From assembly GCF_004339015.1 (NCBI RefSeq), contig NZ_SMFQ01000003.1, forward strand, positions 310,001 to 374,000: a DNA stretch of 64,000 nt, read 5' to 3'. The position numbers were made by a program, and so were the translations under genes. Origin of the DNA: Cocleimonas flava (lineage in GTDB: Bacteria; Pseudomonadota; Gammaproteobacteria; Thiotrichales; Thiotrichaceae). How positions within the stretch are numbered: the first letter of the stretch is position 1; every line of letters begins with the position of its first letter. The notes beneath the pieces were generated by a model that saw only the letters and a list, made by a program, of their open reading frames with translations, ran no database searches and had not been told where the DNA came from. Positions 1-64,000 of the stretch are shown one piece after another.

Positions 1-283
1 AAATGAAAATAATAAACCAAGATTCTTCAGCCTAAAAAGCATTATATAGATTTGATTTGAAACTAAATTGATATAGGTCAAAATCGCAGACTCTAAATAA
101 TTCAGCAACATAAAATCTATGTACAAAACGCTCATTATAGCGATTACAAGAGGATAAAAAGCAACGAAAAACCTTTTAATTTTCAAAAGGCGACCATATC
201 TTAGCTACATACGTCATAATGTTACTTGCAATTGGTATTAAATAACGTATAAAACGCAATCCAATCACGACCATACAAGTCTA
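1..283. other. Region upstream of metH
   Basis: A+T-rich sequence ahead of metH, and the window begins inside it. A hairpin with arms CCTTTT (172-177) and AAAAGG (185-190) around a 7-nt loop can be seen, but no T-run follows it. I looked for a cobalamin or SAM/SAH riboswitch and recognise none, so how metH is controlled is not visible here. Confidence 0.4.
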
Positions 284-3200
284 ATGAATAAAATATCACA
301 AATACAAGAGATTCTTCAAAAACGCATCCTGATTCTTGACGGTGCAATGGGCACTATGATCCAGCGCCGCAAGCTTGAAGAGGCAGACTACCGTGGCGAA
401 AGATTTTCTAATTACCACATGGATATTAAAGGTAATAATGATCTTTTGGCCATTACGCAGCCTCAGATTATTGGTGAAATTCACGAAGAATATCTTGAGG
501 CTGGCGCCGATATCATTGAAACGAATACGTTCAATGCGACACGTGTCAGTATGGCCGATTATGAAATGGAAAATCTTGCTTATGAACTAAACGTTGCAGG
601 AGCAAAAGTGGCACGCGAAGCCGCTGATAAATTTTCCACCCCTGAGAAACCAAGATTTGTTGCTGGGGTTTTAGGTCCAACCAGTAAAACCTGTAGCATG
701 TCTCCTGATGTGAATGACCCAGGTTTCAGAGCCATCAGTTTTGATGATTTGGTAGAAGATTATATGTCGTCTACCAGAGGTCTCATTGAAGGTGGCGCCG
801 ATATCATTTTAATTGAGACCATTTTTGATACGTTAAATGCAAAAGCAGCAATATTTGCCGTTGAAAGCGTATTTGAAGAAGACTTCGCCGAAGATCAGGC
901 TAAACTGCCGGTGATGATTTCCGGAACGATAACAGATGCTTCGGGTAGAACATTATCAGGTCAAACCACAGAAGCTTTTTATAACTCATTGAAACACGCC
1001 AAGCCGATTTCTATAGGACTAAACTGTGCACTTGGTCCAGATGCCTTGCGTCAATATGTACAAGAACTTTCACGTATCAGTGAAACCTATGTATCTGCAC
1101 ACCCTAACGCTGGTTTACCCAATGAATTTGGTGAATATGATTTAGAACCAGAACAAATGTCTGAACACATTGAAGAATGGGCTGAAAGTGGCTTTCTTAA
1201 TATTGTCGGTGGTTGTTGTGGCTCAAGCCCTCAACACATTAAAGCTATTGCTGATGCCGTTGAAAACAAAGCTCCTCGCGTAATTCCTGATATCCCCGTT
1301 GAATGTCGACTATCTGGCTTAGAGCCTTTCAATATTGGTAGTGATAGCTTATTTGTTAATGTGGGCGAAAGAACTAACGTAACTGGCTCTGCTAGATTTA
1401 AGCGTCTCATAAAAGACGGTGATTATGATACCGCCCTTGAAGTTGCTAAAGAACAAGTAGAAAACGGTGCTCAAATTATTGATATCAACATGGATGAAGG
1501 CATGTTGGAATCAAAAGAAGCCATGGTACGTTTTCTCAATTTAATTGCAGCTGAACCGGATATTGCCCGCGTTCCTATTATGGTAGATTCATCTAAATGG
1601 GAAATTATTGAAGCTGGCCTTAAATGTATTCAAGGTAAAGCCATTGTAAATTCGATTTCACTCAAAGAAGGTGAAGAAAACTTTTTACATCAAGCCAAAT
1701 TAATTAAACGTTATGGCGCTGCAGCCGTGGTGATGGCCTTTGATGAAGACGGTCAGGCAGACACATACGAACGTAAAGTAGAAATTTGTACTCGTGCTTA
1801 TAACGTTTTGGTAGATCAAGCTGGATTCCCACCTGAAGATATTATCTTTGACCCTAATATCTTTGCTATCGCAACAGGTATCGAAGAGCATAATAACTAT
1901 GGGCTCGATTTTATTAAAGCCACGAAAGCGATCAAAGATACTCTTCCGCATGCCATGATATCGGGTGGTGTGTCTAATGTATCATTCTCATTCAGAGGGA
2001 ATAACCCTGTACGTGAAGCGATTCATTCCGTGTTCCTCTATCATGCCATTAAAAACGGTATGGATATGGGTATCGTTAATGCAGGTCAGCTAGAAGTCTA
2101 TGATAATTTACCCAAAGAATTACGCGATGTCGTTGAAGATGTGGTACTCAACAAATATCCGGAAGCGACTGAAAAACTGATAGATATTGCTCCTAATTAC
2201 GTCGGTGATGGCACTCAAAAAGAAAACAAACAGGATCTGGAATGGCGCACCTGGCCTGTTGGCAAACGCTTAGAACATGCATTAGTTAAAGGCATAGATG
2301 CCTTTGTTGATGCCGATACTGAAGAAGCTCTAGCGGAATTAAAGCGCCCTATTCACGTTATCGAAGGTCCACTGATGGACGGCATGAATGTCGTCGGCGA
2401 TTTATTCGGTGATGGCAAAATGTTTTTACCTCAGGTGGTAAAATCAGCTCGTGTAATGAAAAAGTCAGTTGCCTGGTTAGAACCTTATCTATTAGCTGAA
2501 AAAGAAGGCAACGAAGTTAGTACCAACGGCAAAATCCTAATGGCTACGGTAAAAGGCGATGTTCATGATATCGGTAAAAATATCGTAGGTATCGTGCTGC
2601 AATGTAATAGCTATGAAGTGCTTGATCTAGGTGTAATGGTGCCAGCGGAAACCATTTTACAAACTGCCCGCGATGAAAACTGCGACATAATTGGCTTATC
2701 TGGACTAATAACCCCATCACTTGATGAAATGGTGAATGTTGCAAAAGAGATGGAACGTCAGGATTTCAAACTGCCGCTTATGATAGGTGGCGCTACAACA
2801 TCTAAAATACATACAGCAGTAAAGATTGATCCTCAATTTGGTGGTTCTATAGTATATGTACCTGATGCTTCTCGAGCAGTAGGTGTTGCTGGCAAATTAA
2901 TGTCACCAGAAAGCAAACAAGCTTTTCATCAGGAAATGAAAGACGAATACGATGCAATGCGTGTTAAACGCGCGGCAAATCAGCGCGAGAAAAAGTCAGC
3001 TACGCTAGTGCAAGCACGATCAAACAAAGTTGATATTGACTGGGCATCTTACACACCACCTAAACCTGCTATTTTTGATGGCAAGATCGATGATCCTTTA
3101 ATAGCTGGTGATTATACTTTTGAACAACTGGATAACGGTGGCGTTTTACTGCAGTTTAATGACTATCCACTTGATAATCTGGCTGAAATTTTTGATTGGA

Positions 3201-4045
3201 CGCCGTTCTTTAGATCATGGGAATTAGCTGGCAGATACCCTTCAATTTTAACCGACAAGGTTGTTGGAGAAGAGGCAACCCGATTACTAGGTGATGCTAG
3301 AGAAATGTTAGACAGCATTATCAAAGAAAAATGGCTAACAGGAAAAGCCGTACTTGGCTTCTTCCCTGCTAACAGCGATGGTGTCGATGATATTAATTTA
3401 TACACAGATGAAGACCGTAAAACCTCTCACACAACTCTGCACAACATCCGCCAACAGATGGACAGAAACAATCAGCAACCTAACTTCTGCCTAACAGACT
3501 TCATTGCACCTGCAGATACTAACAAAGCCGACTGGATTGGCTCATTTGCGGTAACCACTGGTTTTGGTATTGAAGAACATATTGAACGCTTTAGAAAAGA
3601 TCATGATGATTACAACGCGATTCTTCTTGAAGCACTCGCAGATAGATTCGCAGAAGCACTTGCGGAAAAAATGCATGAGTTAACGCGTAAAGTATTCTGG
3701 GGATACGCAGCTGATGAAGATCTGGATAACGAGGAAGTTATCAAAGAGAAATACCAAGGTATACGTCCGGCTCCAGGCTATCCTGCCTGTCCGGAGCATA
3801 CTGAAAAAGGAACACTTTGGGAGTTATTACAACCCGAAGACAGGATTGGTTTAAAAATCACTGAATCTTATGCGATGTGGCCTGCTGCTGCAGTATCAGG
3901 TTTCTACTATTCTCATCCGGATTCTCGTTACTTCGGCACAGGTAAAATTCAACCAGATCAGGTAGACGACTACGCTAAACGTAAGGGCTGGACGATGAAG
4001 CAGGCAGAAAAATGGCTTGGACCTGTTTTGGCATACGATGCTTAA
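284..4045 (+). CDS. metH: Cobalamin-dependent methionine synthase
   Basis: Transfers a methyl group from 5-methyltetrahydrofolate to homocysteine through methylcobalamin, the last step of methionine synthesis in the cytoplasm. At 1253 residues it has full family length. Domains in order: homocysteine-binding barrel with zinc cysteines in GLNCALG (about 247) and GGCCGSSP (about 310); pterin-binding barrel (about 355-640); cobalamin cap and binding domain with DVHDIGKNI near 758, whose His is the cobalt ligand in the family; and the C-terminal SAM-dependent reactivation domain with [15 protein letters not shown]. The ATG start gives the usual N-terminus ([10 protein letters not shown]). It is followed by a repeat copy that also forms a good terminator. 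No riboswitch was seen upstream. Confidence 0.98.
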
Positions 4046-4102
4046 ACAGTTTCAATTTACTGTCCGGATTTGATAATCAGAATGACCAAATAAAATTAAA
4101 AA

Positions 4103-4132
4103 GGCACCCCCCTACTTTGGGGGGATTTTTTT
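4103..4132 (+). repeat. C6-TACTT dispersed repeat, copy 1, also a strong terminator
   Basis: GGCA, then CCCCCCTACTTTGGGGGG, then A and seven T. This is the only copy whose arms pair perfectly (C6 with G6 around TACTTT), so it should end metH transcription. It lies between convergent metH and the 4247-4930 gene, with the C-rich strand on plus. Confidence 0.9.
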
Positions 4133-4246
4133 CTGAGCGATAATGCCAATCAAGTGCTTATTGCTAAATACACTCGATGAGCTGTTATTTCAGCCGTCAT
4201 TAAAGAAATGATTTAACACTCTTATACTACCACCTAATACTTTGCC

Positions 4247-4930
4247 TTAACGTCTTAGCAATGCGATCCATCTCCAGACGCTCAAAATACTTGTGAGTGA
4301 AGCAGCGATATAAGTAAATGCTGCGGCTTTTAAGATTGAGTTAACTGCAGCGTGATCTTGTTCACGTATATAACCCTCTTTAAGAATTGGCATCGCTTTA
4401 CCAAAGCTCGCATCCCATTCTACTGGTAATGTCACCAAGTGAACGACTGACGAACCTGCAATACTAAGTAATCCGGTAGCAATAAATACAAAACCCGCCA
4501 ATGGACTTTTGGTAAGAATTACAACAATCGGCATGACCATCATTATGACTGAGCCAAACTTTTGTAGCTTAATTGACGATTTCACCAAGGTTGAACGCAA
4601 TGCTAATTTCGTCTCATTACGATCATCCTGAATAGCATGACCTACCTCATGCGCTGCGACAGCAACAGCAGTTAGTGATTTTTTATTATAATTACTGGGT
4701 GAAAGCCTAACCATTTTACTTTCAGAATCATAATGATCATTACCCTCTTCTGTTTCTTCAACCCCAACATGTGACATTTCGAAACGTTTTAAAAGGTGAA
4801 TTGCAAGCTCGCCACCAGTACCATCGATATGATCTTGTTCATTTGAATAACGCTGAAATATGCGTTTGGCCCACCACTGTGGAACATAAATAATAAATAC
4901 AATAAAGATGACTAAAAGTAGAATATGCAT
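4247..4930 (-). CDS. Membrane zinc metallopeptidase, YugP-like
   Basis: Probable inner-membrane zinc peptidase of the Zn_peptidase_2 (YugP) family; its substrate is unknown. The 227-residue protein starts with a hydrophobic helix (about 2-18). HEVGHAIQD at 94-102 carries the HExxH zinc motif, and hydrophobic stretches follow at about 128-165 and near the C-terminus, consistent with a membrane-embedded enzyme. The AGAGG before the ATG is closer to it than usual, so the start is slightly uncertain. It converges on metH and appears to be a single-gene unit. Family assignment is by recognition of the motif and topology. Confidence 0.85.
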   Translation of the reverse strand: MHILLLVIFIVFIIYVPQWWAKRIFQRYSNEQDHIDGTGGELAIHLLKRFEMSHVGVEETEEGNDHYDSESKMVRLSPSNYNKKSLTAVAVAAHEVGHAIQDDRNETKLALRSTLVKSSIKLQKFGSVIMMVMPIVVILTKSPLAGFVFIATGLLSIAGSSVVHLVTLPVEWDASFGKAMPILKEGYIREQDHAAVNSILKAAAFTYIAASLTSILSVWRWIALLRR

Positions 4931-5140
4931 CCTCTAATTGTACATGCATGAGATAGTTTACTTAAACGATTTAAAATTTACGGTAGGCTAGTTTGAATAC
5001 TTTTAAGGAGATACTTTTTTAAAAACACACAATGAATTACGTACGTGTTTCTCTATAGAGGTTCGAGCAATTAGGCTTTTACAATTTCCCAAAGTGTATT
5101 AATAGACAACATTTTGGTTATCGAACCCAGATTATGAAAG

Positions 5141-5572
5141 CTAACTATGAATATACTGTTCCAGCTGCCCTATTATCGTTTCTTGTTCAGCAATAACTTC
5201 TTTGACTAAATCACCAATTGAAATAATCCCAATTAAATCATTATTTGAATCTATTACTGGTAGATGACGAATTCGCTTATCTGTCATGATAGCCATTCCT
5301 TCTGATACAGTCTTTTGTGGCTCAATCACCGCAACTTCAGACGACATTACTTCGCCGACTTTAGTCTTATTCGTATCAAGATCATTCAACAGTACTCTGC
5401 GGGTGAAATCCTGTTCTGTAATGACTCCTACAATGTCGCTTTCTTGCAAAACAATCAAAGCACCACACTTCATTTTTGCCATTTCTTTAACAGCATCGAT
5501 GACGCAAGTTTCAGGTGTTGTTACATATACCTGGTTACCTTTGACGTCGAGAATTTGATTTATCGTTTTCAT
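5141..5572 (-). CDS. CBS-pair domain protein
   Basis: A stand-alone CBS-pair protein of about 143 residues. CBS pairs bind adenosyl ligands (AMP, ATP, SAM) and act as energy or metabolite sensors; the target here is unknown. Two CBS repeats are visible: the first around MKCGALIVLQ...GVITEQDFTRR and the second around IRHLPVIDSNNDLIGIISIGDLVK. I place the start at the ATG at 5572 (MKTINQILDVKG) because AGGA lies 6 nt ahead of it. The open frame runs 11 codons further upstream without a comparable ribosome site. Confidence 0.85.
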   Translation of the reverse strand: MKTINQILDVKGNQVYVTTPETCVIDAVKEMAKMKCGALIVLQESDIVGVITEQDFTRRVLLNDLDTNKTKVGEVMSSEVAVIEPQKTVSEGMAIMTDKRIRHLPVIDSNNDLIGIISIGDLVKEVIAEQETIIGQLEQYIHS

Positions 5573-5734
5573 CAGAAGTCCTATTCCAGAGCAACTAAAA
5601 AGCATTAGATTTTTTGTAAGCTACCTTTAAACATAGTACAAATTGATTGGATTAACACGCTACACTATTTGTTTCATGATTTGTTTCATAACTTGTTAAA
5701 ACGATTTCTCTTTTAAAGTGATGCTTCATAACGC

Positions 5735-5788
5735 AAAAACCCAGTCTATTTAATGAGACTTTATGCTCATTAAATAGACTGGGTTTTT
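5735..5788. terminator. Perfect 23-bp inverted repeat, terminator
   Basis: Arms 5735-5757 and 5766-5788 are exact reverse complements around an 8-nt loop (ACTTTATG). Each strand ends in five T after a GGG/CCC-based stem. It lies just after the stop of the minus-strand coiled-coil gene (5853), whose transcript it should terminate. The symmetry would let it work in both directions. Confidence 0.85.
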
Positions 5789-5852
5789 AGTTCAGTAAAA
5801 CACTACTTACTGAAGACTTATCCACTAAGTTTGTACTTTTTATTGCTTGTAT

Positions 5853-7619
5853 TTACACGCTGACATGAAATTCCTGATGTTCTTGCATTTCTTGTAAACT
5901 GGCTTTTATCTGCTCTTGTTTTATTTCAAGCTCACGGATTTCTTGTCTTTTTGACTGTTGATTTTCTTCAATCTTCTTCAACGCTTCTTGTTTCATCGAT
6001 TGCTGCTCTTCCAGCTCTCTAATTTCACGTTGCTTTACGACTTCAACCTCAGTCTTCTTTTGACCCAGTTCGATTAGTTCTTGTTTTACAGCTCGCAGCT
6101 CTTCTTTGCGTAATTGCTGTTGTTGCTCAAGTATATTTAATTCTTTTTGCTTCTCTCTTTGAACTTCAGCTTTATGTTCGTCAAGTTTTTGCTGTCTTTG
6201 CGACTCAAGCTCACTCTGCTCTAATTTAATATTCTTTTGCTCTTCGATATTTTCAAGATCTTTATTTTTACCATCTTTTTGTGATTCTAGATCAGCAATA
6301 TCCTGCTCTACCAATGCAACCTGATCCTTTAGTTTTTGTAAATCTTTTTGGCGAAGATCAAGATGCTTATCTATTTGCTTAATGTCTTCAAGCTTATTTG
6401 TTTTTTGTTCATCTAATTGAGCTATCTGCTGTTTTTCAAATAGAACACTTTGCTCTTTTTTCTTTTCTAGCTTTTGATCTACCATTTCTAGTTGATCAAG
6501 CTCTTGCATCTTCCTGTGAGCCTGCTCATCAAGCTTTGCTAGTTCTTTTTCTTTAAGTTCTTTCGCTTCGAGTTTTCTGGTTTCTAACTCAGTGTGTTCA
6601 CGTTGATCAATCTCCATTTCCTGATGCTTAAGCGCATAATACTGCTCAAGTTGCTGGATACTTTGTTGAGTTAACTTTTGACGCTCTTTAAATTGATTCA
6701 ACTCCAGTTGTGTTAATTCAATTTCTTGATCTAACTGCTTAATATCTTGTTGCTTTAACAGCTGTCTTTGTTGATTAGGATTATTGCTATTATTTGATGA
6801 CATAAAGCTTTGAACGGGAGCATTTTGATTATGATCTTCGTTTGTGGACGTCTCAGAATGCATTTCTGACACTGCTTCTTTAGTTAATTTGTCTACATCA
6901 TGATTTAGCTGGGTGTTAGATGTATAAATCGGACCTTCAGATTCGGCTGGATTTTCTAATTCAGCTTTTATTTCTTCAACTTCTTGATGTTCACTATCTT
7001 CTAGATTTGAATCATCTTGATTGTTAATTTCTACATTGTCTGTGAAATCGATAGATTGATTATCGGTTTCTTTTTTATTTTCAGTATTTTCGAGGACGAT
7101 TTCAGATTTATTGTCAGAACTTTGATCCGACTCATTTGTTTTTATTGTTTTGTCTTTTAATTCTGATTCCTTGCTCATTTCTTCTGACTCTTTTTCTTCT
7201 TCTACTTCTTCATCAAGCAGCATATCCTCAAAATCAGAGACGATCATCTCGTCCAATTCTGCATGAACATCAGAAAGAAGTTTTTGATAATCATTTGAAT
7301 GCATTTCTAAATCATTAAATCGCTCAATTAATTCAGCGCGTGTTTTAGGGTTATACATACGCATCGATTCATAATACAAAACGCTATAAGCCTTATGGAA
7401 TTTTGTGTGAATATCGTTAATGTCTTTATACCAGCCAAACTTTCTAAGCCTAGTGCCATTTGAATTAAACCAAAGATGGAACTCACAATCATCGCAATTC
7501 AGTGGCGCTTGAGCAGTTTCAAGATTTAATCCATCGATAAGAATTTGTCCGTGCTTAATCCAGACGACATGCGTATCAATTGCATTTTTGATAATACTGA
7601 TGACTTTTTCTTTTTTCAT
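5853..7619 (-). CDS. CZB-type zinc-binding coiled-coil protein
   Basis: A 588-residue cytoplasmic-looking protein with no signal peptide or membrane helix. Residues about 1-85 fit the chemoreceptor zinc-binding (CZB) domain: H17, C45 in CEFHLWF, and the pair H71/H75 (HTKFH) match its three-His, one-Cys site. Residues about 130-270 are acidic and Ser/Asn-rich, probably disordered. Residues about 285-580 are an almost uninterrupted Gln/Glu/Lys/Leu coiled coil. CZB domains normally sit at the end of chemoreceptors or diguanylate cyclases; here there is no output domain except the coiled coil. It is divergent from rep. A zinc- or redox-sensing scaffold role is a guess. Confidence 0.75.
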   Translation of the reverse strand: MKKEKVISIIKNAIDTHVVWIKHGQILIDGLNLETAQAPLNCDDCEFHLWFNSNGTRLRKFGWYKDINDIHTKFHKAYSVLYYESMRMYNPKTRAELIERFNDLEMHSNDYQKLLSDVHAELDEMIVSDFEDMLLDEEVEEEKESEEMSKESELKDKTIKTNESDQSSDNKSEIVLENTENKKETDNQSIDFTDNVEINNQDDSNLEDSEHQEVEEIKAELENPAESEGPIYTSNTQLNHDVDKLTKEAVSEMHSETSTNEDHNQNAPVQSFMSSNNSNNPNQQRQLLKQQDIKQLDQEIELTQLELNQFKERQKLTQQSIQQLEQYYALKHQEMEIDQREHTELETRKLEAKELKEKELAKLDEQAHRKMQELDQLEMVDQKLEKKKEQSVLFEKQQIAQLDEQKTNKLEDIKQIDKHLDLRQKDLQKLKDQVALVEQDIADLESQKDGKNKDLENIEEQKNIKLEQSELESQRQQKLDEHKAEVQREKQKELNILEQQQQLRKEELRAVKQELIELGQKKTEVEVVKQREIRELEEQQSMKQEALKKIEENQQSKRQEIRELEIKQEQIKASLQEMQEHQEFHVSV

Positions 7620-7846
7620 TGTTAACCCGACAACTCGATTATTTTTATTAAATTATGATTCGATGTGCAATATAGCTATATTAATGCAGTATTCATTGTT
7701 TATCAAAACGAATAGATCAGCGGTATATAGTGTTTACAGCGTGTTTTACATCTTGCAAACAAACAAATAAAATAATTGTAATCAAATAATGCAAAAGGCC
7801 AAATCTAGGTCTACCATAGCGACTCTTTTATCAAGTAATACTATCC

Positions 7847-9868
7847 GTGTCAGACAAACCTCAAATGAATCCACAACAGCAACAGGCTGTTGAACATATT
7901 GGCTCACCTCTTCTCGTATTAGCAGGAGCAGGCACCGGAAAAACGCGTGTAATCACACAAAAAGTTGCCTGGTTGATTCGGAGCGCCAAAATTAATGCCA
8001 AAAATATAGCCGCGATTACTTTTACCAACAAAGCAGCGCGTGAGATGAAAGAACGCGTGTCGGAAATACTCACCAAGGAAGAAGGCAAAGGACTCACTGT
8101 ATCGACGTTTCATACACTCGGTCTCGACATAATTCGCAAAGAGTATAAGGCTTTAGGTTATAAACCAGGTTTCACTATTTTTGATGCGCAAGACAGCTCG
8201 AATATCATCAAAGAATTGACCATGAATGAAGTTGCAAATGAAGATCAGGATGAAAACGATGATGATGCTCGCTGGATCATCTCGCGCTGGAAAAATGACT
8301 TTGTTTCACCTGAAAAAGCCTTTGAAGTCGCTACATCTGCGCATGAAGTTCACGCCGCAAAACTGTACAGAAGTTATCAGCGTCAATTAAAAGCCTATAA
8401 CGCGATTGATTTTGATGATTTGATTTTATTACCGCTGCAATTATTTAAAGAACAGCCAGAAGTACTCAAGAAGTGGCAAAATAAATTACGTTATCTACTC
8501 GTCGATGAATACCAGGACACCAATATTTGCCAATATGAATTAGTAAAACTTTTGGCTGGGCTACGCAAAGAGTTGACCGTTGTTGGTGACGATGACCAGT
8601 CAATCTACGCATGGCGTGGCGCAAAACCTGAGAATATCGCGCAATTACAGGAAGATTATCCAACCTTAAAAGTGGTGAAACTAGAACAAAACTATCGATC
8701 TACTTCATTGATTCTCGATAGCGCAAATGCCTTGATTGCGAATAACGATCACTTATTTGATAAAAAGCTTTGGAGTAGTCTGGGTGAAGGCGAAAAAATC
8801 AGAATCATCCCCTGCAAAAATCCCGAGCATGAAATAGAAACCGTGATTGGCGAAATCATGAAATATACGTTTCGTGATCAGGCAAAATATCAGGATATGG
8901 CGATTCTTTATAGGAGTAACCACCAGAGCCGATTATTCGAGAAATACCTGAGAAGCAACAACATCGCTTATAAAATTAGTGGCGGGCAATCGTTTTTTGA
9001 ACGCGCTGAAGTTAAAGATATTCTCGCCTATGTCAGGTTATTGGTTAACACCTCTGATGATGCAGCCTTTCTTCGCGTGATCAATACACCGAAAAGATCC
9101 ATTGGTGCAAGCACCCTGGAGAAACTGGGTAACTATGCAAATGAACGACATATCAGCTTATACACGGCCAGTCAGGAAATGGGTTTTGCGCAGCGTGTTT
9201 CGCAAAAAGCACATGCTAGAGTTAAAGGATTTATTTACTGGATCAATGAATTGATCGCTGAAAGCCACGAGGCCCAGCCGCACGAAGTAATTGAAAAAAT
9301 AGTGTCCGAAACAGCTTATGAAGACTGGCTACAAAATGTATCCGGCTCTGAAAAACAAGTAGAGCAACGCATGGCTAACGTAAATGAAATCATTGACTGG
9401 ACCAGACGCCTCTATGAAGATGGTCAGGGCAAAGAGACTTTAGCCGAAATTATGGCTCACATGTGTCTAATGGATCTTCTGGAAAGAAATCAGGAAGAGG
9501 AAGAAGAAAACGCTATTAGCCTAATGACAATGCACACGGCAAAAGGTCTTGAATTTCCTTATGTCTTTTTGATTGGTGCTGAAGAAGAAATCCTGCCTCA
9601 CGCGAACAGTATGGAAGATGATGGCCTTGAAGAAGAACGTCGTCTGGCTTATGTTGGTATCACGCGTGCAAAACAACACCTCACCATCACTTATGCTAAA
9701 GCGAGAAACAGGTTTGGCGAGCGTCTTAGCTGTGAACCGAGCCGATTTTTAGAAGAGTTGCCGGATGCGAATGTTGTATGGGCAGATCGTGTTGAAGTAT
9801 CTCCTGAGAAAATGCAGGAAACAGCACAATCCTATATCTCTAATTTACAAGCCATGCTTGATGACTAA
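7847..9868 (+). CDS. rep: ATP-dependent DNA helicase Rep
   Basis: Superfamily 1A 3'-to-5' helicase that helps replication forks pass obstacles. It is 673 residues long, like E. coli Rep. Visible motifs: Q-motif and Walker A (NPQQQQAVEHIGSPLLVLAG followed by AGTGKT), motif Ia (TFTNKAAREM), motif II (VDEYQDTN), motif III (GDDDQSIYAWRGA), motif IV (LEQNYRS), and motifs V/VI (MTMHTAKGLEFPYVF, EERRLAYVGITRAK). I prefer Rep over UvrD or PcrA on length and the N-terminus. The listed start is GTG at 7847; ATG at 7865 would give MNPQQQQAV and fits the family equally well. Repeat copy 2 follows. Confidence 0.93.
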   Translation: MSDKPQMNPQQQQAVEHIGSPLLVLAGAGTGKTRVITQKVAWLIRSAKINAKNIAAITFTNKAAREMKERVSEILTKEEGKGLTVSTFHTLGLDIIRKEYKALGYKPGFTIFDAQDSSNIIKELTMNEVANEDQDENDDDARWIISRWKNDFVSPEKAFEVATSAHEVHAAKLYRSYQRQLKAYNAIDFDDLILLPLQLFKEQPEVLKKWQNKLRYLLVDEYQDTNICQYELVKLLAGLRKELTVVGDDDQSIYAWRGAKPENIAQLQEDYPTLKVVKLEQNYRSTSLILDSANALIANNDHLFDKKLWSSLGEGEKIRIIPCKNPEHEIETVIGEIMKYTFRDQAKYQDMAILYRSNHQSRLFEKYLRSNNIAYKISGGQSFFERAEVKDILAYVRLLVNTSDDAAFLRVINTPKRSIGASTLEKLGNYANERHISLYTASQEMGFAQRVSQKAHARVKGFIYWINELIAESHEAQPHEVIEKIVSETAYEDWLQNVSGSEKQVEQRMANVNEIIDWTRRLYEDGQGKETLAEIMAHMCLMDLLERNQEEEEENAISLMTMHTAKGLEFPYVFLIGAEEEILPHANSMEDDGLEEERRLAYVGITRAKQHLTITYAKARNRFGERLSCEPSRFLEELPDANVVWADRVEVSPEKMQETAQSYISNLQAMLDD

Positions 9869-9937
9869 GCCCTGAATGCTATTGACAGAATAGACAGAAA
9901 CACAATAGGCATAAGTAGAGCAACTTTAAATAATTAA

Positions 9938-9967
9938 GTCACCCCCCTACTTTAAGGCCGTTTTTTT
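9938..9967 (+). repeat. C6-TACTT dispersed repeat, copy 2
   Basis: GTCACCCCCCTACTTTAAGG, then CCG and seven T. It sits between convergent rep and the 10053-10706 gene with the C-rich strand on plus. No strong stem forms, so terminator activity would rest mainly on the T-run. Confidence 0.85.
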
Positions 9968-10052
9968 ATTATTTATTCACTCTTTTTTGGTTTGGTTTTA
10001 TTAACTCTTGTTACCTTAAGAAATATTACCTATTAAGAATATCGCTTAAATA

Positions 10053-10706
10053 TTATTGTTCTCTAAAGGTATTGCCACAGAAACGACAACGAAGGAAACG
10101 AATATTAGGAAGGCTTGAAACTTCTTGAGAGGGTTTTAATTTAATTACATTTTGACTACCACAATTTGGGCAATCACCTTCATTGTGCGCAGGCAGATTT
10201 GGTAAATCGACTTTGGTATCACTAACGCGTTGTCTACCAACAGGCTTTTCTTCCGTTGATAGTAATGATGCAGTTGCTACACTTTCATCCGCATCTAGAG
10301 GTGGTAAACGATTATCGTGTTCGGCAATCAAACGCTGGCATTGTTTTCTAAATGGATTTAGCAGACCGACTTTATCAAACTCATTTCTAAATTCATTGAG
10401 TAATTCTTTTGTCGGGAGTTTTGGCTGAAAATCTGGCTGCATAAAACTAAACAGAAACAACTGATGTTTAGCCCAACGTAATAGGCCGTCATCATCCAGA
10501 CAAAGTACTTCTTGCAGCGCTACCAAACGCAATAAAATTAATTGTTCATTTCCAGAAAGATTAACCATTTTCTTGGTTTCAAAAAACTTTTTGAATCTTG
10601 ACCAAGGCAAGCTACTGGAGAATAAAGCAATAGTACTTATAAAATGCGGGTCCGGTGCAACATATGAACTTCCCTTTCCCATTTCTTCCGCAACATATAA
10701 GTTCAC
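10053..10706 (-). CDS. Transposase-N-domain-like protein with C-terminal zinc ribbon
   Basis: Function unknown, 217 residues. Residues about 30-130 (LPWSRFKKFF, LLRWAKHQLFLFSF, FRNEFDKVGLLNPFRKQ) resemble the helical N-terminal domain of IS5/IS1182-type transposases (DUF772), but the DDE catalytic domain is absent. A variable linker (about 131-175) leads to a C4 zinc ribbon: C179/C182 (CPNCG) and C207/C210 (CRFCG). The reading frame is intact and ends cleanly, so this is not an obvious pseudogene. It could be a domesticated transposase part acting as a DNA-binding protein; the similarity is judged by eye. Confidence 0.6.
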   Translation of the reverse strand: MNLYVAEEMGKGSSYVAPDPHFISTIALFSSSLPWSRFKKFFETKKMVNLSGNEQLILLRLVALQEVLCLDDDGLLRWAKHQLFLFSFMQPDFQPKLPTKELLNEFRNEFDKVGLLNPFRKQCQRLIAEHDNRLPPLDADESVATASLLSTEEKPVGRQRVSDTKVDLPNLPAHNEGDCPNCGSQNVIKLKPSQEVSSLPNIRFLRCRFCGNTFREQ

Positions 10707-11186
10707 ACTAACTCCTTGTGTTAAATTTTGTAAAATGCATTAACTGCACCTATCGATTTGTACAGAATAGTTAAATCAAAAACTCACCGATAGAAAGTAA
10801 TGTGGCTTGGTCTATATCAGCAGACGAACGGTAGTAGTTTTTCTGAACCTTTTTTGTAGCCTAAATCCTTGTTTAAACTTTGATCATCGTCATAAACCAC
10901 AGTTGCTAAGTGGATAAAATAAACTTGGCATAGAACGATATAAAATAACTCTCGATTGATTCATTAGAAATCCCAGCAACGAAAGTAATTAATGAGATTT
11001 GTTGACTAAGAAATCAAGCCGTTAAAACGATATATAAGTGCTCTGTTATAGGATCAGAGTTCACCGCAGTCCTTGTTTAATTCTGTAACAAATACACACG
11101 ATTAAATGAGATTATGTTTTTATTGAAACACAGGTGTTCTTTACCTATTATTACCCGCCTATGTCCTTTACTTCACCTCCCCTACA
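10707..11186. other. Intergenic region upstream of smc
   Basis: About 480 bp between divergent genes, A+T-rich. I find no convincing reading frame or RNA. At 11174-11190 the sequence CACCTCCCCTACATTGC looks like a degenerate copy of the dispersed repeat, and its last bases include the TTG start of smc. Confidence 0.4.
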
Positions 11187-14100
11187 TTGCGTTTAAGCAA
11201 GATACAAATAGCCGGCTTCAAGTCCTTTGTTGATCCTACAACAATTGACCTGCGCAGCAATTTAACTGGCATTGTTGGGCCCAATGGTTGTGGCAAATCC
11301 AATACCATAGATGCTGTTCGCTGGGTTATGGGTGAAAGCTCTGCAAAACACTTGCGTGGCGCCTCTATGGATGACGTTATTTTTAACGGATCGTCCTCAC
11401 GAAAACCAATTGGCCAAGCTTCAATAGAACTATTGTTTGATAACTCAGATGCTAGTCTGGGTGGCGAATATGCCGAGTTTTCAGAGATAGGTATTAAAAG
11501 ACTCATTTCAAGAGACGGACAATCAAAATACTTTTTAAATGGTACCCGTTGTCGCCGTCGCGATATTACCGACATTTTCCTCGGAACAGGTCTTGGCCCC
11601 AGAAGTTATGCGATTATCGAACAAGGCATGATTTCACGTTTAATTGAAGCCAAACCAGAAGAATTGAGAAATACCCTGGAAGAAGCAGCAGGTATTTCTA
11701 AATACAAAGATAGACGTCGCGAAACAGAACGGCGAATAAAAAATACGCGTGAAAACCTTGATCGTTTAACGGATCTTCGAGAAGAATTAGAAAAGCAATT
11801 ATCGCATTTAAACAGACAGGCTAAAGCGGCTGAAAAATTTAAAACCTTTAAACAGGATGAGCGTCGTGTCAATGCTGAATTGATTTTGCTGCGCTTGAAT
11901 AAAGTAAAGCAAGATATCTTAAGCAGACAAGAAACCATCAATGAAAAGGCAACGACCCATCAGGCCCAGCTTTCTGAACAACGCTCACTAGAAAATCAGA
12001 TTGAAGCAAAACGCTCTGAACACACCGAAGCCAATGAAAACTTCAACACCGTTCAAGCAAACTTCTATCAAATTGGCGCTGAAATCTCACGCTTAGAGCA
12101 AAGTATTCAGCATCAAAAGGAACTCTCTGAAAGACATCAACGCGATTTAAATCAGGTTGATAGTGAAATAAATGCTGCAAATATTCATGCAGAAGAAGAC
12201 CGCAAGCAATTTGAGCGTGCTAATCAAGAATTGGAAATACTGGAACCACTTCTTGAAGAAAAGCAGGAATTATTTACTGCATCAACAGAAGCGCTAAACG
12301 AAGCAGAAGCCAAACTCAGAGAATGGCAGTCAAGCTGGAGCTCACTGCAGCAGAAGCTGGCTGAACCTGCACAACAAGCACAGGTAGAACGTGCCCGTAT
12401 GGAACAGTTAGAAAACCAGTTGCAGCAAATCGCTAGTCGCTTGATCAAACTGAATACTGATAAAGGTATTTTTAATACCGACTCGCATAAAGAAGAACTG
12501 CTTAAACAGCAAGAACTGCTTGCGGAAACAAAACAGAAATCAAAACAAGTTCAGGAAGAATTTAACCGTTGCAAAGAAGCGCTAAGCGCTCAGATTGAAA
12601 ACAATAAAACCCTGCAAAATCAACTTCAGGAATCACGTTCTGAGTTACAGGGTCTGAGTGGCAAACTGTCCTCGCTGGAAGTATTGCAACGAGCTGGTTT
12701 AGGAAAAGACAGTAACAATAAAGCCGCTAAAAAGTTAAAGAGCTGGTTGACAGAAAATAGGCTTGATGATGTTTCTGCATTAGCTGAATCAATAGAGATT
12801 GAATCAGGATGGGAAAAAGCACTAGAAACCGTTCTTGGTGACCTGCTTCAGTCAAAACCATTAGAATCACAAGAAAAACTCACGCTATTAATGGCAAATG
12901 CGCCAGATGTATCGGCTTCTTTCATCATAAAAAATGATAAAGACACCCCCCCACTTACAGGCAGTTTTTCTGGAAGCCTTGCGGAAAAAGTGGAGAAACC
13001 AAATTATCTACATGCATTGCTGATTAACGTTAAGTGTGCGGAGTCTGTAGAAGAAGCTATCTCTAAACAACATTCCTTAAAACCGGGTGAAGTATTTATC
13101 ACCAAAGAAGGGATTATATTAGGGGCGAACTGGCTAAAGAAACAAGCGAATGATTCTGGCAACAAGCACGAAGGTGTTTTAGAGCGACAAAAACAAATCG
13201 ACGAAACACTGGCACTGATTGAAAATACAAAACAACAATTAAACACTCATGAAGAGTCGCTAGAAAACGGACAACAACACAGAAAAGCGTTAGAAGAGCA
13301 ACAATCTGAATTACAAACGCGTTTGAATGAATTACATCGTGAAGAGTCGCAAGCGCAATCTGTCATTTATGCCAGTGAAAACCGCATAAAACAAACTGAA
13401 TCCAACCAACAACGTGTGCTTGCAGAAGTTGAAGAATTAGAAATTCAACAAATGACTAATCAGGAATCGCATCAAAGTGCGACTCACCTACGCAATCAGG
13501 CGTTGGCCTTATTGGAAACATTAGAATCAGAAAAAGTGGACATTGAAGGTAAAGATGCGCCATTAATTGAAGAAGTAAATCGATTAAAAGAACAAACCAG
13601 ACAACTAGGTTCTGAAACACAGCAAACACAAATTAAAGTTGAGAGTTTCAAAACAACCCAAAGCAGCGCACAACAACAATTAAATCGACTTGATGAACGT
13701 TTGAGTTTGCTGCAAGAAAGAAAAATTCAACTTGTCGAGCAAAATAACACCACCGACGTAGACTCGGTTGAAAATTCAGCACAACAACTAGAGATACAAC
13801 TAGAAAAACGCAAGAACGTCGAAACAGAATTAGCAAAATCCAGAGATGCCTTACAACTCATTGATAATACGGTAAGAGAACTCGAACAGAAACGCCACCA
13901 GGCAGAGCAGGAAGTGGAACGCTATAGAACCATGCTCGAAAGCCTAAAAATGGAATGGCAGGAAGTGAGTGTTCGTGAACAAACCTTGCAAGAGCAGTTT
14001 GATGAAACTGAATTTGATCTTGAAACACTTTCAGAGCAAATGGATGAGAACATCACATTAGAATCTCACAAGAACTTATTGGAAAGCATACAGACTAAAG

Positions 14101-14723
14101 TATCCAGACTTGGTGCGATTAACCTGGCAGCGATCGAAGAATTTAAAACGCAGAGTGAGCGTAAGATATATCTGGATAAGCAAGATGCTGACCTGATGGA
14201 AGCGCTGGAAACGTTAGAAACAGCCATTGCTAAAATCGATAAAGACACCAGAAGCCGCTTTAAAGAAACCTTCGAAAAAGTAAATTCGAGAATTCAGGAT
14301 ATGTTCCCGCAATTATTTGGTGGCGGTAAAGCCCATCTTGAAATGACCGGAGACGATTTGTTGACCACAGGTATCGCGATTATGGCGCAACCACCGGGCA
14401 AACGTATTTCCAGTATTCACCTGATGTCTGGTGGTGAAAAAGCGTTAACTGCCGTGGCGATGGTGTTTGCTATTTTCGAATTGAATCCAGCACCCTTTTG
14501 TATGTTAGATGAGGTTGACGCGCCATTAGACGAAGCCAATGTAGGACGCTTTTGTCAGTTGGTAAAAAAGATGTCTGATAGAGTACAGTTTATTTTTATC
14601 ACGCATAATAAAACAACCATGGAACTCGCTGAAAATCTCGTTGGTGTTACGATGCGAGAGCCAGGAATTTCCCGATTAGTGAGTGTCGATGTTAACGAAG
14701 CATCTCGTATGGTGGAAGAATAA
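11187..14723 (+). CDS. smc: Chromosome segregation protein SMC
   Basis: Structural-maintenance-of-chromosomes ATPase that compacts and segregates the nucleoid. At 1178 residues it has family length. Walker A GPNGCGKSN lies at 31-39; a first long coiled coil runs about 165-500; the hinge spans about 510-680; a second coiled coil runs to about 1000; the C-terminal signature is LMSGGEKALTAVAM and Walker B is FCMLDEVDAPLD. The start is TTG at 11187, giving the canonical MRLSKIQIAGFKSFVDP. A dispersed-repeat copy is embedded in the hinge coding sequence (12942-12970, about residues 586-595). zipA follows after about 106 bp, as in many gammaproteobacteria; scpA/scpB are not in the window. Confidence 0.97.
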   Translation: MRLSKIQIAGFKSFVDPTTIDLRSNLTGIVGPNGCGKSNTIDAVRWVMGESSAKHLRGASMDDVIFNGSSSRKPIGQASIELLFDNSDASLGGEYAEFSEIGIKRLISRDGQSKYFLNGTRCRRRDITDIFLGTGLGPRSYAIIEQGMISRLIEAKPEELRNTLEEAAGISKYKDRRRETERRIKNTRENLDRLTDLREELEKQLSHLNRQAKAAEKFKTFKQDERRVNAELILLRLNKVKQDILSRQETINEKATTHQAQLSEQRSLENQIEAKRSEHTEANENFNTVQANFYQIGAEISRLEQSIQHQKELSERHQRDLNQVDSEINAANIHAEEDRKQFERANQELEILEPLLEEKQELFTASTEALNEAEAKLREWQSSWSSLQQKLAEPAQQAQVERARMEQLENQLQQIASRLIKLNTDKGIFNTDSHKEELLKQQELLAETKQKSKQVQEEFNRCKEALSAQIENNKTLQNQLQESRSELQGLSGKLSSLEVLQRAGLGKDSNNKAAKKLKSWLTENRLDDVSALAESIEIESGWEKALETVLGDLLQSKPLESQEKLTLLMANAPDVSASFIIKNDKDTPPLTGSFSGSLAEKVEKPNYLHALLINVKCAESVEEAISKQHSLKPGEVFITKEGIILGANWLKKQANDSGNKHEGVLERQKQIDETLALIENTKQQLNTHEESLENGQQHRKALEEQQSELQTRLNELHREESQAQSVIYASENRIKQTESNQQRVLAEVEELEIQQMTNQESHQSATHLRNQALALLETLESEKVDIEGKDAPLIEEVNRLKEQTRQLGSETQQTQIKVESFKTTQSSAQQQLNRLDERLSLLQERKIQLVEQNNTTDVDSVENSAQQLEIQLEKRKNVETELAKSRDALQLIDNTVRELEQKRHQAEQEVERYRTMLESLKMEWQEVSVREQTLQEQFDETEFDLETLSEQMDENITLESHKNLLESIQTKVSRLGAINLAAIEEFKTQSERKIYLDKQDADLMEALETLETAIAKIDKDTRSRFKETFEKVNSRIQDMFPQLFGGGKAHLEMTGDDLLTTGIAIMAQPPGKRISSIHLMSGGEKALTAVAMVFAIFELNPAPFCMLDEVDAPLDEANVGRFCQLVKKMSDRVQFIFITHNKTTMELAENLVGVTMREPGISRLVSVDVNEASRMVEE
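12942..12970 (+). repeat. C6-TACTT dispersed repeat, copy 3, inside smc
   Basis: GACACCCCCCCACTTACAGG, then CAG and five T. It lies in frame within the hinge-coding part of smc and is read as DTPPLTGSFS. The T-run is retained although this is coding sequence, which argues against a simple terminator. Confidence 0.85.
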
Positions 14724-14829
14724 GCTTATCAATAAGCACTAAAGTTATCAGTAAGAATAACTACCGGTAATAACAAGGCACTTCTAAATTAGCCTCAGTA
14801 AAAGAATATAAGTTAATCAAGAGTAAACG

Positions 14830-15528
14830 ATGAATATAACCAGTATCTTAATCACCATTGTCGGTATCATTTTTATAATCGCGCTTTACTTATTAAGTCG
14901 TATTTCTCAGAGTAAATTGCCAAATAAAGACGTATCGTTATTACCCGATATCAAAGAAGATAATGGTGAGCCTTTCACGTCTATTCTTGATGATATACCT
15001 GCGCGTGATGGTATTAAACCGACGAAGACTGCAAAAACTGAAGTGTATTACGAGAAAGTAAAATCTGCAGCGGCGGATAAAAGTACACTAAAGAATGCAT
15101 CTGGCACGAAATCGAATACATCTCCTGCTGAGATTCAGCCATTAAAGCAACAAATTGTCCTGTTTATCTCAGCGCAGGATGAACAGGGACTCGATGGTAA
15201 TCTGATCCAACCTGCTTTAGCTCATCATGGCTTACAATTAGGCGACAATGATATATATCATTACTTTGATGATGCTTTAGACGCTAAAAGCTTGTTCAAA
15301 ATTGCTAATGGCGTCGACCCATGGACATTAACAAGCCACGACTTAATCAACAAAAAACTCGCTGGTTTATCCGTTGTAATGCTTCCTAACAACAAAGTTG
15401 ATGGAAAAACAGCAGTATCTATTCTTTTAAAGACCGCAGAAAACCTTGCTAATGATATAAATGGCGTATTAAAAAACGATAAACAACAACTACTTACTCA
15501 ACAAGATAAAGAAATGTTATTAAATTAA
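14830..15528 (+). CDS. zipA: Cell division protein ZipA
   Basis: Inner-membrane anchor that tethers FtsZ at the septum. The 232-residue protein has a short periplasmic N-terminus and one membrane helix (about 5-23), a charged Thr/Ser/Lys-rich linker, and a ZipA C-terminal FtsZ-binding domain (about 105-230: QQIVLFISAQDEQGLDG, LGDNDIYHYF, LANDINGVLKNDKQQLLT). The linker is shorter than in E. coli. Its place after smc matches the usual order; ligA, the common next gene, is missing. Confidence 0.9.
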   Translation: MNITSILITIVGIIFIIALYLLSRISQSKLPNKDVSLLPDIKEDNGEPFTSILDDIPARDGIKPTKTAKTEVYYEKVKSAAADKSTLKNASGTKSNTSPAEIQPLKQQIVLFISAQDEQGLDGNLIQPALAHHGLQLGDNDIYHYFDDALDAKSLFKIANGVDPWTLTSHDLINKKLAGLSVVMLPNNKVDGKTAVSILLKTAENLANDINGVLKNDKQQLLTQQDKEMLLN

Positions 15529-15704
15529 ATAAAATTTAATATTTTTTAATACCGCTCATCTGGCGTTAAGCTTGACTAACTATAATGAGACCCATACATT
15601 AAGAATGTATAACAAGATAAGTTCAGCTAATGATCTTATCTTATTCAAAAATAGCTTTTAATAAAACAATAACAATAAGACTGCTAACAGGGGAAGGTAG
15701 AACT

Positions 15705-15908
15705 ATGAGATACAATGATCAAACGTTGAATCCGGATTTAGACGACAAAGAAATTATTCCAAATCTGGAAGATGTCGACAGTGATGATAAGTCAGACAAG
15801 AAGATCAAAGCGCATGTCGTGCGTAGAAACATCGAAGATTATCTTGAGCGCAAAGCGTTAGAGCGAAGCCTTAAAGAAGTATTCGATGATGATTACTTAT
15901 TAGACTGA
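15705..15908 (+). CDS. Small acidic protein, PA3496-like
   Basis: A 67-residue protein. A strong ribosome site (GGGGAAGG) precedes the ATG at 15705 (MRYNDQTLNPDLDD), so I use this start rather than the further-upstream frame opening at 15630. The C-terminus VVRRNIEDYLERKALERSLKEVF resembles small gammaproteobacterial proteins of the PA3496 group (RR-x-IE-x3-E-x2 pattern); their function is poorly known. It is soluble, with an acidic N-half and a predicted helical C-half. Confidence 0.65.
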   Translation: MRYNDQTLNPDLDDKEIIPNLEDVDSDDKSDKKIKAHVVRRNIEDYLERKALERSLKEVFDDDYLLD

Positions 15909-16223
15909 GCATACTGTTAGGCAGAAGTAAGTTGGTAAGCAGATAAGTGCTTGTCTAATTGCTTAATTAAGCATTAGCTTGATATGCAGACTTTCTGACT
16001 GCTAATAACATCACCTATTGCCTGTGCAGCAAGTGGTGAAAGCCAGATATTCATAAAACGTATTTTATACTTTTAAATACTGGTTATACTGTTTTGCTCT
16101 TATCTTTTAATCGTCACTCATTTTTATAAATAAATTCAAAACTCAATAAATGTTTGGATATTTATATCCAAGACTTAACTATAATATCGGCATATTATTT
16201 TTGTATTTTATTGAGGAGTCGCT
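15909..16223. other. Intergenic region between the small acidic gene and the DUF599 gene
   Basis: About 315 bp, A+T-rich. It contains the short palindrome GCTTAATTAAGC and a 26-codon minus-strand frame (MNIWLSPLAAQAIGD...) without a clear ribosome site, which I do not call as a gene. No terminator with a good stem is visible. Confidence 0.35.
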
Positions 16224-16910
16224 ATGCCTTCCGATATATCCTTGTCGGATATCGTTGCCGTATTCTTATTTTTATCCTGCTGGTTCAGCATCAACTGGAT
16301 TAGTAACCATTATAAAATCAAAGAAAAAAACACCCTCTATAGTTTATCTAAAAGCTACCGTAACCAGTGGATGATCAATCTTTTGGAGCGGGATAATCGT
16401 ATCTCGGATGTCGCCCTGGTTGGTCATTTGATGCGAAGTACCTCTTTTTTTGCATCTACCAGTTTACTGGTACTTGCCAGTTTAATCGCTGTTTTTGGTG
16501 TAATAGACCAAGCTATGAAAGTCGTTGATGACATTCCTTTTGCGATGCATGTATCAGCGCCCTTCTGGAAAATCAAATTACTCCTGATTATCCTTATCTT
16601 TGTTTTCATATTCTTTAAACTGGTATGGTCAATCAGGCAATACAACTATACTGTCATCATCATTGGTGCCGCACCAAGCGTCTTTAATACCGATAAGCAA
16701 TTACGCTCCTATGCGGATAAATTAGGTACAGTCATTAATCGCGCCAGTCGTCATTTTATAGATGGGATGCGTGGTTTTGAATATGCATTGGCAGCACTTG
16801 CCTGGTTTATACATCCCTTTGCATTTATTGCAGCAACCTTGTTAGTCACTCGCGTTATTTATCGTCGTGAATTCTCTTCAAGAACGTTACAGGCCATGGA
16901 AGAAAACTAG
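16224..16910 (+). CDS. DUF599 family membrane protein
   Basis: A 228-residue multi-pass inner-membrane protein. Hydrophobic segments are visible at about 8-24, 72-95, 110-132 and 185-212. The pattern CWFSINW...R..WM...L.R.NRI.D....G.LM.S.SFFASTS matches the DUF599 family, whose function is unknown. GAGGAG ahead of the ATG at 16224 fixes the start; an out-of-frame opening upstream is a shadow. It is followed by the EamA permease gene after about 117 bp on the same strand. Confidence 0.8.
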   Translation: MPSDISLSDIVAVFLFLSCWFSINWISNHYKIKEKNTLYSLSKSYRNQWMINLLERDNRISDVALVGHLMRSTSFFASTSLLVLASLIAVFGVIDQAMKVVDDIPFAMHVSAPFWKIKLLLIILIFVFIFFKLVWSIRQYNYTVIIIGAAPSVFNTDKQLRSYADKLGTVINRASRHFIDGMRGFEYALAALAWFIHPFAFIAATLLVTRVIYRREFSSRTLQAMEEN

Positions 16911-17027
16911 TAAGAAAGTCAGAAAGAAGATCAGGAAGAAATTCAAAGCAATATCAAATAACCAAGTAAAGTTAAAATCTAAATATCATTAAAAATAAGT
17001 AATCCATTTATAAATAAGCGGTAAATA

Positions 17028-17933
17028 ATGCAAAACAATACAGACAAGACTGATTTCAGCGCCTACTTCATTTTACTACTCCCGCCTTTGTTCTGGTCGG
17101 GTAATTTTGTAGTAGGAAGAGCGGTTGCAGATGCACACGCGCCTTTGGGCTTATCATTCTCGCGCTGGTTGCTTGCTTTCTTTCTGCTGCTCCCTTTTAT
17201 AATTAAGCCTATATGGCAACAGCGTCATATCATCAAAGCACATTTTTGGGGGCTGGTATTGCTCGCCTTTTTAAGTATCACTTGCTTTAACTCCATTGCA
17301 TACGTGGCTTTGCAATACACCACGGCAACCAACGCTACCTTGTTGAATTCATTCATACCTATTTTTATTTTTGTTATTTCTGGTGTCTTTTTTAAAGAGA
17401 AAATAAATGTAAAACAAGTATTGGGAGTTTTAGTTTCACTGTTAGGTGTCATAGCCATTATCACTCGCCTTGATATAGAAGTGCTGCAACATCTCACCGT
17501 CAACAAAGGTGATTTATGGATGTTGCTCGCAGCTTTAGTGTGGGCGCTTTATTCAATTTTACTGAAATATCTAAGACCAAAAGAAATGTCAGCCATGGCA
17601 TTTTTAGGCACTTTGATTATTATAGGCACGATAATTCTTTATCCCGTGACCTTGTGGAATCCGTTAAACGAACCTGATATCACCTGGAACAGCGAAATGC
17701 TTAAAGCTGTTTTCTATATAGCGATTTTCCCATCGATAATAGCTTACCTATCCTGGAACTACGGTTTAAATAAAATAGGCGCTGCAAAAGGCGGGCAATA
17801 TATTCATCTTATGCCATTTTTCGGTGCTATTTTGGCGATTGCTTTTCTGGGAGAAACGATTCAGTTATTCCACCTAGCAGGAGGCTGTTGTATTGCCATG
17901 GGATTGTGGTTGAGTTTATCTAAAGCCAGATAG
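17028..17933 (+). CDS. EamA/DMT-family permease
   Basis: Inner-membrane transporter of the drug/metabolite superfamily, with ten predicted helices built from two EamA repeats (about 12-145 and 158-298). The N-terminal PPLFWSGNFVVGRAV and the ends of each repeat (GVLVSLLGVIAIITR, LAGGCCIAMGLWLSL) are typical. The substrate cannot be told from the sequence; relatives export amino acids or metabolites. 301 residues is normal. It converges on rluD with repeat copy 4 between them. Confidence 0.88.
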   Translation: MQNNTDKTDFSAYFILLLPPLFWSGNFVVGRAVADAHAPLGLSFSRWLLAFFLLLPFIIKPIWQQRHIIKAHFWGLVLLAFLSITCFNSIAYVALQYTTATNATLLNSFIPIFIFVISGVFFKEKINVKQVLGVLVSLLGVIAIITRLDIEVLQHLTVNKGDLWMLLAALVWALYSILLKYLRPKEMSAMAFLGTLIIIGTIILYPVTLWNPLNEPDITWNSEMLKAVFYIAIFPSIIAYLSWNYGLNKIGAAKGGQYIHLMPFFGAILAIAFLGETIQLFHLAGGCCIAMGLWLSLSKAR

Positions 17934-17948
17934 TTAAATAATACTGAA

Positions 17949-17977
17949 GCCACCCCCCTACTTTGAGGCGTTTTTTT
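17949..17977 (+). repeat. C6-TACTT dispersed repeat, copy 4
   Basis: GCCACCCCCCTACTTTGAGG, then CG and seven T. The outer GCC and GGC can pair weakly. Between convergent permease and rluD; C-rich strand on plus. Confidence 0.88.
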
Positions 17978-18006
17978 CCGCTAGACATTATGAGCAATAA
18001 TGTCTT

Positions 18007-19122
18007 TTATTCATACTTATCTATCTGCAATCGATCAACCAATAACTGCATATCAGCTGGCATATCAACCTGCCACGACATCTCTTCTTCGGTGTGAGGA
18101 TGGATAATGGTTAAGCGGGTTGCATGCAATGATTGGCGATTCATTTTTTGCAATTGCTCGCGTAATTCACCATCAATATTTGCAGGGACTCGAGAGCGTC
18201 CCCCATAGACTCTATCACCCAGGATAGGCATGTGCCTCCAAGCCAAATGAACGCGTATTTGATGGGTACGGCCCGTTTCAAGATTTACTCTTAGTAGCGT
18301 GTGATGAAGTAACTTTTGCTCTACACGATAGTGCGTAATCGCAGTCTTTCCGCCACCACTAGTGAGCACCGTCATTTTCTTTCTATCTTGTGGATGCCTA
18401 CCGATGTTTGCTTCGATAGTATCGCCGGCAATCACTTCTTTACACACAAGAGCTAGATATTCTCGCTTTACTTCTCGCTCTTGTAATTGGTTGACCAGTG
18501 CGGTGTGCGTTTCCAGAGTTTTAGCCACCATCATCAAACCAGTGGTGTCTTTGTCGAGCCGATGTACGATACCAGCTCTGGGTAAGTTCTCTTGTGCAGA
18601 GTTATGCGCGAGCAATCCATTGACCAGGGTACCCGTCTGATTACCAGCACCGGGATGTACAACTAAACCAGCTGGTTTGTTGATAACCAATAAATGATCA
18701 TCTTCATAGACAATATCGAGTTTAATTGCTTCGGGTAAATCGTAGGTTTGCTGCTGTAATACCGGGGTAACAATAACTTCTTCACCGCCGATGACTTTGT
18801 CTCTTACATTAGCCACTTTATTATTGATACGAATATCGCCAGATTTAATCCATTTTTGTAATTGGCTTCGTGAAAACTGTGGACACAGTTCAGCGACAAC
18901 GCGGTCTAATCTATCGCCCAGATACTCTTCGGGTATCGAAAATACTATCTGATTATTCTCTGTGCTGTTGTCTGTTCTGTTGTCTGTGCTGTTTTCAGTG
19001 ATGTTTTCCATACTGTTGTCAGCGCTACTATCCGCATTCATTTTTGACAAATCTTCAGCATTTTGTTCGACATCACTTTCATTATTACTCATATTCACGT
19101 TTTTTTGACCACTTCTCTGCAT
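18007..19122 (-). CDS. rluD: 23S rRNA pseudouridine(1911/1915/1917) synthase RluD
   Basis: Makes the three pseudouridines of helix 69 in 23S rRNA. It has an S4 RNA-binding domain (about 68-125, LDRVVAELCPQFSRSQLQKWIKSGDIRINN) and a RluA-type catalytic domain with GIVHRLDKDTTGLMMVAKT, whose Asp is the nucleophile. The N-terminal 65 residues are an odd Asn/Thr/Ser-rich tract with repeats of the form NSTDN/NITEN, probably disordered. The start at 19122 has GGAAG 5 nt upstream; an internal ATG at 19092 (MSNNES) is possible. It is divergent from bamD, as in E. coli. Confidence 0.93.
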   Translation of the reverse strand: MQRSGQKNVNMSNNESDVEQNAEDLSKMNADSSADNSMENITENSTDNRTDNSTENNQIVFSIPEEYLGDRLDRVVAELCPQFSRSQLQKWIKSGDIRINNKVANVRDKVIGGEEVIVTPVLQQQTYDLPEAIKLDIVYEDDHLLVINKPAGLVVHPGAGNQTGTLVNGLLAHNSAQENLPRAGIVHRLDKDTTGLMMVAKTLETHTALVNQLQEREVKREYLALVCKEVIAGDTIEANIGRHPQDRKKMTVLTSGGGKTAITHYRVEQKLLHHTLLRVNLETGRTHQIRVHLAWRHMPILGDRVYGGRSRVPANIDGELREQLQKMNRQSLHATRLTIIHPHTEEEMSWQVDMPADMQLLVDRLQIDKYE

Positions 19123-19251
19123 ACAACTTCCAATTATAAGGTAATATTTATACAGAATGTTGTAATACTGTTCTAATAATTAAACTGCTGTATAATTAAG
19201 CAGATAAAAGAACTGAAAATAAAACAAGCACATATTAACCAAGGGCCTTTC

Positions 19252-20055
19252 ATGAACATATTTAAACCATCTATTAATCACAATCAGTCTAAGTCCATCT
19301 GGGTTGTGGCCGTGATGATAATTCTTTCTGTAATGCTTAGCTCATGCTCACAAAAAAAGAAGGATATATCCGCGGAAGATTCTAAAGCAACTGCACAGCA
19401 ATTGTTTAAAGATGCCAGAATATCTATGGATGAGAAGAACTACGAAGAAGCAATTAAAAAGTATGAAGCGCTAGAAGCGAAATATCCATTAGGGCGTTAC
19501 GCACAACAAGCGCTTCTAGAACAAGCCTACGCATACTACAAATACGATGAACCTGATACTGCGTTAGACACCATAGATCGTTATATGCGTGTTTACCCAA
19601 GAAGCCCTCGTATGGATTACGCTTTGTACTTACGCGGTCTGGTTAACTACAGCCGTGGTGGAAGTATCATTGATAAAGTATTCCCACGTAATTTTTCTGA
19701 TTTAGATGGTGTGCGCCAGAAAGAAGCCTTTCAGGACTTCTCAACTCTCATCACAAGACACAAGAACAGTCCTTATGCAGCTGATGCCAAGAAACGCATG
19801 CACTACCTGAAGAACACGTTGGGCGAATCAGAAGTGAATGTTGCTAAATATTATATGAAGCGTGGTGCTTACCTTGCAGCTTTTAATCGAGCTGATTACA
19901 CAATCAAACACCATCAGGGAACGCCGGCGGTTATTGAAGCACTTCAAATCAAAGTATGTGCTTCAAGAAAGTTAGGCAAAAAAGGACTTGCTGAAGACAC
20001 AATGAGAATCATTAAATTGAACTTCCCGCAAAAAACCAAGTTTTCATGCTTATAG
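19252..20055 (+). CDS. bamD: Outer-membrane assembly lipoprotein BamD
   Basis: Essential lipoprotein of the BAM complex that inserts beta-barrel proteins into the outer membrane. The 267-residue protein has an N-terminal signal with lipobox LSSC (Cys about 33) and then TPR-like repeats: ATAQQLFKDARISMDEKNYEEAIKKYE, YPLGRYAQQALLEQAYAYYKYDEPDTAL, and further helices with DYALYLRGLVNY. The signal n-region is longer than usual (about 17 residues before the hydrophobic core). The divergent arrangement with rluD is conserved in gammaproteobacteria. A TATAAT at 19191-19196 could be its -10 box. Confidence 0.95.
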   Translation: MNIFKPSINHNQSKSIWVVAVMIILSVMLSSCSQKKKDISAEDSKATAQQLFKDARISMDEKNYEEAIKKYEALEAKYPLGRYAQQALLEQAYAYYKYDEPDTALDTIDRYMRVYPRSPRMDYALYLRGLVNYSRGGSIIDKVFPRNFSDLDGVRQKEAFQDFSTLITRHKNSPYAADAKKRMHYLKNTLGESEVNVAKYYMKRGAYLAAFNRADYTIKHHQGTPAVIEALQIKVCASRKLGKKGLAEDTMRIIKLNFPQKTKFSCL

Positions 20056-20169
20056 TTTATTAAGTTAATGTTTTTTAGTTAATGTTTTCTACTAACTATC
20101 AGTAAACAATTAACTGAAAATAACTAAGGAATCATTAGTTAAAACGAAAAGATCAGTGATAAAACATCA

Positions 20170-20197
20170 AGAGCTTCCATTTGGAGGCTCTTTTTTT
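20170..20197 (+). terminator. Terminator after bamD
   Basis: GAGCTTCC, loop ATTT, GGAGGCTC, then seven T: an 8-bp stem with one G-T pair at 20171-20190, followed by the T-run. It lies about 115 bp after the bamD stop on the same strand. Confidence 0.85.
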
Positions 20198-20320
20198 GTG
20201 TGTTAATCGATAAAAATTTACAGAAATAGCCACTTACTCATCTTATATTTTGAGAAGAGGTATTATCTTTATTAAAAAACTGTATACTACCGCCCAAAAT
20301 CATAAAGCCAGTAATTTCCC

Positions 20321-21883
20321 ATGTTTAGCATAATTTCAAAACGTCCTGAAAGCATTAAAAATGACTTACTTTCAGGGCTCACAGTCGCGCTTGCTCTAGT
20401 ACCAGAAGCTGTTGCTTTTGCCATTCTTGCTCATTTACATCCATTAACTGGTTTATATGCCGCTTTCACTATTGGTTTAATCGCTTCTATTGTTGGTGGT
20501 CGCCCAGGGATGATATCTGGCGCTACCGGAGCTATTGCCGTAGTTGTTGGTACCTTAGTGCTTACTCATGGAGAGGAGTATTTGTTTGCCGCCGTCATGA
20601 TGATGGGGCTGATACAGATCATCTTCGGCATTTTAAAAATGGGTAAATTTATACGGCTTGTACCACACCCCGTGTTTTTAGGATTTGTAAATGGACTGGC
20701 ATTGGTCATATTGATCGCACAATTTGAACACTTCAAAGTACCAGGCCCTAATGATACGCACGAATGGATTGCTGGTTCAGCACTCTATATCATGATTATT
20801 TTAATCGTTATTACTATGGCAATCATTCAGTTTTTGCCGCGCTTCACTAAAGCGATCCCATCAACACTTGCTGCTATTATTGTTGGTACCTTACTGGTTA
20901 TTGGCTTAAATCTGGACACCAGAACTGTTGCTGACATGGCTTCTATTAAAGGTGTATTTCCTCCTTTCCATTTACCAGAAGTCGATCTTTCATGGGAAGC
21001 ATTCAAGATTGTTTTCCCTTACGCCATTATCATGGCACTTGTGGGTTTAATCGAGAGTTTGCTAACGCTTAACCTTGTTGATGAGTTAACAGAAACAACA
21101 GGTCATCCTAATCGTGAATGTATTGGTCAGGGCGTAGCAAATACTGTCACTGGCATGTTCAGTGGTATGGGTGGTTGTGCCATGGTTGGACAAAGCATCA
21201 TCAACATAAAGTCAGGCGGTAGAAGTCGTCTTTCAGGCATTTCAGCCTCTATATTTTTGCTTATCTTTATTCTCTATGCCTCATCGCTGATTGAAGTGAT
21301 TCCGATTGCGGTACTGGTTGGCGTAATGTTTATGGTGGTTATTGGCACATTCGAATGGGGTAGCTTGCGTTTACTGGGCAAAATTCCATTATCTGACTGG
21401 ATCATTATCGTTGCAGTTACAGCCATTACTGTCGCTTCTGATAATTTGGCACTTGCAGTAATAGTAGGCGTCATTCTCTCTGCTTTAGTATTTGCCTGGG
21501 AGCATGCAAAACATATCGATGCGGTTACCCATTTGGATAGCATGGGTAATAAAGTTTATGAAATTAGTGGGCCTTTATTCTTTGCCTCTATCAGCAATTT
21601 TCAGGAAATATTCACCCCAAAAGATGACACTGACGATGTCGTTGTAGATTTCAAGAATTCACGTATCGCAGATCATTCAGCATTAGAAGCCATCGAAAAA
21701 TTAGCAGATCGATACGATCGTGCGGGTAAGCGTCTTCATATCAAACACCTTAGTAAAGAATGCCGCCTGCTACTCAAAAAAGCAGGCCCATTAGTTGAAG
21801 TGAATGTTGTTGAAGACCCTGATTATCATGTCGCTGCAGATAATGTGGCAGATAAGGTAAATTCTGGCTTAAATCTAAAATAG
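20321..21883 (+). CDS. SulP-family anion transporter with STAS domain
   Basis: Inner-membrane SLC26/SulP transporter, 520 residues. The N-terminal membrane part (about 1-390) shows the family pattern LLSGLTVALALVPEAVAFAILA and GLIASIVGGRPGMISGATGA; a STAS domain follows (about 410-510). Family members carry sulfate, bicarbonate or other anions. The short two-gene context gives no hint of substrate, and no carbonic anhydrase gene is adjacent. The ATG at 20321 gives the standard short cytoplasmic N-terminus. Repeat copy 5 follows the stop. Confidence 0.9.
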   Translation: MFSIISKRPESIKNDLLSGLTVALALVPEAVAFAILAHLHPLTGLYAAFTIGLIASIVGGRPGMISGATGAIAVVVGTLVLTHGEEYLFAAVMMMGLIQIIFGILKMGKFIRLVPHPVFLGFVNGLALVILIAQFEHFKVPGPNDTHEWIAGSALYIMIILIVITMAIIQFLPRFTKAIPSTLAAIIVGTLLVIGLNLDTRTVADMASIKGVFPPFHLPEVDLSWEAFKIVFPYAIIMALVGLIESLLTLNLVDELTETTGHPNRECIGQGVANTVTGMFSGMGGCAMVGQSIINIKSGGRSRLSGISASIFLLIFILYASSLIEVIPIAVLVGVMFMVVIGTFEWGSLRLLGKIPLSDWIIIVAVTAITVASDNLALAVIVGVILSALVFAWEHAKHIDAVTHLDSMGNKVYEISGPLFFASISNFQEIFTPKDDTDDVVVDFKNSRIADHSALEAIEKLADRYDRAGKRLHIKHLSKECRLLLKKAGPLVEVNVVEDPDYHVAADNVADKVNSGLNLK

Positions 21884-21896
21884 ATTATTGAGTATT

Positions 21897-21926
21897 GGCA
21901 CCCCCCACCTTTGGGGCACTTTTTTT
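21897..21926 (+). repeat. C6-TACTT dispersed repeat, copy 5
   Basis: GGCACCCCCCACCTTTGGGG, then CAC and seven T. The core departs by one base (ACC for TAC). CCCC and GGGG can pair, giving a modest terminator. Between convergent SulP gene and gph-like gene; C-rich strand on plus. Confidence 0.85.
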
Positions 21927-21998
21927 AAAGTGACAAGGTGCCATACAAGGCAACAACAATAATAGTTGTTTAGAGAGTCACGCTTAATTAAAACAATA

Positions 21999-22655
21999 TT
22001 AGGTGTGATCGTTCAACCATTTAGGTAGTTGATTGATATCGTCGATAAACCCTACTGGCCCCTGTTTAAGCAATCGCAGTAAATCGTGCACGCCGTAACT
22101 CACCGCAAAACCATCTACCTTCGCATTATTTGCCAATTGTAAATCGTATTCGCTGTCACCAATCATCAGCGCCTTGTTAGCATCCGTATTATAATCCACT
22201 AATATTTCTTCAAGCATTTGAGGGTGTGGCTTAGAGCGCGTCTCATCCGCACAGCGTGTGATGGGAAAGTACTCATGCAAACCTGTTTCTGATAAGCCCT
22301 TCTCTAGACCTCTTCGTGATTTGCCCGTTGCCACAGCCAATTCATAACCGGTCTCTTTGAGTCCTTTGAGTACATCTTCTACGCCGGCAAACAGTGGACT
22401 TGGTGTTTTGTCTTTAAACAAATAATGCTCACGATAAGTCTGGCAAGCATGCTGTATTTCTTTCGGCTTCAAATCTGGGTAAAGCGAACTTATTGCCTCT
22501 TCAAGCCCCAAACCAATAATATTGCTGATTTCTACATCGGTTCGGGATTCCAGACTTAATTCAGAAATTGCAGATTGCATACAATTAACAATCTGGGTTT
22601 TTGAATCCATTAACGTGCCATCCCAGTCGAACACCAGCAGTGAATATTTATCCAT
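21999..22655 (-). CDS. HAD-family phosphatase, Gph-like
   Basis: A 218-residue HAD-IA hydrolase. DxDGT motif VFDWDGTLMDS (8-18) supplies the nucleophile; motif II is in AVATGKSR and motif IV in MIGDSEYDLQLANN. It resembles phosphoglycolate phosphatase-like enzymes that sit just downstream of rluC in pseudomonads and relatives; the true substrate is uncertain. It lies 18 bp after rluC on the same strand and is probably cotranscribed with it. Confidence 0.85.
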   Translation of the reverse strand: MDKYSLLVFDWDGTLMDSKTQIVNCMQSAISELSLESRTDVEISNIIGLGLEEAISSLYPDLKPKEIQHACQTYREHYLFKDKTPSPLFAGVEDVLKGLKETGYELAVATGKSRRGLEKGLSETGLHEYFPITRCADETRSKPHPQMLEEILVDYNTDANKALMIGDSEYDLQLANNAKVDGFAVSYGVHDLLRLLKQGPVGFIDDINQLPKWLNDHT

Positions 22656-22673
22656 ATTTTTATTTGTGTCTGT

Positions 22674-23732
22674 TTAGTTTGTTTTAAGTTTTTCTATGAC
22701 GGCAGTGAGCTCGCCCGGCAGATCAATCTTACAATCGTAGATTTTGCCACTACTCTTAAGTTTAAAATTAAGATGATAAGCGTGCAAGAACAGCCGCTTT
22801 AATCCAATTTCCTTTTTTGCAGATCGATTAGCAGCGAAATCACCGTATTGAGAGTCACCCATAACTGGATTTCCTAAATCTGCCAACTGTGTTCTTATTT
22901 GATGCATTCTACCGGTGAGTAGTTCAACTTCCATTAAACTGTAGCTCTGAAACACTGTTAATGGACGAAATATACTTTCGGACTCTTTTGCTTTATCGCT
23001 TTTATCAAGACTTTCACCTTTAACAACACGTACTTTTTGCTTACTGCCACGATTCTTTTGCAAATGATTTTTAATGTGCTGTTTGCCACCATGCCACTGA
23101 CCCAGTATCAATGTTTGATAGAACTTATTGATTTGTTTTTGTTTGAGCATCTCATGCAGTTCTAATAGCACCCCCCTACTTTTAGCCAGCATGACAATCC
23201 CACTGGTTTCTTTATCTAAACGGTGTACTAACTCAACAAACGGCAGTTCAGGGCGTAACTGCCTAAAGCTTTCAATCAGCCCGAAGCGAACGCCTGAGCC
23301 ACCATGAACGGCTAAACCAGAAGATTTATTAATTAAAATAATGTCATCGTCTTCTAGAATGATTGCTTGAGATAAAGCATCCAGAAACGATTGCGGAATC
23401 GTTTCCTGTTTTTCTTTCACTGGCAAATAAACGGGCGGTATTCTTACGACATCCTGATCTTGTAGCTTTTGCGTTGGCTTAGCACGTTTCTTATTAACGC
23501 GAACTTCGCCTTTACGTAAAATACGGTAAACATAAGAGCGTGGGGTGTCTTTTAATTCTCTCAGCAAGAAATTATCAATACGTTGCCCGGCATGAGATGC
23601 ATCGATAGTGACGAATCTGACTTTATGCACCAACACATTTTCAGGCATGTTTTTTTTCGTATCTGCCATAGCGCTTTTATCAAGATCTTGGGCAGTTGTG
23701 TTTTTTGGCTTTACGTCTGATGCATTTTTCAT
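22674..23732 (-). CDS. rluC: 23S rRNA pseudouridine(955/2504/2580) synthase RluC
   Basis: RluA-family synthase with an S4 domain (about 48-105, QRIDNFLLRELKDTPRSYVYRILRKGEVRVNKKRAKP) and a catalytic domain with ELVHRLDKETSGIVMLAKS; the Asp is the nucleophile. 352 residues is slightly long because of a Lys/Asp-rich N-terminal tail (about 1-30). An ATG at 23669 (MADTKKN) is an alternative start; neither has a good ribosome site. The gene is divergent from rne across a 591-bp gap, as in E. coli. A dispersed-repeat copy sits in the coding sequence just after the catalytic motif, read as AKSRGVL. Confidence 0.93.
   Translation of the reverse strand: MKNASDVKPKNTTAQDLDKSAMADTKKNMPENVLVHKVRFVTIDASHAGQRIDNFLLRELKDTPRSYVYRILRKGEVRVNKKRAKPTQKLQDQDVVRIPPVYLPVKEKQETIPQSFLDALSQAIILEDDDIILINKSSGLAVHGGSGVRFGLIESFRQLRPELPFVELVHRLDKETSGIVMLAKSRGVLLELHEMLKQKQINKFYQTLILGQWHGGKQHIKNHLQKNRGSKQKVRVVKGESLDKSDKAKESESIFRPLTVFQSYSLMEVELLTGRMHQIRTQLADLGNPVMGDSQYGDFAANRSAKKEIGLKRLFLHAYHLNFKLKSSGKIYDCKIDLPGELTAVIEKLKTN
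23168..23189 (+). repeat. C6-TACTT dispersed repeat, copy 6, inside rluC
   Basis: AGCACCCCCCTACTTTTAGC followed by CAG, without the T-run. It lies within rluC, antisense to it (gene sense reads the G-rich strand). C-rich strand on plus. The core is a perfect match, so the repeat is tolerated in a conserved gene. Confidence 0.8.
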
Positions 23733-24323
23733 GAGTTAAGTTTACACAAGTGATATTTTAATTGTTGTAGAAAAACCTCCATATTGATATAATTAATATC
23801 TGATTTTCAAATGTTTTTTGAAGTCAAAAGATTTACTCAATCAAGATCAGATATTACTCATATCAACTTGATTTAAACACAGCGTTTATCTGGTCGAAAT
23901 GACAAACAGATAAATAATTAAAGGACGCAGCTCCTTGCCAATTAGAACAATTTTGAAGTTAATAACACTTAAAATTACCTTCAGAGCTTACACATCATTA
24001 TTTAAAATATTGTAATTATTTTGTAGAGACATTTGTAGTCATTTTGTAGTTATAACAATAACCTGAAAACAGGATTGGGCTAAAACCAAATAGGGATTCT
24101 CAAGAATTTACTTCTAAAGCTATCAGACAAATAGCTTGTTTAATTTTAGTGTGTACTTTTAAATACATTTCTAAATGCCCTTCATTGGCATTTTATAGTG
24201 GTTTATTGTGTAGATAGAAAAAGTTAACACCGTTTTGTAAAAACGATATAACACCTATCCTGACTGGCAATACGTGAGCTGTAGCATCGGTTAATTCCGA
24301 TACAAAACAGGAAACGTACACCC
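23733..24323. other. rluC-rne divergent region with probable long rne leader
   Basis: 591 bp, A+T-rich, no reading frame. In E. coli the rne message has a leader of several hundred bases used for autoregulation; this spacing is compatible. A small hairpin ATCGG-TTAATT-CCGAT (24286-24301) lies just ahead of the start codon. I cannot identify the equivalent of the E. coli control stem-loops. Confidence 0.5.
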
Positions 24324-27300
24324 ATGAAAAGAATTTTAATAAACGCGACACAACAAGAAGAAATACGCGTTGCAATGGTCGATGGCCAATATCTATATGA
24401 TCTAGACATCGAACATCCTTTCAGAGCACAGAAAAAAGCCAATATATACAAAGGCATTATCACTCGAGTAGAACCAAGTTTAGAAGCTGCATTCGTTAAT
24501 TACGGCGCTGATCGACACGGCTTTCTCCCCTTCAAAGAAATTTCTCGCGAATACTGGAATACCTCTAAATCAAAGAAAAACGATAAGAACAACAAGGGTC
24601 GCCCATCGATTTCTGATGTAATCAAAGAAGGTCAGGAAGTTTTACTCCAGGTAGACAAAGAAGAGCGCGGCAACAAAGGCGCAGCACTTACTACTCAAAT
24701 CAGCCTCGCAGGTCGTTATTTAGTACTGATGCCAAACAACCCTAGAGCGGGTGGCGTATCACGAAGAATTGAAGGCGACGATAGAAATAAAATCCGTGAA
24801 ATCCTCGATCAATTAGATCTGGACGAAGGCATGGGAGCGATTGTTCGCACTGCCGGCGTAGGTCGTGAGTTAGAAGAACTTACATGGGACATGGAATACT
24901 TAAAAACACTCTGGGCAGCAATCAAAGATGCTCATGAGCAAACGACTGCACCTAGCCTGCTGTATCAGGAAAGCAACGTCATCATCAGAACCTTACGTGA
25001 TTACTTCCGCAAAGACGTAGGCGAAATCATTATTGATAACGAGCGTGTATATCAACAAGCACATGACTTTATTAATGCAGTAATGCCACACAATCTGAAT
25101 AAGCTTAAGCACTACACAGACACTGTTCCATTATTCAGCCGTTATCAGGTTGAGCATCAAATTGAATCTGCTTTCCATCGTGAAGTTACACTGCCTTCTG
25201 GTGGCGCGATCGTAATCGATCATACTGAAGCACTGACGTCTATCGATGTTAACTCTGCTCGTGCCACTAAAGGCCGAAGCATTGAAGAAACTGCTCTCAA
25301 TAATAACCTTGAAGCCGCTGACGAAGTTGCAAGACAACTACGTCTTCGTGACCTCGGTGGATTAGTTGTCATCGACTTTATCGATATGCAACCTAATAAA
25401 AACCAACGCGCCGTTGAACGTCAATTACGCGATGCGTTGAAGGTCGATCGTGCCAGAGTACAAATCTCACGCATCTCACGTTTCGGATTACTCGAAATGT
25501 CACGCCAACGATTACGCCCATCTTTAGGCGAATCGAGCCAGATTGTTTGTCCACGTTGTAGCGGTCAAGGCACTATCCGTGGTATCGAATCCATGGCGCT
25601 TTCTATTCTTCGTTTAATGGAAGAAGAAGCAATGAAAGAAGGCACTGTTGAAGTTGTTGCTCAAACACCCGTTAAAGTGGCGACATTTATTCTCAATGAA
25701 AAGCGTAAGAGCCTGACTGAAATTCAAGCTCGTCATAATATGCAATTAACGGTGTTGCCAAACCCTGAATTAGACACGCCTCATTATGAGATTGTTCGTC
25801 GCAAAGAAAGTGACGTAGAAGATTCTTCTGTTCAGAGTTATAAGCAGATAACCAAGCCTGAAGTACAACCTGAAAGCACTAAAGAAACAATGCCACAATC
25901 CGTTGAAACGGCTGTTGTAAGCAATGTCACTCCTGCTAGTCCTGCTCCTTCACCGCAAGCGCTTCAAGAAACTAAAAACCCGGGCGTTGTTACTCGAATT
26001 TTCAGCGCTTTATTTGGAAGCAAAAAAGTAGAAGAAGTTGCGGAAGAACCAAAGACTCGTCAACGACCTGAGAAAAAACCACAACAGAACCGTAACGACA
26101 ACTCCAATCGTACACGTAACACTAATTCACGTAACAACAATAACCGTTCGAATAATAATCGCCGTAAACCGAATAACAACAACAATGGCAATAACCCGAA
26201 TGCGAATAAAAATAATCGCAATCAAAATACCAAGCAGAACGCTAAAGGAAATAGTAAGCCGCAAAATAATACGCAAGCTAACGGCAACGTAAAAGATAAT
26301 ACAAAACCTCAAGCGCCGAAGCAGCAAGCTAAACGCAACAATAATAAACCAAGACAAAATCAGAATAACAATAACAACACTGTTGATACTGAGAACAATC
26401 AAAATGCAGTAGCTGAAACAAACGGCAACCAAGCTAAGCAGCAAGCGCCGAAACAGAATTCTAAACAGCCTAGAGCTAAACAGGAAAACAAGACACCTAG
26501 ACAGAACCGTAAGCCTAATTCAGACAAAGAAAATGCCAATACTGCTGATACTAATAAACAAGTTGAGAACCAACAGGATCAATCTCCTATTGAGATTAAA
26601 ATTCCTGCGGCTCCCAAGACAAATAAAAAGCCTAGTACAGATAAAGCCGCCGAAGCATCAAAGACTTCAAACACAAAAAGCTCTAATGCGACTACGTCAA
26701 CTTCAGCAGCAACTACATCTCCTAAGCCTTCTGACACTAAAGAAGTTAAGGCCGAAGTAAAAACTGATGCGCCAAAAAAGTCGAGTACTGATAAAGGTGA
26801 AAGTACGCCTAAAGCGGAAGCGCCAAAGGCAACCACTAAAACTCAAACCAGAACATCAAAAGCCTCTAAATCTACTGAATCGAATGCTTCTGATACAACG
26901 GCTACAGCAAAGAAACCTGCTAGCAAGAGAAAATCTTCTAACAAAGACAATGTAGAAGCTAATGTAGAAGCTAAAACTTCTACGCAGACTAAAGAGACAG
27001 CAACTACAAATAATGCTGCAGTTAAAGAAAGCGCACCAGCAGCTAAAAGCAGTAATTCAACTACCAAAGAGTCAGCAAGCGCTGACAAGCAATCGACAGA
27101 AGCTTCTGCGACGTCTAAACCAGCAGCTGCAAAAGTAGCCACAACGACGACTCGACGTAAAACGACTACCAAGAAAGCTACTGCGTCTGATAAGCCGTCT
27201 ACTCCTGCAAAAGCAAAAACCAAGCCTGCCACCACTAAAAAAGCAGCAAGCAAGGAAGATAAGCCAGCAGCGAAAAAACGCGCTCCTGCAAAAGCCAAGA

Positions 27301-27506
27301 AAACAGAAAGCGATACTGCAGTAGCAAAGTCTACTGATGCAGCAACTACGACTGCTGCTAAACCAGCAACGCCTGCGCCAGTAGCGACAACGACAACCAA
27401 GAAAAGAAGCTCTTCAGCAACAAAACCTGAGCCTTCGGATAAACCTGTTGAAGTAGTCGTAAAAAAACCTGAGTCGAATACACCCACGCAGGAGGCAAGT
27501 GAATAA
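24324..27506 (+). CDS. rne: Ribonuclease E
   Basis: Essential endoribonuclease and scaffold of the RNA degradosome. The catalytic half (about 1-520) has the S1 domain ([24 protein letters not shown]), the metal-binding aspartates in TSIDVNSA (about 308) and VVIDFIDM (about 350), and the zinc link CPRC near 409. A likely membrane-targeting amphipathic helix, [15 protein letters not shown], follows at about 553-567. The C-terminal half is extreme low complexity: Asn/Arg/Gln-rich about 575-750, then Lys/Ala/Thr/Ser-rich to the end. Length 1060 equals the E. coli enzyme (1061), although the tail is unlike it. A strong terminator follows. Confidence 0.97.
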
Positions 27507-27539
27507 ATCACTTAAGCCGTAATTCCAAAAGCTAGAAAC

Positions 27540-27577
27540 AAAAAAGCCCGAGAGCAATATGCTCCCGGGCTTTTTTG
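27540..27577 (+). terminator. Terminator after rne
   Basis: AAAAAGCCCG, AGAGC, loop AATAT, GCTCCCGGGC and six T: an 11-bp stem with one mismatch, preceded by an A-run and followed by a T-run, so it may serve both strands. It starts about 35 bp after the rne stop. Confidence 0.93.
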
Positions 27578-27651
27578 TTTCTAGGAATTTATTAATAATA
27601 GAATATGTATATTCTTTTTGTTATTTAAGCTTTCACTTGGTTTAGCATACT

Positions 27652-28146
27652 TTACAAATCGTTCTTTAGGATATGCTCTACTAACCCTGTTGATGCGGAT
27701 TGCACCATATCAAACACTTGCTCAAAGCCATTACCGCCACCATAGTACGGATCTGGTACCTCTTTATTATCCCATGCTGAAGCAAATTCCATAAAGAGGT
27801 GTAATTTTGCTTTGGTCTTAGATTCATTTCTATCTTTGATACTCACTAAGTTTTCATGGTTAGCATTATCCATGGCGATAATATAATCAAAGTTAAGAAA
27901 ATCCTCAGTCTCTACTTTTCTTGCTCTTTGACTGGATAAATCTATACCATTAGCAAGCGCTGTTTTTTGTGAACGAACATCTGGTTGCTCACCAATATGA
28001 TAGGCATGCGTACCTGCAGAATCTATGTGAATACGATCCATCAGTTTTCTTTGCTGTACAGTATGACGAAACACGCCCTCAGCAGTGGGTGACCGACATA
28101 TATTACCCATACACACAAACAATACGGAGACTTTTTCTTTACTCAT
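27652..28146 (-). CDS. Low-molecular-weight protein-tyrosine phosphatase
   Basis: Small cytoplasmic phosphatase, about 164 residues from the ATG at 28146. The P-loop CMGNICRS (residues 12-19, Cx5R) starts near the N-terminus as the family requires, and DPYYGG carries the catalytic acid. The frame is open 17 codons further upstream, but those lie inside the preceding gene. The start overlaps the end of the channel gene by 8 bp, so the two are probably translated together. Relatives act on arginine-phosphate or tyrosine-phosphate; no exopolysaccharide kinase is nearby. Confidence 0.9.
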   Translation of the reverse strand: MSKEKVSVLFVCMGNICRSPTAEGVFRHTVQQRKLMDRIHIDSAGTHAYHIGEQPDVRSQKTALANGIDLSSQRARKVETEDFLNFDYIIAMDNANHENLVSIKDRNESKTKAKLHLFMEFASAWDNKEVPDPYYGGGNGFEQVFDMVQSASTGLVEHILKNDL

Positions 28147-30022
28147 CTTTATTGGTACCTGTATCTGAGGGAGCGTTAGATGTTGGCTTATCTTCATCAG
28201 ATGGGCTTTTTACATCTTTTGCTCTCTCAGGTTTTTCTGTTACATCTTCTGCTTTTATTAGTTCTTCGTCAGCGTCACTATCTTTAAAGCTATCATCAAC
28301 GCTTGTGGCACCAACACCCTTTCTATATTCCCAGAGTTTTCTTAACACCCAGCCTGAAGGCTTATCCTCACCGGTCAAAATATATTCGAGCATATTAATA
28401 TTATTGAGGCAAAGCATCATATTATCTCGTGCTTTAATGCTGCCGCACATCAGATAACGATCACCTTCTTTGATGAATCGATTTTCTTCTGGCAACAACA
28501 CATTGCCTTCACCTCTGCGTAGAAACAGAGGGAGTGTTTTCAATGTTCTCTTATAAGAACCATCTTCGGTCATTTCATTGCCGCATAAAACATCTGAAAC
28601 CAGTAACGGTCGTTGCTTTAAAATCTGGTACAAAGCAGGCGTTTCTTCTGCACATACTGTGATTTCCCAGAGGTCTGGGATATCTTGTTCCACAACGCCA
28701 ATGATACTGCTTACTAATTCATTTGAACGCTCATTCTTGAAACGCGAAACAATGCGTAAGAAATCACCCAACAAAGGCGTTTTGATTAGGGCAAAGATCG
28801 TATTTGAGATTACACTGCCGCGTTGCATCACCATATCCAGATTAGCTGCCTCAAAGAGATGTGCATTCTTATCTTCATTTTGACGCGCAACTCTAAAAAT
28901 ATCAGGATTCTCTTCCTGTGCAGTCATTAAAATGGATAGGTTATCCGCATCAATATTAGTTCCACCGATAATACCAACTGCTTCTTTTATTCCAGCTTTA
29001 CGCAGAGTTGCTGCTTCTGTGGCTCGACCCATTACCGTACCCGCAGGCAGATCTCTTTTTGTCCGGTCCGATTCAATCACGCGTAAATCAACATCTTCGT
29101 CATCCAGATGTTCATACAGTGACTCACCAAAACGGCCAAAACCGGAAATGATCCATAAACCTTGCGCCAAAACCGGAGGCTCTTTCATGACTTGATGGGA
29201 TATTCCCGTCATCCAGTCATACAAACAATAAAGACTGGGTGATCGAATCGCTAAAGCGAGGCGTGAGGCAAAGGTTTCAAACGGATTAATGACTTCATTT
29301 GCGCCAAAAGACAAAATATTTGCTTCAGCTTCTGGCGTTTCAGCACGAGCAATTAAGCGCAAATCCGGATTGAGCAATTGTGCCACAATAGCAACAGTAA
29401 GATTGACCGTATCATCATTTGCCAAGGTAACCATGCCTTGGCACCATGGGTGCTTCACACCAGCCATTTCCAGAAATTCAGATTGCGAGGCATCTGCACA
29501 GAGTGCAAATACGGGCGATTTAAAATCATCTCCTTCAAGCTCTGTAATACGGTTTTCATCAATATCAATAACGACCGTAAGAATATGCTCGTTAGTCAAT
29601 GATCGTGTGAGTTGCGTACCGGTATCGCCATAACCACAAACGATGTAAAAAGGTTCTCGAATATTACCTACACGACGACGAAAACTATTGATTCTCATTT
29701 GCTGACGGAACACAGCATCCTGAAAAATACTGAGCAGCATACCAATGCAATATAACCAGGCAACAACCGTGGCATACATGGTGATCAACGCCCAGAAGCG
29801 TTGTGTATCGGTAAAAGCGTAGGGTATTTCACCAAAACCAATGGTGGTTGCCATAAAGCTGACAAAGTAAAATGCGTGGAAAAAAGACATTTTCCATGGC
29901 TGCCCCTGATCATCAACACCTGGGATGATGACGAAGCCAAGTATTGAAATGGCATAGATAACCACTAATACAAACAGCGGCGACCGCAAGCGGCGAAACA
30001 GGATATGGAATAGACTAGACAT
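28139..30022 (-). CDS. Potassium channel with two RCK/TrkA-N domains
   Basis: A 627-residue ion channel-like protein. Two membrane helices (about 15-33 and 78-98) flank a pore loop whose selectivity filter reads TTIGFGE (59-65), GFG instead of the common GYG. An RCK domain begins with YIVCGYGDTG (about 124) and a second begins with LWIISGFGRFG (about 290), followed by a TrkA-C-like region and an acidic Lys/Asp/Ser tail (about 570-627). The plan resembles bacterial Kch/MthK channels with tandem nucleotide-binding domains. The tyrosine-phosphatase gene overlaps its end and a small membrane-protein gene lies just upstream. Confidence 0.85.
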   Translation of the reverse strand: MSSLFHILFRRLRSPLFVLVVIYAISILGFVIIPGVDDQGQPWKMSFFHAFYFVSFMATTIGFGEIPYAFTDTQRFWALITMYATVVAWLYCIGMLLSIFQDAVFRQQMRINSFRRRVGNIREPFYIVCGYGDTGTQLTRSLTNEHILTVVIDIDENRITELEGDDFKSPVFALCADASQSEFLEMAGVKHPWCQGMVTLANDDTVNLTVAIVAQLLNPDLRLIARAETPEAEANILSFGANEVINPFETFASRLALAIRSPSLYCLYDWMTGISHQVMKEPPVLAQGLWIISGFGRFGESLYEHLDDEDVDLRVIESDRTKRDLPAGTVMGRATEAATLRKAGIKEAVGIIGGTNIDADNLSILMTAQEENPDIFRVARQNEDKNAHLFEAANLDMVMQRGSVISNTIFALIKTPLLGDFLRIVSRFKNERSNELVSSIIGVVEQDIPDLWEITVCAEETPALYQILKQRPLLVSDVLCGNEMTEDGSYKRTLKTLPLFLRRGEGNVLLPEENRFIKEGDRYLMCGSIKARDNMMLCLNNINMLEYILTGEDKPSGWVLRKLWEYRKGVGATSVDDSFKDSDADEELIKAEDVTEKPERAKDVKSPSDEDKPTSNAPSDTGTNKDE

Positions 30023-30061
30023 GTTTCAACGGATAGTGACTAAATTAAAGTCCACAATCTA

Positions 30062-30445
30062 CTATCTGCGAACAGTGATTGTTTCTGAGACCAGTAGCAC
30101 AACCGAAATGATATTAGCTAGTAAAGCACCGCCTGACAGTGAGACCACTATGGATAAGGTTTCGCCGTTGAGTGAAGCCTCGGTAACGTGCTCAGTATAG
30201 CCCCAGACAATAGCTGCTGCGATTAATTGTAAATCGGCAACCAGACTCGTTGCCAGAAAAACAGCACCGAGGTGGGTTCGATCTCCCACTTTTAAAATGG
30301 TTGCTATCATGCTAACGACAAGCGCCGCATACAACTCGAAGATATTATGATGACTGGCGTTGTCCATACCACCCAGAAAAAAACCAAAATTGAGTGTGAG
30401 TGCCAACACAATAAAAAATGCAAATATGACTTTTTCTGAATTCAT
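30062..30445 (-). CDS. Small four-helix membrane protein, DUF6394-like
   Basis: A 127-residue inner-membrane protein with four hydrophobic segments (about 5-24, 35-52, 60-82, 98-122). The conserved-looking stretches LTLNFGFFLGGMDN, HHNIFELYAA and LKVGDRTHLGAVFLATSLVADLQLIAAA recall the DUF6394 family; function unknown. It lies 39 bp upstream of the K+ channel gene on the same strand, so it may be cotranscribed and functionally linked to it; that link is inference. Confidence 0.7.
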   Translation of the reverse strand: MNSEKVIFAFFIVLALTLNFGFFLGGMDNASHHNIFELYAALVVSMIATILKVGDRTHLGAVFLATSLVADLQLIAAAIVWGYTEHVTEASLNGETLSIVVSLSGGALLANIISVVLLVSETITVRR

Positions 30446-30494
30446 ACCTTAGCCTTTTGAAAATAAGAAATCAGTAGGGTAATTACCAATAAAA

Positions 30495-30524
30495 GTCACC
30501 CCCCTACTTTGAGGCACTTTTTTT
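30495..30524 (+). repeat. C6-TACTT dispersed repeat, copy 7
   Basis: GTCACCCCCCTACTTTGAGG, then CAC and seven T, preceded by AAAA. It lies between dcd (end 30618) and the 30062-30445 gene, both on minus, so it is antisense to transcription. In the minus-strand RNA the outer AAAAGT/ACTTTT and an inner CCUC:GGGG can pair, so it may still act as a terminator for dcd. Confidence 0.87.
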
Positions 30525-30617
30525 ATGTCATGTCATAAACTACAGCGCCATGGCAAATACCCAAAGCACTGTAATCAGTGGCCCTACAAACTACAATGGT
30601 TCGCTAGAGTGCCATGT

Positions 30618-31184
30618 TTACGTTTTAGGTAACGTAACGCCTTGCTGCCCCTGATACTTACCACCACGATCTTTGTAAGAGGTTTCACAAATCTCATCAG
30701 ACTCAAAAAACAACATCTGGGCAACGCCTTCATTGGCGTATATTTTAGCAGGCAACGGCGATGTGTTAGAAAATTCCAAAGTCACATGGCCTTCCCATTC
30801 TGGTTCTAATGGCGTTACATTTACAATAATACCGCAACGTGCGTAGGTTGATTTACCCAGGCAAACGGTTAACACACTGCGTGGTATTCTGAAATACTCA
30901 ACCGTACGTGCCAAAGCAAATGAATTTGGAGGAATGATACAAACGTCAGATTGAATATCGACAAAACTGTTTTCATCAAACGCTTTAGGATCAACAATCG
31001 CCGAATTGATGTTAGTGAATATTTTAAACTCATCAGCACAACGCACATCGTAACCGTAACTAGATGTTCCATAAGACACAATCTTCTGGCTATCTTTCTC
31101 ACGAACCTGACCCGTTTCAAACGGCTCAATCATGCCATGCTGTTCCGACATTCTGCGGATCCATTTATCAGACTTTATACTCAT
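30618..31184 (-). CDS. dcd: dCTP deaminase
   Basis: Deaminates dCTP to dUTP, the main route to dTMP precursors in gammaproteobacteria. The 188-residue length is standard. Recognised by [13 protein letters not shown] at the N-terminus, [67 protein letters not shown] (the catalytic Glu lies in TLEFSN) and the C-terminal [16 protein letters not shown]. apbC lies upstream on the same strand with a lipoprotein gene between them; in many relatives apbC and dcd are neighbours. Confidence 0.97.
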
Positions 31185-31230
31185 AAGTTCTCTACTTGTT
31201 TAATAGTTATAGTCAGGGAATATAACCCTA

Positions 31231-31722
31231 TTACTGGATATTAGTGCTGCCAGCACGATTAAAAGGTATCTTAAACCAAGGTAAGTGGATTGATCCACCA
31301 AGATCGTAGTTGACACTTCTATTACGCAACAAGCCTGGCAACATATTTAGCATATTACCGAAACTAAATTGCAATGGAATTTCCAGTTTTTGGCTTTGTT
31401 TTGCACCAATTGTTACTCGTTCGGCTTTACTTCCTTCTGCCACCTGAACACCATTTAAACGCAGACCGTAATCAAGCCCGGTTAATGGAATAGCAAAATT
31501 ATTAGGATTCTGAATATCTAAAACAAATGTAGCACTTCCGCCGCTGAGACTAAAATTACCCATTTGCACTTTGTGTACTTGAATTGTTGGTTGCTCCACC
31601 AATCCTTTGATACCACTCGATGAACAAGCGGAGAGTAAAACAGCGAATCCCAGGACTAAGAACTTAGCGAATAGAGTTTGGCTAAATAAATGGCTATAAG
31701 TGGGGGGGTGACTTTTTCTCAT
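31231..31722 (-). CDS. LEA14-like (WHy domain) lipoprotein
   Basis: A 163-residue probable lipoprotein: signal peptide with hydrophobic core about 18-30 and lipobox LSAC (Cys about 33), then a single LEA-type-2/WHy domain (about 45-155; SGGSATFVLDIQNPNNFAIPLTGLDYGLRLNGVQVAEG). Such domains are thought to be envelope stress or desiccation-related; function here is unknown. The first codons (RKSHPPTYS) are encoded by a dispersed-repeat copy, so the repeat has probably extended or replaced the original n-region. No strong ribosome site is seen, so the start is uncertain. Confidence 0.8.
   Translation of the reverse strand: MRKSHPPTYSHLFSQTLFAKFLVLGFAVLLSACSSSGIKGLVEQPTIQVHKVQMGNFSLSGGSATFVLDIQNPNNFAIPLTGLDYGLRLNGVQVAEGSKAERVTIGAKQSQKLEIPLQFSFGNMLNMLPGLLRNRSVNYDLGGSIHLPWFKIPFNRAGSTNIQ
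31693..31715 (-). repeat. C6-TACTT dispersed repeat, copy 8, inside the LEA gene
   Basis: On the minus strand: GTCACCCCCCCACTTATAGC then CA. It overlaps codons 3-10 of the LEA-type lipoprotein gene, in sense. One of only two copies with the C-rich strand on minus. The following bases are A/T-rich (TTTATTT) rather than a clean T-run. Confidence 0.8.
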
Positions 31723-31885
31723 TATTTTGAAGGCCCTAATTGTTGATTGTGGTGAAAGTAATTGTTTGTTATTGAATAGGTTATTAAACGTTCTTTATAA
31801 ACAGTAATAACCTATTGTAAATAAGTGACAGTAAACGTTAACTAATAAATGATAAGCGTTTGAAAATCAGCACTATATTAAAACA

Positions 31886-31918
31886 AAAATGCCCCATAAG
31901 AAACCTTATGGGGCATTT
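31886..31918 (-). terminator. Terminator after apbC
   Basis: ATGCCCCATAAG (31889-31900) and CTTATGGGGCAT (31905-31916) form a 12-bp stem around AAAC. On the minus strand the stem is followed by a run of T, about 65 bp after the apbC stop. Confidence 0.9.
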
Positions 31919-31981
31919 CGAAACAAACTGTTAGCTAACTTCTATAAAATAGAAGTCGCAACGCTGAAAAGACACGTGTTA

Positions 31982-33073
31982 TTACGTATTCTGAATAACG
32001 ATATTCGGGAATTTCGTGCTGTAATCTTTTCCTTTAGAGGCTAATCTAGCCGACATTTTTCGTGAGATTTCTTTGTATAGTTCCGTATTCTTACTATCTG
32101 GATCAGCAACTACGGTTGGTCTGCCTTCATCAGCTTGCTGACAAATTGTGTAATCCAGAGGTAATGCACCAAGATAATCAACATCCGACTCATCCGCCAT
32201 ACGCTTACCACCACCTTCGCCGAAGATGTGTTCTGCATGTCCACATTCGCTACAGATATGAATACTCATATTTTCTACAACGCCAAGTACCGGCACTTCT
32301 ACCTTCTCGAACATTTTTAGACCTTTACGTGCATCCAGCAAGGCAATATCCTGTGGTGTCGTAACGATCACTGCGCCACTCACAGGAATCTTTTGCGATA
32401 GCGTTAACTGCGTATCACCCGTTCCCGGAGGTAGGTCAACGATTAAGTAATCCAGCTCGCCCCAGTTAGTATCGTTGAGTAATTGCTCAAGAGCCTGCGT
32501 CACCATAGGACCACGCCAGATCATCGGCGTATCTTCTTCAACAAGGAAACCAATCGACATCGCTTTGATATCGTAATTCATCATTGGCTCTAGTGTTTTA
32601 CCGTCATCCGATTGTGGTTGACCAGAGATACCGAGCATACGTGGCTGACTTGGGCCGTAGATATCAGCATCCAGCATGCCCACAGAAGCGCCATCGGCAG
32701 CAAGTGCCAAGGCAATATTTACAGACGTAGTAGATTTGCCCACACCACCTTTACCAGAAGCGACAGCAATTATATTTTTTATACCTTCGATACGCTTCAG
32801 ACTTTTTTGTACAGTGTGTGCTGCAATTTTTTGCTCAATCGTCACTTCAGCTTTAGCGATACCTGACTCAGCTTCTAATTTAGCTTTAATCTCATCCGCG
32901 AGTTCATCTCTGTAACCACCAGATGGGTAATTTTGTTCGATATGAACAAATACGGTATCACCCTTAATCTCAACATCTTTAACCATATTTGCAGCAACTA
33001 GATCTTTTTCTAGATAGCGTTCTTGTATACCTTGTAATACCGTATCTATTTGCTCGCGTGTAACTTCCGACAT
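31982..33073 (-). CDS. apbC: Iron-sulfur cluster carrier ATPase ApbC/Mrp
   Basis: P-loop ATPase that binds and delivers Fe-S clusters. The 363-residue protein has an N-terminal MIP18/DUF59 domain (about 5-80) and an Mrp/NBP35 domain with the deviant Walker A GKGGVGKST (about 108-116), DADIYGPSQPRMLG, LIVDLPPGTGD and the cluster-binding CSECGH near 275. AGGAG 8 nt before the ATG supports the start. A terminator follows it, so it is transcribed separately from the lipoprotein gene and dcd downstream. Confidence 0.95.
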   Translation of the reverse strand: MSEVTREQIDTVLQGIQERYLEKDLVAANMVKDVEIKGDTVFVHIEQNYPSGGYRDELADEIKAKLEAESGIAKAEVTIEQKIAAHTVQKSLKRIEGIKNIIAVASGKGGVGKSTTSVNIALALAADGASVGMLDADIYGPSQPRMLGISGQPQSDDGKTLEPMMNYDIKAMSIGFLVEEDTPMIWRGPMVTQALEQLLNDTNWGELDYLIVDLPPGTGDTQLTLSQKIPVSGAVIVTTPQDIALLDARKGLKMFEKVEVPVLGVVENMSIHICSECGHAEHIFGEGGGKRMADESDVDYLGALPLDYTICQQADEGRPTVVADPDSKNTELYKEISRKMSARLASKGKDYSTKFPNIVIQNT

Positions 33074-33162
33074 GTATCTATCTCCTAAAACTTTCTGTTT
33101 TTATCGCTATTTATTGATAGCTATTTGGGATTTACAAAATAAGTAAACTTCCTAATTCGCGT

Positions 33163-33212
33163 GGATATTACACTAATAAGTGTAAGCTGAATATTAGTGT
33201 GGGTTAATATCC
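33163..33212. repeat. Imperfect inverted repeat upstream of apbC
   Basis: GGATATTA-CACTAATA (33163-33178) and TATTAGTG-TGGGT-TAATATCC (33192-33212) are reverse complements except for a 5-nt bulge. It lies about 90 bp upstream of the apbC start. It could be a terminator stem for the upstream DUF1353 gene or a regulator site; there is no T-run. Confidence 0.5.
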
Positions 33213-33312
33213 TTAAATATATACAGTAACAGGAATCAGTCTTAACATTACAGCGTTAGAGATAGACTTTTTTGTTTAAATAGTAAAATTATCTATTGCG
33301 ATATTCATGGCG

Positions 33313-33945
33313 CTAAAGGTTATCTTCAGTGGCAGACGCTTTTTCATTTTTTATTGCCTTTTTCTTTTGTAGATTTTCATTTACTACAACTTTTGTAGCA
33401 TCAACATCCTTATTTTTATTTGTTGTGATTTTTTCTTCGATGGCTTTCTCAGCATCGTCTTTAACGGGCATCACCTGCTCCATTGTTCGCTTCAGAAGAC
33501 CGGGACGATTACTTTTTGCCTCGTGATCAATGATCTGATCTTTGGCAACGCGATTCAGCCCTGCTTCTCTATCCCACTCATTTCTAGCCCATGCCCACCA
33601 ACCAAAACTTCTAATCGCATAGTAGATTAGCTTTTTGATAATTGGGTTCACTTCTAGTACAGTCATCGCTTCCAACATGATATTGTCAGATTCCTGACGG
33701 CTACGTTTCTGCGTCCAGTACAGCCAATCGTGAATCACGCTGGCGTTTCCGTAAACTCCCCACTTTGGCAGCGCCCACCACAAAAATCTCGGCACAGAGG
33801 CAAAATCAGTGACAAAACCTAAATCTACCTGAATTCTATCTCCGCTACCTTCTTCGCCAACATCGTAGAAAAAGTCTTTATAAATAATCCATGATTTACC
33901 ATCTGCCAGCGGTGTAACGACAAGTGCTTCTGTGAATTGACTCAT
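33313..33945 (-). CDS. DUF1353 domain protein
   Basis: A 210-residue protein. Residues about 5-135 match DUF1353: DLGFVTDFASVPRFLWWALPKWGVYGNASVIHDWLYW, with the conserved His-Asp-Trp. The family is also found in phages and some tail-associated loci, but no phage genes surround it here. The C-terminal 60 residues are Lys/Glu/Asn-rich and probably disordered. GGAG 10 nt ahead of the ATG supports the start. Function is unknown. Confidence 0.8.
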   Translation of the reverse strand: MSQFTEALVVTPLADGKSWIIYKDFFYDVGEEGSGDRIQVDLGFVTDFASVPRFLWWALPKWGVYGNASVIHDWLYWTQKRSRQESDNIMLEAMTVLEVNPIIKKLIYYAIRSFGWWAWARNEWDREAGLNRVAKDQIIDHEAKSNRPGLLKRTMEQVMPVKDDAEKAIEEKITTNKNKDVDATKVVVNENLQKKKAIKNEKASATEDNL

Positions 33946-33968
33946 AAACTTTACACTCCATTTTTAAA

Positions 33969-33998
33969 TGACACCCCCCTACTTTGAGCCGTTTTTTT
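33969..33998 (+). repeat. C6-TACTT dispersed repeat, copy 9
   Basis: TGACACCCCCCTACTTTGAG, then CCG and seven T. It sits between two minus-strand genes, just upstream of the DUF1353 start and 41 bp after the peroxidase stop. C-rich strand on plus, antisense to both. Confidence 0.87.
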
Positions 33999-34038
33999 AA
34001 ACGGACTTAAAATGTAGAGAGGTATCTATGTATGTTAT

Positions 34039-35445
34039 TTAAAACGTTAACATTTCACCTAAGGTAGAGACGTTGACACCATCACTGGGTTCCCAGTTTC
34101 TATTTACGGTCATATAAGACCTTGCATCAGATTCCAGTAAACCAATCAACGTTTCTGCAACAATGCGCGCACCAACAGGGCCGAGCCCTTCACTTTGATC
34201 GAAATTGCCCGCAGTGGTTTCTCTGCCAATGGTTTCTGCTTCGGATAATAAATAAAACCATAGCGGTGTGCCGGTTGATATATCGATATTATTGCCAGCA
34301 ACCGTTCTAGCATTAATGGTTACACTGTCGATTTCTGCCTGAGGCCTTTGCATGGCATGTGCGATGTTTTCACCGGATGGCAATAAAAAACTTTGGCCAC
34401 GCAATAAATTTCGCGTCGCTAATGATTGCTCACTATCACTTGATATAAACGGCAATTTGAGCAGATCTGTAGCCAATTTAGTATCGAGTTTTTCTGCCAT
34501 CTGTACATTTCTGCCAGCATTGCTATGCACTAACTCTAACCAGTCTACAATGCCTCTAGGATCACTCAAAGGTTCAAACCCTCTGCCAAGCAAAGAACCA
34601 AACAACTCAAGCGCTGAGTCATTTTTCTGAATCTGGATTTTCTGCGGAATCATCGAGTGCCCAAAACGATAGGCAGCTACTGAAAACTCAATAGGAATAT
34701 ACGCATCACCAAATTGCGGCTTATAGTATTTACAACCACTGCCCAAAATATCGTTAACCACAGCTCCACCACACATTTTCACCAGAAAATCATGAACCAC
34801 CACCCACTGGTAATGCCATGTTGTGTATTCACGGGACAGTTCATATAACTCACCGCCAGCATGGTCGGCAGAAAGATGATCGACAACGTGATTATGAAAA
34901 TTAATCATGGCTAATTGCAACTGAGAGATCACCCTGTTCTCATCATTTCTAGGATCACCAATAATTGCTCGACCATGTACAGATCGCACTAAATCGGCTG
35001 CTTCTAGCGGAGTTGGATTCGTCAGATCTGCACCAGTGAGTAATTTAATTCCCGCAAAATTACCTTGTGATGAATATAAATAGGGTTGAGCTTCTGGGCC
35101 ATCGCCATAGATATTATCTAAATCCAGAGAAGGGCTTCTGGCATTATGCAGCTGCGTAACATCGGTATTTGAAGACAAACTAGACATAACGTCCAGGGTA
35201 ATATCGTGATCGATAAATTGACCAAAAAACACATCACCAACGGCTACGCTATTGGTGCGGTTAGACGTGGTACTTCCGTCCATCGGACCTGTTTGTTTGC
35301 CGAGTTCTTTTAACGCACCGGGATAAGTACTGAGCGGTGCTAAATTAAACATTCTGCCAAAGCTTTCGCCAGGGCTTCTATGATGAAATGGGGAACAGAA
35401 AGCATCGATCCCATCAAGGGTATGCATACCATGATTATCAGACAT
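34039..35445 (-). CDS. Animal-type haem peroxidase
   Basis: A 468-residue member of the peroxidase-cyclooxygenase (animal haem peroxidase) superfamily. Distal histidine in GQFIDHDITL (His80), HNHVVDHLS (about 184-192) in the helical core, and proximal histidine in AAYRFGHSMIP (His263). No signal peptide or secretion-repeat region is seen, so it may stay in the cytoplasm or leave by a non-classical route. AAGGAG 8 nt before the ATG at 35445 fixes the start; the frame is open a further 13 codons. Bacterial members are scattered and often suggest horizontal spread. Substrate unknown. Confidence 0.87.
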   Translation of the reverse strand: MSDNHGMHTLDGIDAFCSPFHHRSPGESFGRMFNLAPLSTYPGALKELGKQTGPMDGSTTSNRTNSVAVGDVFFGQFIDHDITLDVMSSLSSNTDVTQLHNARSPSLDLDNIYGDGPEAQPYLYSSQGNFAGIKLLTGADLTNPTPLEAADLVRSVHGRAIIGDPRNDENRVISQLQLAMINFHNHVVDHLSADHAGGELYELSREYTTWHYQWVVVHDFLVKMCGGAVVNDILGSGCKYYKPQFGDAYIPIEFSVAAYRFGHSMIPQKIQIQKNDSALELFGSLLGRGFEPLSDPRGIVDWLELVHSNAGRNVQMAEKLDTKLATDLLKLPFISSDSEQSLATRNLLRGQSFLLPSGENIAHAMQRPQAEIDSVTINARTVAGNNIDISTGTPLWFYLLSEAETIGRETTAGNFDQSEGLGPVGARIVAETLIGLLESDARSYMTVNRNWEPSDGVNVSTLGEMLTF

Positions 35446-35829
35446 TTTAATTACTCCTTCACTTAATGTGAAATTGATTTTCATATCCTGTAATTTTTAT
35501 TATTTGAAATGTAGATATGTAATCGAACAGCATACGAGCAGTAAAATTATTTTCTGTGACTTATTTAACATTATTGTGCGATAACTATTTGTATGGGCTT
35601 ATTTATAAGGCTTGTTTGTAGAGAGTATTGGTGTGGATTAATCCAAACATAAACATACGATATAAGAGGTAAGTTCCCTACTTTTAGTCTTAATTAAAGC
35701 CTGTGAAATGATATGTTTTACTTAATACTGGTTTTATCTTATTTTTATTTACCTAGTATTATTATCTTAGTTTGTTGTTTCTGTATTATCCTAAAACTAA
35801 TTAAGCAAACACGATGAAAACTACCTTCA
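35446..35829. other. Divergent region between peroxidase and metzincin-like genes
   Basis: 384 bp, A+T-rich. CCCTACTTTTAGTC at 35676-35689 resembles the second half of the dispersed repeat but lacks the C-run, so it may be a decayed copy. An 8-codon frame (35814-35840, MKTTFNEF) overlaps the next gene's start. Nothing else is recognised. Confidence 0.35.
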
Positions 35830-36600
35830 ATGAATTTTAAAACGATAAGAATAACCATTCTGGTGCTCATTCTGGCTTATGTGGGTTTTGATACATTCTG
35901 GAGTAACCAGCGCGCTACGGATTGGAAACGTTCACTCAGGGTGGTTATCTATCCGATAAATGCGGATGGCAGTGATGCGGCGTCTGACTATATCGCGCAA
36001 TTAGATGAATCTATTTATGATGTTATCAATGATAGGTTGGTTAAATTGGGACAGAACTATGGAAAAGATTTTTCCATACCAGTGAGTATTAAGTTAGCAC
36101 CACAAATAACATCACAACCACCCAAATTGCCTGAAACCAGAAGCAGCCTGAGTGTTATATGGTGGAGTATCAAGTTACGCTACTGGGCGTGGAAAGAAGA
36201 TAATTATCTGGGTGCCAAACCTCAAATACGTTCTTATGCGCTGTTTTATGACCCAAAAACCCACAAAGCTTTGAAGCATTCCACGGGTTTGAAAAAAGCA
36301 AAAATAGCCATCAATCATCTGTTCGCTGATAAACAATACAATGGGCAAAATAATGTAGTGATCATGCATGAGTTATTTCATACACTCGGTGCAACGGATA
36401 AATATGATCTACAATCAGGGATACCCGTTTATCCAGAGGGTTATGCAGATCCAGAGCAAAACCCGTTGCATCCACAAACACTGGCTGAAATTATGGGTGG
36501 CCAAATAGCGCTATCTCAAACAGAATTTACAATGCCAGACTCATTAGCTAAGGTCGTTATTGGAAATATAACGGCTAAAGAAATTGGCTGGATAGATTAA
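35830..36600 (+). CDS. Membrane-anchored metzincin-like protease, putative
   Basis: A 256-residue protein I cannot assign to a named family. An N-terminal hydrophobic helix (about 6-24) suggests a membrane anchor with the rest in the periplasm. HELFHTLGATD at 180-190 fits the metzincin signature HExxHxxGxxH/D with Asp as the third ligand; Met219 in EIMGG could be the Met-turn. Upstream parts (SLRVVIYPINADG, LPETRSSLSVIWWSIKLRYWAW) match nothing I know. It lies about 96 bp ahead of the M20 gene on the same strand. A peptidase function rests only on the zinc motif. Confidence 0.6.
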   Translation: MNFKTIRITILVLILAYVGFDTFWSNQRATDWKRSLRVVIYPINADGSDAASDYIAQLDESIYDVINDRLVKLGQNYGKDFSIPVSIKLAPQITSQPPKLPETRSSLSVIWWSIKLRYWAWKEDNYLGAKPQIRSYALFYDPKTHKALKHSTGLKKAKIAINHLFADKQYNGQNNVVIMHELFHTLGATDKYDLQSGIPVYPEGYADPEQNPLHPQTLAEIMGGQIALSQTEFTMPDSLAKVVIGNITAKEIGWID

Positions 36601-36696
36601 GGATTTATAATAAAAGCCTACTTAAGTGAGCTTACTTTAATTGATTTAGCAAAACATCAGCAGTTACATACTGCTAACACATTATAGGTTTACAGC

Positions 36697-37875
36697 ATGT
36701 CATCAATCGTAAAAGACTCAGAACTTCACCAGCAGATGACCTCATGGAGGCATTGGCTACACCAACATCCAGAACTAAGTTTTAATGAGTTATTAACCAG
36801 TGATTACATCGCATCCGTACTAGAAGGTCATGATATAGAGCACCATCGTGGCCTTGCCAAAACAGGTATCGTTGCCACCATCAAAGGACAACGAGCGGGA
36901 GGAAGTATTGGTCTTCGAGCCGATATGGATGCATTACCAATTCAGGAACTCAATGAGTTCGACCATAAATCCCAACACGATGGAAAAATGCACGCCTGTG
37001 GCCATGATGGACACAGCACCATGTTGCTGGGCGCAGCAGTTTATTTAAAACAACACAATGATTTTGCTGGCACCGTTCACTTCATCTTTCAACCTGCAGA
37101 AGAAGGCGGTTGCGGTGGTAAATTTATGGTGGAAGAAGGACTCTTTGAGATGTTCCCCTGCGATTCTGTTTACGGCATGCATAACTGGCCTGGTTTAGCG
37201 GCAGGTAAATTTGCAGCGCATGATACCAATGTCATGGCAGCCGTTGACGAAATTAACATCACAATTACGGGCAAAGGTGGTCATGCTGCGATGCCGGATC
37301 AAGTAATCGATCCCGTGCTTGCTGGTGCACATGTAATCACTGCTCTGCAATCGGTAGTATCTAGGAATGTGCCGCCAGTAGAAACCGCAGTTATCAGCAT
37401 TACCATTGTTGAAGCAGGCAGTATTTCTAATGTCATTCCGAACCAGATGAAACTTACAGGAACATTACGTCACTTTAATCCAGACATTGGTGTAATGCTC
37501 AAACAGCGTATGAAGGAAGTGGTTGAAAATACCTGTGCAGCAATGGGTGCAACCGGCACACTTCATATCGAACCTGGTTATCCTGCTACTATCAATACGC
37601 CAAAACACGCTCAAAAATGCGCCGAATCAGCTGCTAAAATAGTGGGAGAAGAAAACGTTATTCGAACTCTTCCACCAAGCATGGGCGCCGAAGATTTCTC
37701 GTTTATTCTTAACGCAAGTGAAGGCGCTTATATCTGGATCGGAAATGGCGAAGTGCCCAAAGATGAACTCGCTGGCGGCTGTATGTTACATAATACACAA
37801 TACGATTTTAATGACGCTGTTTCAGCAGATGGGGCAAGTTACTGGGTTCAATTAGTCTATGATTTATTGAAGTAG
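36697..37875 (+). CDS. M20-family amidohydrolase
   Basis: A 392-residue member of the M20D group (hippurate hydrolase, IAA-amino-acid hydrolase, N-acyl-amino-acid hydrolase). Metal ligands: HACGHDGH (Cys101, His103), FQPAEEGG (Glu136/137), His in GMHNWPGL and MLHNTQYDFND near the end. The dimerisation domain lies at about 180-295 (ITITGKGGHAAMPD). The substrate is not predictable. ATG at 36697 gives the usual N-terminus (WRHWLHQHPELSF). Repeat copy 10 follows directly after the stop. Confidence 0.92.
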   Translation: MSSIVKDSELHQQMTSWRHWLHQHPELSFNELLTSDYIASVLEGHDIEHHRGLAKTGIVATIKGQRAGGSIGLRADMDALPIQELNEFDHKSQHDGKMHACGHDGHSTMLLGAAVYLKQHNDFAGTVHFIFQPAEEGGCGGKFMVEEGLFEMFPCDSVYGMHNWPGLAAGKFAAHDTNVMAAVDEINITITGKGGHAAMPDQVIDPVLAGAHVITALQSVVSRNVPPVETAVISITIVEAGSISNVIPNQMKLTGTLRHFNPDIGVMLKQRMKEVVENTCAAMGATGTLHIEPGYPATINTPKHAQKCAESAAKIVGEENVIRTLPPSMGAEDFSFILNASEGAYIWIGNGEVPKDELAGGCMLHNTQYDFNDAVSADGASYWVQLVYDLLK

Positions 37876-37884
37876 TAATAATTT

Positions 37885-37913
37885 TACACCCCCCTACTTA
37901 CAGGCGTTTTTTT
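37885..37913 (+). repeat. C6-TACTT dispersed repeat, copy 10
   Basis: TACACCCCCCTACTTACAGG, then CG and seven T, 9 bp after the M20 stop, between two plus-strand genes. C-rich strand on plus. No meaningful stem. Confidence 0.88.
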
Positions 37914-38088
37914 GGTTGGATATTGAGAAACCGGAACACTTAATATAATTTTGAACAAGTCTTGTTTAAATGGTCGATGTTTGCCGTTAAACGGATTATA
38001 GAGATTGTTTTAGTGACAGGCTGACTGGTTTAAAATTTATACAAACATTATGCTGTTTACTTATAAAAGGATTTTTAAATAAGTAGCA

Positions 38089-39171
38089 ATGATAGAAATT
38101 TCACGTCATATACACGATGGATCTGAATTAGACGCTTCTGAACTAGAGCGTTCTGAGTTAAAGATACTGGAAGCAAAGAATACATCACAAACTGTTTCTC
38201 CGATAAATAGTACGGACAGCTTTGACTGGAGCGCAGAAGAATATCAAAACTTCAGTCGTGAAATCCAACTGCTTAAACACGAATACCACAAATCAGAATT
38301 ATTCAGTAACGAATCCTTAATCAAACTACTCGATAATTACCCGAGAACCTGGTTACAGTGTTACACCATGGGTACAAATCCAGAAAACCATAACGAATGG
38401 ACGCCTGTGCATATCGCAGAAAGCAGCGGCATAGAAATTATGGAAGCCTTGCAAAAAGGTCGTATCTGGATCAATGCGGTAAACATCGATAAATACGATA
38501 AACATTACGGAAAACTGATCGAAGAAATGTATACCAAGATCAGTTCTAATTGCCCGCATATTCATAAGCTACGCAATGCATTTAACGCGCTGTTGATTTC
38601 ATCTCCTGGTATTCAGGTTTACTATCACCTGGATACTGATCCAAATATGCTGTGGCATATTCGTGGTGTCAAAAAGTTCTGGGTTTATCCAGCACGGGAT
38701 AAACGCTTTACTCCGCAAAATTATATTGAAGAAATCATTGCTCATGAACGCCATGAAAATATGCCTTATCAAAGCTGGTACGATGATCATGCGTATGCCA
38801 TATCGCTAAAAGAAGGTCAGGCAGTAAGCTGGCCTCAACATTCGCCACATCGCGTTGAAAATGTGACAGTTAATGTGTCTTTAACCAGCAGCTATGAATC
38901 GACAGAAAGCCGAAGATTAGTCGGTGTACACGGAGCGAACTATTACTTCTTGAGAAAGCTAGGCATTAAAAACAGACCTACGAATACTGAAGGGCTTTTA
39001 CCTGCATTTAAATCATTTAGTTACTATGTATGCAATAAACTAAGCCTACTAAAAAAAGGGAGTCGCACCAGTACGTATGTATCCAATATTCGAGTTGATC
39101 CTAAAAGCGAAACTGGATTGAGTACTATGGATAATGCCAGCCGAACTGCTTTCTCCTATATCGATGAGTGA
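38089..39171 (+). CDS. Cupin/JmjC-like Fe(II) oxygenase, putative
   Basis: A 360-residue cytoplasmic protein. The stretch YYHLDTDPNMLWHIRGVKKFWVYPA (about 178-202) with His180 and Asp182, and PQHSPHRVEN with His254, fits the HxD...H iron site of cupin_8/JmjC-like 2-oxoglutarate oxygenases; a Lys in GVKKFW could bind 2-oxoglutarate. The N-terminal 50 residues are Ser/Glu-rich and probably flexible. Related proteins occur in sugar or sulfate-transfer clusters, but here it stands next to a FemAB-like acyltransferase gene on the other strand. Function is inferred only from the fold pattern. Confidence 0.7.
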   Translation: MIEISRHIHDGSELDASELERSELKILEAKNTSQTVSPINSTDSFDWSAEEYQNFSREIQLLKHEYHKSELFSNESLIKLLDNYPRTWLQCYTMGTNPENHNEWTPVHIAESSGIEIMEALQKGRIWINAVNIDKYDKHYGKLIEEMYTKISSNCPHIHKLRNAFNALLISSPGIQVYYHLDTDPNMLWHIRGVKKFWVYPARDKRFTPQNYIEEIIAHERHENMPYQSWYDDHAYAISLKEGQAVSWPQHSPHRVENVTVNVSLTSSYESTESRRLVGVHGANYYFLRKLGIKNRPTNTEGLLPAFKSFSYYVCNKLSLLKKGSRTSTYVSNIRVDPKSETGLSTMDNASRTAFSYIDE

Positions 39172-39287
39172 GTATTAGCTAAAAGAACCTAACTGTTTTT
39201 TTTAATAGTGATTGTTATTCTTTAAAACCCGCCTAAATAGGCAATCTTTATCTATTCGAAATAGGTTATATTGTAGATCAAACTCTT

Positions 39288-40535
39288 CTACTCAACGCGC
39301 AATAGCTTTTTAATTCCTTGTTTTAATCTACCGTGTATCCATTGATACATAGAGAATTTTGCCCCTGTTTTATCAAAAGATAAGGTATACATAGTCTCAG
39401 TTGTCCCTGAATAACGCTTTTTATACGTACCCTCTTCATCTGAATACATGAAGTTAAATCGTTTTAATTGCGGATTTTCGATACTGCTTTCGATTTCTTT
39501 ACTTAACATCGTAGTCAGTAAAGAATAACGATGGCCATTTTCTGTTTCGAAACCACTCTGATAAGGATGAATCGTATCTCCATCAATGAATGAATAGAGT
39601 GCTGCTACAGGCTCATCGTCAAAGTAGAGTATTTTAAAACTAATCTGATTTTTAGATAACAGACGCTTTATCACTCGTTTGTGAAATTTCACAAAATTCT
39701 CTTGCTCAAAAACGCTGTGTTTTTTCATATACCCACGACGGGAAAGATTAAGATTAGCCAAAATGTCTATAGACTGATTTACCTTCGATTCATCGTCTAT
39801 GGTCTCTATGGTGTAGTTTTGCTCTGACTCTAATCTTGAGAAAGTTCTAGTGATGTTATTGCGCATTTTTTTCCGCAACCCCATCAAATAGTCTTTATAT
39901 GTTTCAGGCAGATCTATATAGGTCCTAAAACCTTTTGCTTTTATTTGCTTTACTATTAATGGCTTCTCTTTGTTAGCACTATTGTTAGAACTATCATTAG
40001 TATTTTCATTTATTTGTGCAGAAAACAATCTTGATAAATAGGAGTTTTCTAGCAATTCATGAAACTTCATTCCGTCCCATAAACTATTATTTTTGATTAA
40101 GAAATTTGAGAAACAATCTATAACGCGTTGCTCTTGTCCCTGTTGAATAATTAAATCCATATATTCACCAAAAACAAAACTACCGTCTGTTTCACCTGTC
40201 CCCAAAAGGATCAATTGGCGGCTACAGGGATAGTATTTTTTAGGGTTTTGTATGATTTGAAATGGAGCAATACCAATCAACTGATGACGGTTATTCGTAC
40301 ATGTAAGAATGTATAGCTTTCGATTGCCATCCTTAGCGTAAGTTTCCCACCAGGTATAAAGCCATTCCCAGGAGACAAAAACAGTTCCTTTGGGGGAGCT
40401 TTCATTAATGGCATTCCACTGGTCACGCAGCGCAAAAAACTCATCTGTTTTTGTAATGACAGAGACGCGGTTAGATAATGCTGTTGTGATTTTTTCAGCG
40501 TTGTCTAGAGTATGAATGACATCTTGTACCGGCAT
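39288..40535 (-). CDS. BioF2/CelD-type (FemAB-fold) acyltransferase
   Basis: A 415-residue protein with the GNAT-like fold of the Acetyltransf_6 group, often linked to capsule, cellulose or peptidoglycan modification. The N-terminal half has FALRDQWNAINESSPKGTVFVSWEWLYTWWETY; the second half has YMKKHSVFEQENFVKFHKRVIKRLL, FDDEPVAALYSFIDGDTIHPYQSGF and FMYSDEEGTYKKRYSG. No signal peptide. No polysaccharide cluster is adjacent. It converges on the cupin-like gene. Acceptor and donor are unknown. Confidence 0.8.
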   Translation of the reverse strand: MPVQDVIHTLDNAEKITTALSNRVSVITKTDEFFALRDQWNAINESSPKGTVFVSWEWLYTWWETYAKDGNRKLYILTCTNNRHQLIGIAPFQIIQNPKKYYPCSRQLILLGTGETDGSFVFGEYMDLIIQQGQEQRVIDCFSNFLIKNNSLWDGMKFHELLENSYLSRLFSAQINENTNDSSNNSANKEKPLIVKQIKAKGFRTYIDLPETYKDYLMGLRKKMRNNITRTFSRLESEQNYTIETIDDESKVNQSIDILANLNLSRRGYMKKHSVFEQENFVKFHKRVIKRLLSKNQISFKILYFDDEPVAALYSFIDGDTIHPYQSGFETENGHRYSLLTTMLSKEIESSIENPQLKRFNFMYSDEEGTYKKRYSGTTETMYTLSFDKTGAKFSMYQWIHGRLKQGIKKLLRVE

Positions 40536-40884
40536 AAATAACTGTATAACTTTCCCTTTTTATTTACGTATCTGGATTAATCGTTTTGACTAGTATGAAT
40601 GATGTATTCATACCCTATTATTATTTTAATACGATTAAAAACATGTCCAATATTTTTATTATTGAATATCTATCAGATTTAAATCTTCTGATCCAAAAAG
40701 TAATGTTATCCCATTGTTAGTCTTAATTACTTTCAGGCGATGACCAAAGGTATTCTGTACTAGATTAAAGTGATTCATTGATTGAAGCGGTGATCCTTTG
40801 GTAGAGACAATGATAGCAAATTTAGCCAAAACACAAAAACCACTTCTAGATACATAAACGGCTATTAAGGTATCATATCAAGCT
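40536..40884. other. Divergent region upstream of recC
   Basis: 349 bp, A+T-rich. It contains a short minus-strand frame (listed separately, 40659-40778). The recC promoter should lie in the right-hand half, but no clear -35/-10 pair stands out. Confidence 0.35.
40659..40778 (-). CDS. Possible small protein, 39 aa
   Basis: ATG at 40778 to TAA at 40659, reading MNHFNLVQNTFGHRLKVIKT and ending NNGITLLFGSEDLNLIDIQ. The composition looks protein-like (alternating hydrophobic and polar strands), and the same frame stays open about 27 codons further upstream without another ATG, so it could also be the tail of a decayed gene. No good ribosome site and no family recognised. It lies 124 bp upstream of the FemAB-like gene on the same strand. 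Confidence 0.3.
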   Translation of the reverse strand: MNHFNLVQNTFGHRLKVIKTNNGITLLFGSEDLNLIDIQ

Positions 40885-43800
40885 ATGTTAACCATCCATA
40901 CCAGTAATCAATTAGAACAACTTAAAAACCAGTTTTCTAAACTGATAAAAACGCCTTTAGATAATGTATTTGCGACTGAGATAGTGGTTGTACAAAACGC
41001 TGGCATGGCTCGTTGGTTATCAATGCAATTAGCTGATAGTTCTGGTGTCAGCGCCAATACTAAATTCCTTTTTCCTGCTGAATTTATGTGGCATTTATTG
41101 CGTCTGGTTTCCGAAGATATACCTGAAAAAAACCAATGCACGCCTGAAACCATGCGCTTTCATATTATGCGCGAGTTAACGCAGAACCCACAAGATTATG
41201 CGGAAATAGCTCACTATATCGGTAATCTTGAGCAACAAGATGCATTGGCTACCTGGGAATTATCCTGTGAAATTTCACAATTAATGGATCAATACCTTTT
41301 TTACCGAAGCCATTGGATTCGTGATTGGGAAAAACCAGAATGGAACAGTGATAACAACTGGCAATCTCGACTCTGGAAACGCTGTGTTCAAGATAGAAAT
41401 TTAATCCATTGGCTAGCCTTACAGGATCAATTCAAACAATCATTTGAATTACTCGACAAAAGTAAACTAGACGAACGTATTACGTTTTTCTCGATGTCTG
41501 CTTTATCTCCCGGTTATATCGATATGTTAGGAGAATTAGGCGCTAAAACCGATGTGCATCTTTTTATGATTAACCCTTGTGAAGATATTTACTGGGGTGA
41601 CATTCAATCTGAAAAAAGCATCGCTAAAATGGATCCTGAAACTAAAAGCTATATGGATATACAGAACCCTTTATTGGCTAGCATGGGCAAACAAGGGCGT
41701 GACTTTATCGATAAATTATTAAACCTTCCTAGCTACGAAGAACAGCAGGATTACGATTTTGATGACGGAATACAAGATGACTGTTTACAAGTAGCAGGAA
41801 AGCAGCCAAGCCTTCTAAGTATTTTACAAAAAGATATCGAGCAATTAGCCGAACCCCAAGCACTCGCGATTGATCAAATCACGAATTTAGATAACAGCAT
41901 ATCAATCAACGCCTGTCACACCGCCATGCGCGAAATTGAAGTGCTATATGATCAAATCCTCAATGAACTAGATTCAGATCCTACTTTAGCACCCAGTGAC
42001 TTTGTGGTGATGATGCCAGATGTTGAAAAATATGCGGCTTATATTGATGCTGTTTTCTCAGCGTCAAACCCCTCTTTGCCCTTTAGTATTGCAGACCGTG
42101 AAGCACTCAATGTCTTTCAAATTATCGAAGCTTTAGAGAAACTCTTCACCTTACCCGATAGCCGTTTTGAAGTTGAATCGGTTTTTGAACTGCTAAATTA
42201 CACTGATATCAGTGATAAGTTTGATCTGGATAACAATCAGATTGCTACCTGTCGTGAATTAGCCAAAGCAACCAATATACGCTGGGGCATCAATGCTGCC
42301 AACAGAAAACAGAACCAACTCCCATATACCGAAGAACACACCTGGAAATATGCATTAGACCGTATTCTGCTTGGTTATAGCCTGGGCGAAGATATTGATA
42401 CATTAGTTGCTTCATTAACATCAGAAAAACTATTTGAGTCAGACAGGTTGTTATCATTATTGGCATTTACCGACATTGAAGGTAGCGAAGCGCTAATGCT
42501 GGCTAATTTCAAGCAGTGCACAGATAGCATTTTTTCAATACAACATTGGCATTCACTGGAACTCACCCTGTCTCAATGGATAGATAAAACCAAACACCTG
42601 ATTCAATCAGTTATGGTAGAAAATACCGATCAACAAGTTTTAATCAATGCTATTTCAAACCTGAAAGAAATGGGCGACTTTACTGAATTCGATCAGTTAC
42701 TTACCTATAACGTGTTTAACAAAATGCTGATGTCCTGTTTCCAGTCGATATCCGCCAATGAAAAATACCTTGGATACGGCATAACTTTCTGTGCTCTGGT
42801 GCCAATGCGAAGCGTACCGTTTAAAGTCGTTGCATTGGTTGGCATGAACGATGGTGAATTTCCCCGTCAAGACAAACACCATAGTTTCGATTTAATGGCT
42901 GATAAACCTTTAAAAGGCGATCGATCCAGGCGTGATGAAGACAGGTATTTATTTCTTGAATCAATTTTAGCGGCAAGAAATAAACTACTCATCAGCTTTA
43001 ATGGTTTAAGTGTTAAAGATAATTCGGATATTCCACCGTCTGTATTGGTTAATGAGTTATTAGAAACGGTATCCGTCTACACAAATTTAGAACCCGAAGC
43101 ACTCATCACCAAACATCCCTTACAGGCATTTAGCCCAAAATATTTTGAAACCAATAGTCAAAATAATGCTGATCTTTACTCTTATGCAAAAGAATATTGT
43201 TCCCTGAATAAGAATGAAGCACTTGCCTCTCAAATTTTTATTCAAGAGGCGCTTGAAGAGCCAGACAATGGGTATAGAGATATTTCACTGGCAGATTTTA
43301 TTAGTTTCTATAAAAACCCTGCTCGTTATTTTCTGAAACAACGCTTTTCCATTCAGACTTTTGATGATGATCCTAGCTTGCTGATTAGAGAACCGTTCGA
43401 GTTAGAGTCTTTTAAAGATCGTGAAATTAGAAATTTAGTATTAGAAAACCATGATGGTCAAAATGATTCTCTGGCGATTAAAGAATCGGCACATCAGGAA
43501 CTGATTGCAAGAGCCAAAGGATTATTGCCCTATGGTCAGATTGGCGATGAAATCTATCAAAGAGAAAAACACATCACAGAAAGCTTTATCGATAATCTAG
43601 CAATCGAAGATACAAATGAAAAACAAAGTGCACATCACTATTTCAATATAAAGCTCGGTGATTTTTCCATACATGGCAATATCGACCAGTTAATCGATAA
43701 AGGTCGTTTAGTCAAAGCAGTGACAAAACCTTTTACGGGTGATTATATTAGTTTCTGGCTGACACACTTAGTATTAAATGCCGTTGATGACTTAAGTTGC

Positions 43801-44163
43801 GATAAAACGAGTTATCTTTTTTCTCCCGATGTTGATCTACAACTTACGCCAGTCGATGATGCTAAAAACCGACTTCAGGAACTATTAGAGTATTACTGGA
43901 AAGGACTGAGTTTCCCCTTATTATTCTTTCCGAAGAGTGGTTTTGCCATGTACAAAAAACCCAGCGATACCAACCATAAAGAAGCACAGGACAGATGGCA
44001 AGGCAGCGATATGTTTGCTGGAGAAAAAGACAGTTTTGAACACTGGTTATTACACAGAACGTTAGAAATGGATAAAAACAATCTTCCTCAGGAATTTCTG
44101 GATATTAGCCAAAAGGTTTTTGGTGATATGTACCTATTCCAATATCTGAATGAAAACGACTAA
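40885..44163 (+). CDS. recC: Exonuclease V subunit RecC
   Basis: Chi-recognition subunit of the RecBCD helicase-nuclease, 1092 residues against 1122 in E. coli. Recognised by the N-terminus LTIHTSNQLEQLKNQFSKLI, VVVQNAGMARWLSMQLAD, AEFMWHLLRL, then ITFFSMSALSPGYIDMLGEL and VALVGMNDGEFPRQDKHHSFDLM with GDRSRRDEDRYLFLESILAAR. The C-terminal domain lacks an obvious nuclease motif, as expected of RecC. recB and recD, usually next in line, are not here: the next gene is a permease. Repeat copy 11 follows the stop. Confidence 0.95.
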   Translation: MLTIHTSNQLEQLKNQFSKLIKTPLDNVFATEIVVVQNAGMARWLSMQLADSSGVSANTKFLFPAEFMWHLLRLVSEDIPEKNQCTPETMRFHIMRELTQNPQDYAEIAHYIGNLEQQDALATWELSCEISQLMDQYLFYRSHWIRDWEKPEWNSDNNWQSRLWKRCVQDRNLIHWLALQDQFKQSFELLDKSKLDERITFFSMSALSPGYIDMLGELGAKTDVHLFMINPCEDIYWGDIQSEKSIAKMDPETKSYMDIQNPLLASMGKQGRDFIDKLLNLPSYEEQQDYDFDDGIQDDCLQVAGKQPSLLSILQKDIEQLAEPQALAIDQITNLDNSISINACHTAMREIEVLYDQILNELDSDPTLAPSDFVVMMPDVEKYAAYIDAVFSASNPSLPFSIADREALNVFQIIEALEKLFTLPDSRFEVESVFELLNYTDISDKFDLDNNQIATCRELAKATNIRWGINAANRKQNQLPYTEEHTWKYALDRILLGYSLGEDIDTLVASLTSEKLFESDRLLSLLAFTDIEGSEALMLANFKQCTDSIFSIQHWHSLELTLSQWIDKTKHLIQSVMVENTDQQVLINAISNLKEMGDFTEFDQLLTYNVFNKMLMSCFQSISANEKYLGYGITFCALVPMRSVPFKVVALVGMNDGEFPRQDKHHSFDLMADKPLKGDRSRRDEDRYLFLESILAARNKLLISFNGLSVKDNSDIPPSVLVNELLETVSVYTNLEPEALITKHPLQAFSPKYFETNSQNNADLYSYAKEYCSLNKNEALASQIFIQEALEEPDNGYRDISLADFISFYKNPARYFLKQRFSIQTFDDDPSLLIREPFELESFKDREIRNLVLENHDGQNDSLAIKESAHQELIARAKGLLPYGQIGDEIYQREKHITESFIDNLAIEDTNEKQSAHHYFNIKLGDFSIHGNIDQLIDKGRLVKAVTKPFTGDYISFWLTHLVLNAVDDLSCDKTSYLFSPDVDLQLTPVDDAKNRLQELLEYYWKGLSFPLLFFPKSGFAMYKKPSDTNHKEAQDRWQGSDMFAGEKDSFEHWLLHRTLEMDKNNLPQEFLDISQKVFGDMYLFQYLNEND

Positions 44164-44190
44164 TTTGAATGATGTGTGGATGTTTCAACT

Positions 44191-44220
44191 AAAAAAACGA
44201 CCTATAAGTAGGGGGGTCAC
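44191..44220 (-). repeat. C6-TACTT dispersed repeat, copy 11
   Basis: On minus: GTGACCCCCCTACTTATAGG, then TCG and seven T. One of two copies with the C-rich strand on minus. It is 27 bp after the recC stop and in antisense to recC. GACC/GGTC at the ends can pair weakly. Confidence 0.85.
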
Positions 44221-44269
44221 TTTAGATATTTCAGATACAGACGATTGACAATTACATTCGCTGATTTTT

Positions 44270-44374
44270 TTACTCATCTGATTTTCTCTTTACCTTTATC
44301 TTCTCTTTCTCTTTAACTTTCTCTTCATCAAAATCTTTCGCTTTATGGCTTTCTGTTTCTTTCATAATATCCAT
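44270..44374 (-). CDS. Possible small charged peptide, 34 aa
   Basis: ATG at 44374 to TAA at 44270, reading MDIMKETESHKAKDFDEEKV and ending KEKEKIKVKRKSDE: almost entirely charged, probably helical or disordered. There is no strong ribosome site and no recognised family. The purine-rich sense strand could equally be a chance frame. It lies between two plus-strand genes, recC and the SLC13 permease. Confidence 0.25.
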   Translation of the reverse strand: MDIMKETESHKAKDFDEEKVKEKEKIKVKRKSDE

Positions 44375-44521
44375 CAATCTAGCTATAAGTAAAAACCTAT
44401 AGCAACTATAAATAATTCCTGCTGTTATCCTATTAAACCTGTGGAATAAAGGGTATTATCCGCCACTTTCTATATTATTAGAAATAACTAATATTAGAAC
44501 CATAATTTAAACAGTCTTACT

Positions 44522-46531
44522 ATGAACCAACCTGCAGATACACCGCTAAACGACAAGGATGTAGCCACCAATAACACAATGGCCCTCGATAAAAAGGAAG
44601 TGATAAAGAAAGTTGCATCATTTGCTATTTTCGCTTTGTTGGCGTTATATTTTGCATCAATCTCACCCACAATAACCATTGCCTGGGTCGTTGCCATTCT
44701 AGTATTGACGATCTACTTGTTCGTGTTTGAAATTGTTGATATCGATGTTGCTGCAATTAGCATCATGGTTCTTCTCGGTTTAAGCAGTTTATTTGCCCCA
44801 ATAATGGGATTAGATGAAGGATTAGTAGACACAAAACAGCTTTTTGATGGATTTTCGAGTAATGCGGTAATGTCTATCATTGCCGTGATGATTATTGGAG
44901 CAGGCCTCGATAAAACCGGCGTCATGTCAAAAGTATCGAGTTTTATCTTGAATATTGGCGGCACCTCAGAAGGCCGTATTATCCCTATCATATCCAGTAC
45001 AGTCGCAATCATTTCATCATTTATGCAGAATGTAGGTGCAGCTGCCCTATTCTTGCCGGTGGTATCCAGAATTTCGTCTCGCTCCAACATCCCGATGTCT
45101 CGCTTGCTGATGCCGATGGGTTTTTGTGCGATTCTAGGCGGTACCGTTTCAATGGTTGGCTCGTCGCCACTCATCCTGCTGAATGATCTTATTGAAACGT
45201 CAAATATAGTTTTACCAGAAGACAATAAAATGGAGCTCTGGTCGTTATTCTCCACAACACCAGTAGGGCTTGCGCTAGTTGCTACTGGCATTCTTTATTT
45301 CGTTATATTCGGTAAATATGTCTTACCCGCAGTAAAAGAAACGGGTTCAAAAAATGACGATTTACGTTATTTTGAGGATGTTTACGGGCTTCGATACACA
45401 CTACATGAAGTGGTAGTTGGTGATCAAAGCTTACTCATTGGTAAAAATCTGGATGACATTGAAACAGCCTATAAAATTCGCGTGGTTGCGACAAAACGTC
45501 CAAGACAACCTTCCCAAATAGGTGCTGGTGCGATCGATAGAGACACATCCATCGAAGCTAAAATGGTTTTAGCAATCATCTCTGAAAGCCATGATTTAAA
45601 AGCGTTTCTAAATAAATACAAATACCTGGAAAAACGCAAAACAATTAAAACTTTTGCGGATGACTTATCTCCAAACAAGACCGGTATTGCTGAAGTGCTT
45701 ATACCACCAGGGTCAAGATTAGTGGGTAAAAGCGCGCGTGATGTTTGGCTTCGTAAAACCTATGGCACTGCCATGATCGGCCTTCACCGTAATGGTGAAA
45801 CCTTGCACGAAGGTGATGATATTCGTAGTATCCCTTTCCAGGCTGGTGATACGTTAGTGGTATACACGCCTTGGGAAGCGTTAATGCGCATTGAGAAATC
45901 ATCTGATTTCGTGGTGATTAACAACAACTTCCCACATGAAGAAGTGCGCCCTAAAAAGATTGCTTTTGCCGCCATCTTCTTTTTAATTTCGCTATACATG
46001 GTGTTATTTACAGACATACGTCTTTCCATCGCTCTGCTTACTGGTGCGACGGGCATGATAATTACCGGCGTGTTAAATATTGACGAAGCTTATCGAGCAG
46101 TTTCCTGGAAAACAGTATTCCTGCTAGCCAGTCTGATACCTTTGGGTATGGCGGTTGAGCAAAGTGGTACCGCTAAGTGGATTGCCGAGCAAACACTGTC
46201 TGTCGTTGGCGATATGCCAATCTGGGTGATTCAGGCCGCTGTAGCTATTCTGGCAACCTTCTTTACCTTGGTAATGTCGAATGTAGGGGCAACCGTTTTA
46301 CTGGTGCCTTTAGCCGTAAATATTGCAATAGGTGCTAACGCTGACCCTGCTATATTTGCTCTAACCGTTGCTATCGCTACATCAAACTCATTCTTGATTC
46401 CTACGCATCAAGTGAACGCCTTGATCATGGGCCCTGGTGGATATCGAGTGCCTGACTTTATGAAGGCTGGCGGCATCATGACCATCCTGTTCTTGATTGT
46501 GATGATAGTGATGATGAATCTTATCTATTAG
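44522..46531 (+). CDS. SLC13-family permease with RCK-C domains
   Basis: A 669-residue inner-membrane carrier of the divalent anion:sodium symporter (CitMHS/DASS) group. Membrane helices flank a central soluble part (about 275-470) holding two TrkA-C (RCK_C) domains, including EVLIPPGSRLVGKSARDVWLRKTYGTAMIGLHRNGE. Family motifs appear as MSIIAVMIIGAGLDKTGVM, SSTVAIISSFMQNVGAAALFLPVV and TVAIATSNSFLIPTHQVNALIMGPGGY. Members move dicarboxylates, sulfate or other anions. The N-terminal 30 residues are hydrophilic. Repeat copy 12 lies about 75 bp after the stop. Confidence 0.9.
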   Translation: MNQPADTPLNDKDVATNNTMALDKKEVIKKVASFAIFALLALYFASISPTITIAWVVAILVLTIYLFVFEIVDIDVAAISIMVLLGLSSLFAPIMGLDEGLVDTKQLFDGFSSNAVMSIIAVMIIGAGLDKTGVMSKVSSFILNIGGTSEGRIIPIISSTVAIISSFMQNVGAAALFLPVVSRISSRSNIPMSRLLMPMGFCAILGGTVSMVGSSPLILLNDLIETSNIVLPEDNKMELWSLFSTTPVGLALVATGILYFVIFGKYVLPAVKETGSKNDDLRYFEDVYGLRYTLHEVVVGDQSLLIGKNLDDIETAYKIRVVATKRPRQPSQIGAGAIDRDTSIEAKMVLAIISESHDLKAFLNKYKYLEKRKTIKTFADDLSPNKTGIAEVLIPPGSRLVGKSARDVWLRKTYGTAMIGLHRNGETLHEGDDIRSIPFQAGDTLVVYTPWEALMRIEKSSDFVVINNNFPHEEVRPKKIAFAAIFFLISLYMVLFTDIRLSIALLTGATGMIITGVLNIDEAYRAVSWKTVFLLASLIPLGMAVEQSGTAKWIAEQTLSVVGDMPIWVIQAAVAILATFFTLVMSNVGATVLLVPLAVNIAIGANADPAIFALTVAIATSNSFLIPTHQVNALIMGPGGYRVPDFMKAGGIMTILFLIVMIVMMNLIY

Positions 46532-46866
46532 AATAAATACGCTATAAACTCAATCACACTTTTAAGTGATTGAGCCAACCATAACAACCTGATTTGTTCA
46601 TTTAGGCACCCCCGTACTTTCAGGGCTTTTTTCTAAGAGCTCTAATGCCAGAGACTCTAATGTATCTATTAAATTAAGTCTCTATACTATTCAAAAAAAA
46701 TATCTACCATTCATAGAATTGGCTTATGCGTAAAGCATAGGTTCAGACTCGTATCGTTATACTTTCAAGAGAAATATCTGGCTTAGCGCTGATCTGTTTG
46801 ATTATCTTTGTTAGTTATATTCAATAATTAAAACAATTCTTTTCAGAAAAACCAAGAAAATCATAC
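46532..46866. other. Intergenic region between SLC13 permease and GGDEF gene
   Basis: 335 bp. A hairpin with arms CTCAATCAC (46549-46557) and GTGATTGAG (46566-46574) follows the permease stop but has no T-run. Repeat copy 12 comes next. The rest is A+T-rich and unremarkable. Confidence 0.5.
46605..46633 (+). repeat. C6-TACTT dispersed repeat, copy 12
   Basis: GGCACCCCCGTACTTTCAGG, then GC and six T. The C-run is interrupted by a G in its sixth position. CCC and GGG can pair. Between two plus-strand genes; C-rich strand on plus. Confidence 0.83.
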
Positions 46867-47919
46867 ATGCCAAAAATCAAAATACATCGATCTGTAGAAG
46901 AAATTCTAATTATGTCTGCTTCGATTGTATCGGCATTAACGGTGTTACCTTTTGCAATTTATCGCTACATTAATGGCCAATATGGCATAGCGTTAGTTGA
47001 GGTTGTGGCAGTATTGATCGTAGCATCAATAGGTTTACTGGTCTGGAAAACCAGAGATACTATTTATACCAGCGCCAGTCTTTCCGTGATTATGCTGGCT
47101 GGATTAGTGGCATTGAATTATATGATTGATTCATCCATTTTTATCTGGACCTATCCAATAATAATGACGGTGTACTTCCTGAATTCAGCGAAAAAATCCG
47201 CATTAATGCTAGCTCCTACGCTACTCGCATTATTACCACTGATGTACATGGAAAAGACATCCATACAATTTGCTAGCGCCTTGGTGACAGTAATTATTAC
47301 CTTAATTTTCAGCCACGTAGTCTCTAGAAAAATTAAACAACAGAATGATCGTTTACAAAATCTAATCAATTACGATGGCCTAACGGGCGCCCTGAATAGA
47401 AGATCCTTGGATGATAGGCTTGATCTGTTACAAAGTTTATATTTCCGTCACAAAACACGCGGCTCTAATATTGCTTCTGTCATACTCTTTGATATTGATG
47501 ACTTCAAAATAATTAATGATACCCGAGGGCATTTGGAAGGCGACAAAATCCTGATTAATCTGACCAAACACATCAAACAGATGATCCGCAAAACGGATGA
47601 GTTTTATCGTTATGGTGGAGAAGAATTTGTAGTGATTGTAAATGGATCTAATTTATACAAATCAGGTGAACTCGCTGAAAAAATCAGAGCCGCGATAGAA
47701 AACGCAGAATTACTAAAAGATTTGACTGTAACAGCATCATTCGGGGTTGCCGAAATTCAAAGCCTGGAAGAATCACAAAACTGGTTGGCAAGAGCAGATA
47801 AAGCACTCTACCGCGCCAAACGTGCCGGTAAAAACCGTGTTTATCTGGCTAACCCGGAAAAACGAATAGATTACGAAAAAGAATACGAAGACTATAAAAA
47901 AGAAAAGTCACGAGCCTAA
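46867..47919 (+). CDS. Membrane diguanylate cyclase (GGDEF)
   Basis: Makes the second messenger cyclic di-GMP. The 350-residue protein has about five or six N-terminal membrane helices (about 10-165) and a GGDEF domain (about 180-335). The catalytic loop reads GGEEF, and RKTD five residues ahead is an intact inhibitory I-site, so it should be active and product-inhibited. [30 protein letters not shown] and [17 protein letters not shown] are typical. There is no periplasmic sensor domain of note. The last four bases overlap convergent trhO. Confidence 0.92.
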
Positions 47920-48917
47920 TTTTTATTGTGGCTCTTTTGGGTCTGTTTAAACTGTTTCTTGCTATCGCGATGTTTACTCGCAAATTTCGTTACATCGCCA
48001 CCAATATGTTCTTCACCGCGTTGACGCGCTAATTCAATCTGTTTTTGACGCTCCAGATAACGCTGCTTTTGGACTTCATCGGTCTGATCATGACAGTGAT
48101 GACAACTCACACCGTGCAAAAAGTCAGGATGCTGCTTATCTTCTTCTGTAATCGGCATACGACAGGCGTGACACTGATCGTAAGAGCCTTTTTCAAGTTG
48201 ATGATTCACTGATACGCGATTATCGAAAACAAAGCACTCGCCTTCCCACATCGAATTCTCTTCGGGCACATCTTCCAGATATTTTAGAATGCCACCTTGC
48301 AGGTGATAAACCTCTTCAAAACCTTGCGTCTTCAAGTAAGCGGTAGATTTTTCACAACGAATTCCACCCGTGCAAAACATCGCAACTTTTTTATGTTTAT
48401 TCGGGTTTAGATTTTCTTCAACATAAGCGGGGAATTCACGAAATACCGTAGTATCCGGATTCACCGCATTTTTAAAGGTACCGATAGCCACTTCGTAATC
48501 GTTACGTGTATCAACCAGAATGACATCTGGATCAGAAATAAGATCGTTCCAATCTTCCGGTTTTACATAGGTGCCGACAATCTCTTTCGGATCAATCGTC
48601 TCGATACCCATGGTTACGATTTCTTTTTTCAGTTTTACACGCGTACGGTAAAACGGAATCTCATCATCATACGACTCTTTGGTATCGACTTTTGCTAAAC
48701 GCGGATCATTGCGCAACCATACCAGTACAGCATCGATGCCTTCACGGGTACCAGAAATAGTGCCATTAATACCTTCACGAGCCAGCAATAAGGTGCCACG
48801 CACACCGTTATCTTCCATAACTTGATGCAATGGATCGCGGAGTGCTTCGAAATCTTCAAGAATCACAAAGTGATATAAAGCACATACTACATATTTTTCA
48901 GAAGTCATATTTGACAT
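47916..48917 (-). CDS. trhO: tRNA uridine(34) hydroxylase TrhO, rhodanese family
   Basis: Oxygen-dependent enzyme that helps form 5-hydroxyuridine at wobble position 34 (family formerly UPF0176/YceA). 333 residues. N-terminal ferredoxin-like domain ([24 protein letters not shown]), rhodanese domain with active-site Cys in [12 protein letters not shown] (about 181), a CxxC pair region ([29 protein letters not shown]) that may bind zinc, and a basic Lys/Gln-rich tail. It overlaps the convergent GGDEF gene by 4 bp. Confidence 0.93.
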
Positions 48918-49010
48918 GGGATTAAACGTATTTGGTTAAAAAGTCGGCGTGCATTATACCTGTAAAATGAAACAGGTAAAATTCAGCACTAGTGCATTAA
49001 CAATAAATGT

Positions 49011-49388
49011 TTAATTCAGATCAGTTGCATACTGCTTAAGAATATCCAGAGGAATAATGTCTAGGGCACGCTTATGCGTTCTGCTTAAAAATACTCTTGG
49101 AGCTGCACCATCGTTATAAGCCTCTAACCATCGTGCTGCACATAAGCACCAGCTATCGCCAGGCGTTAAGCCAGCAAAACCAAATTGAGGGGCAGGTGTT
49201 GATAAGTCATTGCCTTTAGCTTTGGAATAATCGAGAAATAATTTACTGGTTTCTACACATACGGTATGCGATCCAACATCCTCGTCACAGGTATTGCAGT
49301 AACTATCACGATAAAAGCCAGTCATCGGTGCATCACCACACATATCTAAAGGCTCACCTAATACGCTTACTGATTCATCTTTTTGCAT
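49011..49388 (-). CDS. DUF2237 family protein
   Basis: A 125-residue protein matching DUF2237: NVLGEPL-like start (SVLGEPLDMCGDAPMTGFYRDSYCNT), then TPAPQFGFAGLTPGDSWCLCAARWLEAYNDGAAPRVFLSRTH. Several conserved Cys (CGD, CNTC, CLC) suggest metal or redox chemistry, but no function is established. AGGAA 6 nt ahead of the ATG supports the start. It lies downstream of tadA with repeat copy 13 between them. Confidence 0.88.
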   Translation of the reverse strand: MQKDESVSVLGEPLDMCGDAPMTGFYRDSYCNTCDEDVGSHTVCVETSKLFLDYSKAKGNDLSTPAPQFGFAGLTPGDSWCLCAARWLEAYNDGAAPRVFLSRTHKRALDIIPLDILKQYATDLN

Positions 49389-49430
49389 AGTACTTTCCTG
49401 TTTATAGATCGGTTATCAGAAGATGATTAA

Positions 49431-49460
49431 GTCACCCCCCTACTTTGAGGCAGTTTTTTT
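49431..49460 (+). repeat. C6-TACTT dispersed repeat, copy 13
   Basis: GTCACCCCCCTACTTTGAGG, then CAG and seven T. It lies between tadA and the DUF2237 gene, both on minus, so it is antisense to transcription. C-rich strand on plus. Nearly identical to copy 7. Confidence 0.88.
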
Positions 49461-49512
49461 ACTGACTCATTTAACACCTTTTCATACGTGTCTAAACGTC
49501 AATAGCAACGAA

Positions 49513-50022
49513 CTATTTACGTCTCGCTTTAAAGAATGCGCGTAAAATATCACCACACTCATCCTGCATAATACCACCAGTTACAGCAACCTGATGATTA
49601 TGATAATTCTGGGAGAATAAATCGATAGCACTACCTGCAGTACCTGTTCGCGGATCTGGCGCACCAAAAAACAATTGACCTATGCGCGCATGAACAATTG
49701 CCCCGGCACACATTGTACAAGGCTCGAGGGTGACATATATTTGGGTATCAGGCAGACGATAATTATTTAATACGCGACCCGCTTCACGAATCGCCATAAT
49801 CTCAGCATGTGCGGTCGCATCGTGGGTTTCAATAGGTCGATTCCAGCCTTCAGCAATCAATTCGCCATCTTTGACTATCAAAGCACCGACAGGAACCTCA
49901 CCCTCATCACGAGAACGTTCTGCCAACATAAGCGCGTGTTTCATCCATTTCTGATGAACAATAGCATCTTTATCAGAAATAGAGGTCACCCCCCCACTTA
50001 TAGGCGTTTTTTCAACAGACAT
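49513..50022 (-). CDS. tadA: tRNA adenosine(34) deaminase TadA
   Basis: Converts A34 to inosine in tRNA-Arg. The 169-residue protein has the zinc-deaminase motifs TAHAEIMAI (His72, Glu74) and PCTMCAGAI (Cys102, Cys105). The first 22 residues precede the usual beginning (WMKHALMLAERSRDEGEVPVGA), and residues about 4-13 (KTPISGGVT) are encoded by a dispersed-repeat copy. The family normally needs only a few residues here, so the repeat seems to have been absorbed into the N-terminus. No strong ribosome site is seen, so the true start could differ. Confidence 0.93.
   Translation of the reverse strand: MSVEKTPISGGVTSISDKDAIVHQKWMKHALMLAERSRDEGEVPVGALIVKDGELIAEGWNRPIETHDATAHAEIMAIREAGRVLNNYRLPDTQIYVTLEPCTMCAGAIVHARIGQLFFGAPDPRTGTAGSAIDLFSQNYHNHQVAVTGGIMQDECGDILRAFFKARRK
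49985..50013 (+). repeat. C6-TACTT dispersed repeat, copy 14, in tadA 5' end
   Basis: GTCACCCCCCCACTTATAGG, then CG and six T. It overlaps codons 4-13 of tadA on the opposite strand. C-rich strand on plus, so antisense to tadA. With copy 13 it brackets the tadA gene. Confidence 0.85.
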
Positions 50023-50054
50023 AGAAATAATTTGTGTGTTTTTTACTACTCAGG

Positions 50055-50153
50055 GTGCTTCTAGAGCTTATCAATTCAAGGCGGGGAAATAGGCGCTTAC
50101 AAACGTAAGTAACTATTTTCTCAACGCGGAAGTGATAAGTTATAGGAGTGCAC
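50055..50153. repeat. About 100-bp palindromic repeat downstream of guaA
   Basis: Imperfect terminal inverted repeat: CTTATCA (50067-50073) against TGATAAG (50133-50139), extended outward by GTGC-type ends. The interior has TTCAAGGCGGGG on the left and CTCAACGCGGAAGTG on the right. The same layout recurs at 51848-51946 in the same orientation. It lies 14 bp after the guaA stop and would fold into a long stem in RNA, so it may also serve as the guaA transcript end. A small non-coding mobile or REP-like element is likely. Confidence 0.75.
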
Positions 50154-50166
50154 TGTGAAGTAAAAA

Positions 50167-51744
50167 TTATTCCCACTCGATGGTTGCTGGTGGCTTTCCT
50201 GAGATATCATAAGTCACGCGCGACACGTTCTCGATCTCATTAATAATACGATTAGACACATGACCAAGGAAGTCATAGGGCAAATGTGCCCAACGTGCAG
50301 TCATAAAGTCAATGGTCTCAACGGCTCGAAGCGCTATTACATAATCATAACGACGTCCATCTCCTGTAACACCGACAGATTTCACAGGTAAGAATACTGC
50401 AAAGGCCTGTGACGTCTTGTGATAAAGATCTTGCTTATATAGCTCTTCGATAAAGATATTATCTGCTAGACGGAGTATATCAGCATACTGCTTTCTCACT
50501 TCGCCCAGAATTCGAACCCCTAAACCAGGACCCGGGAAAGGATGGCGACGTACCATCTCTTCAGGTAATCCAAGCTCAACACCAATGGTTCGAACTTCAT
50601 CCTTAAACAACTCACGCAGAGGCTCTACCAGACCTAACTTCATATCTTCTGGTAATCCGCCAACATTGTGGTGAGACTTTATTAAATGCGCCTTACCGGT
50701 TTTACTGCCAGCAGATTCAATCACATCAGGATAGATTGTTCCCTGTGCTAACCACTTCGCATTAGTCAGTTTTGAAGATTCTTCATCGAAGATTTCAACA
50801 AACAAATTTCCAATGATCTTACGTTTTTCTTCTGGATCAGTTTTACCTTCAAGCGCATCAAGATAACGTTGTTCTGCATCGACACGAATGACTTTCACAC
50901 CCATGTGCTCAGCGAACATATCCATCACTTGATCGCCTTCGTTTAATCGAAGTAGACCCGTATCAACAAACACGCAGGTTAACTGTTTGCCAATCGCTTT
51001 GTGCAACATCGCTGCAACGACCGAAGAATCAACACCACCAGATAAACCAAGAATAACTTCATCGTCGCCGACCTGCTTTCTCACATTTTCAATACTATCT
51101 TCGATAATGTTTAACGGCGTCCATAACTTTGCACAACCACAAATGGTACAGGCAAAGCGTTCTAAAATTGCGCCACCTTGCTTAGTATGAGTAACTTCTG
51201 GATGAAACTGAATGCCGTAGAATTGTTTCTCTTCATTAGCAATACCAGCAATGGGTGCATTCGATGTGCTCGCCATTAATTTAAAAGACTCAGGAATCTC
51301 TACTACATGATCACCATGTGACATCCACACATCTAATAAACCGTGACCTTCTGCATTCACTTCATCCTGAATATCTTTGAATAGTGCTGTATGACCACGA
51401 GCACGAACCTGTGCATAGCCATATTCCTGATGATCAGCTCTTTCGACCTTGCCACCAAAATTCATCGCCATAGTCTGCATGCCGTAGCAAATACCTAACA
51501 CTGGCACACCTAAATCATAAACCGCTTGAGGTGCAACAGGCGCATTCTCAGCAATCGTAGATTCCGGGCCACCTGAAAGAATAATGCCCTTCGCACCAAA
51601 ATCTATCACATCCTGATCGCTAACATCCCAAGGGTAGATTTCACAATACACCCCAACCTCACGAATTCGACGAGCAATTAACTGGGTGTATTGAGCACCA
51701 AAATCGAGAATTAAAATGCGGTCTGTATGAATATTATTGGTCAT
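50167..51744 (-). CDS. guaA: GMP synthase (glutamine-hydrolysing)
   Basis: Amidates XMP to GMP. 525 residues, full length. N-terminal class I glutamine amidotransferase: [17 protein letters not shown] (nucleophile Cys about 86) and FHPEVTHT (His/Glu of the triad). PP-loop ATP pyrophosphatase: [17 protein letters not shown]-terminal dimerisation domain ends in [20 protein letters not shown], the family's standard end. It follows guaB on the same strand, 210 bp apart, with a palindromic repeat in that gap and another copy just after its stop. Confidence 0.98.
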
Positions 51745-51847
51745 AGGAAATAGACTTTGTTGAATGAGTTTAAATCTGTTTTATGTTTAACGAGAAACGG
51801 TAAAACACTTAGGAAAATACTTAACACTATTTTCGTAATGGTTAGAT

Positions 51848-51946
51848 TGCTACTAGTACTTGTCAGTTCAAGACGGGTGAATGTGAAGTTTACAGTTTGT
51901 AAATGAACATTCGCCCAACGCCGAAATGGCAAGTACTAGTAGTGAG
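51848..51946. repeat. About 100-bp palindromic repeat between guaB and guaA
   Basis: CTACTAGTACTTG (51850-51862) and CAAGTACTAGTAG (51930-51942) are exact 13-bp inverted arms. The interior aligns with the 50055-50153 element: TTCAAGACGGGTGAAT on the left, CAACGCCGAAATGG on the right, with TTTACA...TGTAAA between. The outer arms differ in sequence from the other copy yet still pair, which indicates that the stem is kept by compensating change. It sits in the guaB-guaA gap and would form a hairpin in the mRNA. Confidence 0.75.
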
Positions 51947-51954
51947 CTAATCAA

Positions 51955-53415
51955 TTACGAATGGTAGTTTGGCGCCTCTTTGGTTATCGTCACATCATGC
52001 ACATGCGACTCTTTCATACCAGCACCCGTAATACGCACAAACTCAGGCTTGTTACGCATTTCTTTTAAATCTTTACAGCCAACGTATCCCATGCTCGAAC
52101 GAATACCGCCCGTTAATTGATGGATAATCGGTGATAGTGGACCTTTGTAAGGAACCTGTCCTTCAATCCCTTCTGGTACCAGTTTATCTGCCGCATTCTC
52201 TGATTCCTGGAAGTAACGATCACTTGAACCATCTGCCATTGCTGCTAGAGAACCCATACCACGATAAGATTTGTAAGAACGCCCTTGATAGATAATGATT
52301 TCACCGGGTGCTTCATCAGTACCCGCGAACATTCCACCTAGCATCACACAGTTAGCGCCAGCTGCGAGTGATTTTGCGATATCACCGGAAAAGCGAATAC
52401 CTCCGTCAGCGATTAATGGAATTTCCATGCCTTTAAGCGCTTTTGCAACATTCATGATTGCTGTTATTTGAGGTACACCAACACCGGCAATCATACGCGT
52501 TGTGCAAATTGAACCTGGCCCAATACCAACTTTTACTGCATCTGCGCCCGCTTCAACAAGTGCTAATGCAGCTGCACCAGTAGCGATATTGCCACCGATC
52601 ACCTGCACTTCAGGAAATGATTCTTTTACCCATTTCACACGATCAAGAACACCTTGTGAATGGCCGTGAGCTGTATCAACAATCAGTACATCGACTCCTG
52701 CTTCAACAAGTGCTTTGACACGAGCTTCTGTTCCATGGCCTGTTCCAACTGCAGCGCCAACACGTAAACTACCTGAGCTGTCTTTACATGCATTAGGGAA
52801 ATCTTTCGATTTTTGAATATCTTTTACCGTAATCAAGCCACGTAATTTAAAGCTGTCATTAACTACTAAAACTTTTTCGATACGATGTGTGTGAAGTATC
52901 TTTTTAATTTCGCCTTTGCTTGCACCTTCAGATACGGTAATTAATTTATCTTTGGGCGTCATAATTGCTGATACTGGTTGTTCAAGATTTGTCTCGAAAC
53001 GCAAATCACGACTGGTGACGATTCCTACTAAATCATCGCCGTTTGCCACGACAGGTACGCCAGAGATTCTGTGTTTTGCAGTCAGCGCCATAACATCGCC
53101 AACAGACACGTTTTCTGTAATTGTAATTGGTTCTTTGATGATTCCACTTTCAAATCGTTTAACAGTTGAGATGATCTTAGCCTGAGCATCAATTGACATA
53201 TTTTTATGCACAATACCTAGACCACCTTCCTGAGCTAATGCAATTGCAAGTTTAGCTTCGGTAACGGTATCCATTGCGGCTGAAAGCATCGGTATGTTTA
53301 ATACGATTTTTTTCGTAAGATTTGTACTTAAATCTACCTCTGCAGGTAACACATTAGAATGTGCAGGCACTAGAAGTACATCATCAAATGTAAGTGCTTC
53401 TTCAAGTATTCTCAT
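51955..53415 (-). CDS. guaB: IMP dehydrogenase
   Basis: Oxidises IMP to XMP with NAD, the first step to GMP. I start at [17 protein letters not shown] (53415), which matches the family, three codons inside the longest frame. 486 residues. TIM-barrel halves surround a CBS pair (about 93-205). The active-site loop [13 protein letters not shown] carries the catalytic Cys (about 303), and [13 protein letters not shown] and the flap around [14 protein letters not shown] are present. The stop is followed after a few bases by the palindromic repeat and then guaA. A promoter and leader hairpin lie upstream. Confidence 0.98.
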
Positions 53416-53522
53416 AGGATACATCCGATTTTTATTGGGGTTTATGGTCAGATTTAAGCTTAATAGAAACCGGGTAGCTTTCTAACGTTTGGGTATAAAC
53501 GTAAAATTAAAACTTAAATTCA

Positions 53523-53556
53523 AAAAAAGCCCTGAAAATTTATTCAGAGCTTTTAA
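53523..53556 (-). terminator. Terminator-like hairpin in the guaB leader
   Basis: On minus: AAAAGCTCTGAA, loop TAAATT, TTCAGGGCTTTT, with the T-run reaching seven. Stem about 11 bp with one G-T or mismatch. It lies about 106-140 bp upstream of the guaB ATG, immediately after the predicted transcription start. No plus-strand gene ends here, so it looks like a leader attenuator, though a plain terminator for an unseen RNA is possible. Confidence 0.65.
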
Positions 53557-53571
53557 AAATATAAGCGCCTG

Positions 53572-53600
53572 ATTATAGTCATTGACCTTTATAAGGTAAA
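53572..53600 (-). promoter_or_regulatory. Predicted guaB promoter with GC-rich discriminator
   Basis: On minus: -35 TTTACC (53595-53600), 17-nt spacer, -10 TATAAT (53572-53577, perfect consensus). The bases after it, CAGGCGC, form a G+C-rich discriminator, the type seen at stringently controlled promoters such as E. coli guaB. Transcription would start near 53565, giving a leader of about 150 nt. Confidence 0.6.
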
Positions 53601-53701
53601 CTGGTATCGCACTAAAAAGGCTAAATATTCGAAAATAAACTCGTTGCTCCAATACCTAAATAATCGCATACTAAATCGGTTTGTAATCGACATATAAATG
53701 G

Positions 53702-53995
53702 GTGAAGTGGTTGAGAATTAAAATAATGCTAATCGCATTTACTTTTGCCTTTGCAACAGAGCTACTCGCTACAGAAGTAGACGATGCTATCAAGCAAGCA
53801 AAAGCAGCACAAAAAGAAGCAGCAAGTTTAGGTTTTGAATGGCGTGACACGGGTAAAATAATAAAAAAAGCAGAAGCTGCAGCGAAAGAAGGAAAGGATA
53901 AAAAAGCCATCGAACTGGCCACCATTATTATTGACCAACTACCTGCTGTTAGAAAACAGGCAGCCATTGCTAAAAATGCTGGTCCACGTTTTTAA
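53702..53995 (+). CDS. Small periplasmic helical protein, SoxXA-binding-like
   Basis: A 97-residue protein with an N-terminal signal peptide (hydrophobic core about 8-20, cleavage after about 24) and an all-helical mature part: AIKQAKAAQKEAASLGFEWRDTGKIIKKAEAAAKEGKDKKAIELA. The EWRDTGK-x-IKKA pattern resembles SoxXA-binding (SoxK/SAXB) proteins of sulfur oxidisers. No sox genes are nearby. The listed start is GTG (53702); ATG at 53726 would leave a shorter signal. It ends 36 bp before xseA. Confidence 0.6.
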   Translation: MKWLRIKIMLIAFTFAFATELLATEVDDAIKQAKAAQKEAASLGFEWRDTGKIIKKAEAAAKEGKDKKAIELATIIIDQLPAVRKQAAIAKNAGPRF

Positions 53996-54031
53996 TTTTC
54001 CTTTAAATATCTTATGTATTGCCAACCATAA

Positions 54032-55363
54032 ATGCTAACCAATAACCGCACGATTTTAAGCGTTGCCGAACTCAATGCTGAGGTTAATCAGCTATTAACT
54101 CGTGGTTTCCCATTACTCTGGGTTGAAGGTGAAATATCTAACCTGGTTCGTCCATCTTCAGGGCATTTATACTTTACCCTCAAAGACAAGAAGTCCCAGA
54201 TACGTTCTGCCATGTTTCGTAATAGAAATATGAAACTTAGCATTAAACCAGAAAATGGCATGAAGGTGTTGGTCAGAGGCAGAGTCGGATTATACGAGCC
54301 CCGTGGCGATTATCAGTTTATCGCCGAACACATGGAAGATGCAGGTGTAGGGCAACTACAAAAGCAGTTCGAGCAATTAAAGCAGAAGTTATCGGCGGCT
54401 GGCTTATTCGCGGATGAGCATAAAAAAGATCTTCCTGAATACCCAAAGCGCATCGGTATCATTACCTCACCCACTGGTGCTGCAATCCGTGACATCTTAA
54501 ACGTATTACAACGACGCAGTCCTCAAACCCCTATTTTGATATACCCTGTAGCGGTACAGGGAGAGGCTTCTAAACTTGAGATTGAAACTGCCATTCGTAG
54601 AGCAGATGCTGATAACAAGTGTGACGTAATAATTCTTGCCAGAGGTGGTGGTTCGATTGAAGACTTATGGTCTTTCAACGAAGAGAATGTCGCCAAGGCA
54701 ATCTATAACGCCAACACACCGATTGTGTGTGGTGTAGGTCATGAAATCGATTTTACCATAGCTGACTTTGTCGCAGATTTACGTGCTTCTACGCCTTCTG
54801 CGGCCGCTGAACTCATCACACCTGACCGAAATCAGTTGTATACCGATGTGATGCAAACCACATTGTGGTTAGAAGAACGAATGAAACGAGAAATTTCATC
54901 TCGGCAACAGCATTTTAGCTGGTTGCAATCACGATTAGCGTTACAGAAACCATCACAAAAGATTCAACAACAATACCAGAGACTCGATGAAGTTGAATCT
55001 CGTCTGCACCAACAACTTAATAAGCTTTTGGAACAGAAGAAAACACGTATCACCTATCTGGATACCAGACTAAGAGCGACATTACCGCATAGGAAGATAC
55101 AGCAACAAAAACAACAAGTAGATCATTTACAGTCTCGACTTAATCAAAGCATGCAGACCAAATTAACTAAATCCAGATCGCTGTTCCAATTGCAAATGAC
55201 AACCTTAGATAATATCAGTCCTTTAAAAACGTTAGATCGTGGTTATGCCATTGTCAAAAATAAAGACACAAATGCTTTAATTACATCGGTAAAGCAAACG
55301 AAGGATGTGAAGACAATCTCAGTCTCATTAAAAGACGGTGAATTTGATGCAAACCTCACCTAG
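54032..55363 (+). CDS. xseA: Exonuclease VII large subunit
   Basis: Large subunit of exodeoxyribonuclease VII, which degrades single-stranded DNA. 443 residues. N-terminal OB fold (about 1-100: SVAELNAEVNQLLTRGFPLLWVEGEISNLVRPSSGHLYFTLKD); catalytic core with PKRIGIITSPTGAAIRDIL, ARGGGSIEDLWSFNEE and VGHEIDFTIADFVADLRASTPSAAAEL; then a coiled coil (about 270-390) and a short C-terminal segment with LDRGYAIVKN. xseB is not in the window. Confidence 0.96.
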   Translation: MLTNNRTILSVAELNAEVNQLLTRGFPLLWVEGEISNLVRPSSGHLYFTLKDKKSQIRSAMFRNRNMKLSIKPENGMKVLVRGRVGLYEPRGDYQFIAEHMEDAGVGQLQKQFEQLKQKLSAAGLFADEHKKDLPEYPKRIGIITSPTGAAIRDILNVLQRRSPQTPILIYPVAVQGEASKLEIETAIRRADADNKCDVIILARGGGSIEDLWSFNEENVAKAIYNANTPIVCGVGHEIDFTIADFVADLRASTPSAAAELITPDRNQLYTDVMQTTLWLEERMKREISSRQQHFSWLQSRLALQKPSQKIQQQYQRLDEVESRLHQQLNKLLEQKKTRITYLDTRLRATLPHRKIQQQKQQVDHLQSRLNQSMQTKLTKSRSLFQLQMTTLDNISPLKTLDRGYAIVKNKDTNALITSVKQTKDVKTISVSLKDGEFDANLT

Positions 55364-55406
55364 TAAACATTGCACTAATGCATTTCACTAAGCCATTGCA
55401 CTAACA

Positions 55407-55796
55407 ATGAGTAAATTATCAAAGCTTTGCCCTTGTGGAACTGACCTAAATTACACTGTTTGCTGTGGGAAATTTCATAAAGGTAAAATACACGCAGCAA
55501 CAGCAGAAGCATTAATGCGTTCTCGATATAGCGCTTATGTTTTAGATCTTACTCAGTACATATTTCGAACGTGGGATGAGACAACCCGACCTACTTTACA
55601 AAGTTTAAGAGACGGTAATACGCAACAGTTTATTGGCTTAAAAGTGTTATCAACAAGCAAAGGTGGCGCTGATGATGTATTGGGGACGGTTGAGTTTATA
55701 GCCACATACAAAGTTGGCGATCAATTGTTCGAACATCATGAAAACAGTCGGTTTAAACGTCATAAAAAACGCTGGGTATATGTAGAGCCGATTTAA
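55407..55796 (+). CDS. YchJ-family SEC-C zinc protein
   Basis: A 129-residue protein of the YchJ/UPF0225 family. An N-terminal SEC-C-like zinc motif CPCGTDLNYTVCCGKFH (about 8-24) is followed by an NTF2-like region with AEALMRSRYSAYVLDLTQYIFRTWDETTRP and KKRWVYVEPI. Only one SEC-C motif is present; some relatives have a second at the C-terminus. Function unknown. It is 43 bp after xseA on the same strand. Confidence 0.88.
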   Translation: MSKLSKLCPCGTDLNYTVCCGKFHKGKIHAATAEALMRSRYSAYVLDLTQYIFRTWDETTRPTLQSLRDGNTQQFIGLKVLSTSKGGADDVLGTVEFIATYKVGDQLFEHHENSRFKRHKKRWVYVEPI

Positions 55797-55844
55797 AATA
55801 ATTTTAAACTTGAGCTACACTTACTTATAAAAAGGATAAAGATC

Positions 55845-56033
55845 ATGAACGGATTAGAAGCTAAAACCATTCAATGCCCCTACTGCTGGGAAATGTTTGA
55901 AATAACCATAGACTGTTCTGTGAGTTCTCAAGAATACGTGGAAGATTGTGAAGTGTGTTGCCAGCCCATCTTAATCAAAGCCACTGTTTCAAGTGATGGT
56001 GTTCCTGACGTAGAAGTTAGTAGAGAGAGTTAA
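55845..56033 (+). CDS. CPXCG-motif cysteine-rich protein
   Basis: A 62-residue protein with two CxxC pairs, CPYCWEMFEITIDCS and CEVCCQPILI, fitting the Cys_rich_CPXG family and probably one zinc site. AAGGA ahead of the ATG supports the start. Function unknown. It follows the YchJ-type gene by 48 bp, and the two may share a transcript. Confidence 0.85.
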   Translation: MNGLEAKTIQCPYCWEMFEITIDCSVSSQEYVEDCEVCCQPILIKATVSSDGVPDVEVSRES

Positions 56034-56091
56034 CGGCGCTAGTTAGATACAAAGCAAGCCACGTAAAATCCATGAAAATTCGTCGTAAATA

Positions 56092-56436
56092 TCAAATGAC
56101 TTTTTTCGTATAACTTGCAGTTTCCATCTCTACAATTTCTACCGTAATGGTTACAGCGCTTAACCTTAAATGATCAAACTCCTGTAATACTTTTTCAGAC
56201 AAATCTTGTCGTTGCTCGACTGTTCTTCCTTGCAATATTCTAACGGTTACATGAATAAACCCTGCCTGTTTCACATCACCTTTTTGATAATACTCATAAG
56301 CGTGTGTACGTAATTTAATGTGATCAAGCTCAAATAACGCTGACTTTTTAGCACCGGTTAATACTGAATCTATCAGCTGTTGCTGAGTTACACGTGTTAG
56401 AACATCGTTTGAATGTTCGATAATACAATGCGGCAT
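56092..56436 (-). CDS. CHMI-like tautomerase/isomerase
   Basis: A 114-residue protein resembling 5-carboxymethyl-2-hydroxymuconate delta-isomerase. The N-terminal MPHCIIEHS (Pro2 would be the catalytic base after Met removal), IKLRTHAYEYYQKGD and FIHVTVRILQGRTVEQRQDLSEKVL match that family. The homoprotocatechuate pathway genes are not present, so the physiological substrate is open. It diverges from the MFS gene with repeat copy 15 between. Confidence 0.85.
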   Translation of the reverse strand: MPHCIIEHSNDVLTRVTQQQLIDSVLTGAKKSALFELDHIKLRTHAYEYYQKGDVKQAGFIHVTVRILQGRTVEQRQDLSEKVLQEFDHLRLSAVTITVEIVEMETASYTKKVI

Positions 56437-56473
56437 AATTTACCCTATAAGGAATAGTCTTGTGATTTCTAAA

Positions 56474-56503
56474 GGCACCCCCCCTACTTTGGAGGCTTTT
56501 TTT
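56474..56503 (+). repeat. C6-TACTT dispersed repeat, copy 15, in a divergent promoter region
   Basis: GGCACCCCCCCTACTTTGGA, then GGC and seven T. It lies between the starts of two divergent genes (56436 minus, 56608 plus), where a terminator is not expected. C-rich strand on plus; the C-run is one base longer. Confidence 0.88.
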
Positions 56504-56607
56504 GTATTTGTTTAACAACAAGTACTAATGATACTCTGGATAGAACAATAGACACGAATAAAAAGCTACGCATAAGAATAATTAAAAGATAAACCGGGGA
56601 CTCATTA

Positions 56608-57912
56608 ATGCCGACACCGTTGAAACCAACTGAATCTACTCTCAGGCCTTGGTACTGGATTCCAACGCTATATTTTACCGAAGGACTGCCTTATTTCGCG
56701 ATTGTTGTACTTTCCACATTTATGTATAAAAGCTTTGGCTTAAGCAATAGCGAAATCGCTTTTTATACCGCCTGGTTTTATTTACCCTGGGTAATAAAAC
56801 CGCTATGGAGTCCGTTCGTAGATATTTACCGCACCAAACGCTTTTGGGTTATCAGCATGCAACTATTACTGGGTGCTGGTCTTGCCGGTATAGCACTCAC
56901 TTTGCCGTTAGAAAATTACTTACTCTATTCACTGGTGATTTTCTGGTTACTCGCCTTTAGTTCTGCCACTCATGATATCGCAGCTGATGGCTTCTATATG
57001 CAAGTACTGGACAAAGGTCAGCAAGCGTTTTTCGTTGGAATTCGCTCAACTTTCTACCGCATCGCAATGATAACCGGACAAGGTTTAATCGTTATTTTAG
57101 CAGGTAAGCTGGAAAATATTTACGATGTAAAAACGGCATGGCAGATCACCATGGCTTTGCTGGCTTGCATATTAGTGGGTGTCTCTATTTATCATGCTTT
57201 TGTACTTCCAAAAGAAAACAAACAACCGCGACAAATCAGTTCAGAATCTCCTTTCACTTCTTATTTACTCGTATTTAAAGGCTTTTTTCAGAAACAACAC
57301 GTTGTAGTATTTATTGCCTTTATCCTTTTATACAGACTCGGTGAAGCACAGCTGGGAAAGGTCGCGAGCTTATTTATGCTCGATGATAGAAGCGCCGGTG
57401 GTCTTGGGCTAAGTACCGAAGCCGTTGGCTTCATTTACGGCACTGTCGGTGTTTCTGCGTTGGTTATCGGCGGTATTCTTGGCGGTATTTTAGTTTCCAG
57501 ACATGGACTAAAAGCATGGATTTGGTGGATGGCGTTAGCTATCAATTTGCCTGACCTTGCTTATATTTACCTGGCCTACGTACAACCAGAAAACTCGATA
57601 GTGATTCATATACTGGTAGCGATAGAGCAATTTGGTTACGGTTTTGGTTTTACCGCTTTCATGATGTATTTAATCTATATTGCTGAAGGAAGTTTCAAAA
57701 CCGCACATTACGCCATAGCCACAGGATTTATGGCGATGGGAATGATGATACCTGGTATGTTCAGTGGCTGGATTCAGGAACAGTTGGGTTACCCACACTT
57801 TTTTATCTGGGTAATGATTGCAACTATTCCCTCTTTTTACGTGATATCTCGACTACCTTTAGATAAGGATTTCGCCAAATCCAGAGTTAATACTAAGGCC
57901 AGGCAAGACTAA
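56608..57912 (+). CDS. MFS transporter, AmpG-like
   Basis: A 434-residue inner-membrane carrier with twelve predicted helices. The N-terminal RPWYWIPTLYFTEGLPYFAIVVLSTFMYK and TAWFYLPWVIKPLWSPFVDIY resemble AmpG-type permeases (import of muropeptides) and the related PAT/acetyl-CoA transporter group, and HDIAADGFYMQVLD is typical. Whether it carries muropeptides is not certain, since no ampD or lytic transglycosylase gene is adjacent. GGGGA ahead of the ATG supports the start. Confidence 0.82.
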   Translation: MPTPLKPTESTLRPWYWIPTLYFTEGLPYFAIVVLSTFMYKSFGLSNSEIAFYTAWFYLPWVIKPLWSPFVDIYRTKRFWVISMQLLLGAGLAGIALTLPLENYLLYSLVIFWLLAFSSATHDIAADGFYMQVLDKGQQAFFVGIRSTFYRIAMITGQGLIVILAGKLENIYDVKTAWQITMALLACILVGVSIYHAFVLPKENKQPRQISSESPFTSYLLVFKGFFQKQHVVVFIAFILLYRLGEAQLGKVASLFMLDDRSAGGLGLSTEAVGFIYGTVGVSALVIGGILGGILVSRHGLKAWIWWMALAINLPDLAYIYLAYVQPENSIVIHILVAIEQFGYGFGFTAFMMYLIYIAEGSFKTAHYAIATGFMAMGMMIPGMFSGWIQEQLGYPHFFIWVMIATIPSFYVISRLPLDKDFAKSRVNTKARQD

Positions 57913-57953
57913 GGTTAAGTCAGACAGATAGATGTGGACTTAATCATCTAGAA

Positions 57954-58751
57954 CTAATCCGCTAAATCATTTTCTGAAATAATATAGGCTTTAGGGGTTT
58001 TAGTGTGAATTGCAACCGCATTTTTGATAAACCCTTCCGCAATCATTTCTGTCAAAACTCGATTTAATTTAGGCAATAAAGCAGCCTGACTTTTATGTAT
58101 ACGCATCGAAATATCAATTGCTGGTCCTGCATCATAGGCTTCCTTATAGGCATCGATATCATCATTAAGTTGACTAATCCAGTATTTTGCAGCCTGACGT
58201 TCTATGATTAAACCATCAATACGGTCTGCCTTGAGTAACTTTAAATTTATATCGTGACTGCGACTATCCTTTCTATCAACCAACTGATCATCAAAAGCTT
58301 TACCCACAAAAAAATTATGATGGTAACCTAAGATACTACCCAAGGTTTTTCCCTGAAAATCATTTATATAATCACCCGTGATTTCTGTTGAATGCTTAAC
58401 AAAAATTACTTTTTGGACTTTTAAATAAGGGATTGTATATAACGAAACATCTTTATCAGCTTCTCTCCAAACTTTAGATGATGTTGGATCAATATCCAGC
58501 TGTCCACGTCTGAAATACGTCACCATTCTTTTTTGTGGAAGTTTGATTATTTCGAGCTCAACATTAAGTCGTTTCTTAATTTCAGCTAACACATCAGAAA
58601 CAATACCTGATGCTTCTGTATGCTCATCATAGATGAAATAAGGGGGCCAATTTATCGCCGAAACACGCAGCTTCTCATCAGCAAAAGTATTTGATGATGA
58701 AACGAGTGAAATGAAAAAAACTACAACGATTAACGCTTTTAGCCGAGACAT
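57954..58751 (-). CDS. Periplasmic solute-binding protein (family 3)
   Basis: A 265-residue exported protein: signal peptide about 1-24 (LIVVVFFISLVSSSNTFA), then a type II periplasmic binding fold (LRVSAINWPPYFIYDEHTEASGIVSDVLAEIKKRL, ELEIIKLPQKRMVTYFRRGQLDI). Such proteins bind amino acids, but no ABC permease genes adjoin it, so it may be a sensor component or an orphan. Ligand unknown. Confidence 0.82.
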   Translation of the reverse strand: MSRLKALIVVVFFISLVSSSNTFADEKLRVSAINWPPYFIYDEHTEASGIVSDVLAEIKKRLNVELEIIKLPQKRMVTYFRRGQLDIDPTSSKVWREADKDVSLYTIPYLKVQKVIFVKHSTEITGDYINDFQGKTLGSILGYHHNFFVGKAFDDQLVDRKDSRSHDINLKLLKADRIDGLIIERQAAKYWISQLNDDIDAYKEAYDAGPAIDISMRIHKSQAALLPKLNRVLTEMIAEGFIKNAVAIHTKTPKAYIISENDLAD

Positions 58752-58867
58752 AAATAGTTACTAATAAAACTTATATATGCAATAAAACTAACATAGATTT
58801 ATCCATGAAAAATGAAAAAATGGCAGAACGTTGATAAAAAAAGGGTAAATGGCTTGAATATAACTAG

Positions 58868-59815
58868 TTATTCAAATTCCATCTCAGTAAATACCTGCTG
58901 GGCATTTCTTCCTGACAGAGAATCAAAATTAAGCAGATAATTATACGCTGATTGATCAATGGAACTAATATCAGAAATATCGCCATCATTGTCGAGAAAT
59001 TCAGCAACGGCTTCGCGCAAAAACACCAGATACTCGTAACTGTCTTTATTTGCAATTGCCAATGTCGTTGGATCACCATGACCCGGGATAATATGTTCTG
59101 GCTTATAAGCGGCCATCGCTTTATACACATCAATCCAGCTTTTACTGTTAGATTGGCTTCCCACGCCTAGCATGCGCTTTATATAGACAATGTCCCCCGT
59201 GAACATAACCTTATTTTGCGGCAACCAGATAAAGCTATCTCCCGGCGTATGTGCCTGCCCAGCATGGTTAATTTCAAAGCGTGTGCCGCCAAGATCAAAC
59301 GTTGATTCGCTATCAAAAGTCGTATCAGCATATACTGCCTCAGTTCCTTTTAAGCCTTCATCGCCGACAAGATTCCCCAGACCAAAAAATTGATCCTGTG
59401 TTCTGTTTTTCTGATCTTCTACTGCCTCATTGCTCGCAATGATTTTTGCACCCAACGCTTTAAAGTAACCATTACCTAGCCAGCGATGATCTTGTCCACC
59501 TGAATTAATCACCCTCACTATCGGTTTGTCTGTGATGCTTTTGATGACGGCGTGAATTCTCTCCGCACCTTTATAGGTTGCGCCTGAATCAATGAGCACC
59601 ACACCTTCGCTGGTTACGACGACGCCAAAGGTTGCATTATTGCCAAGGTTAGTGAGACTACGATTGCTCAACTCTCCAACAATTGCATAGACATTTTCAG
59701 TGACTTTTTTTAGCGTTAAATCAGACGCTGCAAACAAAGAATGACTAATAAGCAGTGAAGATAACAGAAACAGAAGAGCTAGAAATTTTAAGGTTAACGC
59801 ATTAATTCGTAACAT
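58868..59815 (-). CDS. Exported metallo-beta-lactamase-fold protein with a degenerate zinc site
   Basis: A 315-residue protein with signal peptide (about 1-29) and MBL fold. The usual HxHxDH loop reads SGGQDH at 105-110, so the two first histidines are replaced by Ser and Gly while Asp109 and His110 remain. Later ligands are kept: His189 (GQAHTPGD), Asp208 (FTGD) and His246 (PGHGDP). One metal site should be lost or altered, so activity may be changed or absent. It is closest in feel to exported MBL hydrolases with the AGQAHTPGDS motif. The 12-bp repeats and repeat copy 16 lie upstream of it. Confidence 0.8.
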   Translation of the reverse strand: MLRINALTLKFLALLFLLSSLLISHSLFAASDLTLKKVTENVYAIVGELSNRSLTNLGNNATFGVVVTSEGVVLIDSGATYKGAERIHAVIKSITDKPIVRVINSGGQDHRWLGNGYFKALGAKIIASNEAVEDQKNRTQDQFFGLGNLVGDEGLKGTEAVYADTTFDSESTFDLGGTRFEINHAGQAHTPGDSFIWLPQNKVMFTGDIVYIKRMLGVGSQSNSKSWIDVYKAMAAYKPEHIIPGHGDPTTLAIANKDSYEYLVFLREAVAEFLDNDGDISDISSIDQSAYNYLLNFDSLSGRNAQQVFTEMEFE

Positions 59816-59893
59816 ATTGTCCTCACATGTGCTTTTAGAATGGCAGTTAGGACTTCATTAGAACCTTGTTTCAAGCTGTTATAAATATGTATT

Positions 59894-59953
59894 AGTAGAT
59901 AGGGGAGTAGATAGGGGAGTAAATAGGAGAGCAGATAGGAAAGCAAATAGGAG
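59894..59953. repeat. Five imperfect 12-bp tandem repeats
   Basis: Units at 59894, 59906, 59918, 59930 and 59942: AGTAGATAGGGG twice, then AGTAAATAGGAG, AGCAGATAGGAA and AGCAAATAGGAG. They lie about 80 bp upstream of the MBL start. The number of units could vary between strains. Confidence 0.85.
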
Positions 59954-59964
59954 GATGCATTAAT

Positions 59965-59993
59965 GGCACCCCCCTACTTATAGCCAGTTTTTT
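59965..59993 (+). repeat. C6-TACTT dispersed repeat, copy 16
   Basis: GGCACCCCCCTACTTATAGC, then CAG and six T. Between gltX and the MBL gene, both on minus, so antisense. C-rich strand on plus. Confidence 0.87.
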
Positions 59994-60041
59994 ATTGTTA
60001 TTTTTAGTTGTTAATTTTTTAGTAGTAAAAGTACGAAACTA

Positions 60042-61445
60042 TTAGTCAGCATACTTAGCAGTAGCAAACTCAACTGCCTTTTCCATTCTTTCCAAGGTGC
60101 GCTCTTTACCGATTAAATTAAGCGTAACATCAAGCGATGGAGACATAGCTACACCAGTTACAGCAACACGCAATGCAGGACCAACTTTACCCATACCTAA
60201 CTCTAATTCTTCACAGGTATTTTTAATTACTGCATCTATACTTTCTGTATTCCAGTTTTCTACGGCAGAAAACTTATCTAATAAGTTTTGTAAAATACCA
60301 GGCGTTGCTGTCTTAAAGTGCTTTTTAGTAGCATTCGCATCAAACTCTTCAAAGTCTTCGTAGTAATAACGAATATTGTGTGCCAGTTCTTTTAATGTTT
60401 TTGCACGTTCACGGTGCGCATCAATCACATCCGTAATAGCAGGACCATTCGATGTATCGAGGTTTTGATCATCCAAATGCCATTGCAAATGTGTCGCGAT
60501 TTCTTCGGCCGGTAAAGTCTGAATATATTGCTCGTTTACCCAGATTAGTTTTTTCGTGTTAAAGGTAGAAGGTGCGACATTAACGTCTTCTATTTTGAAT
60601 AGGTTAATCATTTCTTCACGACTGAAAATTTCCTGGTCTTCGTGAGACCAACCTAAACGTAATAGATAATTTAATAAGGCTTGAGGAATGAATCCGTCAT
60701 CACGGTATTGCATTACACCAACCGCACCATGACGTTTTGATAAACGTTTACCATCATCACCCAGTATCATGGGCACGTGTGCAAATGCTGGTAATTTGGC
60801 ACCCAAAGCTTCGAATAGATTGATTTGACGAGGCGTGTTATTGATATGGTCATCACCACGAATGACATGAGTCATACCCATATCCATATCATCCACAACA
60901 ACAGTTAAATTGTAGGTAGGTACGCCATTAGGGCGCGCTAAAATCAGGTCATCCAGCTCGCGGTTATTGATGACGATATCGCCTTTAACCAAATCGTGAA
61001 TCACCACATCGCCTTCCAGCGGGTTTTTAAAACGAACCACAGAACCTTCGACAGGCACATCAGTACGGTGACGACATTTACCGTTGTACTTAGGCTTTTC
61101 TTTATTCGCGCGTTGTTGTTCGCGTACTGCGTCTAATTCTTCAGGACTGCAATCACAGCGATACGCCTTGCCTTCATCCAGCAATTGCTGAATCACTTCT
61201 TTGTAGCGATCAAAACGATCAGTTTGAAAAATTGGTCCCTCATCATAATCCAGACCCAGCCAATTCATGCCATCGAGAATAGCGTCAATAGACTTTTGTG
61301 AATTACGTTCCAGATCCGTATCCTCAATGCGCAGAATAAACTTACCGTTATTCTGTCTTGCATAAAGCCAGGAATATAATGCAGTGCGAGCACCACCTAT
61401 ATGTAGATCACCAGTAGGACTTGGAGGAAAACGAGTAACTATCAT
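60042..61445 (-). CDS. gltX: Glutamyl-tRNA synthetase
   Basis: Charges tRNA-Glu with glutamate. 467 residues from the ATG at 61445 ([18 protein letters not shown]), where the family begins; the frame is open 14 codons further upstream. Class I motifs: HIGG near 15 and LSKRHG (KMSKS equivalent, about 237). The C-terminal anticodon-binding helical domain is complete. A second gltX-like or gluQ gene is not in the window. It diverges from the DUF808 gene with repeat copy 17 between them. Confidence 0.97.
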
Positions 61446-61566
61446 GATATCAATCTGTTTAATTTTAAAAGAAACGAAGGGTAGCATTTAGCGCAGAAAA
61501 GCGCGAGAAATTGCCACCTGGAATTTACAATTTCAATGAATAGTTAACCTTACGATTGAGTTGTTA

Positions 61567-61595
61567 GGCACCCCCCTACTTTGGGGCATTTTTTT
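61567..61595 (+). repeat. C6-TACTT dispersed repeat, copy 17, in a divergent promoter region
   Basis: GGCACCCCCCTACTTTGGGG, then CA and seven T. It lies between divergent gltX and the DUF808 gene. CCCC and GGGG can pair. C-rich strand on plus. In this position it cannot be serving as the terminator of either neighbour. Confidence 0.88.
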
Positions 61596-61771
61596 ATCCG
61601 CATCATATTAATCAGACTAAAAGTAGATTAACGATAAGTCTAAAGTCCTTTAACTTCTTATAATTAAATAAGATATGCGTAAATAAAATTACAAGACTTA
61701 GACTTATCAGCACGAAAAAATAGTATTTAATGATATTATCCAAAATTAATTTTAGAGATTAGGACAAATAT

Positions 61772-62719
61772 ATGGCTGCTGGCAGTTTATTAATGTTGTT
61801 AGATGATATCGCAACGGTACTGGATGATGTTGCGGCGATGAGCAAGGTAGCCGTTAAGAAAACAGCCGGAGTGCTTGGTGATGATCTGGCATTAAATGCA
61901 GAGCAAGTATCCGGAATAAAAGCTGACCGTGAGATTCCTGTAGTTTGGGCTGTAGCCAAAGGATCGTTTAAAAACAAACTGATATTAGTCCCTGCTGCCT
62001 TAGCCATCAGTGCGTTTATTCCTTGGTTAATCACCCCTCTACTTATGTTAGGTGGGGCATTCTTGTGTTATGAAGGTTTTGAAAAGATAGCCCATAAATT
62101 CCTGCATTCATCCGATGAAAACGAACAACACCATAAAGAACAAATCAAAGCGATTCAAAACCCAGAAGTTGATATGGTCGAATTCGAGAAAGATAAAATC
62201 AGTGGCGCGATAAGGACTGACTTTATTTTATCCGCAGAAATAGTAGTGATCGCCTTAGGAACCGTTAAAGATCAATCATTCCTGATTCAATCATTAGTGG
62301 TATCAGGTATTGCTTTGTTTATTACGATAGCTGTCTATGGCCTGGTAGCAGGCATTGTGAGAATGGACGACGTCGGCCTTCATTTAATCAAAGAAAAAGC
62401 AAAAACAATGTGGGGAAGTGTCAAGCGCACTATCGGTAGATGGATTTTGGTTTTCGCCCCCATTTTAATGAAAACGCTAACCATTGTCGGCACAGCAGCG
62501 ATGTTTTTAGTGGGCGGTGGTATTTTGGTACATGGCTTTCATGATATTGGCGAAGGTTTCTTACACTTCAGCGAATCACTTAAAACATTACCACTGGGTG
62601 GTTTTTGGTCAGCAATTACACCGACTCTATTGAATGGTTTATTTGGGATCCTGGCCGGTGGTTTACTGGTACTGGTGTTTAAAGTTCTGTCACCTGTTTA
62701 TGCCAAATTCAAAAGCTAA
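61772..62719 (+). CDS. DUF808 family membrane protein, YedI-like
   Basis: A 315-residue inner-membrane protein of the DUF808 family. N-terminal MAAGSLLMLLDDIATVLDDVAAMSKVAVKKTAGVLGDDLALNAEQVSG is the family hallmark; hydrophobic segments follow at about 70-102, 152-195 and 228-310. Function unknown. AGGA 8 nt before the ATG supports the start. Inside it, CACCCCTCTACTTATG (62032-62047) resembles the dispersed repeat with one change in the core, which I do not count. Confidence 0.88.
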   Translation: MAAGSLLMLLDDIATVLDDVAAMSKVAVKKTAGVLGDDLALNAEQVSGIKADREIPVVWAVAKGSFKNKLILVPAALAISAFIPWLITPLLMLGGAFLCYEGFEKIAHKFLHSSDENEQHHKEQIKAIQNPEVDMVEFEKDKISGAIRTDFILSAEIVVIALGTVKDQSFLIQSLVVSGIALFITIAVYGLVAGIVRMDDVGLHLIKEKAKTMWGSVKRTIGRWILVFAPILMKTLTIVGTAAMFLVGGGILVHGFHDIGEGFLHFSESLKTLPLGGFWSAITPTLLNGLFGILAGGLLVLVFKVLSPVYAKFKS

Positions 62720-62752
62720 TTTTAAATTACTACTGCTGATAAATACTTCAAA

Positions 62753-62779
62753 GGTGAATGGTTTTATTAACCATTCACC
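62753..62779. terminator. Hairpin between convergent DUF808 and DUF3047 genes
   Basis: GGTGAATGGTT (62753-62763), loop TTATT, AACCATTCACC (62769-62779): an 11-bp perfect stem. T-runs on either side are weak (TTATTAAATTTT on plus), so termination could be partial, but its place between converging genes fits a shared terminator. Confidence 0.7.
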
Positions 62780-62817
62780 TTATTAAATTTTAACCTGTGT
62801 AATAAATTCGGCTTCGC

Positions 62818-63465
62818 TCATTGCGCCGTAAAGAAAATATCTCCATATACCGCTGTAACTTGTCCCTTGCCGTTATCGGTGTCTGTCATGACGGCTACGG
62901 CATCTATTTTCGTGAGATTTTTGCCATAAAGCGTCTTGAAGTCCTGCTTTACATTCCGTTTTTCTTTTTGCCAAACACCAGCACGATCCTGTTGACCTCT
63001 TACAGCTGTCATCTTTGCGTTTTTAGGCAGATACGCATTGCCCCACGATGCTCCGCGGTTTTGGTTACTCGACCAGACATAATTCAATGCTTTAGAGTTC
63101 CAGGGAAACAGTCCTCCATCAATAATGACGTATACACGGGCAGCATAATCATCGCCAGCTTTGCTCTGTTCATTTAAACCCTTGAGTTGACCATCTACTT
63201 TCCAACTCCAGTTAAGAAAAGGCGTTTTATTTAAATCGACTTTTATTTTCCTGACCAAGCCGGAAGCGGTTTTATTGCTGCTTGCTTTTAATGCTTTTCG
63301 TCCCGAATCACTAACAATGTTGTAACTAGTAGTTCCACTGAATGATTTTTGCTCCCACCCTGAAAGGTTGCCAGCAGAAAAATCTCCAACAGGAACTTTA
63401 TCAGCAGCTATTGCATTGCCACTGATCAGTGCTAGAGTGAATACTTGGATTATCTGTTTTAACAT
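62818..63465 (-). CDS. DUF3047 family exported protein
   Basis: About 215 residues from the ATG at 63465. Signal peptide MLKQIIQVFTLALISGNAIA, then a DUF3047 domain with ALKASSNKTASGL, PFLNWSWKVDGQL, YAARVYVIIDGGLFPWNSKALNYVWSSNQNRGASWGN and AVAVMTDTDNGKGQVTAVYGDIFF. An AGGAG lies 11 nt ahead of this ATG; the frame opens seven codons earlier. The function of the family is unknown; a carbohydrate-binding-like jelly roll has been suggested for related proteins. Confidence 0.83.
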   Translation of the reverse strand: MLKQIIQVFTLALISGNAIAADKVPVGDFSAGNLSGWEQKSFSGTTSYNIVSDSGRKALKASSNKTASGLVRKIKVDLNKTPFLNWSWKVDGQLKGLNEQSKAGDDYAARVYVIIDGGLFPWNSKALNYVWSSNQNRGASWGNAYLPKNAKMTAVRGQQDRAGVWQKEKRNVKQDFKTLYGKNLTKIDAVAVMTDTDNGKGQVTAVYGDIFFTAQ

Positions 63466-63641
63466 CAATGATGTATCTCCTATCATTTTTATCCTTGTTT
63501 ATAAAAATCAAATCTTAACGTTTTCAGACTCACTCATGTGTTTTTCAGGCTGAGTATAAGAATGAACATTATTACTTACGCATCCACCTTACATTCAGTT
63601 GCGTAAAGAGATGTAAATTAACTAACCACGTAAATAAAACC

Positions 63642-64000
63642 ATGAATAAAAAAATTATAATTGTCGCACTGATAGTCAGCATTATAGCTGCGTTCTTTCT
63701 TTTTGATTTGAAGCAATACCTGTCGCTTGATTATATCAAATCGCAGCAATCAGCCTTTCAAGCGTTCTACGCTGATAATACATTTCTTACTTTATTAATA
63801 TTCTTTGTCACTTATGTTGTCATTGCCGCATTGAGTTTACCCGGCGCTGCCATCATGACTATACTGGCGGGTACGTTATTCGGCTTAGTCACAGGAACGA
63901 TCATGGTTTCATTTGCGAGTACCTTAGGCGCAACCTTAGCTTTCCTCGCAACCAGGTATTTATTACAAGACACCATGGAGTCGCGTTACACTGAAAAATT
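63642..64000 (+). CDS. TVP38/TMEM64 (DedA-like) membrane protein, partial
   Basis: Starts with ATG at 63642 and is still open at the window end (119 codons seen). It reads MNKKIIIVALIVSIIAAFFL, then a second hydrophobic part with FVTYVVIAALSLPGAAIMTILAGTLFG and SFASTLGATLAFLATRYLLQD, which is the SNARE-associated/VTT domain motif. Family members are inner-membrane proteins; some are fused to or paired with a flavin reductase, which cannot be judged here. The C-terminal part lies beyond the window. Confidence 0.85.
   Translation, partial: MNKKIIIVALIVSIIAAFFLFDLKQYLSLDYIKSQQSAFQAFYADNTFLTLLIFFVTYVVIAALSLPGAAIMTILAGTLFGLVTGTIMVSFASTLGATLAFLATRYLLQDTMESRYTEK

Follow-up and report, generated by a model that had tools for sequence, protein, structure and literature searches.

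The CZB-coil gene and its product

The window analyzed here is a stretch of 64 kb (64,000 nucleotides) from the 4.49-Mb genome of Cocleimonas flava. The locus, the features of which are collected in Table 1, is centered on a gene for a protein with an N-terminal CZB-type head, an acidic linker, and a long coiled coil.

Table 1. Features of the CZB-coil locus, with positions counted in the window
Feature	Position	Strand	Basis
CDS, 588 aa (CZB head, acidic linker, coiled-coil rod)	5853..7619	-	ORF with ATG start; orthologues
CZB-type domain, residues 1-125	7245..7619	-	Pfam PF13682, hhalign, Foldseek
Zinc-ligand codons	H17 7569-7571; C45 7485-7487; H71 7407-7409; H75 7395-7397	-	
Acidic disordered linker, residues 126-279	6783..7244	-	pLDDT, dN/dS, spacing variation
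Fixed-length coil core, residues 288-557 (270 residues)	5949..6758	-	Length constancy, predicted helices, dN/dS
Probable coil repeat 1, residues 288-421	6357..6758	-	Profile self-match at shift 134
Probable coil repeat 2, residues 422-555	5955..6356	-	hhalign of repeat 1 vs repeat 2
Shared upstream element	7704..7725	-	Precedes all 10 coil-bearing genes
Probable sigma-70 promoter, TTGATA-17-TAATAT	7678..7706	-	-35 overlaps 3' end of the element
Intrinsic terminator, 20-bp stem and T-rich tail	5738..5785	-	3' of the gene

An earlier note, made from the sequence alone, had described an acidic linker followed by about 300 residues of Gln-rich coil, and the composition of the protein bears this out. 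Taken as the 156 residues from 123 to 278, the linker contains 47 Asp or Glu vs 11 Lys or Arg residues; the coil, taken as the 303 residues from residue 286, consists of 18% Gln, 18% Glu, and 14% Lys without any proline. The sequence stretch quoted in that note, EQQQQLRKEELRAVKQELIE, is found in the protein. In Pfam searches with E values up to 1, CZB was the single domain detected, with no GGDEF, EAL, CheW, or MCPsignal output domain, and NCBIfam gave no match. The full-length AlphaFold model, built from two rows, has pLDDT values of 70-90 in blocks of the head (except residues 31-40, with 53) and below 50 in the linker (residues 137-279), followed by long helices at residues 281-457 and 461-587.

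Assignment of the head to the CZB family

The Pfam CZB profile (PF13682) has a curated cut-off of 29.4 bits. In the full-length protein it matches residues 17-77 at 26.6 bits (E 8e-6), which is under the cut-off, whereas residues 1-125 alone reach 31.6 bits, a borderline pass; the score of the gene in the genome search was 32.0 bits. The earlier note had staked its CZB assignment on this profile, and so the assignment falls short with the whole protein and holds with the isolated domain. Among the ten coil-bearing members of the family, the domains of three (the window protein, which is L001; L002; and L007) pass the cut-off, L009 scores 29.3 bits, four others are between 20.1 and 25.7 bits, and the heads of L006 and L013 have no CZB match with this profile.

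In a profile-to-profile comparison by hhalign, the ten coil-bearing heads aligned to a set of 30 CZB domains found elsewhere in the phylum with a probability of 97 over 108 columns; the four heads with an intact zinc site reached 84 on their own, and the six with a broken site 97. The set had been selected from the phylum sample, among frames 306-1115 aa in length, by an expression requiring the zinc quartet. Residues H17, C45, H71, and H75 of the window protein, the positions of which had been given correctly in the earlier note, align with the quartets of these 30 domains, which were chosen for having one.

In the structure comparison by Foldseek, the first of 350,542 PDB chains for the two-row model was the CZB domain of DgcZ (3t9o_B), with E 0.16, a probability of 0.99, and a TM score of 0.72 by target length; no match of this model reached E 0.001. 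The same entry had the best Z score in VIA-align (12.7 over 114 residues), with unrelated four-helix sensor domains tied at 12.2-12.6. Entries for talin, DosC, and chemoreceptors also appear on the VIA list and were not taken as a sign of kinship. A two-row AlphaFold model of the CZB domain alone had a mean pLDDT of 49 and was set aside for the full-length model. Sequence searches of the PDB returned a sole unrelated chain (E 0.67) for the single window head, and mostly syntaxins (E 0.075 or higher), with 3t9o not found, for the 10-row profile of coil-bearing heads; with a 23-row profile, 3t9o appeared at E 0.41 after an oxidoreductase at 0.30. Overall, the CZB-type call for the head is good but thin, and the structure comparison is supportive of a CZB fold, not decisive.

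Taxonomic distribution and origin of the coil-bearing form

A search for the head in 95 genomes, including the source genome, found matches in 12, all of them from the genus Cocleimonas, which is related to sulfur bacteria, and the coil-bearing form is present in ten of these. The gene is missing from G001 and G004, which are 97% and 94% complete, respectively. Nine members are full-length, whereas the tenth (L004) runs off the end of its contig. The only named relative, a contig of an uncultured Cocleimonas, is 81% identical over the head and encodes a protein identical to that of G007. The head had no match in the plasmid and phage collections, and PHROGs gave none. The order of CZB, linker, and coil reported in the earlier note thus recurs in ten genomes, including that of L004. 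Between the window gene and L024, the dN/dS ratios are 0.037 for the head, 0.45 for the linker, and 0.025 for the coil, where dS is saturated and only the contrast is meaningful; head and coil are under purifying selection in this close pair. The same order of parts in ten genomes and this selection on head and coil argue that the architecture is not a chance arrangement.

Outside the genus, we searched a class sample of 369 genomes with the profile of coil-bearing heads (E 1e-5). It gave 46 rows, two from the source genome and 44 others, and as far as these 44 were examined none has the CZB-coil layout. Frames longer than 200 aa account for 29 of them: 19 carry MCP tags, eight GGDEF or EAL tags, one is CZB-only, and one was recognized by eye as a degenerate GGDEF, the tags being assigned by regular expressions. 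The other 15 are in frames shorter than 200 aa, four of which were judged by frame length alone. This census covers the CZB proteins within reach of the coil-bearing head profile; a phylum-wide CZB search, with matches in at least 146 of 398 genomes, was not used for architecture. The coil profile at E 1e-8 found only the window gene in the 369 class genomes, and in a set of 57 genomes it gave two weak matches outside the genus (1.1e-6 and 5e-4).

On a midpoint-rooted maximum-likelihood tree of 30 CZB domains, on which L012 is a long branch of unsure placement, the ten coil-bearing domains form one clade (98/97). Grouped with this clade are L008, L010, and L011, all of them CZB-only (92/85, branch not starred). 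Because the coil-bearing domains share one clade, the simplest reading of their origin is a single fusion of a CZB-only protein to the coil, which is probably what these sequences reflect.

A second CZB-only group, also present in the source genome, stands apart from the coil-bearing clade on the tree. The proteins of this second family (L014 in the source genome and L015-L023) are about 150 aa long, have a conserved FDRR stretch after the CZB domain, and occur in ten of the 12 genomes; two of them, L019 and L021, have neither C45 nor H75. A separate observation concerns G010, where a contig-end fragment truncated by the contig start (L082:3-1277) suggests a second coil protein.

Zinc ligands in the coil-bearing family

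CZB domains are described as homodimers that bind zinc by three histidines and one cysteine (PMC8262984), and they have been proposed to read the pool of bioavailable zinc (PMC13370339). This quartet is complete in four of the ten coil-bearing members vs 18 of 20 CZB-only relatives (Fisher p 0.007, a value that ignores relatedness); the CZB-only proteins with a complete quartet are 11 of 13 within the genus and seven of seven from outside it. The six coil-bearing members with a broken site are without one or two ligands, with H17 lost in four, C45 in three, H75 in one, and H71 never. Since L005 keeps H17 and has lost C45, the group of L007, L009, and L013 has the opposite pattern, and the broken-site L006 sits inside an intact-site group on the tree, parsimony by hand indicates at least three separate breaks. 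L005 retains the upstream C42, which is a possible alternative ligand.

The Cys motif differs in a further position. A near-universal glycine in this motif (PMC8262984), at position 4, is replaced by His48 in the window protein and L002, and is present in four of ten coil-bearing members as compared with 18 of 20 CZB-only relatives. Within the genus, C42 and C45 form a CxxC in 11 of the 13 CZB-only proteins as well as in the window protein and L002, which is possibly an extra ligand or a redox pair; position 42 is His, Ala, or Glu in the seven CZB relatives from outside the genus. A Zur-like box pattern has four matches in the 64 kb vs 3.76 expected, the nearest 3.3 kb off, so that the vicinity of the gene showed no Zur-like operator.

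With its site intact and its head strongly conserved, the window protein likely binds zinc, as judged from sequence. However, because most of the relatives have a broken site, it seems to be the rod that is maintained in this family, and not the sensing of zinc; a response to zinc would be an ancestral trait confined to particular lineages. These data bear on the zinc- or hypochlorite-responsive scaffold of the earlier note. In such a mechanism, zinc loss or Cys45 oxidation would loosen the CZB dimer, and this change, transmitted to the coil, would switch partner binding, consistent with the complete quartet and CxxC of the window protein, a head that is strongly constrained in closely related species, and the reports of the CZB domains of DgcZ and TlpD as HOCl and zinc sensors (PMC8262984). 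We nevertheless consider it rather unlikely, given the ligands missing from six of ten members, the Gly48 to His replacement, and the lack of a Zur-like box near the gene. Moreover, direct mechanical coupling between head and rod is unlikely because the linker between them is long, disordered, and under weak constraint. The scaffold part of the earlier proposal fits the anatomy of the protein, whereas its zinc or hypochlorite response is weakened.

Length, periodicity, and internal repeat of the coil

Between two invariant anchors, the coil core measures 270 residues in seven of the nine full-length members and 269 in the remaining two, and the alignment of the core has no gap other than the single-residue one in those two. 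This constancy holds at an identity to the window coil of 25-41% for most members (87% for the close L002). The spacing from Tyr89 to the coil, on the other hand, ranges from 78 to 201 residues across the same nine proteins. A rod of constant length behind a linker free to vary suggests a spacer or scaffold of fixed reach. Helix breakers are few, with zero to two prolines and zero to five glycines per coil.

In eight of the nine members, a hydrophobic core-residue period of 3.52-3.54 is the strongest one, reached by none of 300 shuffles in each case. The window protein departs from this pattern, with its highest peak at 2.78 and a second-order peak at 3.52 that two of 300 shuffles reach. Self-comparison of the coil profile gave a score of 13.1 at a shift of 134 residues vs a shuffled maximum of 5.5, and shifts of 14, 39, 53, and 120 also score. 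When the two halves were compared by hhalign, repeat 1 and repeat 2 matched with a probability of 97.1, and 132 of the 134 columns were in register. A window moved stepwise through the second half settles on the shift of 134 or, at earlier positions, on that of 120, and the probabilities drop where neither shift is available. The self-similarity is partly a 14-residue periodicity, on top of which the coil probably consists of two 134-residue copies that arose by duplication.

The long coil of conserved length, its strongly constrained Gln-, Glu-, and Lys-rich sequence, and the layout of head and rod could also belong to a filament-forming cytoskeletal element, an intermediate-filament-like protein or polar organizer in which the head would be a mere cap. 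Proteins of these kinds rarely have a disordered linker between head and rod. That difference, the absence of any sequence match of the coil profile to a solved structure at E 0.001, and the absence of shape genes among the 17 scanned neighbours make this explanation an unlikely one.

Upstream element and transcription

All ten coil-bearing genes, in six neighbourhoods, have on their 5' side a 22-bp element with the consensus TACCGYTRATCYAWTRYTTTTG (the copy in the window and L027-L035). The window copy, TACCGCTGATCTATTCGTTTTG, differs from the consensus at two positions. The first 12 bp are exact in all ten genes, and the full 22 bp have zero to three mismatches. The element starts 68-169 bp before the first in-frame ATG (in L032, a likelier start is 66 bp further on). 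Measured against one fixed 22-base sequence, the ten coil-bearing genes match at 17-22 positions and 13 CZB-only genes at 12-15. The local 23-bp form of the element has one exact site in the source genome and none at one mismatch.

The terminal TTG of the element can serve as a -35 box, which places its conserved part at an activator or operator position. The best -10-like hexamer is at an offset of 40-43 from the element start in eight of ten genes, although it was sought only at offsets 34-47 and its position is not independent; a promoter scan of the region alone is at chance (10 found, 10.3 expected). In the 12 genomes, the 22-bp consensus with up to three mismatches has 22 sites, ten before a coil-bearing gene and 12 elsewhere, as compared with 16 for a reversed-pattern control. 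Eleven of the sites elsewhere were inspected (L132 was left out), and two of them, both at three mismatches, have a gene start 74-89 bp further on. The exact 14-bp core has 26 sites vs 10 in the control: ten precede a coil-bearing gene and 16 are elsewhere, including 11 inside frames longer than 120 aa, three with a gene start 86-132 bp on, and two left unassigned. Within the window, the 12-bp core at up to two mismatches has 33 sites vs 22 expected, a number reached in three of 100 shuffles, and the 10-bp core is at chance. Similar upstream stretches precede a few other genes.

The terminator after the gene suggests a single-gene transcript, and the gene probably forms a transcription unit of its own, with a promoter that has a dedicated regulator site.

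Gene neighbourhood

The gene rep adjoins the coil-bearing gene in five genomes (the window, G003, G007, G008, and G011), and the other five (G002, G005, G006, G009, and G010) have five different neighbourhoods. The homologue search proposed in the earlier note recovered the architecture in ten of 12 genomes of the genus, with neighbours in common only within the rep group. An operon of the gene with its neighbours in the window was set aside in view of the terminator and of the differing adjacent gene in G002, G005, G006, G009, and G010. One of the neighbours in G009, a sulfate permease, matches a window gene 13 kb away. A 217-aa protein encoded at 10053-10706 of the window has weak zinc-ribbon matches at its C terminus only, and is 72-96% conserved beside rep in two relatives. 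In the window, L028, and L031, the CZB-coil gene is followed downstream by a Zn_peptidase_2 gene of the same strand (4247-4930 in the window); in the window, a CBS-domain gene stands between the two. In the neighbourhoods and genomes examined, there was no partner, operon, or phenotype that identifies a role.

We also considered the chemosensory apparatus of the genome. CZB domains are most common in soluble chemoreceptors (PMC8262984), and the genome has a single MCPsignal match with two CheW-domain frames nearby on the same contig, the only chemosensory system found (taken as Pil-Chp-like), to which the protein could be accessory as a soluble receptor-like rod. The lack of an MCPsignal match in the protein and the location of its gene on a different contig (C2 vs C3) make such a role highly improbable.

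Comparison with known CZB systems

The 2021 mBio census of CZB proteins (PMC8262984) sets out seven architecture classes, none of them named as a plain coil. A CZB domain with an acidic linker and coil is outside these seven classes as given there, in agreement with the remark in the earlier note that no described system is known to have such an arrangement. No paper on it appeared among the titles and abstract beginnings searched; PMC9665402 and PMC10653840 deal with other CZB proteins. Domain calling would class the window protein with the CZB-only subgroup (27.1% of the census sequences, PMC8262984), the proteins of which likewise have no other detectable domain. The CZB-only proteins of the genus are its nearest relatives on the tree, but the window protein adds a linker and a coil of about 300 residues, and zinc ligands have disappeared from six of the ten proteins with a coil.

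Among proteins of known structure, E. coli DgcZ (PDB 3T9O) shares the N-terminal CZB domain and the ligand order and is the top fold match, but has a GGDEF cyclase as output, whereas no catalytic domain was found in the window protein. The middle domain of DosC (Pfam DosC_2nd, 'CZB-like middle domain'; 4ZVC and 4ZVD), at Foldseek ranks 2-4, has a CZB-like fold that is not known to depend on a zinc quartet; in contrast to the window protein, this domain is internal in a globin-coupled cyclase that has no coil. Soluble chemoreceptors of the TlpD/McpA type combine CZB with a long helical coil in a single protein. However, their CZB domain is mostly C-terminal and their coil is the chemoreceptor signalling region, while the window protein has an N-terminal CZB domain and no MCPsignal match.

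Proposed function and significance

In the explanation that we prefer, and to which we give about an even chance, the protein is a cytosolic rod restricted to the genus: a dimeric spacer or scaffold of fixed length with a CZB-fold head and dedicated transcriptional control. The N-terminal domain would most likely act as a homodimerizing head, as does the CZB domain of DgcZ, followed by the flexible acidic linker and then by a rod, a parallel coiled coil of about 270 residues that was probably derived from duplication of the 134-residue unit. At a rise of 0.15 nm per residue, such a rod would measure about 40 nm when fully extended. To bind partners or to assemble end to end, the spacer or scaffold would need its reach or register to be fixed. 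Its zinc site would be inherited from the ancestral CZB-only protein; where intact, as in the window species, it may still tune the rigidity or dimerization of the head, and six of ten members would keep the protein without the full site. Against the spacer or scaffold stand the strong conservation of the head between the two closest species, which also fits a working zinc sensor, the two of 12 genomes of the genus without the gene, and the heptad signal of the window protein, weaker than that of its relatives.

A bolder version, which we regard as doubtful, is that these proteins represent a new class of fixed-length bacterial 'ruler' rods, in which the CZB fold was repurposed within one genus from a zinc sensor to a dimerizing cap and the gene retains its nearly gene-specific regulator site at whatever genomic location it occupies.

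CZB domains are known as zinc and HOCl sensors that drive chemotaxis or c-di-GMP output, and in the present family a structural rod is the likely output. A class as large as the CZB-only proteins can hide architectures that domain calling misses. The absence of the full zinc site from six of ten members offers a natural test of the role of the CZB fold apart from the metal, and the set of ten orthologues, with intact and broken sites, a near-invariant coil length, and a shared upstream element, makes this question directly testable.
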